Of a DNA stretch of 41,109 nt, positions 1 to 41,109 are shown piece after piece. This DNA comes from Spirochaetales bacterium (GTDB taxonomy: Bacteria > Spirochaetota > Spirochaetia > DAHUYW01). The position numbers and the translations under genes were made by a program. The stretch's first letter is position 1; every line of letters starts with the position of its first letter. The stretch is from positions 1 through 41,109 of the forward strand of contig DAHVAK010000170.1 of assembly GCA_027314665.1 (NCBI GenBank), read 5' to 3'. The notes under the pieces are model-generated. The model was not told where the DNA came from. It saw only the letters and a program-made list of their open reading frames with translations, and searched no databases.

Positions 1-2259
1 GAGCGCTTTCTCAATCCCGAGCGCATCTCGATGCCCGATTTCGACATCGACTTCTGCTTCGAACGCCGCCCGGAGGTGATCGACTATGTCACCCGCAAGT
101 ACGGCACCGATCGGGTCGGCCAGATCATCACCTTCGGAACCCTCAAGACCAAGGCGGTCATTCGCGACGTCGCGCGGGCCCTCGACCTTCCCTATTCGGA
201 GGCGGATGCGATCGCGAAGCTCGTCCCGCCCGGACTGAAGATGACCCTCGACCAGGCCCTGAAGATCGAGCCGCGCCTCGCCGAGGTGCGCTCGAAGGGC
301 GCGGTCTACGAGGAGCTCATCGAGACGAGCGGGCGCCTTGAGGGCTTGAGCCGGCACGCCTCGACCCACGCCGCCGGAATCGTCATCGGCAAGGAGCCCC
401 TCACCAACTACGTTCCCCTCTACCGCGACCCCAAGACCGGAACCATCTCCACCCAGTACACGATGGACCAGCTCGAGGAGTGCGGCTTGGTGAATATGGA
501 CTTCCTCGGCCTGAAGACCCTCACCCTCATCAAGAACACGGTCGATCTCATCCGCAAGGCAGGCGTCGGTTTTGATATCGAGACGATCCCCGAGGACGAT
601 CCGGCAACCTTCGCCCTTCTCGGCGAGGGAAAGAGCACCTGCGTCTTTCAATTCGAGAGCTCGGGGATGCAGGGGGTTTTGAAGCGCGCCAAGCCCTCCT
701 CGATCGCGGATCTCATTGCCCTGAACGCCCTCTACCGCCCGGGACCAATGGCCTACATCGATCAGTTCGTCAATGCGAAAAGCGGCAAGACCCCCATCAC
801 CTATCCCCTGCCTGCGCTCGAGGGGCTTCTGAAGGAGACCTACGGAGTCATCGTCTACCAGGAGCAGGTGATGGAGATCGCCCGCATGGTCGGAGGCTAC
901 AGCCTCGGCGAGGCGGACATCCTCCGGCGCGCAATGGGCAAGAAAAAGGCCGAGGTGATGGAGCAGGAAAAGGCGCGCTTCATCGAGGGGGGAGTGAAGC
1001 GCGGCTATACCCGCAAGCAGGCCGAGGAGATCTTCGAGCTCCTCATCCCCTTTGCCGGCAACGGCTTCAACAAGTCGCACGCCGCCGCCTACTCGATCCT
1101 CGCCTACAAGACCGCCTACCTCAAGGCCAACTTCCCCGCGGAGTTCATGGCCGCCAACCTCACCAACGAGATCGGTACGCCTGACAAGCTCGCGCAGTAC
1201 ATCACCGAGACCCGTGAGATGGGTATCGAGGTGCTCCCTCCCGACATCAATCTCTCGGAAAACCGCTTCAGCGTCTCCAACGGGCGCGTCGTCTACGGCC
1301 TCATCGGAATCAAGAACGTGGGCGATGGGGCGGTCGAGGAGATCCTGCGCGCGCGGAGGCAGGATGGACAATTCTCCTCTTTCATCGACTTTCTCGAGAA
1401 GGTCGATCTGCACGTGGTGAACCGAAAGGTGATCGAGTCGCTCATCCAGTCGGGGCTCTTCGACCGAATGGGAACGGGACGGGCGACTCTCATGCACAAC
1501 CTCGACCGCGCCCTGGAGTTCGTCAACCGCAAGAAGGAGCGCACCGCCTTCGGTCAGACCTCGCTCTTCGACGTGCTCTCCGACCTCCCCGCCGAAGAGC
1601 TCACCTTCGAGCAGGTGAGCGAGTGGCCGGAAATCCTTCGGCTTCAGTACGAAAAGGAGCACCTCGGCTTCTTCGTTTCGGGCCACCCCCTCGACAAGCA
1701 CCGCACGCATTGGCAGGAGCGCGCCACCTTGAAGCTCGGAGACCTCGGTCGGGTGAGCGCGGACAAGAGCTACGCCGCAATCGGGATGGTCACGGCGCTC
1801 CGGACCATCATGACGAAGAAGGGCGAGCCGATGGCTTTCGCCACCCTCGAGGACTATACCGGATCGATCGAGCTCGTCTTCTTCCCGGAGCCGTGGAAGA
1901 GCTGCGGGCCCTCGGTGAAAGAGGACGCCGTCGTCGCCCTCATCGGGAAGGTCGATCTTTCGCGGGGAGATCCCAAGCTCATCGTCGACCGTCTCGTGGC
2001 TCCCGAGGAGCTTCCGTCGATCGAGCCGACCGAGCTCCACATCCGCCTTTCCGAGGCCCTCGACGACGAAGAGCTGTACTCGCTTCGCTCCATGCTCGTC
2101 GATAATTCGGGGCAGTGCGCCGTGTATCTCCACCTGAACGGCTCTGCCGGGCCCGAGGCCGTCATTCGTGCCTCCGCGCAGCTCACGGTCGCCCCGAACC
2201 GGAAGCTGCTGGAGGCCATTCGGGAACATCCCCGCGTCGCGGAGGTCTGGAACGAGTAG
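1..2259 (+). CDS. dnaE: DNA polymerase III alpha subunit, C-terminal part (5' end outside window)
   Basis: Replicative polymerase catalytic subunit. The reading frame is open from base 1, so the start lies upstream and 752 residues are visible. The first residues contain the palm motif PDFDIDF, which carries two of the three catalytic aspartates of C-family polymerases. The third lies in the NMDFLGLKTLT segment near residue 173. The fingers, the helix-hairpin-helix region and a C-terminal OB-fold (about residues 590-690, with the segment GSIELVFF) follow in the usual DnaE1 order. It ends in TAG at 2257. The intergenic stretch 2260-2328 holds a GC-rich inverted repeat (CGCGGCT / AGCCGCG) without a T-run. 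Identification is from family motifs and is very secure. The missing PHP domain is only a window-edge effect. Confidence 0.98.
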   Translation, partial: ERFLNPERISMPDFDIDFCFERRPEVIDYVTRKYGTDRVGQIITFGTLKTKAVIRDVARALDLPYSEADAIAKLVPPGLKMTLDQALKIEPRLAEVRSKGAVYEELIETSGRLEGLSRHASTHAAGIVIGKEPLTNYVPLYRDPKTGTISTQYTMDQLEECGLVNMDFLGLKTLTLIKNTVDLIRKAGVGFDIETIPEDDPATFALLGEGKSTCVFQFESSGMQGVLKRAKPSSIADLIALNALYRPGPMAYIDQFVNAKSGKTPITYPLPALEGLLKETYGVIVYQEQVMEIARMVGGYSLGEADILRRAMGKKKAEVMEQEKARFIEGGVKRGYTRKQAEEIFELLIPFAGNGFNKSHAAAYSILAYKTAYLKANFPAEFMAANLTNEIGTPDKLAQYITETREMGIEVLPPDINLSENRFSVSNGRVVYGLIGIKNVGDGAVEEILRARRQDGQFSSFIDFLEKVDLHVVNRKVIESLIQSGLFDRMGTGRATLMHNLDRALEFVNRKKERTAFGQTSLFDVLSDLPAEELTFEQVSEWPEILRLQYEKEHLGFFVSGHPLDKHRTHWQERATLKLGDLGRVSADKSYAAIGMVTALRTIMTKKGEPMAFATLEDYTGSIELVFFPEPWKSCGPSVKEDAVVALIGKVDLSRGDPKLIVDRLVAPEELPSIEPTELHIRLSEALDDEELYSLRSMLVDNSGQCAVYLHLNGSAGPEAVIRASAQLTVAPNRKLLEAIREHPRVAEVWNE

Positions 2260-2328
2260 GCCCACGCGGCTGCGGGCCCCCGTCGCCACGAGCCGCGCAG
2301 GCGGGACGGAATATCCAAGGAGGATACC

Positions 2329-2916
2329 ATGCCGGTTGTTATGCATGTCGTAAGCGCGCTGATCTCTATCTACATGATCCTAATCTTCGTCCGGGTGCTC
2401 CTCTCCTGGTTTCAGGGACCCAGCATGGGACGTCCCTTCTATCTGCTTGCGCAGGCCACGGATCCCTACCTGAACCTCTTCCGGCGTCTTACCTTCCTGC
2501 GCACCGAACGAATCGACTTTTCTCCAATTGTCGCACTCATCGTCTTGGTCATTCTCCTGAACGTCACCCAGACCATCGCCAGCTTCGGCACCATCACCTT
2601 CGGGATCGTCCTCGCGCTTGTCATCCAGGCGCTCTGGTCGGCGCTCTCCTTCATTCTCATCTTCCTTCTCGTGCTCGACGCTATCCGTCTCATCGGCGAG
2701 GTGGTGAATGTCAACTCGATCTCCCCGTTTTGGCACACCCTCGACATCATCCTGCAGCCCGTCCTCGTGTGGACGGGGAAGGTCATCCTGCGAAGCCGCC
2801 CCGTGACCTATCGGACCGTGCTGATCGTCGCCGGGGTGCTGCTCCTTGCGGTCGTGCTCGTTGGCGGATGGATCATCCAGCGTCTAGCGGGGCTCGCCGG
2901 GATGATCCCGTTCTGA
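2329..2916 (+). CDS. YggT family integral membrane protein
   Basis: A 195-residue, almost wholly hydrophobic protein. It contains two tandem YggT-type units: an N-terminal hydrophobic helix, an amphipathic segment with RVLLSWF and a proline/aspartate-containing DPYLNLFRRL, and a second copy with WHTLDIILQPVLVW. This double-repeat architecture is the normal YggT layout. YggT proteins are linked to cell division and osmotic tolerance in other bacteria but the biochemical role is unknown. The start is set by a strong ribosome-binding site (AAGGAGG, 6 bases before the ATG). The downstream recG begins 36 bases later on the same strand, so the two may be cotranscribed. Confidence 0.88.
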   Translation: MPVVMHVVSALISIYMILIFVRVLLSWFQGPSMGRPFYLLAQATDPYLNLFRRLTFLRTERIDFSPIVALIVLVILLNVTQTIASFGTITFGIVLALVIQALWSALSFILIFLLVLDAIRLIGEVVNVNSISPFWHTLDIILQPVLVWTGKVILRSRPVTYRTVLIVAGVLLLAVVLVGGWIIQRLAGLAGMIPF

Positions 2917-2952
2917 TACTCGGCGGCCTTGAGGCCCGCGGCTGCGCCATAG

Positions 2953-5115
2953 ATGTTTGCACGGGAGCTCGCATTGCCAATCACCCGTCTCAAGGGGATC
3001 GGAGAGGCGACCGCCGAAGCCTTTCGGAAGGTCGGCGTCTCAACGATCGCCGATCTGCTGCTCTATCTTCCCCGCGACTACCAGGATCGCAGCCTGCCGG
3101 TGACCCTGCGGCAAGCTGCGGCCTCCACCTCCTCCGATCCCCCGCCGGTCAATACCGTGGTAACCGTGACGCGCCACCTCTACATCGGGCGAGGGAGAAA
3201 CCGCACCCTCAAGGTGATCGTTGAGGAGGCCGGCGATCCGCAACCAGCAGGGCAGGCTGCGGCGCACGTCATGCCCAGCCCGCAAGGGGGGACCCTCGAC
3301 GGGGCATTCGCGCCCAATGGAACGCGCGCCGCTCTCCTCTGTTTCGGACGCAATTTCCTGAGTCGCACCCTCGTCGTCGGAAAGAGCTTCGCCCTCTTCG
3401 GCCATTTCTCCTATCGCTACGGGGAGCTTTCGAGCTCGAGCTTCGAGATGGAGCCGCTTGAGCGGAGGAGCGACGCGAAGGTCCTTCCGATCTATCCTCT
3501 CACGGAGGGGCTCGCCCAAGGGGTCGTGAGAAGGGCGGTCGCGCAGGCCCTTGAGGAGTACGCCCGCCCCCTCGAAAACGAGCTCCCCGCTGCCGTCATG
3601 CGAAAGCGGAGGCTTCTGCCGAAGGCGGAGGCCCTCGCGGCGATCCATCGACCCGAAAGCCTCGAGGCCGTCAAGGCCGCCCGAGCCTCCCTCGCCTACG
3701 AGGAGCTCTTCTACCTCCAGCTCGTCGTCGCCCGGCGAGCGCTCTCGCGGCGCTCGGCGCGCCGTCCTCCACGGAGCCTGCCGATCGGGCTTCAGGAGCG
3801 GCTCATCGCGCGCCTGCCCTTCGACCTCACCCCCGACCAACGGAGCGTCCTCGCCGAGATCAACGCCGATCTCGCGTCAGAGCGTCCGATGGCGCGCCTC
3901 CTCCAGGGCGAGGTCGGCTCCGGCAAGACCCTCGTTGCGCTCCTTGCCGCCTGCGCGGCCATCGAGGCCGGGAGCCAAGTGGCGCTCATGGCTCCCACCG
4001 AGCTCCTCGCCCGCCAGCATGCCGAGAGCGCCTCCCGACTCCTCGCCCCTCTCGGGATCCGACTGGCCTACCTCAGCGGCAACGTCAAGGACTCGAGCCG
4101 AGCGCGCCTCCTTGAGGCCCTTCGAGACGGGGAGGTCGACCTCGTCGTCGGAACCCACGCCCTGTTCATGCGGGGGGTCACCTTCCGCCGGCTCGGGCTT
4201 GCGGTCGTGGACGAGCAGCACCGCTTCGGGGTCGTCCAGCGCCTCGCCCTCGTTGCGAAGGGGGAGGAGCCGGATCTTCTCCTCATGACCGCCACCCCCA
4301 TCCCGCGGACCCTCGCCCTCACCCTCTTTGCCGATCTCGACCTTTCCACGATCCGCACGATGCCCGCTGGGAGGCGAGCGGTCATCACCCACCTCGCCCG
4401 CGAGGGCAACGAGCAGAAGGTCCACGACTGGGCCCGCCGAGAGCTCGAGCGCGGGCGGCAGGCCTACTTCGTCTATCCGCTCATCCAGCAGTCGGAGAGC
4501 CTCGACCTCAAAGACGCCGAGTCGATGTACGATCACCTGCGCCGGCACATCTTCCCCGACCGGGCCGTCGGGCTCATCCATTCGCGGCTCGACGAGGACG
4601 AGAAGGCTCAGGCGATGGAGCGCTTCCTGCGCCGCGAGACCGCGGTGCTGGTCGCCACGAGCGTCGTAGAGGTGGGGGTCGATGTCTCCAACGCCACGGT
4701 CATGGTGATCGAGCATGCCGAGCGCTTCGGGCTCGCGGCCCTCCACCAGCTTCGCGGAAGGGTTGGACGGGGAAGCGAGCAGTCCTACGCCTTTCTCGTC
4801 TACAGCGAGACCCTGACCGAGGAGGGCAAGCAGCGCTTGAAGGTGCTGAAAGAGACGAGCGACGGCTTTCAGATCGCCGAGGAGGATCTGCGCCTGCGCG
4901 GGCCAGGGGAGATCGCGGGCATGCGCCAATCGGGCTACCTGCGGCTGCGCTTCGCCGACCTCGTCGCCGATCTCGAGCTCCTGAAGAGCGCTCGCGAGGA
5001 CGCCCTCGCCCTCCTTGCCGAGGATCCCGGCCTCATCCGAGCCGAGAACCTGCCCGTGCGCGACCTTCTGGAACGGGCGCCCCCCTTTTCGGACGAGCTC
5101 ATGGCGGGCTACTAG
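2953..5115 (+). CDS. recG: ATP-dependent DNA helicase RecG
   Basis: Branch-migration helicase acting on stalled forks and Holliday junctions. The N-terminal wedge/OB domain begins at PITRLKGIG. The superfamily 2 motor shows Walker A GEVGSGKT (about residues 319-326), DEQH box VVDEQHRFG (about 418), TATPIPRT (motif III), SVVEVGVDV and QLRGRVGR (motif VI). The wedge domain carries a Pro/Ala/Gly-rich insertion around residues 95-120 that looks like a lineage-specific loop. Start choice is open: ATG 2953 has no visible ribosome-binding site, whereas an in-frame TTG at 2974 follows GGGAG by 6 bases and would start the protein right at the conserved LPITRLKGIG. It is followed one base later by rsmD, so the two are probably translationally coupled. 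Confidence 0.97.
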   Translation: MFARELALPITRLKGIGEATAEAFRKVGVSTIADLLLYLPRDYQDRSLPVTLRQAAASTSSDPPPVNTVVTVTRHLYIGRGRNRTLKVIVEEAGDPQPAGQAAAHVMPSPQGGTLDGAFAPNGTRAALLCFGRNFLSRTLVVGKSFALFGHFSYRYGELSSSSFEMEPLERRSDAKVLPIYPLTEGLAQGVVRRAVAQALEEYARPLENELPAAVMRKRRLLPKAEALAAIHRPESLEAVKAARASLAYEELFYLQLVVARRALSRRSARRPPRSLPIGLQERLIARLPFDLTPDQRSVLAEINADLASERPMARLLQGEVGSGKTLVALLAACAAIEAGSQVALMAPTELLARQHAESASRLLAPLGIRLAYLSGNVKDSSRARLLEALRDGEVDLVVGTHALFMRGVTFRRLGLAVVDEQHRFGVVQRLALVAKGEEPDLLLMTATPIPRTLALTLFADLDLSTIRTMPAGRRAVITHLAREGNEQKVHDWARRELERGRQAYFVYPLIQQSESLDLKDAESMYDHLRRHIFPDRAVGLIHSRLDEDEKAQAMERFLRRETAVLVATSVVEVGVDVSNATVMVIEHAERFGLAALHQLRGRVGRGSEQSYAFLVYSETLTEEGKQRLKVLKETSDGFQIAEEDLRLRGPGEIAGMRQSGYLRLRFADLVADLELLKSAREDALALLAEDPGLIRAENLPVRDLLERAPPFSDELMAGY

Positions 5116-5116
5116 C

Positions 5117-5671
5117 GTGGGCGATCTGCGCATCACCGGCGGCAGGTACGTCCGCAGGAGGATCAAGGTTCCCAAGGGGGAGATCCGCCCCGCGATGGAC
5201 CGCATGCGGACCTCGGTCTTCGCGGTGCTCGGAGACCTCACCGGGTGCTCCTTTCTCGACCTGTTCAGCGGCTCGGGGGTGATAGGAATCGAGGCCGCCT
5301 CCCGCGGAGCATCCCCCGTCCTCCTCGTCGAGCGCGATCCCGGCAAGCGAGCGACCATTCTCGCCAACCTCTCCTTCGTCGAGAGCCCCATCCGCCTCGT
5401 CGTCATGGGCGCGGAGCGCTTCGTCGAACAGACGAGCGAGCGCTTCGACCTGATCTTCCTCGACCCGCCCTTCCGGCTCGAGGGGAAGGAGGGGCTCATC
5501 CGGCGTATCGATGAGCGAGAGCTTCTCCGCGAGGGCGGGCTGCTCCTCATCCACCATCCGGAGGAGGAAAGCCTTCCCGAGGAGATCGGGCGCCTTCGCT
5601 GCATCGACCGCCGCCGTTATGGGCGCTCGATCGTCCTCTTCTACCGCCGGGAGCAGCCGAGTGCGCGTTGA
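5117..5671 (+). CDS. rsmD: 16S rRNA (guanine(966)-N(2))-methyltransferase RsmD
   Basis: S-adenosylmethionine-dependent methyltransferase that modifies a guanine in the small-subunit rRNA. The GTG start at 5117 lies one base after the recG stop, and the protein begins with the typical LRITGGRYVRRRI segment. Motif I is LDLFSGSGVIGIEA and the catalytic/target-base motif is LDPPF. The length of 184 residues is usual for RsmD. A longer ATG-initiated frame from 5015 would run through the end of recG and is unlikely. Together with recG this is a common bacterial neighbourhood. The 3' end overlaps the -35 box of the next gene's promoter. Confidence 0.95.
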   Translation: MGDLRITGGRYVRRRIKVPKGEIRPAMDRMRTSVFAVLGDLTGCSFLDLFSGSGVIGIEAASRGASPVLLVERDPGKRATILANLSFVESPIRLVVMGAERFVEQTSERFDLIFLDPPFRLEGKEGLIRRIDERELLREGGLLLIHHPEEESLPEEIGRLRCIDRRRYGRSIVLFYRREQPSAR

Positions 5672-5696
5672 CGGGATTCACCGGCCTCTCTATCAT
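5668..5696 (+). promoter_or_regulatory. sigma-70-type promoter for the DUF1707-like gene
   Basis: TTGACG at 5668-5673, a 17-base spacer, then TATCAT at 5691-5696. The -35 box overlaps the rsmD stop codon. Transcription would begin near 5703, leaving a leader of about 14 bases with AAGGGAG at its 5' end. Seen by consensus match only. Confidence 0.6.
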
Positions 5697-5716
5697 CTCG
5701 GCAAGGGAGATCACCC

Positions 5717-6265
5717 ATGGACATGATCGAGGGCTCTCGCACGGTGGAGACGATGCGCACCCGCTGTTTTGACCTCGCCGCAGCCGCCTTCTCGAATAAC
5801 CAGCTCGATTTGGAAAGCTACGAGCATCTTGCGGGCCGGATAGCCGCGGCAAGCGATCTCACATCCCTCGGGGAGATCGAAAGCGCGCTTCCCGCGCCTC
5901 CGCGCTCGCCGCAGCCGCAATCGCAGCTGCTGAGCGCCGAGATGAGCAACGTCAAGAAGCTCGGGCGCTGGGTGGAGTCTTCCCGCATCGCCCTGCGCGG
6001 CGCCAGGTCCAACATCGTGCTCGACTTCACCGCCTATGCAGGCGAGCGCGACCTCAGGATCGACCTCGAGCTGGACGTCAAGGGCTCGAACCTCCGGATC
6101 ACCGTCCCGGAGACGATCGACGTTGTCGAGCGGCTCTCCTCCAACAAGATGAGCGTTTTCCACGACAAGCGGCGGCCCGCCTCGACGAACAGCGCGATCG
6201 TCATCTTCGGAAGCCTCTCCGGGAGCAATGTAAAGATCAAACGAAAGAAGGTGCGGCGTCGGTAG
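5717..6265 (+). CDS. DUF1707-like / LiaF-like C-terminal domain protein
   Basis: A 182-residue soluble-looking protein with no signal peptide or membrane helix. Residues about 10-60 match the DUF1707/SHOCT-like pattern (a helix, then LDLESYEHLAGRIAAASDL, then a short Ala-Leu-Pro end). This is followed by a proline-rich linker and a beta-rich C-terminal half (RIALRGARSNIVLDF, IVIFGSLSGSNVKIKRKK). The latter resembles the C-terminal domain of LiaF/YvqF, cell-envelope-stress modulators. The very basic tail (KIKRKKVRRR) may contact nucleic acid or lipid headgroups. The start ATG follows AAGGGAG at 7-8 bases; a second ATG six bases on is possible. Function is inferred from remote similarity only. 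Downstream, 6277-6294 forms a 6-bp hairpin (GACCGA/TCGGTC) followed by TCTCC. Confidence 0.75.
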   Translation: MDMIEGSRTVETMRTRCFDLAAAAFSNNQLDLESYEHLAGRIAAASDLTSLGEIESALPAPPRSPQPQSQLLSAEMSNVKKLGRWVESSRIALRGARSNIVLDFTAYAGERDLRIDLELDVKGSNLRITVPETIDVVERLSSNKMSVFHDKRRPASTNSAIVIFGSLSGSNVKIKRKKVRRR

Positions 6266-6353
6266 ATCCGCACCGCGACCGACCGGGCTCGGTCTCTCCG
6301 CCGGGCTCGCCGATCGAGGAGAAAGGCGTTCGCCGATTCTCGATGTCTGGCGC

Positions 6354-6383
6354 TTGCTGCAACATCCTCTGTTGTCCTAAACT
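6354..6383 (+). promoter_or_regulatory. probable promoter for the OsmC-type gene
   Basis: TTGCTG at 6354-6359, an 18-base spacer and TAAACT at 6378-6383. Transcription would start near 6390, about 33 bases before the ATG at 6424. Moderate consensus match; no operator recognised. Confidence 0.4.
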
Positions 6384-6423
6384 CACGGCGTGAGGCTCCG
6401 AACGAAAAGAGAGGGATGCAATC

Positions 6424-6879
6424 ATGGCCAATAAAACAGCTCTGGTTCGTCAGGTAAAAGGGCTGTCCTTCGTCGGGCGGACCGACTCGGGTCACTGGGT
6501 CTCGATGGACGGGCCCTCGGAGCTCGGGGGCAGCGACGCCGCGACGCGCCCCAAGGAGCTGCTGCTGCTTGCATTGGGCGGCTGCACCGCAGCGGACGTC
6601 GTCTCAATCCTGCAGAAGAAGCGGGCAAAGCTCGCTGGCTTCGAGATCAAGCTGAGCGCCGAGATGGCCGAGGAGCACCCCCAGGTGTTCACCAAGATTC
6701 ACATCGAATATCTCTTCTACGGCGAGCAGCTGCGGGTGGAGGATCTCGAGCGGGCGATCGATCTCTCCCAGAACAAGTACTGCTCGGTCACCGCGATGCT
6801 CCGCAAGGCGGTCGAGATCACCCACTCGCACAAGATCCTGCCGGCCGAGGAGTTTTCGGCGGTGAGCTCGGATTCGTAG
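6424..6879 (+). CDS. OsmC family peroxiredoxin-like protein
   Basis: A 151-residue protein of the OsmC/Ohr superfamily, thiol-dependent peroxidases that reduce organic hydroperoxides. Both redox-active cysteines are present: one in LALGGCTAAD (near residue 50) and one in NKYCSVTAML (near residue 119). The absence of Ohr-specific features suggests the YhfA/OsmC-like branch rather than Ohr. The ATG follows GAGAGGG by about 7 bases. It stands alone, ends five bases from the convergent hydrolase remnant and has its own promoter. Confidence 0.9.
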   Translation: MANKTALVRQVKGLSFVGRTDSGHWVSMDGPSELGGSDAATRPKELLLLALGGCTAADVVSILQKKRAKLAGFEIKLSAEMAEEHPQVFTKIHIEYLFYGEQLRVEDLERAIDLSQNKYCSVTAMLRKAVEITHSHKILPAEEFSAVSSDS

Positions 6880-6883
6880 GCGC

Positions 6884-7180
6884 CTACGCTCCGAAGAACT
6901 CCAGGAGCAGCGGAGCGAGGACCGACGGGTCGACGCCATGGTTCTGGCCGGGGAGGATCATTCGGCGCGCGTCGCGAAGGATCTGCGCAAGCTGATCGGC
7001 CGCCGTCCCGAACCAGGCGGGGCTTGCCCCGCCGCTCATGACCAGTGTCGGCATCGCTACGCCCTTTCACCGGCCCGCTCGAAGGGGCTTGCCCTCCATG
7101 GTGTCGCCCATGACCGCCGGCCCGCGTCCCGTTCGCTCAAAGGCGATCGCCGTGCCGTCCTTCGATCGGACCTTCACCAT
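6884..7180 (-). pseudogene. alpha/beta hydrolase remnant with internal deletion and in-frame stop
   Basis: Read on the minus strand, an intact ribosome-binding site (GGGGAGGAG) and ATG at 7180 begin MVKVRSKDGTAIAFERTGRGP, the typical start of a small alpha/beta hydrolase. The frame then jumps straight to the C-terminal MGDTMEGKPL...AMPTLVMSGGASPAW region and ends with LAPLLLEFFGA at 6884. Roughly half to two thirds of a normal protein is missing, including the nucleophile elbow (G-x-S-x-G) and most of the core fold. A TGA at 7067-7069 interrupts the same frame. The C-terminal catalytic histidine (GQNHGV) is still present. The join keeps frame, so this looks like one deletion plus one nonsense change, probably recent. 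It cannot encode an active hydrolase. Confidence 0.85.
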
Positions 7181-7205
7181 GCAGCTCCTCCCCTTCAAGG
7201 CGGCT

Positions 7206-7712
7206 CTACCGAGAGCCTGCCGCCCTCTCATAGGCGGCCTTGAGCCCCGCAATGTCGATCTTCTTCATCTTCAGCATTGCGTTCATCACGCGCCCTGCCC
7301 GCTCGGCGTCCTTGTCCGAAAGCAACTCGACGAGTGCTCTCGGGACGATCTGCCAGGATACTCCGAACTTGTCCTTGAGCCAGCCGCACTGCTGCGCGCT
7401 CGCATCCCCGCCTTCCGAGAGCTTCGACCAGAAATGATCAACCTCGACCTGGTCTGCACAGTCGACGACGAACGAGATCGACTCGTTGAACTTGAACAGG
7501 GGGCCTCCGTTGAGCGCGGTGAAGCGCTGCCCCTCGAGCTCGAACTCCACGGTCATGACACTACCCGGAGTCCCGCCGTGGACCTCCTCTCCCGCCTCGC
7601 CGTAGCGAACGACCTTCACGATCCGTGAGTTTGTGAAGACGGAGGTGTAGAGCCGCGCAGCCTCCTCTGCCTCAGAGTTGAACCACAGAAACGGGGTGAT
7701 CTTCTGCATCAT
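7206..7712 (-). CDS. VOC / PhnB-type (3-demethylubiquinone-9 3-methyltransferase-like domain) protein
   Basis: A 168-residue protein beginning MMQKITPFLWFNSEAEEAARLYTSVF, the signature opening of the PhnB-type glyoxalase/VOC family. The characteristic F-T-A-L-N-G-G-P, FKFNESISFVV, CGWLKDKFGVSWQIVP and GRVMNAMLKMKKIDI segments follow. Members are small beta-alpha-beta-beta-beta dimers, and most have no known substrate despite the methyltransferase name in old annotation. The ATG follows GGGAGGAA. It lies 55 bases downstream of arsR on the same strand and 25 bases ahead of the hydrolase remnant, so one transcript probably covered all three. In other bacteria the same gene types are neighbours, which fits transfer as a cassette. 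Confidence 0.88.
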   Translation of the reverse strand: MMQKITPFLWFNSEAEEAARLYTSVFTNSRIVKVVRYGEAGEEVHGGTPGSVMTVEFELEGQRFTALNGGPLFKFNESISFVVDCADQVEVDHFWSKLSEGGDASAQQCGWLKDKFGVSWQIVPRALVELLSDKDAERAGRVMNAMLKMKKIDIAGLKAAYERAAGSR

Positions 7713-7767
7713 CGTTCCTCCCTACCTGTGCGGTGCCTGCGCGCCGCCGGCGGCCGCCGCTTCCCGT

Positions 7768-8178
7768 TCAATCTGGCGCATCCTGTGCCTCCTTCGCTGC
7801 GGGGTCTTCAAGCTCCCGAGGGAGCACATCGAGGCGATCGAAGCGCTCCTCCCAGAAGCGGCGATCGCGCTCGATCCAGTCGTCCGCCTCCTCCAGGGGA
7901 GCCGCCCGGAGGCTGCAGGGGCGCCACTGGGCCTCCCTCCCCCGCGCAATGAGCCCCGCACGTTCGAGTACCTTGAGGTGGCGCGACACCGCCGGGAGGC
8001 TGATCGCGAAGGGCTCGGCAAGCTCGCTGACCGAGGCCTCGCCGCCGGCGAGGCGGGCCAGGATGTCGCGCCGCGTCGGGTCTGCGAGGGCGGCAAAGGT
8101 GATGCTCAAGCGATCGTCGGGAGGCGCATCGTCCTTAACCCCCCCATTAATTGACATACTGGTAAAGTATCGGAACAT
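7768..8178 (-). CDS. ArsR/SmtB-type winged-helix transcriptional repressor
   Basis: A 136-residue winged-helix protein. The core ADPTRRDILARLAGGEASVSEL...LPAVSRHLKVLERAGL is a textbook ArsR helix-turn-helix. There are no CxC or histidine metal-binding motifs, so it is of the non-metal subgroup that accompanies SRPBCC/AHSA1 and VOC genes (REAQWRPCSLRAAPLEEADDWIERDRRFWEERFDRL is characteristic, read here in pieces). Two starts are possible: ATG 8178, or ATG 8157 (MSINGG), with no strong ribosome-binding site for either. It is the first gene of the minus-strand arsR-VOC-hydrolase set and diverges from hisZ. A palindrome just upstream suggests autorepression. The usual AHSA1 partner is absent here. 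Confidence 0.9.
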   Translation of the reverse strand: MFRYFTSMSINGGVKDDAPPDDRLSITFAALADPTRRDILARLAGGEASVSELAEPFAISLPAVSRHLKVLERAGLIARGREAQWRPCSLRAAPLEEADDWIERDRRFWEERFDRLDVLPRELEDPAAKEAQDAPD

Positions 8179-8204
8179 TCTTGATCCATCAAGTAAGAAT
8201 TATG
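8177..8204 (-). promoter_or_regulatory. putative ArsR operator overlapping the arsR -10 box
   Basis: An inverted repeat CTTGAT-CC-ATCAAG (8180-8193) is extended by ATT / AAGAAT to 8177-8200. On the minus strand CATAAT (8204-8199) could be the -10 box, so a bound dimer would cover the transcription start. A second, smaller palindrome (ATACT-N5-AGTAT) lies at about 8157-8171. The size fits ArsR-family operators. Assignment is by position and symmetry only; no good -35 box is visible. Confidence 0.45.
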
Positions 8205-8327
8205 CGGCGCAGGAGGCACGCGCGCCGCGACTCCGTCGCCGGGCTTCGACGCTCGCCGCTTTCGTAGCCATGGCTCGCGCTTTCTGGTATCATCCCCCGA
8301 GAAGATGCTGCGAAGGAGGCAGTTTGC

Positions 8328-9425
8328 GTGACCGGAAAGCGGAGGACTCTCCTACAGATACCCCAGGGAACGGAGGCCTTCTACCTCGAGGAGGCCTATC
8401 GACACCGGCGGATCATCGCCGACCTCGATCAGCTCTATGAGAGCTGGGGCTACCTCCCGGTCTACACCCCCATTTTCGACTTCTTCGACAACTACAAGCC
8501 TCTCTTGAGCGAAAACGCCCTGGAGAACGTCTACCGCTTGATCGATCGCGAGGGCGATCTCCTCATGCTCCGCTCGGACATCACCCTCTTCCTCGCCCGC
8601 CAGATGGGCCTGGCCCTGCGCGAGGAGGACCTGCCGGTCCGCGTCTACTACTCCGACGTCATCCTGCGCCACCAGGATCTCGAGGACATCTCCCGGAACG
8701 AGTTCTTCCAGTCCGGCGTGGAGCTCATCGGCAAGAAGGGCAAGGATGCCGATATCGAGGTCCTTCTGCTGCTCGCGCGCACCCTCGAGCTCCTCGATCT
8801 GCCGGCCGTCGTCCATCTCGGAACCCGGGCGCTCCTCGAGCTCTGTACGAGCGGGCTCCCGGCGGCGGAGCGGTCGAAGCTGGCAGGGGCAATCTCGACC
8901 CGCGACGAGTCGCGGATGTCCGTCATGTTTCAGGATCGCGACGGGGTCTCGGCGAGCTACCTTACCCGGCTCTTCGGCTTCATCGGAACCCGCGACGAGC
9001 TCCACGAGCTCTACCTGGAGGGAAAGCGCAGCTCCTTTCTCCCGGAAGCGGCTCTGCGGGAGCTGAAATACCTGAATGTCCTGCTCGACACGATCGGCAA
9101 GATCGCCCCGGAGGCCGCCTTTCGCATCGATCTCTCCGAGGTCGGAGGACAGCCCTACTACACCGGAATCGTCTTCCAGGTTTACCTCCCGGGCCAAGAC
9201 GCCGCGATCGCGACGGGGGGGCGCTATGATCGGCTTCTGGAGGCCTTCGGCTTCGCCGCCCCTTCGGTGGGCTTTTCGCTGCTCCTGCGCAAGATCGAGC
9301 CCGCGGTCGGAAATCATGAGCGCTACGAGCGCGCGAAGGTCGAGCACGTGAGCGCTTCCACCTTCGAGGAGGCCTTTCGCGCGGCGGAGCGACTCCGAAA
9401 GAACGGGAAGATTGCCGTACTATGA
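8328..9425 (+). CDS. hisZ: ATP phosphoribosyltransferase regulatory subunit HisZ
   Basis: A 365-residue paralogue of the histidyl-tRNA synthetase catalytic domain that activates short-form HisG and mediates histidine feedback. Class II features are retained: IPQGTEAFYLEEAYRHRRI (motif 1 area), RSDITLFLARQ and RVYYSDVILR (motif 2 area) and GGRYDRLLEAFG (motif 3 area). The anticodon-binding domain of true HisRS is missing, which is normal for HisZ. The GTG start at 8328 follows GGAGG by 8 bases. It overlaps hisG by ATGA, so the two subunits are coupled. Upstream, TATCAT at 8288-8293 is a possible -10 box without a clear -35. Confidence 0.95.
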   Translation: MTGKRRTLLQIPQGTEAFYLEEAYRHRRIIADLDQLYESWGYLPVYTPIFDFFDNYKPLLSENALENVYRLIDREGDLLMLRSDITLFLARQMGLALREEDLPVRVYYSDVILRHQDLEDISRNEFFQSGVELIGKKGKDADIEVLLLLARTLELLDLPAVVHLGTRALLELCTSGLPAAERSKLAGAISTRDESRMSVMFQDRDGVSASYLTRLFGFIGTRDELHELYLEGKRSSFLPEAALRELKYLNVLLDTIGKIAPEAAFRIDLSEVGGQPYYTGIVFQVYLPGQDAAIATGGRYDRLLEAFGFAAPSVGFSLLLRKIEPAVGNHERYERAKVEHVSASTFEEAFRAAERLRKNGKIAVL

Positions 9426-10054
9426 CCGAACAGCCGATGCCGCTCACCCTCGCCCTCCCCAAGGGGCGCCTGCTGCCCCGGGTGCTCGAGCTCTTCGAGA
9501 CGCGAGGGATCAGCCTCTCCTTCGAGGATCGCAAGCTCGTAAGCTACGACGAGGGCAACCTCTTTCAGGCCTTCCTTGTCAAGAACAATGACCTGCCGAC
9601 CTACGTCAACCACGGCATCGCCGGGCTTGGGATCTGCGGCTCGGACGTCCTCTACGAGTCGGGCTTCCGCTTCTTCAAGCTCCTGACCTTTCCCTTTGGA
9701 AAGACCCGGATGTGCCTCGCCGGGAGGAAGGGCTATTCCCCCAAGGACTATCCCCGTCACCTGTCGGTGGCGACGAAGTTCACGCGCTTCACCCAGGACT
9801 ACTTCCATGCTCGGGGAATCCCGGTGCAGATCATCCGCCTCGAAGGCTCGGTTGAGCTCGCGCCCGTTCTGGGCCTTGCCCCGCTCATCGTCGACCTCGT
9901 GGAGACCGGGGAGACCTTGAAGGCGAACAACCTCCAGGTCATTGAGAAGCTCCAGGAGATCGAGGTTCACCTAATCGCAAACCCGTCCTACTACAAGCTG
10001 CATTATCAGAGCATCAACCGCATCACGGAGCTGCTCAAGGAAGGCAAGGAGTGA
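9422..10054 (+). CDS. hisG: ATP phosphoribosyltransferase catalytic subunit, short form
   Basis: First enzyme of histidine biosynthesis, joining ATP and PRPP. The 210-residue length, without the C-terminal ACT-like regulatory domain, identifies the short form that needs HisZ, encoded directly upstream. Visible motifs are LALPKGRLLPRVLELF at the N terminus, GIAGLGICGSDVLYE (the GxxDxxxE-type substrate loop) and LEGSVELAPVLGLAPLIVDLVETG. The last contains the phosphate-binding segment and the conserved D-L-V-E-T-G end. The start overlaps hisZ and the stop overlaps the hisB GTG. Confidence 0.97.
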   Translation: MTEQPMPLTLALPKGRLLPRVLELFETRGISLSFEDRKLVSYDEGNLFQAFLVKNNDLPTYVNHGIAGLGICGSDVLYESGFRFFKLLTFPFGKTRMCLAGRKGYSPKDYPRHLSVATKFTRFTQDYFHARGIPVQIIRLEGSVELAPVLGLAPLIVDLVETGETLKANNLQVIEKLQEIEVHLIANPSYYKLHYQSINRITELLKEGKE

Positions 10055-10644
10055 AAGAGAGGAAGGTACGCGTCGAACGCACGACGAAAGAGACCGCGGT
10101 CGAGGTGACGGTGAACCTCTCGCGCAAGGGGGACATCGAGATTGGCGTCGTCGGGCTCCCCTTCCTGGGACACCTCCTTCAGGCCATGGCCTTCCACGGC
10201 GGTTTTTCCCTCAAGGTGGCGGCGAAGGGCGACATCGAGGTCGATCCGCATCACCTCGTCGAGGATGTCGGCCTCGTCCTCGGCGAGGCCTTCGCGCGCG
10301 CCGTTCAAGAGTTCGGTCCCGTGCGGCGCTTCGGCCACGCGGTCATCCCGATGGATGAGGCCCTCTCGGAGGCGACCATCGACGTCTGCGGACGCCCCTG
10401 CCTGGTCTACCGGGCGGACTATCCCCAAGCCTCCGCCGGCGACTTCCCCCTCCACCTCCTGCGCGAGTTCCTCACCGGCTTCGCGAACGCGGCGCGCATC
10501 AACCTGCACGCCCTGTGCCGCTACGGCGAAAATGGCCACCACATGGCCGAGGCGCTCTTCAAGGCGGTCGGCAAGGCGATCGGGGCGGCCTACGAGCCCG
10601 CCGAGGAGTCGGCGCCCCTGTCCACGAAGGGTTCGCTCGGATAG
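10051..10644 (+). CDS. hisB: imidazoleglycerol-phosphate dehydratase
   Basis: Sixth step of histidine synthesis; a manganese enzyme. The GTG start at 10051 overlaps the hisG stop (GTGA), giving 197 residues, the usual monofunctional size. Metal-binding signatures are present as DPHHLVEDVG and YGENGHHMAEALFKA, and RFGHAVIPMDEAL is typical. The first signature, usually F-x-D-H-M-L, reads FLGHLL here: the histidine ligand is kept but the neighbouring Asp is Gly and Met is Leu. No other his gene (hisD, hisC, hisH, hisA, hisF, hisI) is in the window, so the pathway is split over the chromosome. After the stop a small GC hairpin (10652-10672) has no T-run. Confidence 0.94.
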   Translation: MKERKVRVERTTKETAVEVTVNLSRKGDIEIGVVGLPFLGHLLQAMAFHGGFSLKVAAKGDIEVDPHHLVEDVGLVLGEAFARAVQEFGPVRRFGHAVIPMDEALSEATIDVCGRPCLVYRADYPQASAGDFPLHLLREFLTGFANAARINLHALCRYGENGHHMAEALFKAVGKAIGAAYEPAEESAPLSTKGSLG

Positions 10645-10682
10645 GTCCGAAGACGATGCCCGACGGGGCGTCCAAAATGCGG

Positions 10683-10711
10683 TTGATTTTGTCTCTAAAA
10701 CTCGCTATAGT
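10683..10711 (+). promoter_or_regulatory. sigma-70-type promoter for the TPR gene pair
   Basis: TTGATT at 10683-10688, a 17-base spacer and TATAGT at 10706-10711. The predicted start is near 10718, only about 11 bases before the ATG at 10729, and no ribosome-binding site fits in between. Confidence 0.6.
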
Positions 10712-10728
10712 TGGGCGTAACGTGCGCG

Positions 10729-11073
10729 ATGGAAAAAGATGAGCTGGCTGGGATTCCGAAAGAGGGATTTCTAAAAGTAAGCAGCCCCAAGGCGACCTCA
10801 CTTTCGGGACAACAGAAAACTGCGCTGATACGAAAAGGAAACGAGCTCTTCAACGCCGGCGACTACGAGGGCGCGAAGAGAATCTTCCTCACCACTGGTT
10901 ACACCGACGGCATCATCCGCATGGGAGATCACTACTTCAAGTCAAAGGAGCCCCTGGAGGCACTCCGAATGTATTGGATGGCTCCGGCCCCTGACAAGAA
11001 GGAGATGGTTCTCGAAAACATGGCCCGCGTGCTCCATAAGTGGCTGAAGGAAGGGAAGAGTCCCGCAAAATGA
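10729..11073 (+). CDS. small TPR-like protein, coupled to the downstream TPR gene
   Basis: 114 residues, mostly helical, with no signal peptide. The central part (ALIRKGNELFNAGDYEGAKRIFLTTGYTDGIIRMGDHYF) reads as one and a half TPR-like helical hairpins, and a second pair ends in VLHKWLKEGKSPAK. I recognise no named family. ATG 10729 is chosen because the better-looking promoter leaves no room for more; an in-frame TTG at 10711 would fall inside the -10 box. The stop overlaps the next ATG (ATGA), so both products are probably made in a fixed ratio and may act together. Role unknown. Confidence 0.75.
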   Translation: MEKDELAGIPKEGFLKVSSPKATSLSGQQKTALIRKGNELFNAGDYEGAKRIFLTTGYTDGIIRMGDHYFKSKEPLEALRMYWMAPAPDKKEMVLENMARVLHKWLKEGKSPAK

Positions 11074-12206
11074 GCTCTGCCAACGAAGAAAGCGAGAACA
11101 AGGGAAGCACACAACTCAAGACCGCGCAGCTCAGCGAGGTCTCTGAGCTGTCGAAGCGGGGCTATCAGCTCCTGAAAGAGAACATGATTGACGAGGCGGA
11201 GGACTGTTTCCGCAAGATCATGATCGTCGACGAGTACAACAACTACGCCCTCGTCGGGATGGGAGACGCCGCGCGCAAGCGGCGGCGCTTCAAGCAGGCG
11301 ATCCAGTTCTACCAGCGCTGTCTCGAGCACTTCCCCGGCAACAACTACGCCCTCTTTGGGCTTGCCGACTGCTACAAGGCCCTCAACCAGTTCAATCAGG
11401 CCATCAAGATTTGGGAGCAGTACCTGGTCCATGACGACTCGAACGTCACGGTCCTCACCCGCGTCGCCGATGCCTACCGAAAGGTGCGCGACTTCCGGCG
11501 CTCCAAGGAGATCTACCTGCGAGTCCTCGCGATGGAGCGGGACAACGCCTACGCCCTGATCGGCCTGGGACACCTCCACTACGACTTCAAGGAATACGCC
11601 GAGGCCCTGAAGTACTGGGAGCGCATGCTCGAGCTCGACCCCGAGAATGTCGACATCCGAGTGCTCACCTCGATCGGAAACTGCCACCGAAAGCTCAGGA
11701 CCTACGAGAAGGGGCTCTATTACTTCGGGCGCGCCCGACAGCTCGAGCCGAGCAACTTCTATGCGCTCTTTGGGATGGCCGACTGCTACCGGGGGATGAA
11801 CGACCAGATCAAGTGCCTGGAGGACTGGAACCAGATTCTCGCCCTCGATCCGGAGAACAAGGTCATCCTCACCCGAGCGGGCGACGCGTACCGCAGCATG
11901 AACGATTTCTCGAACGCCGAGAAGTACTACCGCAAGGCCCTCAACATCGAGTTCGACGTCTATGCCATCCTCGGCCTCGCGCTGATCAGCAAGGAGCGCG
12001 GCGACTTCCGGGAGGCCATCGAGAGCCTCCACGGCCTGCTCAAGAACGATCCGAAGAACTTCAGGCTCTATACCGAGATCGCGGAGTGCCATCTTGCCCT
12101 CGGCCAGAAGGACAAGGCGCTCGCCATCCTCGGGCAATTCCAGAAGCTCGGCATTCGCAACGCCGTGGTCACCCACCTGCTCGAGACCCTTCGAAAGTCG
12201 AACTGA
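11070..12206 (+). CDS. tetratricopeptide repeat (TPR) protein
   Basis: 378 residues made of about nine consecutive TPR units from residue 30 to the end, recognisable by repeated ALVGMGDAARKRRRFKQAI, ALFGLADCYKALNQFNQAI and ALIGLGHLHYDFKEYAEAL patterns. No signal peptide or membrane helix is present, so it is a cytoplasmic scaffold or adaptor. The start is the ATG overlapping the preceding stop, with AAGGGAAGAG about 10 bases upstream; a longer in-frame start at 11040 lies inside the neighbour. The N-terminal 25 residues are charged and probably unstructured. Spirochaete genomes carry many such proteins and the partner cannot be told from sequence. It converges with alaS across 70 bases that hold a perfect 12-bp palindrome at 12216-12227. 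Confidence 0.88.
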   Translation: MSSANEESENKGSTQLKTAQLSEVSELSKRGYQLLKENMIDEAEDCFRKIMIVDEYNNYALVGMGDAARKRRRFKQAIQFYQRCLEHFPGNNYALFGLADCYKALNQFNQAIKIWEQYLVHDDSNVTVLTRVADAYRKVRDFRRSKEIYLRVLAMERDNAYALIGLGHLHYDFKEYAEALKYWERMLELDPENVDIRVLTSIGNCHRKLRTYEKGLYYFGRARQLEPSNFYALFGMADCYRGMNDQIKCLEDWNQILALDPENKVILTRAGDAYRSMNDFSNAEKYYRKALNIEFDVYAILGLALISKERGDFREAIESLHGLLKNDPKNFRLYTEIAECHLALGQKDKALAILGQFQKLGIRNAVVTHLLETLRKSN

Positions 12207-12276
12207 AGAGGCGCGGTCGGCGCCGACATTGGGATTCGACGAGGCAGGGGCGAGGCCTTCTGGGCCGAGCGTGCGG

Positions 12277-14070
12277 CTACTCCAGAACCGCCCTGATCCT
12301 TCGCACCCCTGCCGAAGAGGATTGCTCCTTGGTGATCTTGAAGCGGCCGAGCACCCCCGTGTGCTCGACATGCGGACCCCCGCAGACCTCCTTCGAGAAA
12401 TCCCCGATAGAGTACACCTTCACCTTCTCGCCGTACTTCTCGTCGAAAAAGGCAAAGGCCCCCTCCCTTCGCGCCTCGTCGAGGGTGGTGATCTTCATGG
12501 ACACCGGCAGATCGGCCTTGATTTCCTCGTTCACGATCTCCTCGACGCGCTTGATCTCCTCCTCGCTCATCTTGTTCGGATGATAGAAATCGAAGCGCAG
12601 CCGCTCGGGGGTGATGTTGCTGCCCATCTGCCGCACGTCGTCGCCGAGAACGAGGTGCAGCGCCTTGTGCAGGAGGTGCGTTGCCGTGTGAAGCCTCGTC
12701 GTCATTTCGGAATGGTCGGCCAAACCGCCCTTGAAGGTGCGCTCGGCCCCCACCTTGGAGAGCTCCTGGTGCTTGCCGAAGGCCTCGTTGAAGCCCGTGA
12801 CGTCGACCGTCAGCCCGTGCTCGGAGGCGAGCTCCTGAGTAATCTCAAGCGGGAAACCGTAGGTGTCATAGAGGCGGAAGGCCACCCGCCCCGGGATAAC
12901 CTTGGCGGGATTCTTCAAGAGATTGGGAAGCATCTTCTCGAACTCGCCCTCCCCTACCTTCAGAGTCTTCAAGAAGCGCTCCTGTTCGAGGGAGAGCTCC
13001 TCGAGGATCGTCGCGCGGTTGGCGGAGAGCTCCGGATAGGGTTTTCCGTAGATCTCGATGACCACCTCCGCCGGCCCCTCGAGAAACTTCCCTTCGATTC
13101 CGAGCTTTCGCCCGTGGCGCAGGGCGCGGCGAATAAGGCGTCGCAGGATGTATCCTGCTCCGAGGTTCGAGGGCTTCACCCCCTTCTGATCTCCGAGGAT
13201 GAAGGCCGCCGTACGAACGTGGTCCGAGATGATGCGAATCGAGCGATCGCTGCCCTCGTCCCGACCGAAGGACACCGAAGAGAGCCTCTCGATGGCCTGG
13301 ATGATCGGAACAAAGACCTCGGTCTCGTAGACCGAGCCCTTGCCCTGGAGCATCGCGATGGTCCGCTCGATTCCCATGCCCGTGTCGACGTTGCGCCGCG
13401 CAAGGCGGGCATAGGTTCCGTCGGCCTGCTTGTTGTACTCCATGAACACGTCGTTCCAGACCTCGAAGTACTTTCCGCACGGACAGCCGGGGCGGCAGTC
13501 TGGCCCGCAGGCAGGCTTTCCGGTGTCGATGAACATCTCCGAGTCGGGCCCGCAGGGGCCGGTCTCTCCGGCGGGGCCCCACCAGTTGTCCTCCCGAGGG
13601 AGGAAGTAGATCCGCTCCTCGGGGATCCCGAGCGACCTCCAGATTCGGGCGCTCTCGTGGTCCCGCTCGACCTGCTCGTCGCCCGCGAAACAGGTGACCG
13701 ACAGCTTCTCCGCCGGGATGCCAAGCCACTCCCGCGAGGTCAAGAACTCGAAGCTCATCGAGATGGCTTCCTGCTTGAAATAGTCGCCGAGGGACCAGTT
13801 GCCGAGCATTTCGAAAAAGGTGAGGTGGCTGGGATCTCCGACCGACTCGATGTCTCCGGTGCGAATGCACTTCTGATAGTCCACCAGGCGCTTTCCGGCG
13901 GGATGAGGCTCGCCGAGCAGGTAGGGAACGAGGGGATGCATGCCTGCCGTCGTGAAGAGGACCGTGGGGTCGTTTTCGGGAATGAGAGACTTTCCCGATA
14001 TCGGGGCGTGCCCCTTGGACACAAAGAACTCGAGGTATTTCGAACGGAGGTCATCGGCTGTCAGTATCAT
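12277..14070 (-). CDS. alaS: alanine--tRNA ligase, short spirochaete-type form
   Basis: Charges tRNA-Ala. The class II catalytic domain starts at the N terminus (FFVSKGHAPISGKSLIP, then FTTAGMHPLVPYLLG). The editing domain carries the zinc-type motif pair HTATH (near residue 457) and CGGPHVEH (near residue 564), so Ser/Gly proofreading should be intact. The protein stops at 597 residues, about 280 short of the usual length: the C-terminal oligomerisation/tRNA-binding C-Ala domain is absent. The same short form is known from Borrelia and Treponema, so this is lineage-typical and not a truncation. It includes a cysteine-rich insertion (CGPDCRPGCPCGKYFEVW) next to motif 2. The ATG at 14070 has no ribosome-binding site. 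Confidence 0.96.
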   Translation of the reverse strand: MILTADDLRSKYLEFFVSKGHAPISGKSLIPENDPTVLFTTAGMHPLVPYLLGEPHPAGKRLVDYQKCIRTGDIESVGDPSHLTFFEMLGNWSLGDYFKQEAISMSFEFLTSREWLGIPAEKLSVTCFAGDEQVERDHESARIWRSLGIPEERIYFLPREDNWWGPAGETGPCGPDSEMFIDTGKPACGPDCRPGCPCGKYFEVWNDVFMEYNKQADGTYARLARRNVDTGMGIERTIAMLQGKGSVYETEVFVPIIQAIERLSSVSFGRDEGSDRSIRIISDHVRTAAFILGDQKGVKPSNLGAGYILRRLIRRALRHGRKLGIEGKFLEGPAEVVIEIYGKPYPELSANRATILEELSLEQERFLKTLKVGEGEFEKMLPNLLKNPAKVIPGRVAFRLYDTYGFPLEITQELASEHGLTVDVTGFNEAFGKHQELSKVGAERTFKGGLADHSEMTTRLHTATHLLHKALHLVLGDDVRQMGSNITPERLRFDFYHPNKMSEEEIKRVEEIVNEEIKADLPVSMKITTLDEARREGAFAFFDEKYGEKVKVYSIGDFSKEVCGGPHVEHTGVLGRFKITKEQSSSAGVRRIRAVLE

Positions 14071-14079
14071 AGGAAAAGG

Positions 14080-14108
14080 ATACTACCAAGAGGGCGACAC
14101 CGTGACAA
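14080..14108 (-). promoter_or_regulatory. alaS promoter, placed for a nearly leaderless transcript
   Basis: On the minus strand TTGTCA (14108-14103), a 17-base spacer and TAGTAT (14085-14080). Only 9 bases separate the -10 box from the ATG at 14070, so transcription should begin about 3-4 bases upstream of it. Confidence 0.5.
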
Positions 14109-14188
14109 TAGCGGCTTCCCCCCTCGGAGAGCGCCGCGAATCCTCGCGCACGGAAGCGAGTGCTCGCTCGGCATGGGGGGGCGCTTCG

Positions 14189-14217
14189 TTGACAAACGGA
14201 AAGTCCATCTATATACT
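14189..14217 (+). promoter_or_regulatory. strong sigma-70-type promoter for the serine palmitoyltransferase-like gene
   Basis: TTGACA at 14189-14194, a 17-base spacer and TATACT at 14212-14217, close to perfect consensus. Transcription would start near 14224, leaving a 34-base leader with AGGAAAG (14244-14250) 7 bases before the ATG. The rest of the gap 14071-14257 holds only the divergent alaS promoter. Confidence 0.75.
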
Positions 14218-14257
14218 GGCCCCAATGCCTTAACATCCGTTGTAGGAAAGCGCATTC

Positions 14258-15469
14258 ATGGACATATTTGAGAAATGCACGACCTCCCCGGTAACGAAGC
14301 TTGCTCATGATTACCTTCACTCCGGGCTTTATCCCTATTTTCGACCGATCGAAACGGGCCAGGATACTGAGGTCTATATCCACGGCAAGAAATACCTCAT
14401 GCTCGGCTCCAACAGCTATCTCGGCCTCACCTCCGACCCCCGCGTCATCGAGGCGGCCAACGAGGCGACCCGCAAGTACGGAACCGGAAATGCCGGATCG
14501 CGCTTCTTGAATGGGACTCTCGACATCCACGAAAAGCTCGAGCAGAAGATCGCCGCGCTCATGAATCGAGAGAAGGCGATCCTCTACTCCACGGGCTACC
14601 AGACCAACCTGGGCGTCATTTCCGCGCTCGTCGGCAAGGATGACGTGGTCATCACCGACAAGTCCGATCATGCCTCGATCATCGACGGCTGCAAGCTCTC
14701 CTTCGGGGAGATGGTCCGCTTTCGTCACCAGGATATGGAGCATCTCGAGAAGGTTCTCCAGAAGATCCCGGAGAACAAGGGCAAGCTCATCGTTCTCGAT
14801 GGGGTCTACTCCATGGAGGGCGACATCGCCAACCTTCCCGGGATCATCCCCCTTGCCAAGAAGTACGAGGCGCGCGTCGTGGTCGATGACGCTCACGCGA
14901 TCGGCGTAATCGGAAAAGAGGGACGGGGAACCGCCTCGTACTGGGCCGAAAAGGGGATGATCAACGAGCAGGACGTGGACATCATTACGGGGACCTTCTC
15001 GAAGTCATGGGCTTCGCTCGGAGGCTTCGTCGCCTGCAGCGATCCGGAGGTGATGCTCTTCCTTCGCCATACCTCCCGAGCCCTCATCTTCTCGGCGAGC
15101 ATGACCCCCGGAACCGTTGCCTCGGTCTCGAAGGCCATCGATATCCAGCTTGAAGAGCCCCAGCGCATCGAGCATCTTTGGCACATCACCCACCGCATGC
15201 GCGATGCCTTTCTGAAGATGGGCTTCAGCATCGGGCGCAGCGAGACTCCGATCATCCCGATCTATGCCGGAGAGCTGCATAACGCCCTCACCTTCTGGAA
15301 GGAGCTCACGGACAACGGCCTCTTCGTCAATCCCGTGGTGCCCCCTGCCGTTCCACCGGGAGACTGTCTGATGCGCACCAGCTTCATGGCGACCCACACC
15401 GACGAGCAGATGGACCGCGCCCTCGAGATCTTCGAGAAGGTTGGAAAGAAGGTCGGGATCATAAAGTAG
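14258..15469 (+). CDS. alpha-oxoamine synthase, probable serine palmitoyltransferase-like enzyme
   Basis: 403-residue PLP enzyme of the family that condenses an amino acid with an acyl-CoA (serine palmitoyltransferase, 8-amino-7-oxononanoate synthase, 2-amino-3-ketobutyrate CoA ligase, 5-aminolevulinate synthase). The PLP lysine is K249 in GTFSKSWASLGG. DKSDHASIIDG and the D-x-AH motif (VVVDDAHAIG) are intact, as is GSRFLNGTLDIHEKLE. From memory of the family, YPYFRPIE near the start, FSASMTP, ETPIIPIY and NPVVPPAVPPGDCLMR match bacterial serine palmitoyltransferases such as that of Bacteroides better than BioF or Kbl. No bio, tdh or heme genes are nearby. Substrate assignment remains inference. 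It is driven by its own near-consensus promoter and followed by the 72-bp hairpin repeats. Confidence 0.85.
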   Translation: MDIFEKCTTSPVTKLAHDYLHSGLYPYFRPIETGQDTEVYIHGKKYLMLGSNSYLGLTSDPRVIEAANEATRKYGTGNAGSRFLNGTLDIHEKLEQKIAALMNREKAILYSTGYQTNLGVISALVGKDDVVITDKSDHASIIDGCKLSFGEMVRFRHQDMEHLEKVLQKIPENKGKLIVLDGVYSMEGDIANLPGIIPLAKKYEARVVVDDAHAIGVIGKEGRGTASYWAEKGMINEQDVDIITGTFSKSWASLGGFVACSDPEVMLFLRHTSRALIFSASMTPGTVASVSKAIDIQLEEPQRIEHLWHITHRMRDAFLKMGFSIGRSETPIIPIYAGELHNALTFWKELTDNGLFVNPVVPPAVPPGDCLMRTSFMATHTDEQMDRALEIFEKVGKKVGIIK

Positions 15470-15477
15470 CCGTCGCA

Positions 15478-15683
15478 CACGGCGCGATCCTATCGAACGA
15501 TCGCGCCGGTCGCCTCTCCCGCCTCCGGCGGGACTAGCCCGCCAACCCTCACGGCGCGATCCTATCGAACGATCGCGCCGATCGCCTCTCCCGCCTCCGG
15601 CGGGACTAGCCCGCCAACCCTCACGGCGCGCTGCTATAAACCCAGCGCGCCGGTCGCCTCTCCCGCCTTCGGCGGGAGAGGCT
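15478..15683 (+). repeat. three tandem 72-bp units, each with two GC-rich hairpins
   Basis: Units begin CACGGCGCG at 15478, 15550 and 15622. Units 1 and 2 differ at one base in 72. Each has hairpin A (GGCGCGATC / GATCGCGCC around loop CTATCGAAC), then GGTCGCCTCT, then hairpin B (CCCGCC-TCC-GGCGGG). In unit 3 both arms of hairpin A are changed together (GGCGCGCTG / CAGCGCGCC), so pairing is kept, and hairpin B lengthens to an 11-bp stem closed by TTC (CCTCTCCCGCC / GGCGGGAGAGG). It fills the gap between two convergent genes and reaches the stop codon of the TM2 gene. The strand cannot be assigned. It may act as a bidirectional terminator or RNA-stability element. Confidence 0.85.
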
Positions 15684-16173
15684 AGAAGTCCTCGAGGTCG
15701 CTCTGAGCAGCGTCGCCTGCAAGCTCCGGAAAGACGTAGACGATCGTCCCGCTCTTCGTGACCCGCATCTCGGCAAAACCCTTCGACGCAAGCTTCTCCA
15801 AATCGCGTTTCGCCTCTTCGATGGTCACATCGCCCTCGAGGGCCACCTCGGAGGCAGTTGCGCGCCCCTTGTTCTTCTTCGCCGTTCGAAGGATGACGCG
15901 CTCGATCGATTCCTTTTTCTCCGCCGGCTTCCTTGGTGGGCTCGCGCCGGCGATTTGGCGAGTGAGCGCATCACGGTAGCGAAGCTTCATGTTGGCTTCG
16001 CGCACCTGCATCGGAAGGGTGAAGAGGTCGTAGAACGAACCGACACAGAAAAGCCCGCCCGTGAAGAAATAGAGGATCCCCGTGCCAAACTTTCCAAGGT
16101 AGAAGCGATGGAAGCCCAACGCCCCGCAACCAGAAACGAGCCAGAGTAGATAGGCTACCACCGTCGAATACAT
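15682..16173 (-). CDS. TM2-domain membrane protein with C-terminal winged-helix-like region
   Basis: 163 residues. The N-terminal half has two membrane helices in the TM2 arrangement (VVAYLLWLVSGCGALGFHRFYLG, shown partly, then GTGILYFFTGGLFCVGSFYDLF), with the conserved G-x-H-R-F-Y-L-G turn. The C-terminal half, after a charged linker, reads like a small winged helix (ATASEVALEGDVTIEEAKRD, then LEKLASKGFAEMRV). The ATG overlaps the stop of the fliG-type gene (ATGA) and follows GGTGGAG, so the two are translationally coupled. TM2 proteins have no settled function. The coupling hints at a role at the membrane near the flagellar motor, but this is inference. Confidence 0.82.
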   Translation of the reverse strand: MYSTVVAYLLWLVSGCGALGFHRFYLGKFGTGILYFFTGGLFCVGSFYDLFTLPMQVREANMKLRYRDALTRQIAGASPPRKPAEKKESIERVILRTAKKNKGRATASEVALEGDVTIEEAKRDLEKLASKGFAEMRVTKSGTIVYVFPELAGDAAQSDLEDF

Positions 16174-17537
16174 CACTCCACCATCCTGTCGTCCCAATGG
16201 ATCGATATCTTGCGCTGATCGTCCAGCTCGATGAGATAGTCGAGGAACTCCTTGGTGGCCTTGTCGACATCGAAGCGCCGCATCTGCCCGAGGGCGATCA
16301 TCTCTTCGCCGATAATCGCCGCGCGACGGGCCGAGACGTTGTCGATGATCTTCGATGCAATGGGTTCCTCTTTGCCCTTCAGGATGACCGCGATCTCTCG
16401 ATCATCGTAGTCCCGCAGGATCCTCTGCAGCTCGGCATCGTCGATTCTCAGGATGAGATCGATCGTGAAGACCTTGTCCTTTACCGCCTGCGAGAGCTCG
16501 GGATCGAAATCGGAAAGCTCCTCAAGTATCTTTTCCTCCGAGGAGAGGTCCATATGCTTCAGGATCTCCGCAAGGGCCGAGCGCCCGTCGATCTCCTGGG
16601 TCACGACCGTACCCTGGGTGCGGATGCGCTCCTTCAGGAACTCCTCGATGCGGCCGACCACCTCTTGATCGATCCGCTCCATCTTCGCGATCCTGCGGAT
16701 GACCTCCTTCTGGATGTCCGGCGGAAGATGCTCGACGACCTGGGCCGCCTTCCGCGCCTCCAGATAGGGAAGAATGATGCTCACGGTCGGCGCCGACTCG
16801 TTCTTCAGCAGGAGAAGGATCTGCTCGTATCCGATATCGCCCAAAAACCGAAAGGGAGCCTCGGCCCCGTTGGGAACTACCCTGCGCAGGAAGGCCTTCC
16901 CGCGCTCCTCGCCGAAGGCCGCGACGAGCATGGCCCGCGCAGTTTCGGGCCCTGCCGTAACGCGGTGGCTCCTTTTCTGGGCTACACCGAACTCGCTCAG
17001 GAGCTGCTTCGCCTCGGTGCCGTCAACCGCGCGGATCCGCGCTATCTCCCGTGAGATCCCCTCGATCTCGTCGGGTGTGAAGTGCTTGAGAATTTTGGCC
17101 GCTTCGTCCTGACCGAGGAGCAGGAGGAACTTTGCAACCTTCCGGTAGCCGCGCCCTCCGGCCTCGGCCTTGAGGAGCTGCTCTGCGGTGCCCTTCAGGC
17201 TCGGGGCCGCAGCTTGGGGTTTTGCGCGCGCCCCTTCGGAGGACCCGCGAGGCTCCTTCGCGGGAGAGGAGGCGCCTTCGACCGCCTTCGGGGCGCGCCC
17301 CCCCTTTGCTCCCAGCGGGCTCGAGCCCTTCGCCCGGGCGGCTACCCCGGCAGCGTCCCCGCCGCGCGCGCCCTTTGGCCCTTCGCCGCGAGCCGCTTTC
17401 TTGCCCTTGATGTCGACGGTCACCTTGAGGGCAGCCCCCTCGACGGAAGAACCCGCCTTCGACCGCTTCGAGCCTGAGCCCTTCACCTTGCGGGTGACAG
17501 CGTCGTAGGCAGCGATGCCGCGTTGGAGCTCGTTCAT
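16173..17537 (-). CDS. FliG-type flagellar motor switch protein (FliG1-like) with long N-terminal extension
   Basis: 454 residues against about 340 for ordinary FliG. Residues 1-115 are low-complexity Ala/Gly/Lys/Arg/Pro. The FliG N domain follows (YRKVAKFLLLLGQDEAAKIL, 131-150), then the middle domain with EHLPPDIQKEVIRRIAKMERID (269-290, where canonical FliG has E-H-P-Q) and the C-terminal torque domain (RIDDAELQRILRDYDDREI, 364-382; SARRAAIIGEEMIALG, 402-417). FliG forms the C-ring part that contacts the stator. Spirochaetes encode two FliG proteins, and the divergent, extended form here suggests FliG1, the paralogue that works at one cell pole in Borrelia. Its closeness to alaS recalls Borrelia gene order (from memory). 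It has no ribosome-binding site and a promoter placed at the ATG. Confidence 0.85.
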   Translation of the reverse strand: MNELQRGIAAYDAVTRKVKGSGSKRSKAGSSVEGAALKVTVDIKGKKAARGEGPKGARGGDAAGVAARAKGSSPLGAKGGRAPKAVEGASSPAKEPRGSSEGARAKPQAAAPSLKGTAEQLLKAEAGGRGYRKVAKFLLLLGQDEAAKILKHFTPDEIEGISREIARIRAVDGTEAKQLLSEFGVAQKRSHRVTAGPETARAMLVAAFGEERGKAFLRRVVPNGAEAPFRFLGDIGYEQILLLLKNESAPTVSIILPYLEARKAAQVVEHLPPDIQKEVIRRIAKMERIDQEVVGRIEEFLKERIRTQGTVVTQEIDGRSALAEILKHMDLSSEEKILEELSDFDPELSQAVKDKVFTIDLILRIDDAELQRILRDYDDREIAVILKGKEEPIASKIIDNVSARRAAIIGEEMIALGQMRRFDVDKATKEFLDYLIELDDQRKISIHWDDRMVE

Positions 17538-17542
17538 GGCTC

Positions 17543-17572
17543 ATCTTACCAACCTGTCGCTCGCAAGGTCAA
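17543..17572 (-). promoter_or_regulatory. promoter of the fliG-type gene, placed for a leaderless transcript
   Basis: On the minus strand TTGACC (17572-17567), an 18-base spacer and TAAGAT (17548-17543). The ATG begins at 17537, where transcription itself would start. It runs divergently from the tRNA-Phe promoter. Confidence 0.45.
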
Positions 17573-17588
17573 TGACATGCCTCACTTC

Positions 17589-17617
17589 TTGACTTTTCCG
17601 CTGCCTCGTACTATAAA
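17589..17617 (+). promoter_or_regulatory. tRNA-Phe (and probably pstS) promoter
   Basis: TTGACT at 17589-17594, a 17-base spacer and TATAAA at 17612-17617. The predicted start is near 17624, 11 bases before the mature tRNA 5' end. No pho-box-like direct repeats were seen. Confidence 0.65.
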
Positions 17618-17634
17618 AACCCACATAGACCTGC

Positions 17635-17707
<73 letters not shown>

Positions 17708-17736
17708 TTTCCTACCACCCCTTCGGAGCGATACGC

Positions 17737-18852
17737 ATGGTGAAAACGACCCGTTCGGTTGCGCGCGCCGGCATCCTCCTCCTCGCGGTTGTCGGCATCC
17801 TCCTGAGCTGTGAGAAGCGAGATTCGACGGGCGCAGGCGGCTCGACGCAAGGCTCCTCGGCGCAGCAGCAGTCGGGCGGCGGGCAGCTCATCGGAGCGGG
17901 ATCCTCGTTCGCCTATCCCATCTATTCGAAGATGGGAGCCGAGTTCCAGAAGACCTCCGGGGTGAAGCTGAACTATCAGTCGATTGGGTCGTCCGGCGGA
18001 ATAAAGGGCATCAAGAACAAGGTTGTCGACTTCGGCGGCTCCGACGCCTACCTTACCGACAAGCAGACGGGCGAGTTCGACGCCCCCGTCATTCAGTTTC
18101 CCACGGTGATCGGTGCCATCGTGGTCACCTACAACCTTCCCGGCAATCCTACCCTCAGGCTGACAGGGAGCACCCTGGCGGACATCTTTCTCGGCAAGAT
18201 CGCGAAGTGGAACGATCCTGCCATCGCCTCGACGAATCCCGGCCTCAACCTACCGAATCAGGACATCGTCGTCGCGCACCGTACGGACGGAAGCGGCACC
18301 ACCTTCAATTTCACGCTCTACTTGAGCAGGGTCAGCCCCGCATGGAAGGAGAAGGTCGGCTACAGCACCTCGGTCGATTGGCCCGTCGGTCTCGGTGGAG
18401 CTCAGAACGCCGGGGTTGCGGCAATCGTGAAGCAGACCCCGGGAGCGATCGGCTACGTCGAGCTCGCCTATGCGACGCAGAACGCCCTGAGCTATGCGAC
18501 GATCCAGAATAGGGCTGGCAATTGGATCGTCCCTTCCCTTGCGTCGACCTCGGCCGCCGCCGACACCGAGATTCCTTCCGACGGGCGCATCTACCTCGAC
18601 GACACCGATGCCGCGCAGGGCTACCCGATCGCGACCCTAACCTGGATCATCGCCTACAAGGAGCAGGACTACGGCGGGCGGAGCCTGCGCCATGCGAAGC
18701 GGCTCGTCGACTTCTTCTGGTGGATGATTCATGAGGGTCAAGCCTATGCCGAACCCCTTGAGTATTCGCCGCTTCCTCCTGCGGCGGTGAAGGCGGATGA
18801 GGCGATCATCAAGTCCATCACCTTCGACGGCAAGCCCCTTCGTTCGGACTGA
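17737..18852 (+). CDS. pstS: phosphate-binding lipoprotein PstS
   Basis: 371-residue high-affinity phosphate-binding protein. A lipoprotein signal peptide ends in the lipobox LLSC (Cys at about residue 28). The mature part opens with GAGSSFAYPIYSKMGAEF and includes GSSGGIKGI, DFGGSDAYLT, the HRTDGSGTTFNFT phosphate-binding stretch and QTPGAIGYVE, all typical of PstS. ATG 17737 is chosen because it follows GGAG and gives the signal peptide at once; the frame is open further upstream but there it runs through the tRNA. No pstC, pstA, pstB or phoU follows: the next gene is on the other strand 25 bases away. It is probably read from the tRNA-Phe promoter, an unusual arrangement. Confidence 0.95.
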   Translation: MVKTTRSVARAGILLLAVVGILLSCEKRDSTGAGGSTQGSSAQQQSGGGQLIGAGSSFAYPIYSKMGAEFQKTSGVKLNYQSIGSSGGIKGIKNKVVDFGGSDAYLTDKQTGEFDAPVIQFPTVIGAIVVTYNLPGNPTLRLTGSTLADIFLGKIAKWNDPAIASTNPGLNLPNQDIVVAHRTDGSGTTFNFTLYLSRVSPAWKEKVGYSTSVDWPVGLGGAQNAGVAAIVKQTPGAIGYVELAYATQNALSYATIQNRAGNWIVPSLASTSAAADTEIPSDGRIYLDDTDAAQGYPIATLTWIIAYKEQDYGGRSLRHAKRLVDFFWWMIHEGQAYAEPLEYSPLPPAAVKADEAIIKSITFDGKPLRSD

Positions 18853-18877
18853 CGGCAAGGACCCCGCCGCTCCCTCG

Positions 18878-19525
18878 CTACAGCGCCAAGAGCTTGATCT
18901 CCACCCCGTTCCCGATGACAACCCGCGCAAACCTGCCGCTGCGAAAGGGGCCCGGGTTCGCCAGCTGAGTGCGCCCGAGGGTGTCGGTTCCGATCGATTC
19001 ATGGATGTGCCCCGAGAAGCACGCGAGCGGCTCGGTTCGTTCGATGAAGGCTCGCACCGATGCGCTTCCGACGTGGCGAGTCCTGCGAACGAGATCGGTC
19101 CGCGTGCCAAAGGCCGGCTGGTGCGAAACCAGGATGAAGGGCTCGCGGAGGCCCGCAGCTGCCTGCTCGAGGAGCGCAGCAATCTCCTCCTCAGTGTGGG
19201 TATTGGGGGTTGGTGCCGGGCCCGGAAGCGAGCCGCCGAGACCGCAGAAGCCGATCCCGCCTACCATGCGATTGCGGGCGGCGATGTTCAGCCCCTCTTC
19301 GTCGAGATAGTCCTCGACCTCAGGCATATCGCAGTTGCCGCAAACCGCGAGGATCGCAGGGTTGTAGCGTCGAATCGTGTCGACGATCGCGGCGGCCTCC
19401 CGCCTGCCCCCGAAGTTCGTGATATCCCCGGCAAGGATGACGAGGTCGGCGCTCCGCAGCTCGTGGGCGCACGCCTCGATGTAGCGGTCGCTGCCGTGAA
19501 TATCGGTCAGGGTTAGGATAACCAT
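18878..19525 (-). CDS. calcineurin-like metallophosphoesterase
   Basis: 215 residues with the complete set of binuclear-metal motifs: DIHGS (D8, H10), GDITNFGG, GNCD, a histidine in LVSHQP and GHIHES near the C terminus. This corresponds to the YfcE/MJ0936-like or Rv0805-like small phosphodiesterases that act on nucleotides or model phosphodiesters. The substrate is unknown. The ATG at 19525 follows GAGGAGAG; the longer open frame upstream lacks a start signal. It lies 19 bases downstream of the ABC ATPase and is the last gene of the minus-strand run from gltX. Confidence 0.88.
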   Translation of the reverse strand: MVILTLTDIHGSDRYIEACAHELRSADLVILAGDITNFGGRREAAAIVDTIRRYNPAILAVCGNCDMPEVEDYLDEEGLNIAARNRMVGGIGFCGLGGSLPGPAPTPNTHTEEEIAALLEQAAAGLREPFILVSHQPAFGTRTDLVRRTRHVGSASVRAFIERTEPLACFSGHIHESIGTDTLGRTQLANPGPFRSGRFARVVIGNGVEIKLLAL

Positions 19526-19544
19526 CGTCTCTCCTCTCGCGCGC

Positions 19545-20321
19545 TCAGCGCGCAACGCCCAACAGAAGGTACAGCTCTCGCTCGAGGTCCAGGATCCGCC
19601 CATCGCGGAGGGAGCGCCCTCCGTGGGGAAGGGTGTTTCGCAGCGATCCGACGACGGCGGCCGGTCGCGGCGAGAGCACCGTGACTACGTCCCCGAGGAG
19701 GAGAGCCTCCTGGACATCGTGGGTAACAAAAAGCACGGTCCGCTGATCCGCTTGCCAGAGCTTCTCGAAGGCCCCCATGAGTGAGACCTTGAGGGAGAGA
19801 TCCAGGGCCTGGAAGGGCTCGTCCATGATCAGGAGGTCCGCCGGAAAGGCGAAGGCCCGCGCAATCGCGACCCGCTGGCGCATGCCCCCGCTCAGGGAGT
19901 CCGGATAGTAGTCCTTGAACTCGCTTAAGCCCACGAGATCGAGGAAGCGGGAAATGAGCTCGCGGTCGCCCGCCTGCGGGCCTCCACGGCGAGCGTGCGG
20001 CCCCCCCGCGGTCCGGTCCTCCGCTCGACTGGGTCCGGGACGGGCCCCCCGCAGCACGAAGTCGAGGTTGCCCTCTACGCTCTTCCAAGGCAGGAGGCGC
20101 GGCTCCTGAAAAAGGTAGCTTGTCCGCCTTCCGGAGATTCCCGCAATGGTTCCCGCATCCGCCTCGGTCACACCCGAGAGGATATTGAGGAGGGTCGTCT
20201 TTCCGCAGCCCGAGGGTCCGAGGATGACCGAAACCGCACCCTCCTCGAGATCGAGCGAAAGATCCGTGAAGACCGCAAGCTCACCGTAGGACTTCGCGAG
20301 CGAGCGGATCTGGATTCCCAT
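19545..20321 (-). CDS. ABC importer ATP-binding protein (SsuB/TauB/ThiZ type)
   Basis: 258 residues. Walker A GPSGCGKT (35-42), Q-loop FQEPRLLPW (71-79), signature LSGGM (143-147), Walker B LLIMDEP (163-169) and H-loop VTHDVQEA are all intact. The Q-loop form with R-L-L-P-W is characteristic of nitrate/sulfonate/taurine/pyrimidine-type importers. Residues about 91-119 are an Arg/Gly/Pro-rich insertion in the helical domain that normal members lack. The start is ATG 20321, 7 bases after the permease stop, with GGAG 12 bases upstream; an in-frame TTG seven codons earlier is an alternative. It energises the permease encoded just upstream. Confidence 0.92.
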   Translation of the reverse strand: MGIQIRSLAKSYGELAVFTDLSLDLEEGAVSVILGPSGCGKTTLLNILSGVTEADAGTIAGISGRRTSYLFQEPRLLPWKSVEGNLDFVLRGARPGPSRAEDRTAGGPHARRGGPQAGDRELISRFLDLVGLSEFKDYYPDSLSGGMRQRVAIARAFAFPADLLIMDEPFQALDLSLKVSLMGAFEKLWQADQRTVLFVTHDVQEALLLGDVVTVLSPRPAAVVGSLRNTLPHGGRSLRDGRILDLERELYLLLGVAR

Positions 20322-20328
20322 CGGCTTT

Positions 20329-21177
20329 TCAGGCTCCGTCAAAGCGATTTCGCCACGGCAGGCGTCGGTCGACCAGAAGGAGCAGGGCATCGGAGGCGCC
20401 GCTCAACAAGATAGCGACGAGCGTCCAGGCGAAGACCTCGGCGGTGTCCAGGCGATACCGCGCGAGGGCAAGCCCGCTTCCGATGGCGTGCACCGGCTGC
20501 GCGAGGACCTCCGCCGCGACCACCACCTTCCAGGTAATCCCGAGGGCGGTTGATGCCCCCGCGATGAGATAGGGAAAGACCGAGGGAAGATGGATCCCGG
20601 TGACGATCCGGGGGCCGGGAACTCGATAGGCCTTTGCCATCTCAAGCAGCCTCCGATCGACCGCATGGACCCCCTCGATGACGTTCCCGCACACGATGGG
20701 AAATCCCATGAGAAGTCCGACAAAAACCGGGACCTCGTCGGTATGAAACCAGATCAGGGCGAGGAGAATGACCGACATGACCGGAGTGCTGCGCATGACG
20801 GTCAGAAAGGGGCTTACGAAGCTCCGCGCGAGGCGGCTGTAGCCGGCCAGCCCTCCGACCGCCATCCCCAGGAGGGCCGACAGCAGGAAGCCCGCAAGCC
20901 CCCGCAGGAGCGTGGCCCCGACCGCCTCCCAGAAGCCCATCGAGCCGAGCAGGCCGGATAGAGCCGCAAGCGTTTCCGCAGGCGAGGGAAGGATGATCGG
21001 GGAGCCGAAGGCGAGCGAGCCGAGCTGCCAGACCACGAGCAGGATCCCGACGGCGGCGAACGCGGCCCACCGGTTCTTCCGCCTGCCGCCTCGCGCGCCG
21101 CCCTGCCCGGGAGCCGTCGAGCGCCGCCCCCGCCTTCCCCGGCCGCGCGGCTCAGTAGGTGATGTAGAACTGCTCAT
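20329..21177 (-). CDS. ABC importer permease (SsuC/TauC/ThiX type)
   Basis: 282 residues. A basic, Arg/Gly-rich cytoplasmic N terminus (residues 1-36) precedes about six membrane helices. Signatures are PSPAETLAAL near the first helix and the cytoplasmic EAA-type loop EMAKAYRVPGPRIVTGIHLPS. ALGITWKVVVAAEVL is typical of the sulfonate/nitrate permease group. The ATG at 21177 lies within the 3' end of the binding-protein gene (26-base overlap), supporting translational coupling. It forms the membrane channel with the ATPase downstream. Confidence 0.92.
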   Translation of the reverse strand: MSSSTSPTEPRGRGRRGRRSTAPGQGGARGGRRKNRWAAFAAVGILLVVWQLGSLAFGSPIILPSPAETLAALSGLLGSMGFWEAVGATLLRGLAGFLLSALLGMAVGGLAGYSRLARSFVSPFLTVMRSTPVMSVILLALIWFHTDEVPVFVGLLMGFPIVCGNVIEGVHAVDRRLLEMAKAYRVPGPRIVTGIHLPSVFPYLIAGASTALGITWKVVVAAEVLAQPVHAIGSGLALARYRLDTAEVFAWTLVAILLSGASDALLLLVDRRLPWRNRFDGA

Positions 21178-22147
21178 CCGGCATGCGCCCCCCTATCGAT
21201 GCAGGGTCGTAGGAATAGAGAACCTGAAGAAAGCGCTCGACGGCAGGGAGCGCCTCGCGAGCGGGAACGTAGCGAAGGGAAAGGCGCGGAATGGCGGCGG
21301 CGATCACCTCGGCAGGCATGTCGAGGTAGCGGTGCGCGAGCGCCCCCGCCTCCTCCCGATGGGCGATGACCCACTCCATGGAGGAGCGCTCCGCGTGAAG
21401 AAAGCGCAGGACCTCCTTCGGGGCGCTCTCGGCGAGACTCCGCTTCACCACGAGACCCGTGAGGGGATAGCCATGGTCGCTCCCTTCGACCGTTCGCCAC
21501 GCCTGCTGCAGGTCGATCGCGACGTGGAGCGAAGGGTTCTTCGCGAGCGCAATCGAAACGAAGGGCTCCGGCAGGACCGCAAGATCCACTCGACCTGCCG
21601 CGAGAGCGAGCGCGAGCTCGGAGTGTGCATACGTGAAGATCTGACGGAGCCCATGCACCGGATCGACGCCGCTCTTCTCGAGGAGGTAGTCCACGATGAA
21701 CTCCGGCGCGGAGCCCTGCGAACTGCCGTAGAGGGTCTTTCCGGCAAGATCGCGAAGGGAATGGATATCGCTTCGGGAGGTGACGACGTAGAGCACCCCG
21801 CCTCCGGTCGTCGCCGCGAGCCGGATGGGCGCCCCCCGCGCGTAGAGATTGGCGGCGAGATTGATAGGCAGGAAAGCGAAGTCCGCCTCGCCGGAAAGGA
21901 GGCGCGCGACGATGAGGTCCGGGGAGGCCACTGCCTCCACCGACGCGCGGTAGCCGTCTCCGAGATCGGGCGGGGTGCGAAACAGGGCAAGCATCCCGAT
22001 GGAGGTCGGGCCCTTCAGCCCGAAGACGTGGAGCACCCGATCGGGGGGAGCCTCCGCGCGCCCCTCGGCGGAGGACCAGCCGCAGGGAAGGAGAAGGAGC
22101 GCTGCGAGGAGGAGAAGAAATCCCAATGCAGTACGCTTGAAGATCAT
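21152..22147 (-). CDS. ABC importer substrate-binding protein (NMT1/SsuA-like)
   Basis: 331 residues from ATG 22147, beginning with a charged pair and a long hydrophobic signal segment (MIFKRTALGFLLLLAALLLL). A cysteine follows (LLPCG) but the Pro makes a lipobox doubtful. The mature part has the NMT1/SsuA pattern: GPTSIGMLALF, LLSGEADFAFLPINLAANLYARG, LAGKTLYGSSQGSAPEFIVDYLL and VDLAVLPEPFVSIAL. Candidate ligands for the family are sulfonates, nitrate, thiamine pyrimidine precursors and others, and nothing nearby decides among them. A TTG start eight codons upstream is possible. It begins 63 bases after the tyrS stop with no separate promoter seen and no TPP-type riboswitch recognised. Confidence 0.88.
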   Translation of the reverse strand: MIFKRTALGFLLLLAALLLLPCGWSSAEGRAEAPPDRVLHVFGLKGPTSIGMLALFRTPPDLGDGYRASVEAVASPDLIVARLLSGEADFAFLPINLAANLYARGAPIRLAATTGGGVLYVVTSRSDIHSLRDLAGKTLYGSSQGSAPEFIVDYLLEKSGVDPVHGLRQIFTYAHSELALALAAGRVDLAVLPEPFVSIALAKNPSLHVAIDLQQAWRTVEGSDHGYPLTGLVVKRSLAESAPKEVLRFLHAERSSMEWVIAHREEAGALAHRYLDMPAEVIAAAIPRLSLRYVPAREALPAVERFLQVLYSYDPASIGGRMPDEQFYITY

Positions 22148-22210
22148 GGTCACGTTTCGGCAGATGGGCAAGTCCGCGGAAATCTGCCGCCCGCCGGGGC
22201 GGCGAGTTCT

Positions 22211-23470
22211 CTATCCTACGATGATCCGAAAGTAGCGCTTCTTGCCCGCCCGTAGGAGCAACTGCCCCTCCTTTGCCCAGGTCGTTTCGACCGGCTGGTC
22301 GACGTCGGAGACCTTTTTGTCATCGATGAAGGCGCCGCCCTGCTGCACGAGACGGCGCGCATCACTCTTGGAGCTGCAGAGGCTCGTGCGCGCAAAGAGC
22401 TCCGCGGCGCTCATGAGCGCGAGCTCTACCGCGGGGATGGAAAGGGAGGGCACGCCGTCGAGAGCGCCCCCTTCCGCCGGGGCGCCGGAGAATCCGTCGC
22501 TGCGCATCCCCCCGAAGGCGGCTCGAGCCGCGTCTTGCGCAGCCTCGGCCTCCGCCTCTCCGTGGACGATGGAGGTGATCTCGTAGGCGAGCCGTTCCTT
22601 CGCTCCGTTGATCGCTTGGTCCCGCAGCGAGCCGAGCTCATGGGCCTCCGCGACCGGCAGGAAGGTGAAGCGCAGGAGGAACTTCTCCACGTCGGCATCC
22701 GGCACGTTGCGCCAGAACTGGTAGAACTCGTACGGGGGGGTCAGCTGCGGATCGAGGAAAAGGGCTCCTCCTTCGCTTTTTCCCATCTTCTTGCCGTCGG
22801 ATCGCGTGACCAGCGGCGAGGTGAGGGCGAAGGCCTCCGCGCCCTCGACCCTGCGGATGAGATCCATTCCGGCGACGATGTTGCCCCACTGGTCGTCGCC
22901 GCCCATCTGGAGCCTGCAGCCGTGGCGCCGATAGAGCATGAGGTAATCGTAGGACTGCAGGATCTGATAGTTGAACTCGATGAAGGAGAGCCCGGTCTCC
23001 AAGCGCATCTTGTAGGTCTCGAAGCTGAGCATCCGGTTCACCGAGAAATGAACCCCGATGTCGCGAAGGAAATCGATGTAGTTGAGGCCTGCAAGCCATT
23101 CGGCGTTGTCGACCATGAGCGCCTTCCCTTCCCCGAAGTCGAGGAAGCGGGCGATCTGCTTGCGAAAGGACTCTGCGTTCGCGTTGATGGTCTCGATCGG
23201 CAGGATCCTGCGCGCTTCGGTGCGGCCGGTCGGGTCGCCGATGCGGGTCGTCCCGCCGCCGATGAGGGCGATCGGTCGGTGCCCGAGCCGCTGAAGGTGG
23301 GCCATGAGCATGAGCTGCTGAAGATGGCCGACATGGAGGCTTGCGGCGGTGGCATCGAAGCCGATGTAGAAGGTCACCTGCTGCGAGCCAAGGAGCCGGC
23401 GAAGCCCCTCCTCGTCGGAGCATTGGCTCACGAAGCCTCGCTCTTTGAGCCCCGCGAAAGCGTCGCTCAT
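22211..23470 (-). CDS. tyrS: tyrosine--tRNA ligase
   Basis: 419-residue class I synthetase. The HIGH motif is LHVGH near residue 45, and IGGGTTRIGDPTG and the tyrosine pocket QMGGDDQWGNI are standard. The KMSKS loop reads KKMGKS. The C-terminal S4 RNA-binding domain follows (SSKSDARRLVQQGGAFID). The start ATG overlaps the glyQS stop (ATGA) and gives the expected N terminus. An Ala/Gly/Glu-rich linker of about 40 residues before the S4 region is longer than usual. Confidence 0.96.
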   Translation of the reverse strand: MSDAFAGLKERGFVSQCSDEEGLRRLLGSQQVTFYIGFDATAASLHVGHLQQLMLMAHLQRLGHRPIALIGGGTTRIGDPTGRTEARRILPIETINANAESFRKQIARFLDFGEGKALMVDNAEWLAGLNYIDFLRDIGVHFSVNRMLSFETYKMRLETGLSFIEFNYQILQSYDYLMLYRRHGCRLQMGGDDQWGNIVAGMDLIRRVEGAEAFALTSPLVTRSDGKKMGKSEGGALFLDPQLTPPYEFYQFWRNVPDADVEKFLLRFTFLPVAEAHELGSLRDQAINGAKERLAYEITSIVHGEAEAEAAQDAARAAFGGMRSDGFSGAPAEGGALDGVPSLSIPAVELALMSAAELFARTSLCSSKSDARRLVQQGGAFIDDKKVSDVDQPVETTWAKEGQLLLRAGKKRYFRIIVG

Positions 23471-24825
23471 GTGCCGGTCCTCTTGTAGGCCTTGATCTCC
23501 TTGCGGATGCGCTCGGAAAGCTCGGGGATCGCGACCCGCACCTGCTCCATCGTGTCGCGGAAGCGAAGGGTAACCGTGTTGTCGTCCTTGGACTGATAGT
23601 CGACCGTTATGCAGTAGGGGGTGCCAATCTCCTCCTGACGGCGGTAGCGCCGCCCGATCGCGCCGCCCTGATCGTAGAAGGTCGTGAAGTCCTCCCGCAG
23701 GTTCTTCTCGATCTCGTGGGCGATCTCGGGAAGGCCGTCCTTCTTCACGAGGGGGAAGACCCCGACCGTGACCGGGGCGAGCAGGGGATGGAAATGCAGC
23801 ACCACCCGCGACTCCTCCTCCCCCGGAACCTCCTCCTCGTCGTAGGCGTCGGCGAGGACCACCAGCACGGTCCGGGTCAGCCCTGCGGAGGTCTCGATGA
23901 TGTAGGGCACGTAGCGCTCGTGGCTCTCCTCGTCGAGGTAGTTCAGATCCTTGCCGGAAAACTCCGCGTGCCGGGAGAGGTCGTAGTTGGTGCGGTTGTG
24001 GATCCCCTCGAGCTCCTTCCATCCGAAGGGAAACTCGTACTCGATGTCGAAAGCGACCTTGGCATAGAAGGCGAGCTCATCGGGACCGTGCTGGTGGAAG
24101 TGCAGCTTGCTCGGGCGGATCCCGAGCTTCGCGTAGTAGGCCATGCGCTCCGCCTTCCAGTGCTCGAACCACCTGTCGTCCTCCGAGGGCTTGATGAAGA
24201 ACTGCATCTCCATCTGCTCGAACTCGCAGGTGCGGAAGATGAAGTTCTTGGTCGTGATCTCATTGCGGAAGGCCTTGCCGATCTGCGCGATGCCGAAGGG
24301 GATCTTCACCCTGCTCGACTGGACGACACTGCGGAAGTTCACGTAGATGCCCTGGGCGGTCTCCGGGCGAAGATAGACGACCGAGGCCTCGTCCTCGACG
24401 GGACCGATGTGGGTCTTGAACATGAGGTTGAAGTTGCGCGGCTCGGTGAGCTGGCCCCCGCACTCCGGACACTTCCGCGTCTTTCGATTCTCCTCGGGGA
24501 GCTGATCCTCACGGAAGCGATTCTTGCAGCTCTTGCAGTCGACTAGGGGGTCGGTGAAGTTCGCTACGTGACCCGACGCCTCCCAAACCCGGGGGTGCAT
24601 CATGATGGCGGCATCGAGACCCACGATATTGTCGTGGAGCTGCGTCATCTCCCGCCACCAGAAGTCCCGGATCCGATTCTTGAGCTCCACCCCGAGCGGC
24701 CCGTAGTCCCAGGCCGATGAAAGCCCTCCGTATATCTCGCTTGACTGAAAGATGAAGCCTCGCCGCTTGGCCAGCGAGACCAGCTTGTCCATCGTCGCCA
24801 CGCCGTTGTTGACCGTATCAGCCAT
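23467..24825 (-). CDS. glyQS: glycine--tRNA ligase, single-chain alpha2 class
   Basis: 452-residue class II enzyme of the homodimeric type, not the E. coli alpha/beta type. Motif 1 begins GGLSSAWDYGPLG. A four-cysteine zinc site (CKSC and CPEC about 30 residues apart, near residues 90-120) is inserted, as in Thermus. Motif 2 is FRNEITTKNFIFRTCEFEQ, and the C-terminal anticodon domain ends with RFRDTMEQVRV. ATG 24825 follows GAGG by 9 bases and overlaps the end of gltX by 8 bases; a start five codons earlier is possible. It is the second gene of the three-synthetase run. Confidence 0.96.
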   Translation of the reverse strand: MADTVNNGVATMDKLVSLAKRRGFIFQSSEIYGGLSSAWDYGPLGVELKNRIRDFWWREMTQLHDNIVGLDAAIMMHPRVWEASGHVANFTDPLVDCKSCKNRFREDQLPEENRKTRKCPECGGQLTEPRNFNLMFKTHIGPVEDEASVVYLRPETAQGIYVNFRSVVQSSRVKIPFGIAQIGKAFRNEITTKNFIFRTCEFEQMEMQFFIKPSEDDRWFEHWKAERMAYYAKLGIRPSKLHFHQHGPDELAFYAKVAFDIEYEFPFGWKELEGIHNRTNYDLSRHAEFSGKDLNYLDEESHERYVPYIIETSAGLTRTVLVVLADAYDEEEVPGEEESRVVLHFHPLLAPVTVGVFPLVKKDGLPEIAHEIEKNLREDFTTFYDQGGAIGRRYRRQEEIGTPYCITVDYQSKDDNTVTLRFRDTMEQVRVAIPELSERIRKEIKAYKRTGT

Positions 24826-26302
24826 TCGTTTGTACCTCATTCGATAGGAGATTGATGACCCGCTCGATGCGAGCGCGGACGCGCTCGATACCGAGGAGCC
24901 GCATCGAGGCGAAGAGCGGGGGAGAGATCCGGGTTCCCGTCACCGCGACCCGCACGGGCATGAGAAGATCGCCGAGCTTCATGCCGAGCTCCTCGGCCTT
25001 TGCCCGGAAGAGCTCCTCGCTCTCCTCGTCGGTCCGGCCCTTGAAGCCGGCGAGGAGCGGCAAGGCGCTTGTCAGGACTGCGCGGGTCCGGGGGGCATCG
25101 AGCTTCTTGGGGATTACCTCCTCGAGGTTGTAGGAGGCAGGCTCCTCGAAGAGGAAACGCAGAAGCGACGGGGCGTCGGCAAGCACGCGCAGGCGCTCCT
25201 GGACGAGAGGCACCGCAGCCCTCACCAGCGCGAGCTGCTGCGGGCTCGGGGAGTCGCCAAGCACTCCGGCGTTCTTCAGGAAGGGCAGCAGCTGCTGCGC
25301 AAGCGCTTCGGCGTCCTTCTGCCGGATGTACTGGCCGTTGAACCAGTCGAGCTTCTTGTAGTCGAATACCGCCGGCGCCTTGTTCAGCCGCTCGAGGGTA
25401 AAGAGCCGTTCCAGATCCTCGCGCGAGAAGAACTCACGCGTGTCGTCATAGGACCAGCCGAGAAGCGATACGTAGTTGATGATCGCCTCGGGCAGATAGC
25501 CCGCCTCCCGGAACTCGCGAACCGCGGTAGAGCCATGGCGCTTGGAAAGCTTCTGTCCGTCGGCTCCCATTACCATCGGAAGGTGGCAGTAGATCGGCGG
25601 CTCCCACCCAAAGGCCTCGTAAAGCAGCACGTGCAGCGGCCCCGAGGGAACCCATTCCTGAGCGCGAAGGATATGCGTGATCTCCATGAGGTGATCGTCG
25701 ATCACGTTCGCCAGATGATAGGTCGGGAAGCCGTCCGATTTCAGGAGCACCGGATCGGGGTTGACGTCCTCGTTCTTTCGCTCGATGTCCCCGAGGAGGA
25801 GATCATGGAGCACCGTGCTGCCCTCAAGAGGCACCTTGAAGCGGACCACGGGCTTGATGCCTTGCATCCGACTCTCGGCGATCTCCGCCTCGGTCAGGTT
25901 CCGACAGTGGCGGTCGTAGCCGGGAGCCATCTTGTTTGCCGTCTGGATCTTGCGGATCCGCTCGAGGCGCTGCTCGCTGCAGAAGCATTCGTAGGCGTGG
26001 CCCGACTCGATGAGCCTGCGGGCATGTTCCTGGTAGAGGGCAAAGCGCTGTGACTGCACATAGGGGGCAAAGCGCCCCCCGACATCAGGCCCCTCGTCCC
26101 AGTGGATCCCGAGCCAAGCGAAGGTCTCGTAGAGGTCGCGAAGCGACTCCTCGTCGTAGCGGCTCTGGTCGGTATCCTCGATCCGCAGGATGAAGCTGCC
26201 GCCTTGCGAGCGCGCGAAGAAAAAGTTGAAAAGCGCGGAACGCACGCCGCCAATGTGCTGTAGCCCCGTTGGCGACGGCGCGTACCGTACGCGAACATCC
26301 AT
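24818..26302 (-). CDS. gltX: glutamate--tRNA ligase
   Basis: 494-residue class I synthetase. The N terminus VRYAPSPTGLQHIGG holds the HIGH motif (residues 16-19 read HIGG), and KLSKRHG is the KMSKS equivalent. FILRIEDTDQSR and the zinc-type region around CFCSEQRL...HCRN are typical. Whether it is discriminating or also charges tRNA-Gln cannot be read from sequence; no gatCAB or glnS lies here. The ATG at 26302 follows AAGGGAAC by about 7 bases. It heads an apparent seven-gene operon. Confidence 0.96.
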   Translation of the reverse strand: MDVRVRYAPSPTGLQHIGGVRSALFNFFFARSQGGSFILRIEDTDQSRYDEESLRDLYETFAWLGIHWDEGPDVGGRFAPYVQSQRFALYQEHARRLIESGHAYECFCSEQRLERIRKIQTANKMAPGYDRHCRNLTEAEIAESRMQGIKPVVRFKVPLEGSTVLHDLLLGDIERKNEDVNPDPVLLKSDGFPTYHLANVIDDHLMEITHILRAQEWVPSGPLHVLLYEAFGWEPPIYCHLPMVMGADGQKLSKRHGSTAVREFREAGYLPEAIINYVSLLGWSYDDTREFFSREDLERLFTLERLNKAPAVFDYKKLDWFNGQYIRQKDAEALAQQLLPFLKNAGVLGDSPSPQQLALVRAAVPLVQERLRVLADAPSLLRFLFEEPASYNLEEVIPKKLDAPRTRAVLTSALPLLAGFKGRTDEESEELFRAKAEELGMKLGDLLMPVRVAVTGTRISPPLFASMRLLGIERVRARIERVINLLSNEVQTNG

Positions 26303-26359
26303 AGATAGTTCCCTTAATCGGTTTCTTTACGAGCGGTGGAAAAGATACACCTTTTCACA

Positions 26360-26389
26360 ATTATAGCGACCGCGCCGCTTCCGAGGCAA
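26360..26389 (-). promoter_or_regulatory. promoter for the gltX-glyQS-tyrS-ABC-phosphoesterase operon
   Basis: On the minus strand TTGCCT (26389-26384), an 18-base spacer and a perfect TATAAT (26365-26360). Transcription would start near 26353, giving a leader of about 50 bases. No T-box-like structure is visible in it. Confidence 0.7.
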
Positions 26390-26431
26390 GTCCTCGCAGC
26401 GTTGGGCGTCCGCACAGGAGACAATGAACGC

Positions 26432-27655
26432 TCAGGGCTCCTCCTGGTGATAGTCGGCAAGAAAATCCCTCAGGGAGTTCATCGCTAGGCCCAGCTCGTC
26501 CTTTCGCGGCAGAAACACGATGCGGAAGTGATCCGGCTCCGGCCAGTTGAAGCCTCTTCCATGAACCAGGAGAACCTTCTTGGCGCGCAGGAAATCGAGG
26601 ACGAAGCGCTCGTCGTTTGTGATGTGAAAGCGCTCCGCGTCGATCTTCGGAAACATGTAGAGCGCCCCCGCCGGCTTCACGCAGCTGATTCCTGGGATAT
26701 CGACAAGGAGGTTGTAGCAGAAGTCGCGCTGCTCGCGCAGTCGCCCGCCGGGCTTCACGAGATCGCCGATGCTCTGGTAGCCGTGAAGGGCGGTCTGGAT
26801 GGCGTACTGCGAGGGCACATTGCTGCACAGGCGCATGTTCGACAGCATCTCGATCCCTTCTATGTAGTCGCGTGCGTGGGTGCGCTTTCCGGAGAAGACC
26901 ATCCAACCGGCGCGGAAGCCTGCCGCGCGGTAGGCCTTGGAAAGCCCGTTGAAGGTGATCGTGAAGACCTCGTTCGAGATCGTGGCAAGGGACACGTGCT
27001 CGGCGCCGTCGTAGAGGATCTTGTCGTAGATCTCGTCGGAGAAGAGGATGAGGTCCTTGCGCGCCGCAAGCTTGACGATCGCCTCGAGAATCTCATAGGG
27101 ATAGACCGAACCGGTCGGGTTGTTCGGGTTGATGACGACGATCCCCTTCGTGCGCGGGGTGATCTTCTGCTCGATGTCATCCAGATCCGGATACCAGTCA
27201 GAGGATTCGTCGCAGCGGTAGTGCACGGCGGTTCCCCCGGAGAGGTTCACGGCCGCAGTCCACAGGGGGTAGTCGGGAGCCGGGACGAGCATCTCGTCGC
27301 CGGAGTCGAGGAGGCCCTGCATCGCCATGACGATAAGCTCGCTCGCGCCGTTCCCGATGTAGATGTCGTCGATTCCGACGTCGAGCAGGCCCTTCTCCTG
27401 ATAGTGCTGCATGATGGCCTTGCGCGCCGAGAACAGCCCTTTGGAATCGACGTAGCCCTGCGCGTTTTGCAGGTTGATGATGACGTCGTGGAGAATTTCA
27501 TCCGGGGCATCGAATCCGAAGGGGGCTGGATTCCCGATGTTCAGCTTCAACACTCGGAAGCCCTCTTCCTCGATCCGTTTGGCCTCTGCGAGGACGGGCC
27601 CCCGGATGTCGTAGAGCACATCGTCTAGTTTTCGTGACTTCTTGAACTCGCGCAT
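26432..27655 (-). CDS. AlaA-type pyridoxal-phosphate aminotransferase
   Basis: 407-residue class I/II aminotransferase. NIGNPAPFGFDAPDEI near the start, the PLP-stacking region NGASELIVMAMQGLLD, NPNNPTGSVYP, the PLP aspartate in LFSDEIYDKILYD and the PLP lysine in GLSKAYRAAGFRAGW are all intact. The overall pattern is that of the glutamate-pyruvate aminotransferase AlaA group. Alanine synthesis is the likely role; other amino donors are possible. The ATG at 27655 follows GGAG by 7 bases. It lies 31 bases after the two-helix membrane protein gene on the same strand. Confidence 0.92.
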   Translation of the reverse strand: MREFKKSRKLDDVLYDIRGPVLAEAKRIEEEGFRVLKLNIGNPAPFGFDAPDEILHDVIINLQNAQGYVDSKGLFSARKAIMQHYQEKGLLDVGIDDIYIGNGASELIVMAMQGLLDSGDEMLVPAPDYPLWTAAVNLSGGTAVHYRCDESSDWYPDLDDIEQKITPRTKGIVVINPNNPTGSVYPYEILEAIVKLAARKDLILFSDEIYDKILYDGAEHVSLATISNEVFTITFNGLSKAYRAAGFRAGWMVFSGKRTHARDYIEGIEMLSNMRLCSNVPSQYAIQTALHGYQSIGDLVKPGGRLREQRDFCYNLLVDIPGISCVKPAGALYMFPKIDAERFHITNDERFVLDFLRAKKVLLVHGRGFNWPEPDHFRIVFLPRKDELGLAMNSLRDFLADYHQEEP

Positions 27656-27686
27656 GATACAGCTCCGTTGCTCACCTAAAAAAAGG

Positions 27687-28514
27687 CTAGTGGATCGCCT
27701 TAGGATCGCCCAAGGCGCCGAAGGAAAAAAGCCATTCGGTCGACTCTTGCACCAGCTTCGACAGGATGACGACCTGGACATTGTCCTTTGCCCGCTCGAG
27801 CTCCTTCTGCCAGAGGGAGGGAGTGAATCGCTTCTTCAGCGATGCCTTTCCTTCCTCAAGCACTCGTTCGACGTCACCATCGGAGAACGCATCCAGCAGG
27901 TAGAGCGAAAGGAGCCTCAAAACCGGCTCGCGCGACGCCTTCACGACGGAGAGCAGCTCCCCGCGAGCCTCGTCGCGGCGTTTCTGGAGCATGAGCGCGA
28001 AGGCATGGTTCCACAGCACCCAATTCCGCTCCCGGGTGCCCCTATCGTTGAGAAACTCGGCGAAGTACTCCTCCATCTGCGCCGGTTCGCCCTTGAGGAG
28101 ATGCGGGATCCCGAACGAGAGGACCATCGAGGGCATGAGCGCCGGGCGCTTCTCGCGGACTAGCGCCTCAAGCCGACTGATCCCCTCGGTATTGGAATTG
28201 ACCAGATAACCGTTGACAAGTATCCTCACATATTGGCGCCGGATGCGGTTCTTCGTGAAGATCTCCTGCTCGAGGTAGGAGACCAGGCTGGCCCAATCCT
28301 CGCGCTCGAGGAGGTTGAAGAGGCGCCAATTGAGAGCGAAGTAGACGTTGAGCACCGCGATAATAGCAAAGAAGATCGCCGGCAGATACCAGTTCGCGGC
28401 CCAGAAGACCTTGGTGTAGTCCCACCCGATAATGAAGAGGGGCATCAGGTAGATGACCAAAAAAGAGACGACAAGGACGACGTTGAACAGCAGGAAAATG
28501 ACCTTAAATTTCAC
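27687..28514 (-). CDS. membrane protein with two N-terminal helices and TPR-like helical domain
   Basis: 275 residues. A GTG start at 28514 is preceded by AGGAGA at 7 bases and begins VKFKVIFLLFNVVLVVSF, the first membrane helix. A second helix follows at about residues 45-65 (LPAIFFAIIAVLNVYFAL). The remainder is soluble and all-helical, with TPR-like spacing (RRQYVRILVNGYLV, NWVLWNHAFALMLQKRRDEA, VLRLLSLYLLDAFSDG). I recognise no named family. The topology suggests a membrane-anchored scaffold facing the cytoplasm. It diverges from the HD-GYP gene across a shared 70-base regulatory gap. Confidence 0.78.
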   Translation of the reverse strand: MKFKVIFLLFNVVLVVSFLVIYLMPLFIIGWDYTKVFWAANWYLPAIFFAIIAVLNVYFALNWRLFNLLEREDWASLVSYLEQEIFTKNRIRRQYVRILVNGYLVNSNTEGISRLEALVREKRPALMPSMVLSFGIPHLLKGEPAQMEEYFAEFLNDRGTRERNWVLWNHAFALMLQKRRDEARGELLSVVKASREPVLRLLSLYLLDAFSDGDVERVLEEGKASLKKRFTPSLWQKELERAKDNVQVVILSKLVQESTEWLFSFGALGDPKAIH

Positions 28515-28532
28515 CCGCCGATCTCCTATAAT
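28504..28532 (+). promoter_or_regulatory. possible divergent promoter region (HD-GYP gene / two-helix membrane protein gene)
   Basis: TATAAT at 28527-28532 with a weak TTAAAT 17 bases upstream serves the plus strand. The same AT block read backwards gives TATTAT for the minus strand. It is the only AT-rich block in the gap, but a plus-strand start near 28539 would leave little room ahead of the leader ORF. Confidence 0.35.
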
Positions 28533-28549
28533 AATAGGAAGAAGTGTAA

Positions 28550-28588
28550 ATGAATCCGCGTAGGGGGTCAACGGCAAAGCACCCATGA
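28550..28588 (+). CDS. 12-codon leader ORF overlapping the HD-GYP start
   Basis: ATG at 28550 is preceded by AGGAAGAAG and encodes MNPRRGSTAKHP. Its stop TGA (28586-28588) overlaps the HD-GYP start codon as ATGA. The HD-GYP gene has no ribosome-binding site of its own, so translation of this short frame would deliver ribosomes to it. Coding is inferred from signals and geometry, not from conservation. Confidence 0.5.
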   Translation: MNPRRGSTAKHP

Positions 28589-29739
28589 GAAAGCTATCCA
28601 TCCGCGAGCTTCCGCCAAACTCATACGTCGATGCGCCGGTCTATCTCGACGAAAGCTACATCCTTCTGGCCCCCGATATCCCCGTCACCGAAACCCTCAT
28701 ACGGCGCCTCGTCGATTGGGAGTTCACTCAAGTTCTCACCGCGGGCAAGGTGGCGGGCGCCCCCGCGCCTGACGCCTCGGGAAGCCCCGGCACCACCCTC
28801 AACAAGAACCTCAAAGAGCAAGAGGCTTCCAACCAGGTCCTTGCCGCCTACCGCCAGCGCGTAGCCCTCGTTGCCTCGATCTTCGAGCGCTACAAGATGA
28901 AGAACGAGCTGAAGATCGAAGAGATCACCGAGCTTGTGAAAGGGCTGATGAGCCTAGTGAAGAGCCAGCCCCGCTACGCCTTGAACCTCCCCGACGTCGA
29001 AAGCGAAGGAATGGCCTTTCTCCCGAGCCATGCCGTGAAGTCCTCGATCCTCGCCGTGGCCCTCGCCGATTTCCTGAAGCTTCCGCCCCACCGCGCGATT
29101 GAGGTGGGTATTGCCGGGCTCCTGCACACGATCGGAATGATGCGCATCCCCCCTGAGATCTACCTGAGCGATCGGACCTTGGGCCCGAGGGAAAAGCAGA
29201 TGATCATCGCCCACCCCATCCTCTCCTTTCGGGCCCTCAAGGAGGCCGGCTTTCCCATGCAGATTGCGGTCGCCGTGCTCGAGCACCACGAGCGGATGGA
29301 CGGCTCGGGCTATCCGCGCAAGCTCGTCGGGGATAGGCTCTCCCTCTACGGAAAGATCGTGGCGGTGGCCTCCTCCTACGTCGCCGCGGTCTCGGAGCGC
29401 CCCTTCCGCCAGGCCCGCGACGGCCATTCCGGTATCCTCGATCTCCTGCGGGATGCAGGCAAGTTTTACGACGAGAAGGTCCTTCGCGCCTTGGTCCTCA
29501 CCCTCTCCATCTATCCCATCGGCACCCACGTCGAGCTCGGCAACAAGTCGGTCGGGGTCGTGATCCGCACGAACCCCGCCAGTCCGAAGCTTCCCGTCGT
29601 TCGGCTCCTGGTGAACGGCGACGGGCAGCCCTACCCTGACCTTCCGATGGTTCAGGTCGAGGAGTCGGGAGAGCTTTCCATCCAGCGTCCCCTCACCTCC
29701 GAGGAGGCCAGACTCTACAAGGAGGCTCGCACGAGCTAG
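28585..29739 (+). CDS. HD-GYP domain protein with degenerate catalytic site
   Basis: 384 residues. The N-terminal half (1-140) is helical with a Gly/Ala/Pro-rich linker; the HD-GYP domain spans about 145-320. Canonical HD-GYP phosphodiesterases hydrolyse c-di-GMP with a metal centre. Here H149, H181, H210, H234 and H235 remain and the GYP motif is present (DGSGYP, 239-244). However HD-x-GK reads HTIGM, so the catalytic Asp is T182 and the Lys is M185, and the later A-D-x-Y-D-A segment reads ASSYVA, losing another Asp. Loss of the central Asp suggests a binding or scaffold role instead of hydrolysis. The C terminus (about 320-384) is a small beta-rich tail. It is translationally coupled to the leader ORF. 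Confidence 0.88.
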   Translation: MRKLSIRELPPNSYVDAPVYLDESYILLAPDIPVTETLIRRLVDWEFTQVLTAGKVAGAPAPDASGSPGTTLNKNLKEQEASNQVLAAYRQRVALVASIFERYKMKNELKIEEITELVKGLMSLVKSQPRYALNLPDVESEGMAFLPSHAVKSSILAVALADFLKLPPHRAIEVGIAGLLHTIGMMRIPPEIYLSDRTLGPREKQMIIAHPILSFRALKEAGFPMQIAVAVLEHHERMDGSGYPRKLVGDRLSLYGKIVAVASSYVAAVSERPFRQARDGHSGILDLLRDAGKFYDEKVLRALVLTLSIYPIGTHVELGNKSVGVVIRTNPASPKLPVVRLLVNGDGQPYPDLPMVQVEESGELSIQRPLTSEEARLYKEARTS

Positions 29740-29895
29740 CGGGGTGCAGCTGCAGCCAGCGGCCTACCGCCGAAACAGCCCTCCTTCCGCAGACCCGCCC
29801 CGAGCCGCGTCGCACCCGGGTCGTTCCGGAGGGCAGCTTTGGGCGCATTGACGGCCTCTTGGCGGCGCCCCCGCCGGGCGGGAGAAAGCAGACAG

Positions 29896-31560
29896 ATGAC
29901 GCAAGAGATCAAGGTATCCCTCCCGAGCGGAAAGACGCTCACGGTCGCCTACGGCACCCGGGTCCACGACCTTCTCGCCGAGCCCGAGTTTGCCGGCTCG
30001 GCCCATCAGGTGGTGGCGGCCCTCGTCAACAACGAGCCGACGAGCCTTTCCTACAAGATCGAGGTCGACTCCCAGCTCGAGCTCATCACCGCCGAGAGCG
30101 ACCAGGGCGTGCGCGCCCTGCGGCGCTCGCTCTGCTTCCTGCTCACCATCGCAGTGCACGATCTTTTTCCCGAGCGACGCCTCGTCATCGGCCATTCCCT
30201 CGGAAACAGCTACTACTATCATTTTGACGGCCTCGAGTCGGTGAGCGACGAGGACCTCGATCGCATGCGGCGGCGGATGCGCGAGATCGTCGCGAAGGGC
30301 CTTCCTATCCATCGCACGGTGGTCTCCTATACCGAGGCCCTCGACTACTTCCAGTCCCGCGGTCAAACGGCGACGGTGCTCCTCCTGAAGTATCGCAACG
30401 CAAACAAGATCCCGGTCTACGTCTGCGGGGATTTCATGGACCTTTCCTATGGACCGCTCGTCCCGAACACTGGCCTCCTGACGACCTTCGACCTCGCGCG
30501 CTACGATCCCGGCTTCCTTCTGCGCTATCCGCCGCAGAACGACCCGACAGAGCTCGGGCCCTTTGCCGACGATCCGCTGCTCTTCTCGGTCTACAAGGAA
30601 TACAAGAGCTGGGGAAAGATCCTCAACATCCACTGCGTCGGCAACCTCAACGACCTCGTGGCCTCGAAAGAGATTCCCGACTTCATCCGGATCGCCGAAG
30701 CCCTGCACAACAAGAAGATCGCCGAGATAGCCGATCGCATCCACGGGAGGCGCGAGCAGGTGCGGATCGTGCTCATCGCAGGGCCCTCTTCCTCGGGCAA
30801 GACCACCTTTGCGAAGAAGTTGGCCATCCAGCTGCGCGTGACCGGCTTCAACCCCGTGGCCATCTCCCTGGACGACTACTTCGTCAGCCGCGAACGAACC
30901 CCGAGGGACGCAAACGGCGACTTCGATTTCGAGGCTCTCGAGGCGATCGACGTGGAGCTGCTCAACCGGCATCTGCTCGCGCTCTTTGCCGGTGAGACCG
31001 TCGAGATTCCGGAGTTCGACTTCAAGAGCGGCGAGCGAAAGCCTCGCGGCAGGGAGCTCCGCCTGCCCGATCGAGGGATCCTCGTTATGGAGGGAATTCA
31101 CGGCCTCAACGATCAGCTGACCCCTCGCATCCCGCGCAAGCAGAAGTATACGATCTATGTCTCCGCTCTCACGCAGCTCAATCTCGACGACCACAATCGA
31201 ATCTCTACGACCGACAACCGCCTGCTGCGCCGCATCGTGCGCGACTACAACTTCCGCGGCTACAGCGCCCTCACGACCCTGGGGCGCTGGCAGTCGGTAC
31301 GCCGCGGCGAGGACCGGAACATCTTTCCCTTCCAGAACAACGCCGATTCCGCCTTCAACTCCGCCCTGGACTACGAGCTGGCGGTCCTCAAGACCTATGC
31401 CGAGCCGCTCCTGATGAGCGTAAAGCCCTTTCACCGGGAGTATGCGGAGGCGAATCGCCTGTTGATCTTTCTGAACAACTTCGCCCCCATCCCCGCGAGC
31501 ATCGTTCCCGACGACTCCATTCTTCGGGAGTTCATCGGGGACAGCGCCTTCAAGTACTAG
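29896..31560 (+). CDS. TGS / ThrRS-like domain uridine kinase-type nucleoside kinase
   Basis: 554 residues. Residues 1-65 form a TGS domain (IKVSLPSGKTLTVAYGTRV). About 70-220 resemble the threonyl-tRNA synthetase editing/SAD region (HSLGNSYYYHF, then YVCGDFMDLSYGPLVPNTG with the metal-binding-like C and D). From about 285 a P-loop kinase of the uridine kinase/phosphoribulokinase group follows: Walker A GPSSSGKTTF (about 296-305), ISLDDYFVSR, FDFEALEAIDVELL and LVMEGIHGLND. This three-part architecture is known from Thermotoga, Treponema and Borrelia as a putative nucleoside kinase; the role of the synthetase-like part is unknown. The ATG follows GGGAGAAAG. The 156-base gap upstream holds no clear promoter, so it may be cotranscribed with the HD-GYP gene. 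Confidence 0.88.
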   Translation: MTQEIKVSLPSGKTLTVAYGTRVHDLLAEPEFAGSAHQVVAALVNNEPTSLSYKIEVDSQLELITAESDQGVRALRRSLCFLLTIAVHDLFPERRLVIGHSLGNSYYYHFDGLESVSDEDLDRMRRRMREIVAKGLPIHRTVVSYTEALDYFQSRGQTATVLLLKYRNANKIPVYVCGDFMDLSYGPLVPNTGLLTTFDLARYDPGFLLRYPPQNDPTELGPFADDPLLFSVYKEYKSWGKILNIHCVGNLNDLVASKEIPDFIRIAEALHNKKIAEIADRIHGRREQVRIVLIAGPSSSGKTTFAKKLAIQLRVTGFNPVAISLDDYFVSRERTPRDANGDFDFEALEAIDVELLNRHLLALFAGETVEIPEFDFKSGERKPRGRELRLPDRGILVMEGIHGLNDQLTPRIPRKQKYTIYVSALTQLNLDDHNRISTTDNRLLRRIVRDYNFRGYSALTTLGRWQSVRRGEDRNIFPFQNNADSAFNSALDYELAVLKTYAEPLLMSVKPFHREYAEANRLLIFLNNFAPIPASIVPDDSILREFIGDSAFKY

Positions 31561-31611
31561 CGCGCATCTTTCGACCGTGCGGCCCGCTCGGTCGCTCCTC
31601 GCGCCTTTGGC

Positions 31612-31640
31612 TTGTGTTCGGGTGTCGCCCGTGTTTTAAT
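31612..31640 (+). promoter_or_regulatory. promoter of the mutS-like gene, placed for a leaderless transcript
   Basis: TTGTGT at 31612-31617, a 17-base spacer and TTTAAT at 31635-31640. Transcription would begin at about 31647, the first base of the proposed GTG start. Upstream, 31572-31594 forms a 6-bp hairpin (CGACCG/CGGTCG) followed by CTCCTC, a possible end signal for the kinase gene. Confidence 0.45.
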
Positions 31641-31646
31641 AGGGGC

Positions 31647-33344
31647 GTGGACGATGCACAACAATCAGTCAGCCTCCTCTACCCGTCGGGAGTCGACACG
31701 GCGATAGCGGGCGAGCGCCTCGCCGATCGAGCCATCGTTGATCTCGGCCTCCTCGATATCGCCGAGCAGATCGCGGGCAACGGGGTCAGCCGCGAGGAGG
31801 TCCTCGATATTCTCGCGACCCTCGCTACCGACTACCGGGCCATCGAGTACCGGCAGGAGATCCTCGACGATCTCATCGAGAACCCGCGGCTTTCCGATTC
31901 GCTGCGCGATCTTCTTCCGATGATCAGCGAGATGAGCTGGTACACCGAGACCCACCGCAACGAGGGGGCTCCCCTCCTCCAGGCCATCTGGCGGATTGCG
32001 GAGCTCGAGCTGTACGTCGACTGCGTCGAGAGCTTCCGCCGCCTCTTCGAGAGTTGGGGCGCGCGAATCCGATCGGAGGGACTGAGGCGCCTGCAGGCGG
32101 TGGTCGAGGAGCGAGCGACCTCCGCGGACTTCCGGTCGCTTGCGGAGGAGCTTCCGAAGCTCCGCGAAGGCCTCCGCAAGAAAAAGAGCGTCACCCTCGG
32201 CATCAACCTCGACGAGCGCCTTCGCCCGGTGGAGGCCGTGCTCCTCGCGGTCAACGATACCCACTTTCACGAGCAGGCCCTTCTCGCCCGCGTCCTGGGC
32301 CTGAGCCCCGACGTCGCGAAGTTCGAGAGCGCTCTCCCCCTCCACCAGACACCCCGCCCTGTCGATCCCGGCCTCTATCCGACCGGCGCCTTTCCCCTCG
32401 CGCCGCTGTTCCAGGACCTGGAGAAGCTGCTCAACTCGCTGAGCCGCCCCCTCGTCGCCTCGCTCAAGCGCTACTTCAAGGTGAACACCGGCTTCCTGCA
32501 GGTGATCCGAAAGGAGATCGCCTTCTACGTGGGCACGGCGACGCTGCTTTCTCGCCTGAAGACCGCGGGGCTGCCCCTGTGCAAGCCGCGCCTTGCGCCC
32601 ATGGGGGAGCGCCGCTTCATCGCCGCCAACTTCTACAACCTGCGCCTTGCACTCCTCATGCTCGAAGGGGCAGACGGAGACCTCCCCTCCCGGATGATCG
32701 TCACCAACAACATCCGTTTCGACGAGGGCGGCAGGATCCTCATCCTCACCGGGCCCAACCAGGGAGGGAAGACCACCTACACCCAGGGCATCGGGCTGCT
32801 CCAGGTCTTCTCCCAGGCCGGACTCCTGGTCCCCGCTGAGAGCGCGGAGGTGAGCCCGGTCGACCATGTCATCACCCACTTTCCGCTCGAAGAGAAGGGC
32901 GAGCTCGAGCAGGGGCGCCTCGGAGAAGAGGCCGCCCGCCTGTCGGAGCTGTTCGGCGTGGTGACCCGCCACAGCCTCGTGCTCTTGAACGAGTCGCTTT
33001 CAAGCACCAGTCCCGGCGAGAGTCTCTACCTGGCGGAGGACATCGTGAGCGCCTTCCGCATCCTCGGCGTCCGAGCCGTCTTCGCCACCCATCTGCATGA
33101 GCTTGCCTATCACATCGACGAGATCAACCGCAGCATCGCCGGCGAGAGCCTGCGCGTGAGTCTCGTCGCTGGGGTCACGGAAGGGACCGAGAGCCGAAGC
33201 GGGCAGGCCGGCTCCGCGCGGCGCACCTACCGCATCGAAGTGGGCCCCCCCATGGGCAAGAGCTACGCCCGTGACATCGCCGAGAAGTACGGCATTAGCC
33301 TCGATCGGATTCGTGAGTCGCTCAGGAAACGCGGGGTTCTGTAG
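31647..33344 (+). CDS. MutS-related ATPase lacking the mismatch-recognition domain
   Basis: 565 residues from GTG 31647. It holds a lever/clamp-like helical region (about 20-320) and the MutS-type ABC ATPase (about 330-560). Walker A is TGPNQGGKTTYT (near 368-379). Walker B reads LLNESLSSTS in place of LLDELGRGTS, so the Asp is Asn while the Glu is kept. ATHLHELA is the switch histidine region. The N-terminal mismatch-reading domain with F-x-E is missing and there is no Smr nuclease domain, so it is neither MutS1 nor MutS2 but one of the short MutS-like families of unknown role. An earlier in-frame GTG at 31614 would lie within the promoter. AGGGG stands 3-4 bases before the chosen start, closer than usual. 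Confidence 0.85.
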   Translation: MDDAQQSVSLLYPSGVDTAIAGERLADRAIVDLGLLDIAEQIAGNGVSREEVLDILATLATDYRAIEYRQEILDDLIENPRLSDSLRDLLPMISEMSWYTETHRNEGAPLLQAIWRIAELELYVDCVESFRRLFESWGARIRSEGLRRLQAVVEERATSADFRSLAEELPKLREGLRKKKSVTLGINLDERLRPVEAVLLAVNDTHFHEQALLARVLGLSPDVAKFESALPLHQTPRPVDPGLYPTGAFPLAPLFQDLEKLLNSLSRPLVASLKRYFKVNTGFLQVIRKEIAFYVGTATLLSRLKTAGLPLCKPRLAPMGERRFIAANFYNLRLALLMLEGADGDLPSRMIVTNNIRFDEGGRILILTGPNQGGKTTYTQGIGLLQVFSQAGLLVPAESAEVSPVDHVITHFPLEEKGELEQGRLGEEAARLSELFGVVTRHSLVLLNESLSSTSPGESLYLAEDIVSAFRILGVRAVFATHLHELAYHIDEINRSIAGESLRVSLVAGVTEGTESRSGQAGSARRTYRIEVGPPMGKSYARDIAEKYGISLDRIRESLRKRGVL

Positions 33345-33433
33345 CCGCCGAGGCGGCGGGGCCCCGCAGAGTCTCTCCCGGACAAGCCCGCACGGGCGCT
33401 CGCCCGGCGTCCCCTTCGAGACCCTGTGAGGGC

Positions 33434-33475
33434 AAAAAAGTGCCCCCGCAGAAAAGGAGGTAAAACTGCGGGGGC
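33434..33475 (-). terminator. minus-strand intrinsic terminator with anti-Shine-Dalgarno loop
   Basis: Perfect 10-bp stem GCCCCCGCAG / CTGCGGGGGC (33442-33451 with 33466-33475), 14-base loop, followed on the minus strand by AC and six Ts (33439-33434). On the minus strand the loop reads TTTTACCTCCTTTT, containing ACCTCCTTT as at the 3' end of 16S rRNA. On the plus strand the same loop shows AAAGGAGGT. The T-run supports the minus strand. It is the second of two minus-strand terminators, so the 33476-33560 stretch between them may be a short RNA. The rest of the gap 33345-33625 holds only a GC palindrome after the mutS-like stop (33356-33367). Confidence 0.7.
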
Positions 33476-33560
33476 GATGGGTGATTCCGAAAAGAAATCT
33501 TTCTAGAAGAGGTTCTGTCCCCTTCGCTTCATACAAAAAACACCGACCCCCATCCGTGGT

Positions 33561-33607
33561 AACAAAAAAGAGAAAAAACCTGCGCCGCAGCGCTCATGCA
33601 GGCGCAG
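33561..33607 (-). terminator. intrinsic terminator of the DUF2807 gene
   Basis: On the minus strand a 7-bp stem CTGCGCC / GGCGCAG with a 14-base loop (33607-33580) is followed by GTTTTTTCTCTTTTTTG. It lies 19 bases after the DUF2807 stop codon at 33626. Confidence 0.8.
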
Positions 33608-33625
33608 TCTCCCGCACCGGAGGCG

Positions 33626-34342
33626 TCACCTCCGCGTGACGACGGAGGCTCCACTTGCCCGAACGTCCACTCTGTTGACGCTTCCCGAGTAGACAAGGCG
33701 CACGGCTCCCGAGAGCTCACCGGAAAGCTCCCCGCCCTGCATCGTGAGCCGGACAACCCCAGCCCCGCTCGACCGGACCCGCGCATCGGTCACCGGGAGA
33801 TCCTGCAACCCGATAACCGACGCGCCGCTTGAGTCCACGCGAAGCCGCCGGTAGCCGCGGCCCGCTCCCTCGATCTTCGCGGCGCCCGAGCTCGCCACGG
33901 TCAGTTCGTCGCCGGAGAAGCCTGAGAAGCTCACCTTGGCCGCCCCGCTCGTACGGATGGCGGAAAGCTTGGGCATGGTGACAATCGCGCGGTAGAGTCC
34001 GACGCGGGCCGTCACGACCCCGGGGCGCAGCCCGATGTGCAGGGTCTCCCCCTCCACGTAAACGTCGAGTTGGCTCTCGAGGGAGCGCAGGGTGCGCAGC
34101 TGGACTTGGTAGGTCGGCGCCTCGCTCACCGCAAGCTGGAAGGCGTCCCCGCCGTCGATCCGGTCGAAGTTGGCGAGGGCATACTCCTTCACGATCTGCG
34201 GCCCGCCCTCGACGAGGCTTCCCGGAAAGGTCACGACGCGAGCGCTCCCTGCGAACAGGAGGCGAGCGGCAATCGCAGTCGCGATCCCGACCACAACCAC
34301 CCCGGCGCCGATCCCGACGAGAATCTTGGCCCTCTCTTTCAT
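33626..34342 (-). CDS. DUF2807 (GIN-domain, auto-transporter adhesin-like) protein
   Basis: 238 residues. One N-terminal hydrophobic helix (about 5-28, ILVGIGAGVVVVGIATAI), probably a signal anchor, is followed by a beta-helix-like DUF2807 domain. In it short strands repeat with G/S-A turns: TSGAAKVSFSGFSGDEL, ASSGAAKIEGAG, DSSGASVIGL, SSGAGVVRL, ASGASVVTRR. Such domains are exported and often envelope-associated; function is unknown. ATG 34342 is set by GGGAGTGAGG directly upstream; the longer open frame to 34513 reads through the MITE-like element and is not used. It has its own terminator. Confidence 0.88.
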   Translation of the reverse strand: MKERAKILVGIGAGVVVVGIATAIAARLLFAGSARVVTFPGSLVEGGPQIVKEYALANFDRIDGGDAFQLAVSEAPTYQVQLRTLRSLESQLDVYVEGETLHIGLRPGVVTARVGLYRAIVTMPKLSAIRTSGAAKVSFSGFSGDELTVASSGAAKIEGAGRGYRRLRVDSSGASVIGLQDLPVTDARVRSSGAGVVRLTMQGGELSGELSGAVRLVYSGSVNRVDVRASGASVVTRR

Positions 34343-34444
34343 CCTCACTCCCTGCGCCCCGTTCGCCGCTGGGGGGCGCGCCGGCCGAACGGAAAGACGA
34401 GCTTTTTCTTGACGCAATTCGGATATGGAGCTAAGTTGGCCTAT

Positions 34445-34567
34445 CAGGGTGCTGACAAAGTGATGAACCCGCTTGCCAAAAAACGGCGTTTTCGGTTGAG
34501 CCACTTGCCTCAATTTGGTTCGAGAAAACCCCGTTTTAGCAGGTACCTCTGAGTCGGCAGCACCCTG
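34445..34567. mobile_element. 123-bp MITE-like element with 10-bp terminal inverted repeats and CTAT duplication
   Basis: Ends are CAGGGTGCTG (34445-34454) and CAGCACCCTG (34558-34567), perfect inverted repeats. CTAT directly flanks both ends (34441-34444 and 34568-34571), as a 4-bp target duplication would. Inside are two similar small palindromes, AAAACGGCGTTTT and AAAACCCCGTTTT, and no transposase gene. It sits between the DUF2807 gene and the osmoprotectant operon, within 34343-34600. The remainder of that gap has TTGACG at 34409-34414 with only a poor -10 partner. Alternative reading: the repeat is an RNA stem in a transcribed leader. Confidence 0.5.
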
Positions 34568-34574
34568 CTATCAT
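34566..34574 (+). promoter_or_regulatory. extended -10 promoter element for the osmoprotectant operon
   Basis: TG-C-TATCAT at 34566-34574 matches an extended -10; no -35 box is present at the right distance. The TG comes from the right end of the MITE-like element and TATCAT from the flanking duplication, so the insertion may have changed promoter strength. AAGGGGAG stands 7 bases before the ATG at 34601. Confidence 0.4.
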
Positions 34575-34600
34575 ACCGCAAACCGCAAGGGGAGTCCTGC

Positions 34601-35536
34601 ATGAAAAAAAGATCCTTCGCCCTCGTCGCCGCCCTTCTCGCGCTTGCCGTCGGAAGCGCCTGGGCCGCAGGAGGCCAGGAACCGACAAGAGGAACAATCA
34701 TCGTCGGGTCGAAAATCGACACCGAGGGGGGCCTCCTCGGGGAGATGATGGTGCTCCTCCTGCGGGCCCACGGTTTCAACGCGGTGGACAAGACCGAGCT
34801 CGGCCCGACCGACGTCGTCCGAAAGGCCATCATCAGCGGGGAGATCGACCTGTATCCCGAGTACACGGGCAACGGCGCCTTCTTCTTCCACGGCATCGAT
34901 CCGGCAATCTGGAAAGACCCTGCCAAGGGCTACGCAATGGTCAAGAAGCTCGACCTATCGCAAAACGGGATCGTCTGGCTCACTCCGGCGCCGGCCAACA
35001 ACACCTGGGCCATCGCCGTGCGAAGGGATCTCGCAACCGAGCAGCACCTGTCGAGCCTCGAGGATCTTGCTCGCTACGTAAACGCCGGAGGGCGCTTCAA
35101 GCTCGCCGCATCGGACGAGTTCGTCTCCCGCCCCGATGTCCTCCCGGCCTTCGAGAAGGCCTACGGCTTCACCCTCTCAAAGAGCCAGCTCCTCGTCTTG
35201 TCCAGCGGAAACACCGCTCAGACCGAGAAGGCCGCCGCGGACGCTACCGACGGGGTCAACGCGGCGATGGCCTACGGCACCGACGGCCAGCTTGCCGCCC
35301 TGGGGCTGGTCGTGCTCGCCGACACCAAGGAGGTCGAGCCCGTCTACGAGCCGACCCCCATCGTTCGCGAGGCGATCTACAAGAAATACCCTGCGATCGC
35401 CGCCATCCTGGATCCGGTCTTCAAGGGGCTTACCCTCGAGACCCTCCAGAGGCTGAACGCGAAGATAGCGATTGAGGGGCAGGAGGCGCGCTCCGTTGCG
35501 AAGGCCTACCTCGTCTCTCAGGGATTTCTCAAGTAG
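34601..35536 (+). CDS. osmF: osmoprotectant (glycine betaine/choline-type) ABC substrate-binding protein, OsmF-like
   Basis: 311 residues with a cleavable signal peptide (MKKRSFALVAALLALAVGSAWA, seen in part; cut after AWA). There is no lipobox. The OpuAC/OsmF fold is recognised by IIVGSKIDTEGGLLGEMM, EIDLYPEYTGNG, FKLAASDEFVSRPDVLPAFEKAYGF (in pieces) and NAAMAYGTDGQLAALGLVVL. E. coli OsmF (YehZ) is the nearest well-known relative, and its operon order binding protein-YehY-YehX-YehW is the same as here. Imports a compatible solute of low affinity or unknown type. The first gene of a four-gene operon; the next starts 31 bases on. Confidence 0.92.
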   Translation: MKKRSFALVAALLALAVGSAWAAGGQEPTRGTIIVGSKIDTEGGLLGEMMVLLLRAHGFNAVDKTELGPTDVVRKAIISGEIDLYPEYTGNGAFFFHGIDPAIWKDPAKGYAMVKKLDLSQNGIVWLTPAPANNTWAIAVRRDLATEQHLSSLEDLARYVNAGGRFKLAASDEFVSRPDVLPAFEKAYGFTLSKSQLLVLSSGNTAQTEKAAADATDGVNAAMAYGTDGQLAALGLVVLADTKEVEPVYEPTPIVREAIYKKYPAIAAILDPVFKGLTLETLQRLNAKIAIEGQEARSVAKAYLVSQGFLK

Positions 35537-35566
35537 CGCGGCCCCGCTCGCACGGGAGGGCTGCCG

Positions 35567-36763
35567 GTGGATGAGCGCAGGCTGGATCGAGTTTCCCTCC
35601 TCGGGGTGCTCGTCGGGATCGGATCGCTCGGCCTCGGCTTCATGCAGGTGCGGATGAATCGAATCGCCTCGGGGGTTCCCTACCCTCTGTGGCGGGCGGC
35701 CCCTCCGGCGCTCTTCGCCGCCTTCCTCCTGCTGCTGCTGATCGCCCTCTTCCTCGCCGCCCGCGTCGATCTTCGCCTGCCTGAGCGCGGAGGGCTCACG
35801 CCGGAGGCGACCGCGCTCCTGCTCGGGTTCACCGGCGACCTTCTCCTGGTTTTTCCCTTTGTCGCCGGAGGGCTCTCGGTGGCGAGGCTGATGCCGCCGA
35901 ATGCCCCTTACGCGCGGGTCGGGCTCGCCCCCGGGAGTTGGCTCGCCGCGCTTTCGGGGTACATCCTTCTCCTCGCCTCGCTCAAGGCTCTGCCGAGACG
36001 GCGATTCGCTCGGTTGGCCGTCGCCTCGCTTGCCCTCATTCTCGTGGCCGTCTTCGCGAGCGCCGGCCTCTTCGATCGCCTCTCGATCCTCCAGGAGTGG
36101 ATGGCCCGCAAGGATCGCTTCTTCTCGCAGCTCGGCTACCATCTCGTCCTCTCCCTTTCGGTCACGGCGATTGCCGCCCTCCTCGGCACGCCCCTCGGGG
36201 TCTGGGCCCACCGGAGAAGGACCTCGGAGCGCTCGATCTTCGGCGTGGTGGGGGCGCTGCAGACGATCCCGAGCCTCGCCCTCTTCGGGCTTCTGATCGC
36301 GCCGCTTGCCTTCCTCTCCCGGCGCTTTCCCACCCTCGGCATGATTGGCATCAGCGGCGTCGGGACCGCCCCGGCCTTCATCGCCCTCACGCTGTACGCC
36401 CTCCTGCCCATCGTGAGGAACACCTATATCGGCCTCAAGGTCGTCGATCCGGCGCTCGTGGAGGCCGGACGCGGGATGGGCATGGCACGGGGTCAGCTCT
36501 TCCTCTCGGTGGAGCTTCCGCTCGCCCTTCCGGTCGTCATGAACGGGATTCGCATATCGCTTGTCCAGGCGATCGGCAACACGACCGTTGCGGCGCTCAT
36601 CGGCGCGGGAGGCTTGGGGGTCTTCATTTTCCAGGGGCTGGGACAGGCCGCGCCCGACCTGATCCTCCTCGGCACGATTCCCATCATCGCCCTCGCCGTC
36701 ATCACTGACCGGCTCATGGCCCTTCTCATTCGGGCCCTCACGCCGAAGGGGATCTCCTCATGA
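35567..36763 (+). CDS. osmoprotectant ABC permease, YehY-like (extended N-terminal region)
   Basis: 398 residues. The N-terminal half (1-185) contains about five membrane helices specific to the YehY type. The C-terminal half (about 190-390) is the standard permease with GVWAHRRR, LQTIPSLALFGLL, ALLPIVRNTYIGLK and the EAA loop VEAGRGMGMARGQLFLSVELPLALP. GTG 35567 follows GGGAGGG by 7 bases. The stop overlaps the ATPase start (ATGA). Confidence 0.92.
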   Translation: MDERRLDRVSLLGVLVGIGSLGLGFMQVRMNRIASGVPYPLWRAAPPALFAAFLLLLLIALFLAARVDLRLPERGGLTPEATALLLGFTGDLLLVFPFVAGGLSVARLMPPNAPYARVGLAPGSWLAALSGYILLLASLKALPRRRFARLAVASLALILVAVFASAGLFDRLSILQEWMARKDRFFSQLGYHLVLSLSVTAIAALLGTPLGVWAHRRRTSERSIFGVVGALQTIPSLALFGLLIAPLAFLSRRFPTLGMIGISGVGTAPAFIALTLYALLPIVRNTYIGLKVVDPALVEAGRGMGMARGQLFLSVELPLALPVVMNGIRISLVQAIGNTTVAALIGAGGLGVFIFQGLGQAAPDLILLGTIPIIALAVITDRLMALLIRALTPKGISS

Positions 36764-37857
36764 TCGAGCTCAAAGGGGTAACCAAGCGCTACGGGGAGAA
36801 CGCCGCGGTTGAGGCTTTGAGCTTCACCGTCGAGGCGGGCGAGCTGTGCGTCCTGATCGGACCCTCCGGCTGCGGCAAGTCCACCACCCTCAAGCTCATC
36901 AACCGGATGATCGAGCCGAGCGAGGGGCAGGTGCTCATCGACGGGCGACCTGCCGCGGCGGTGCGACCAGAGCTCCTGCGCAGGCAGATCGGCTATGTGA
37001 TCCAGAGCGTCGGGCTGTTCCCCCACATGACCGTGGCCGAGAACATCGGGGTGGTCCCGAGGCTGCTCGGCTGGCGCGCGGAGCGGACCGCGCCGCGGGT
37101 CGAAGAGCTGCTCTCGCTGATCGGGCTGGAGCCCTCCCTCTACCGACGAAAGTACCCGCGCGAGCTGTCGGGAGGAGAGGCCCAGCGGATCGGGGTAGCG
37201 CGCGCCCTCGCCGCCGATCCTCCTATTCTCCTGATGGATGAGCCCTTCGGGGCGGTTGACCCGCTCAACCGCGAAATCCTCCAGGCCGAGTTTCTGAAGA
37301 TCCAGCGCCGCCTGCGGAAGACGGTCGTGTTCGTCACCCACGACCTCGACGAAGCGATCCGCCTGGCGGATCGGATCGTGCTGCTGTCGCGCGGTCGCCT
37401 CGTCCAGATCGACACCCCCGAGAACCTCCTCTCCCAGCCCAAGAACAAGTTCGTGAGGAACTTCGTCGGAGGCGACCGCGCGCTCAAGCGCCTGTCGCGC
37501 TTCTCCGTGGCTGACCACCTGCGGGAGTCGATCTCGCTCTCCCTCTTCGACTCCCGGTTTGCCGAGCGCATCGGAGAGCTGAAGGCGGAGGGCAGGAGAT
37601 TCGTCTGGATCACCGACCGAGACGCGAGCCTCTTCGGGTGGGTGGACCTCAAAGAGGTCGACGGGCTCGCAAACCCGAAGCTCGCCGTCACCCACGCGAG
37701 CGGCTCCGACATCGCCGTTCGCTCGTCGGCCTCGCTGCGGGAGGCGCTCTCGCGCATGCTCGGTCAGGGGATCAAGGTAGTCCCGGTCCTCGATGAGGAA
37801 GGACGTCTCATCGGAGAGGTCTCGCTCGCGGATATCGAGCGGATTACGGGGGCGTAG
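36760..37857 (+). CDS. osmoprotectant ABC ATP-binding protein with CBS region, YehX/OpuCA-like
   Basis: 365 residues. Walker A GPSGCGKST, Q-loop VIQSVGLFPHMT, signature LSGGEAQRI, Walker B ILLMDEPFGAVD and H-loop VTHDLDEAI are complete. After about residue 250 come two CBS-like repeats (the second, VRSSASLREALSRMLGQGIKVVPVLDEEGRLIGEVS, read in pieces, is clear; the first is eroded). In OpuCA-type proteins such repeats sense ionic strength or c-di-AMP. The basic C-terminal tail is short (ITGA), unlike LactococcalOpuA-type sensors. It is coupled by ATGA to the permease before it. Confidence 0.94.
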   Translation: MIELKGVTKRYGENAAVEALSFTVEAGELCVLIGPSGCGKSTTLKLINRMIEPSEGQVLIDGRPAAAVRPELLRRQIGYVIQSVGLFPHMTVAENIGVVPRLLGWRAERTAPRVEELLSLIGLEPSLYRRKYPRELSGGEAQRIGVARALAADPPILLMDEPFGAVDPLNREILQAEFLKIQRRLRKTVVFVTHDLDEAIRLADRIVLLSRGRLVQIDTPENLLSQPKNKFVRNFVGGDRALKRLSRFSVADHLRESISLSLFDSRFAERIGELKAEGRRFVWITDRDASLFGWVDLKEVDGLANPKLAVTHASGSDIAVRSSASLREALSRMLGQGIKVVPVLDEEGRLIGEVSLADIERITGA

Positions 37858-37860
37858 AGC

Positions 37861-38685
37861 ATGAGCGAGGAGCTGGAAGCCCTCGAGCCCGGAGGGCCGC
37901 CGTCCCCCCGCGGCGGCGCAGCCCCGGCGCTCGCTCTTGCGAGGCGTCTTCCGCGCAGCCCGCTCAAATGGGTGCTCACCCTCTTCGCAGCCCTTCTCTT
38001 CGGCCTCGTCGTGTCCAACATGCCCCTCTGGAGGGCTGCCCTTGGCCTGCTCTTCCCCGGGAGCAGCGAGCTCGTTTACCCGCGCGCCTCTCTTGCCGCG
38101 CTTGTCGGCGAGCATCTCTTTCTCGTTGGGGCCTCCAGCGCGCTCGCGATCGGAATCGGGCTGCCCCTCGGGGTCCTCGTCACGCGACGAAGCGGAAGGG
38201 CCTTCCTCCCGTTGGTGAACGACCTGAGCTCCCTTGGACAGACCGTTCCGCCCGTGGCGGTTCTCGCCCTCTCGGTGCCCCTGCTCGGCTTCGGGAGCGC
38301 GCCCACCGTCCTCGCCCTTTTCCTTTACAGCCTCCTGCCGATCGTGCGCAACACCATAGCAGGGCTCGATCAGGTGTCCGCCGACGTGATCGAGGCGGCC
38401 CGCGGAATGGGAATGACCTCCGTCCAGTGCCTGTTTCGGGTGGAGCTGCCCCTTGCCATGCGGGTGATCATGGCAGGAGTGCGGACATCGGTGGTGATCA
38501 ACATCGGTACGGCGGTCGTGGGGGCCGTCGTCGGAGCGGGGGGTCTGGGCACGGCGATCATCGCGGGGCTTGTGCGCGAGAACTCCGCCTTCGTCCTGGA
38601 GGGTGCCGTCGCCGCAGGGCTCCTTGCCCTTATCGTCGATCAGCTCCTCGCGCGCGTCGAGGAGCTCCTTGCGGGCGAGGGATAG
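37861..38685 (+). CDS. osmoprotectant ABC permease, YehW-like
   Basis: 274 residues with a cytoplasmic N terminus rich in Pro/Gly/Ala and six predicted membrane helices. LGQTVPPVAVLALSVPLLGFG, LYSLLPIVRNTIAGL and the EAA loop IEAARGMGMTSVQCLFRVELPLAM mark it as the second permease of an Opu/Yeh-type importer. GGAGGLGTAI closes the loop region. The ATG lies three bases after the ATPase stop. It is the last gene of the operon and converges with the PilZ gene four bases on. Confidence 0.93.
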   Translation: MSEELEALEPGGPPSPRGGAAPALALARRLPRSPLKWVLTLFAALLFGLVVSNMPLWRAALGLLFPGSSELVYPRASLAALVGEHLFLVGASSALAIGIGLPLGVLVTRRSGRAFLPLVNDLSSLGQTVPPVAVLALSVPLLGFGSAPTVLALFLYSLLPIVRNTIAGLDQVSADVIEAARGMGMTSVQCLFRVELPLAMRVIMAGVRTSVVINIGTAVVGAVVGAGGLGTAIIAGLVRENSAFVLEGAVAAGLLALIVDQLLARVEELLAGEG

Positions 38686-38689
38686 CGAA

Positions 38690-39493
38690 TCAGGGCGATC
38701 CCTGCCGCGGGAGCGCGATCGCGCCGATCTTCCTATCCATCTCGGCCTGCAGCAGCTCGTGACTGAAGAGGCGTAGCTTCTGCTTCGTCTCCCCTGTCAC
38801 CGTCGCGTCGAAGAGAAAGACGTAGATCTCCTCTCCCTCCTCGGAGGGGCGTTTCAGGGCGATGAGGGCCGAGACCCTGATGAGCCGCCCGCGCAGCTTG
38901 AGCTGGATATCGGTGAGACGGGTCTCCGTTTCGAGCCCGAATCCGTTGCTGAAGCTTCCGGCAAAGCCCGCCGAGCTCAAGTCCTTGACGATTCCGGAGT
39001 GATAGCGCCCGCCGTACTTGACGTTGAAGGAGGCAAGGGCCCCGTCGCCGCAGCGAGCCCGGACCGATTTCCGCTGGCCGATGGCCCGGGCCTCTTTCAG
39101 CCCCGAGAGCAGGCTCCGCCGGCTTTCCTCGGTCCCCGCCCTGAGCACAATGAAGCCGTAGGGCACCGCAAGCTCCTCGAGGTAGATCCGCATGAGCTCC
39201 CGATCCTCGCTGGAGGAGAGCACGCCGATCCCCACCCCCGCAGTCTCAGGCGAGGAGGCCAGGGAGCGGGCGTAGTCCTGCCACTTCACGCCCTTCACTT
39301 CGGCGTCGACGTTGAGGAAAAGCACCGAATCCGGGAAACCTCGCAGCAGGAGGGGAAGGCGGAGGTGATCATCGACAAGGTAGGTCTCGTACTCGCTTTC
39401 GAGGACGCTCGGGAGCAGCTCTTCGCGAACGACCGGATGCGGATGGAGGAAGAACACCTTTCGTCCCCGCCCGTCTGCCCCCCCGGTGTCCAA
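38690..39493 (-). CDS. PilZ-domain protein with N-terminal receiver-like region
   Basis: 267 residues from a TTG at 39493 preceded by GGGGAGGAGGG, the strongest start signal; an ATG at 39583 in the same frame has none and falls in the leader hairpin. Residues about 12-120 alternate strand and helix like a response-regulator receiver (KVFFLHPHPVVREEL, SVLFLNVDAE, YGFIVLRAG). The C-terminal PilZ domain carries both c-di-GMP-binding motifs, RKSVR (141-145) and DLSSAG (171-176), so nucleotide binding should be intact. It probably passes a c-di-GMP signal to an unknown target. It follows clpA and aat on the same strand after a 138-base leader. Confidence 0.83.
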   Translation of the reverse strand: MDTGGADGRGRKVFFLHPHPVVREELLPSVLESEYETYLVDDHLRLPLLLRGFPDSVLFLNVDAEVKGVKWQDYARSLASSPETAGVGIGVLSSSEDRELMRIYLEELAVPYGFIVLRAGTEESRRSLLSGLKEARAIGQRKSVRARCGDGALASFNVKYGGRYHSGIVKDLSSAGFAGSFSNGFGLETETRLTDIQLKLRGRLIRVSALIALKRPSEEGEEIYVFLFDATVTGETKQKLRLFSHELLQAEMDRKIGAIALPRQGSP

Positions 39494-39542
39494 CCTGCGC
39501 CCTCCTCCCCTCTCAGGTTGTTGGAAATTCAAAGGCAACCGC

Positions 39543-39602
39543 GAAAATCGGCCTTCTCCTCGAACCAACCTTGGGTAGAGCATACGAGAAGTGCCGATTT
39601 TC
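39543..39602 (-). promoter_or_regulatory. long hairpin in the aat-PilZ gap
   Basis: Arms GAAAATCGGC (39543-39552) and GCCGATTTTC (39593-39602) pair perfectly and continue, past a one-base bulge, with CTTCTC / GAGAAG (39553-39558 with 39586-39591). That is 16 pairs around a 27-base loop. A smaller hairpin (GGTTG/CAACC) follows towards the PilZ start. No T-run follows on the minus strand, so a leader control element is more likely than a terminator. Confidence 0.6.
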
Positions 39603-39631
39603 CCGCTTGATAATCATATTCCAACCCCCTG

Positions 39632-40321
39632 CTACGACCAGCGGCCTCGCCGGGTAGACGAGCCCACGCCCGCGGCAAGGAGCGCGAGGAACTCGCTCCG
39701 CGGAATCTCCCGCGCTCCGAAGCGCTCTAGGTGCGGAGTGTACACCTGGCAGTCGATGAGTGTCACCTCGTAGCTCTTGAGCAGCTCCACGAGCCGAACA
39801 AAGGCGACCTTCGAGGCGTCGGGCTCCCAGCTGAACATCGACTCGCCGAAGAAGATGCTTCCGAGCGCGACCCCGTAGAGCCCACCGACAAGCCTGCCCT
39901 CGATGTACGACTCCGCGCTGTGCGCGTAGCCGAGCCGATGCAGCTCGAGGTAGCCCGCAACGATCTCCGGGGTAATCCAGGTTCCGTCCTGACCGGGGCG
40001 GGGAACCTGGCCGCAAGCGGTGATGATCTCCTCGAAGTGGGTGTCGAACGCGACCCGATAGGTCTCGTGCCGCAGTCGCTTCTTCAGCGATTGCGAAACG
40101 TGAAGCTCCTCGGGAAAGAGAACGAAGCGAGGGTCCGGGCTCCACCACAGGATCGGCTCGCCTCTGCCGTACCATGGGAAGATACCCTGGCGGTAGGCCG
40201 ACAGAAGCATGCCCGGGGAGAGGTTGCCCCCCGCCGCCACGATGCCGGGAAGAACGGCCTCTTCCGCGGGAGGAAAGCGGAAGACCGCGTGCTCATCGAG
40301 ATAGGGGAACTCAGGGGCCAC
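39632..40321 (-). CDS. aat: leucyl/phenylalanyl-tRNA--protein transferase
   Basis: 229 residues, the normal Aat length, from GTG 40321. Adds Leu or Phe from tRNA to proteins with N-terminal Lys or Arg, marking them for ClpS/ClpAP. Signatures are FPPAEEAVLPGIVAAGGNLSPGMLLSAYRQGIFPWY (read in pieces), WWSPDPRFVLFP, THFEEIITACGQV, TWITPEIVAGY and FFGESMFS, with IDCQVYTPHLERFGAREI near the end. No ribosome-binding site precedes the GTG, but the gene overlaps the clpA stop by 11 bases, so it is likely translated by coupling. Placement with clpA links enzyme and protease of one pathway. Confidence 0.94.
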   Translation of the reverse strand: MAPEFPYLDEHAVFRFPPAEEAVLPGIVAAGGNLSPGMLLSAYRQGIFPWYGRGEPILWWSPDPRFVLFPEELHVSQSLKKRLRHETYRVAFDTHFEEIITACGQVPRPGQDGTWITPEIVAGYLELHRLGYAHSAESYIEGRLVGGLYGVALGSIFFGESMFSWEPDASKVAFVRLVELLKSYEVTLIDCQVYTPHLERFGAREIPRSEFLALLAAGVGSSTRRGRWS

Positions 40322-41109
40322 GTTTTGCAGGAGGGGCCCCGTCTTCGCGATCGCCTCCCGCCGGAACCCGGCCCGCCTCCTCCCCTTCTTCCGATCGAAT
40401 GACGATCTTGCCCTCGTCGACATCGGCAGTCGCCTTTCCGCCGCGCGCGAGCTCGCCGAAGAGGACCGCGTCCACGAAGTAGTGCTTGATCTGGTCCTGC
40501 ACCATGCGGGCGATGTTCCGCGCGCCGAAATCGGGAGAATAGCCCTCCTTCGCGATCCACTTCCGCGCGGCATCGGTGACCTCCAGGGTCACGTTCTTCT
40601 CGGAGAGCTGCTTCTGGAAGGCGCGGATCTCTTTGTCCACGATCTCCAGCACGATCCGATCGTCGAGGCGATTGAAGGTGACGATCTTGTCCAGACGGTT
40701 TCGGAACTCGGGGGCGAAGGTTCGTTCGACCGCCTCCTTCACCGCCGACTCGGTCACGATCCGCTGCCCGAAGCCGATCAGCGGCTTGCCGAGCTCGCGA
40801 GCTCCGGCGTTCGAGGTCATGATGACGATCACGTTGCGGAAGTCCGCCTTGCGCCCGGTGTTGTCGGTGAGGGTCGCATAGTCCATCACCTGCAGGAGCA
40901 CGTTGAAGATGTCGGGGTGCGCCTTCTCGATCTCATCGAGGAGGAGGACCGCATGCGGCGTCTTGCGAATCGCGTCGGTGAGCTGCCCGCCCTCCTCGTA
41001 GCCCACGTAGCCGGGCGGCGACCCGATCAAACGGGCGACCGTATGCTTTTCCTGATATTCGCTCATGTCGAAGCGAAGCAGACCGATGCCGAGGATGTCG
41101 GCAAGCTGC
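40311..41109 (-). CDS. clpA: ATP-dependent Clp protease ATP-binding subunit ClpA, C-terminal part (5' end outside window)
   Basis: The frame is open to the window edge; 265 codons are visible. It holds the end of the second AAA+ module: LRFDMSEYQEKHTVARLIGSPPGYVGYEEGG (read in pieces; substrate loop G-Y-V-G), Walker B LLLDEIEKAHPD, sensor MTSNAG, arginine-finger region FAPEFRNRLDKIV and sensor 2 GARNIARMVQD. The spacing and FGQR segment fit ClpA better than ClpB or ClpC; no M domain information is in view. The last 25 residues are charged and rich in Gly/Glu/Pro. Unfolds substrates for ClpP, including N-end-rule substrates made by the adjacent Aat. Confidence 0.9.
   Translation of the reverse strand, partial: QLADILGIGLLRFDMSEYQEKHTVARLIGSPPGYVGYEEGGQLTDAIRKTPHAVLLLDEIEKAHPDIFNVLLQVMDYATLTDNTGRKADFRNVIVIMTSNAGARELGKPLIGFGQRIVTESAVKEAVERTFAPEFRNRLDKIVTFNRLDDRIVLEIVDKEIRAFQKQLSEKNVTLEVTDAARKWIAKEGYSPDFGARNIARMVQDQIKHYFVDAVLFGELARGGKATADVDEGKIVIRSEEGEEAGRVPAGGDREDGAPPAKRGP

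Follow-up and report, generated by a model that had tools for sequence, protein, structure and literature searches.

The array between the aminotransferase-fold and TM2 genes

The window, that is the whole stretch of DNA that was analysed, comprises 41,109 nucleotides and appears to originate from an uncultured Spirochaetia lineage. The source assembly has a size of 3.64 Mb in 299 contigs and is 91% complete and 6.4% contaminated. Three 72-bp units at positions 15478–15683 are arranged head to tail and occupy the gap of a convergent gene pair, which encodes a PLP-dependent enzyme and a TM2-domain protein. A fliG-like gene is the next one upstream of the TM2 gene. The features of the locus are listed below.

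14258–15469, + strand: gene for a PLP-dependent enzyme with the aminotransferase class I/II fold (Pfam PF00155), ending 8 nt ahead of the array
15478–15683, no strand assigned: tandem array of three 72-bp units (TRF and unit comparison), the third shortened by the TM2 gene
15480–15508, − strand: hairpin A of unit 1 with a 10-bp stem and, read on the − strand, the loop GTTCGATAG
15517–15533, no strand assigned: hairpin B of unit 1, 3-nt loop on a 7-bp stem, from the sequence
15552–15580, − strand: hairpin A of unit 2, stem and loop the same as in unit 1
15589–15605, no strand assigned: hairpin B of unit 2, likewise a 3-nt loop on a 7-bp stem, from the sequence
15624–15652, − strand: hairpin A of unit 3, which has the loop GGTTTATAG and two compensated base pairs and belongs to the subfamily of the array on contig C188
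15656–15682, − strand: hairpin B of unit 3, perfect 12-bp stem with a 3-nt loop, overlapping the TM2 stop codon
15682–16197, − strand: gene for a TM2-domain protein (Pfam PF05154), stop codon at 15682–15684, where the array begins

The copy of the PLP-dependent enzyme in the Spirochaetia bacterium isolate JOPF006 is 85% identical. Outside the genus, its nearest relatives are found in metagenome-assembled genomes of Zixibacteria, Nitrospirae and Chloroflexi, which suggests that the gene was transferred horizontally into this spirochaete genus.

TRF assigned the array a period of 72, 2.8 copies and 92% matches (15478–15677), the better score of the two arrays that it reported in the window. Units 1 and 2 are identical at 71 of 72 positions and differ in a single base, so that the arrangement and identity described in the earlier note are confirmed. 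In the direction of TM2 transcription, the stop codon is followed by hairpin B, the sequence GCGACC, hairpin A and the sequence GTGAGGG, after which the next unit starts. The TM2 stop codon and hairpin B of unit 3 share one base, which is the last of the codon and, on the − strand, the first of the hairpin.

The perfect stem of hairpin A with its 9-nt loop is present in all three units. The earlier note had correctly recognised its preservation in unit 3 and the extension of hairpin B in the same unit, and the lengths given there, 9 and 11 bp, are to be replaced by 10 and 12 bp. The note describes the change of the stem end as one from ATC/GAT to CTG/CAG. Between units 2 and 3 an A–T pair is replaced by C–G and a C–G pair by G–C, while the T–A pair between them is constant; both differences are compensated and the stems do not differ elsewhere. 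When two random substitutions were introduced into each arm, all pairs were of the Watson–Crick type in 0.3% of the trials, or in 1.2% if G–U pairs were allowed. The covariance model R2 gave a score of 45.3 bits at hairpin A of unit 1 (15481–15507), a sequence which is itself a seed of this model.

RNA folding predicted the gap to be much more stable than its shuffled versions, with z values of −8.8 for the + strand and −7.3 for the − strand. Perfect hairpins of at least 9 bp with loops of 3–12 nt are found at six places in the window, four of them within the array. The corresponding number of raw hits, in which nested registers are counted separately, is 12 in the window and ranges from 1 to 8 in 20 block-shuffled windows. 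Therefore, it is the clustering and the repetition of the hairpins that stand out, and not their mere presence. As the earlier note had stated, a terminator-type T-run is missing: on neither strand is one of the array's hairpins followed by such a run, and the terminator scan returned no site formed by the array's own hairpins. The Rfam scan of the window gave no match above the gathering score at the array; its sole match was a tRNA at 17635–17707. Elsewhere in the window, a 21-bp tandem repeat of 2.1 copies is located at 38634–38677 and contains a 9-bp hairpin at 38642–38666.

Related hairpins elsewhere in the genome

BLAST revealed a second array on contig C188 of the same genome. It directly follows the stop codon of a TPR gene, with its parts in the same order as in the array of the window. 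Hairpin A of unit 3 differs at 3 of 38 positions from the first unit of the C188 array and at 8 of 38 positions from units 1 and 2 of its own array. The TG/CA stem end beside the loop is common to unit 3 and both C188 units; most dispersed copies have the ATC/GAT end that is seen in units 1 and 2. Since unit 3 is closer to the C188 array than to its own neighbours, the apparently changed copy reflects subfamilies that existed already. The earlier note had taken the paired change to mean selection on the structure and, from this, a probable function as RNA. That paired change proves such a function is not supported: the variant of unit 3 is already present in the C188 subfamily, REP families in general include subfamilies with alternative but complementary stem residues (PMC3733652), and template switching can yield compensated changes in one step (PMC8794818).

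The covariance model R1 was built from the five units of the two arrays, with hairpin B left out. Its 23 matches in the genome comprise the five seeds, eight accepted hairpins and ten places that were dropped. The accepted hairpins lie at six loci (two copies each on contigs C35 and C56, and one each on C246, C287, C211 and C226). Together, BLAST and R1 identify 13 copies of hairpin A at eight loci. The E-values of the accepted hairpins are weak, from 0.003 to 2.3; therefore, the assignment rests on the 9-nt loop and the stem, by which they were accepted, and on the co-location of hairpin B, which was seen afterwards. Two of the dropped matches are the reverse strand of array hairpins. The other eight have neither the loop nor a B motif nearby (C56:16380, C128, C162:15705, C264:35223, C78, C110, C232 and C58). 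A BLAST match on contig C223 (L003), located inside a long coding ORF, was likewise discarded. R2 yielded no new confident copy beyond its seeds and sequences identical to them, with 150 of the 6998 first-look candidates scored, so that copies may have been missed. Two R2 matches were not counted as A copies: one on C7 (25.1 bits), which adjoins a B motif but lies within a called ORF, and one on C122 (16.6 bits), which is located between B motifs.

Hairpin A consists of a conserved 9-nt loop of the GNTCGATAG type and a stem of about 9–10 bp with varying sequence. Among 11 distinct A sequences 99% of the stem cells are paired, both sides have changed in four of nine pairs, and the covariation score was reached by none of 500 shuffles; these values are biased towards structure because the members were collected with a structural model. 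The covarying copies that the earlier note had expected a covariance search to reveal were thus found within the same genome, and none were found in related genomes, where the R1 and R2 matches are weak; the best of them (E = 0.0017, L077 of the congener) lies inside a long called ORF. The 13-mer containing the loop occurs 11 times in the genome and 5 times for the control. Two of these 11 occurrences, on C75 and C121, have no stem, and the same is true for both occurrences in the congener. By itself the loop motif does not distinguish this genome, as at least one match is present in 24 of 60 genomes. A loop containing GGA is characteristic of CsrA-type binding sites. Such a site was considered and rejected, as the loops of the C188 units and of unit 3 contain no GGA.

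The B motif accompanies hairpin A on the same strand and within about 100 bases at all six loci outside the two closely related arrays, and it is found near none of the eight rejected R1 places outside the window. The motif CGCGARCYTGCG occurs at 50 places in the genome in comparison to 7 for the reversed control, and at 26 in comparison to 12 in the congener. About 20 of the 50 places, counted by eye, are single motifs in coding sequence and look like chance occurrences. The longer motif GTCGCGCGARCYTGCGC occurs 13 times in the genome and not once for the control, and it is absent from the other 59 of the 60 genomes. Elsewhere in the genome hairpin B carries the loop GARCYT, whereas in the window it has a GC-rich stem and a 3-nt loop. 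The kinship of the array B hairpin to the dispersed ones is therefore proposed by position only.

The paired changes might also have arisen without any selection on structure, as a neutral by-product of template switching or hairpin-templated repair (palindrome correction) together with gene conversion. According to PMC8794818, template switching is able to form and mend perfect stems and can introduce multibase compensatory changes in a single mutation. The sharing of the unit 3 variant by another array would fit conversion or common descent, and the absence of the array from the congener (see below) is also in line with this explanation. It does not account for the conserved loop of the dispersed copies, nor for the constant relative orientation of A and B from locus to locus. 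As the main explanation of the array we regard it as possible but doubtful.

Gene context and the congener

Gene orientation was assigned to 17 clusters of A and B hairpins by crude ORF picks. By this assignment eight clusters follow a stop codon directly and in sense (C157, C188, C42, C80, C264, C269, C274 and C122), three lie antisense to the gene before them (C56, C246 and C287), and six are located 5′ of a gene, at a contig end, within a called ORF or in an ambiguous position (C226, C211, C35, C70, C197 and C7). When the copies of hairpin A are counted in relation to gene 3′ ends, as the earlier note had proposed, only two of the eight loci have them in sense directly after a stop codon. 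A T6 tail follows the A copies on C246, C211 and C226, and the tailed copies on C246 and C211 point away from the downstream neighbour gene. On C42, C80, C264, C269 and C274 (L136, L148, L168, L169 and L170, respectively) a B hairpin followed by TTT or TTTT is located in sense orientation directly after a stop codon; these B hairpins may act as weak terminators.

One congener was available for comparison. At the locus of the window its gap measures 20 nt and contains no array, in comparison to 212 nt here. Its gap between the TPR and MDH genes is also free of an array. Within the NADH-dehydrogenase-like operon the congener has a gap of 10 nt, while the corresponding gap here, with two A units, measures about 289 nt. 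This C56 insert (L039:1442–1730) lies between the genes for a 4Fe-4S protein and an NADH dehydrogenase chain-6 protein and contains B motifs and a further palindrome in two copies, in addition to the two A hairpins.

These positions bear on the proposal of the earlier note that the array is a terminator or 3′-end device. As a tandem intrinsic terminator or 3′-end stabiliser selected at the RNA level, it would end transcripts or shield the 3′ end of the TM2 mRNA, and it would keep transcription from running on into the opposite gene. In favour of such a device, unit 3 has its hairpin B starting at the stop codon, and on C188 the parts are placed likewise behind the TPR gene. The eight sense clusters point in the same direction; they include five of the seven clusters with B and without A (the other two being C70 and C197), in which B is followed by TTT or TTTT. 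The T6 tails of three other A copies also agree with termination. However, no T-run follows any hairpin of the array, the A copies on C56, C246 and C287 lie antisense to the gene before them, termination by the C56 pair inside its operon would be polar, and the congener has no array at the window locus and at two more. The preserved stem and the covarying copies in the genome stand; the device as such is not supported, in view of the mere two of eight A loci in sense position, the antisense insert within an operon and the array-free congener. The family has a 3′-end bias and lacks a consistent terminator arrangement, and we consider it unlikely that the array is explained in this way.

Another explanation is a cis-acting DNA site: the array might form a cruciform to which a protein binds, or it might serve in recombination, as integron attC and phage att sites do. 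Perfect inverted repeats of 10–12 bp could extrude, and the asymmetric loop would give the site polarity. Searches of plasmid and phage records and of viral contigs found no array-like DNA, the copies are scattered beside unrelated genes and the congener lacks them; we consider such a site highly improbable.

Relation to known repeat families

We propose that the array is probably a local tandem expansion of an untagged, species-private family of intergenic palindromes that proliferates in a REP-like manner. As such it is fairly ordinary: a small repeat family has copies dispersed over one genome, and the array is a place where they are clustered. The family unit would consist of hairpin A, with its variable but compensated stem and 9-nt loop, and the second hairpin B. 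The conserved loop and the free but complementary stem suggest recognition or copying of the hairpin in single-stranded form, by which the copies may have spread. Complementarity and loop would then be retained while the stem sequence drifts into subfamilies. The tandem array may have grown afterwards by slippage or unequal recombination, and the near-identity of units 1 and 2 suggests a recent duplication within it. By analogy with REP elements, for which a role at the mRNA 3′ end is known (PMC12306157), a copy just behind a stop codon, like those in this array, might, when transcribed, block 3′ exonucleases or slow the polymerase as a side effect. A possible effect on the 3′ end of the TM2 mRNA would be incidental and is not needed to explain the array. 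The REP-like reading is compatible with template switching, as the latter concerns the pairing of the stem and not the spread of the copies, and the confidence placed in the two overlaps.

The dispersed copies, the conserved loop, the covarying stem, the fixed strand of A and B, the restriction of the longer B motif to this genome, the mixed orientation to genes, the near-identity of units 1 and 2 and the array-free gaps of the congener count in favour of the REP-like reading. The low copy number of A, the missing RAYT gene, the missing GTAG/CGTC tag, the weak R1 hits, the structural bias of the covariation counts, the different B loop of the array and the comparison with a single congener count against it, as do the three T6 tails and the eight of 17 sense clusters, both of which are predicted by the terminator reading.

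The family shares with REP and BIME elements, as these are described in PMC3733652, short palindromes in intergenic regions, a division into subfamilies whose stem residues are alternative but complementary, clustering in tandem, a preference for convergent or co-directional gaps and a narrow taxonomic range. REPs usually exceed 100 per genome (PMC2817692); many families are reported in PMC3733652 with 20–100 units or fewer, and REP-like families without terminal tags also exist according to this source. The A/B family differs in its few copies, in the RAYT gene that was not found and in the same, not alternating, orientation of A and B. In the broad sense of a repetitive extragenic palindrome it belongs here, with 13 A copies at eight loci and 50 B places in comparison to 7, mostly extragenic where clustered. 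The GTAG/CGTC type is not represented, as there is no tag at the foot of the stem; hairpin A is flanked by GCGAC and TGAGGG in the arrays and by varied sequences elsewhere. Many B copies are preceded by GTCG or TGTCG, but they lack the 8–9 bp stem, the A–T foot pairs and the CCA tail that PMC3733652 describes for CGTC repeats. BIME organisation is likewise not seen, since the units are head to tail and A and B share a strand at six of six loci besides the two related arrays.

The family also resembles in kind the 92 untagged bacterial stem-loop (SLS) families of PMC2267715, which are described as repeated intergenic sequences with a common secondary structure. Its two hairpin types in a fixed relative strand would set it apart from this general description. 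GC-rich stems of 9–12 bp behind a stop codon and three dispersed A copies with T6 recall Rho-independent terminators, whereas in the array no U-tract directly follows a GC-rich hairpin, and antisense and within-operon copies are present.

A limited literature search found no published description of the A/B family. The family adds to the known extragenic hairpins a small and apparently lineage-private set from an uncultured spirochaete, for which a congener offers clean sites that lack the array. It illustrates that covarying stems can arise in a repeat family without a dedicated RNA gene, and advises caution in screens that equate compensatory changes between tandem copies with RNA function.

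The copies do not belong to the RAYT-associated (TnpA_REP) type by the genome content, as no match to the RAYT/Y1 transposase (PF01797) was found in the 91% complete genome. They could instead form a composite mobile repeat of two hairpins with conserved loops and freely covarying stems, whose loop would be read in single-stranded DNA or RNA by an enzyme other than RAYT/Y1; we consider this quite improbable. In the congener, a match to the Y1 transposase (PF01797) is located at C41:713–979 (L154) and contains in-frame stops.
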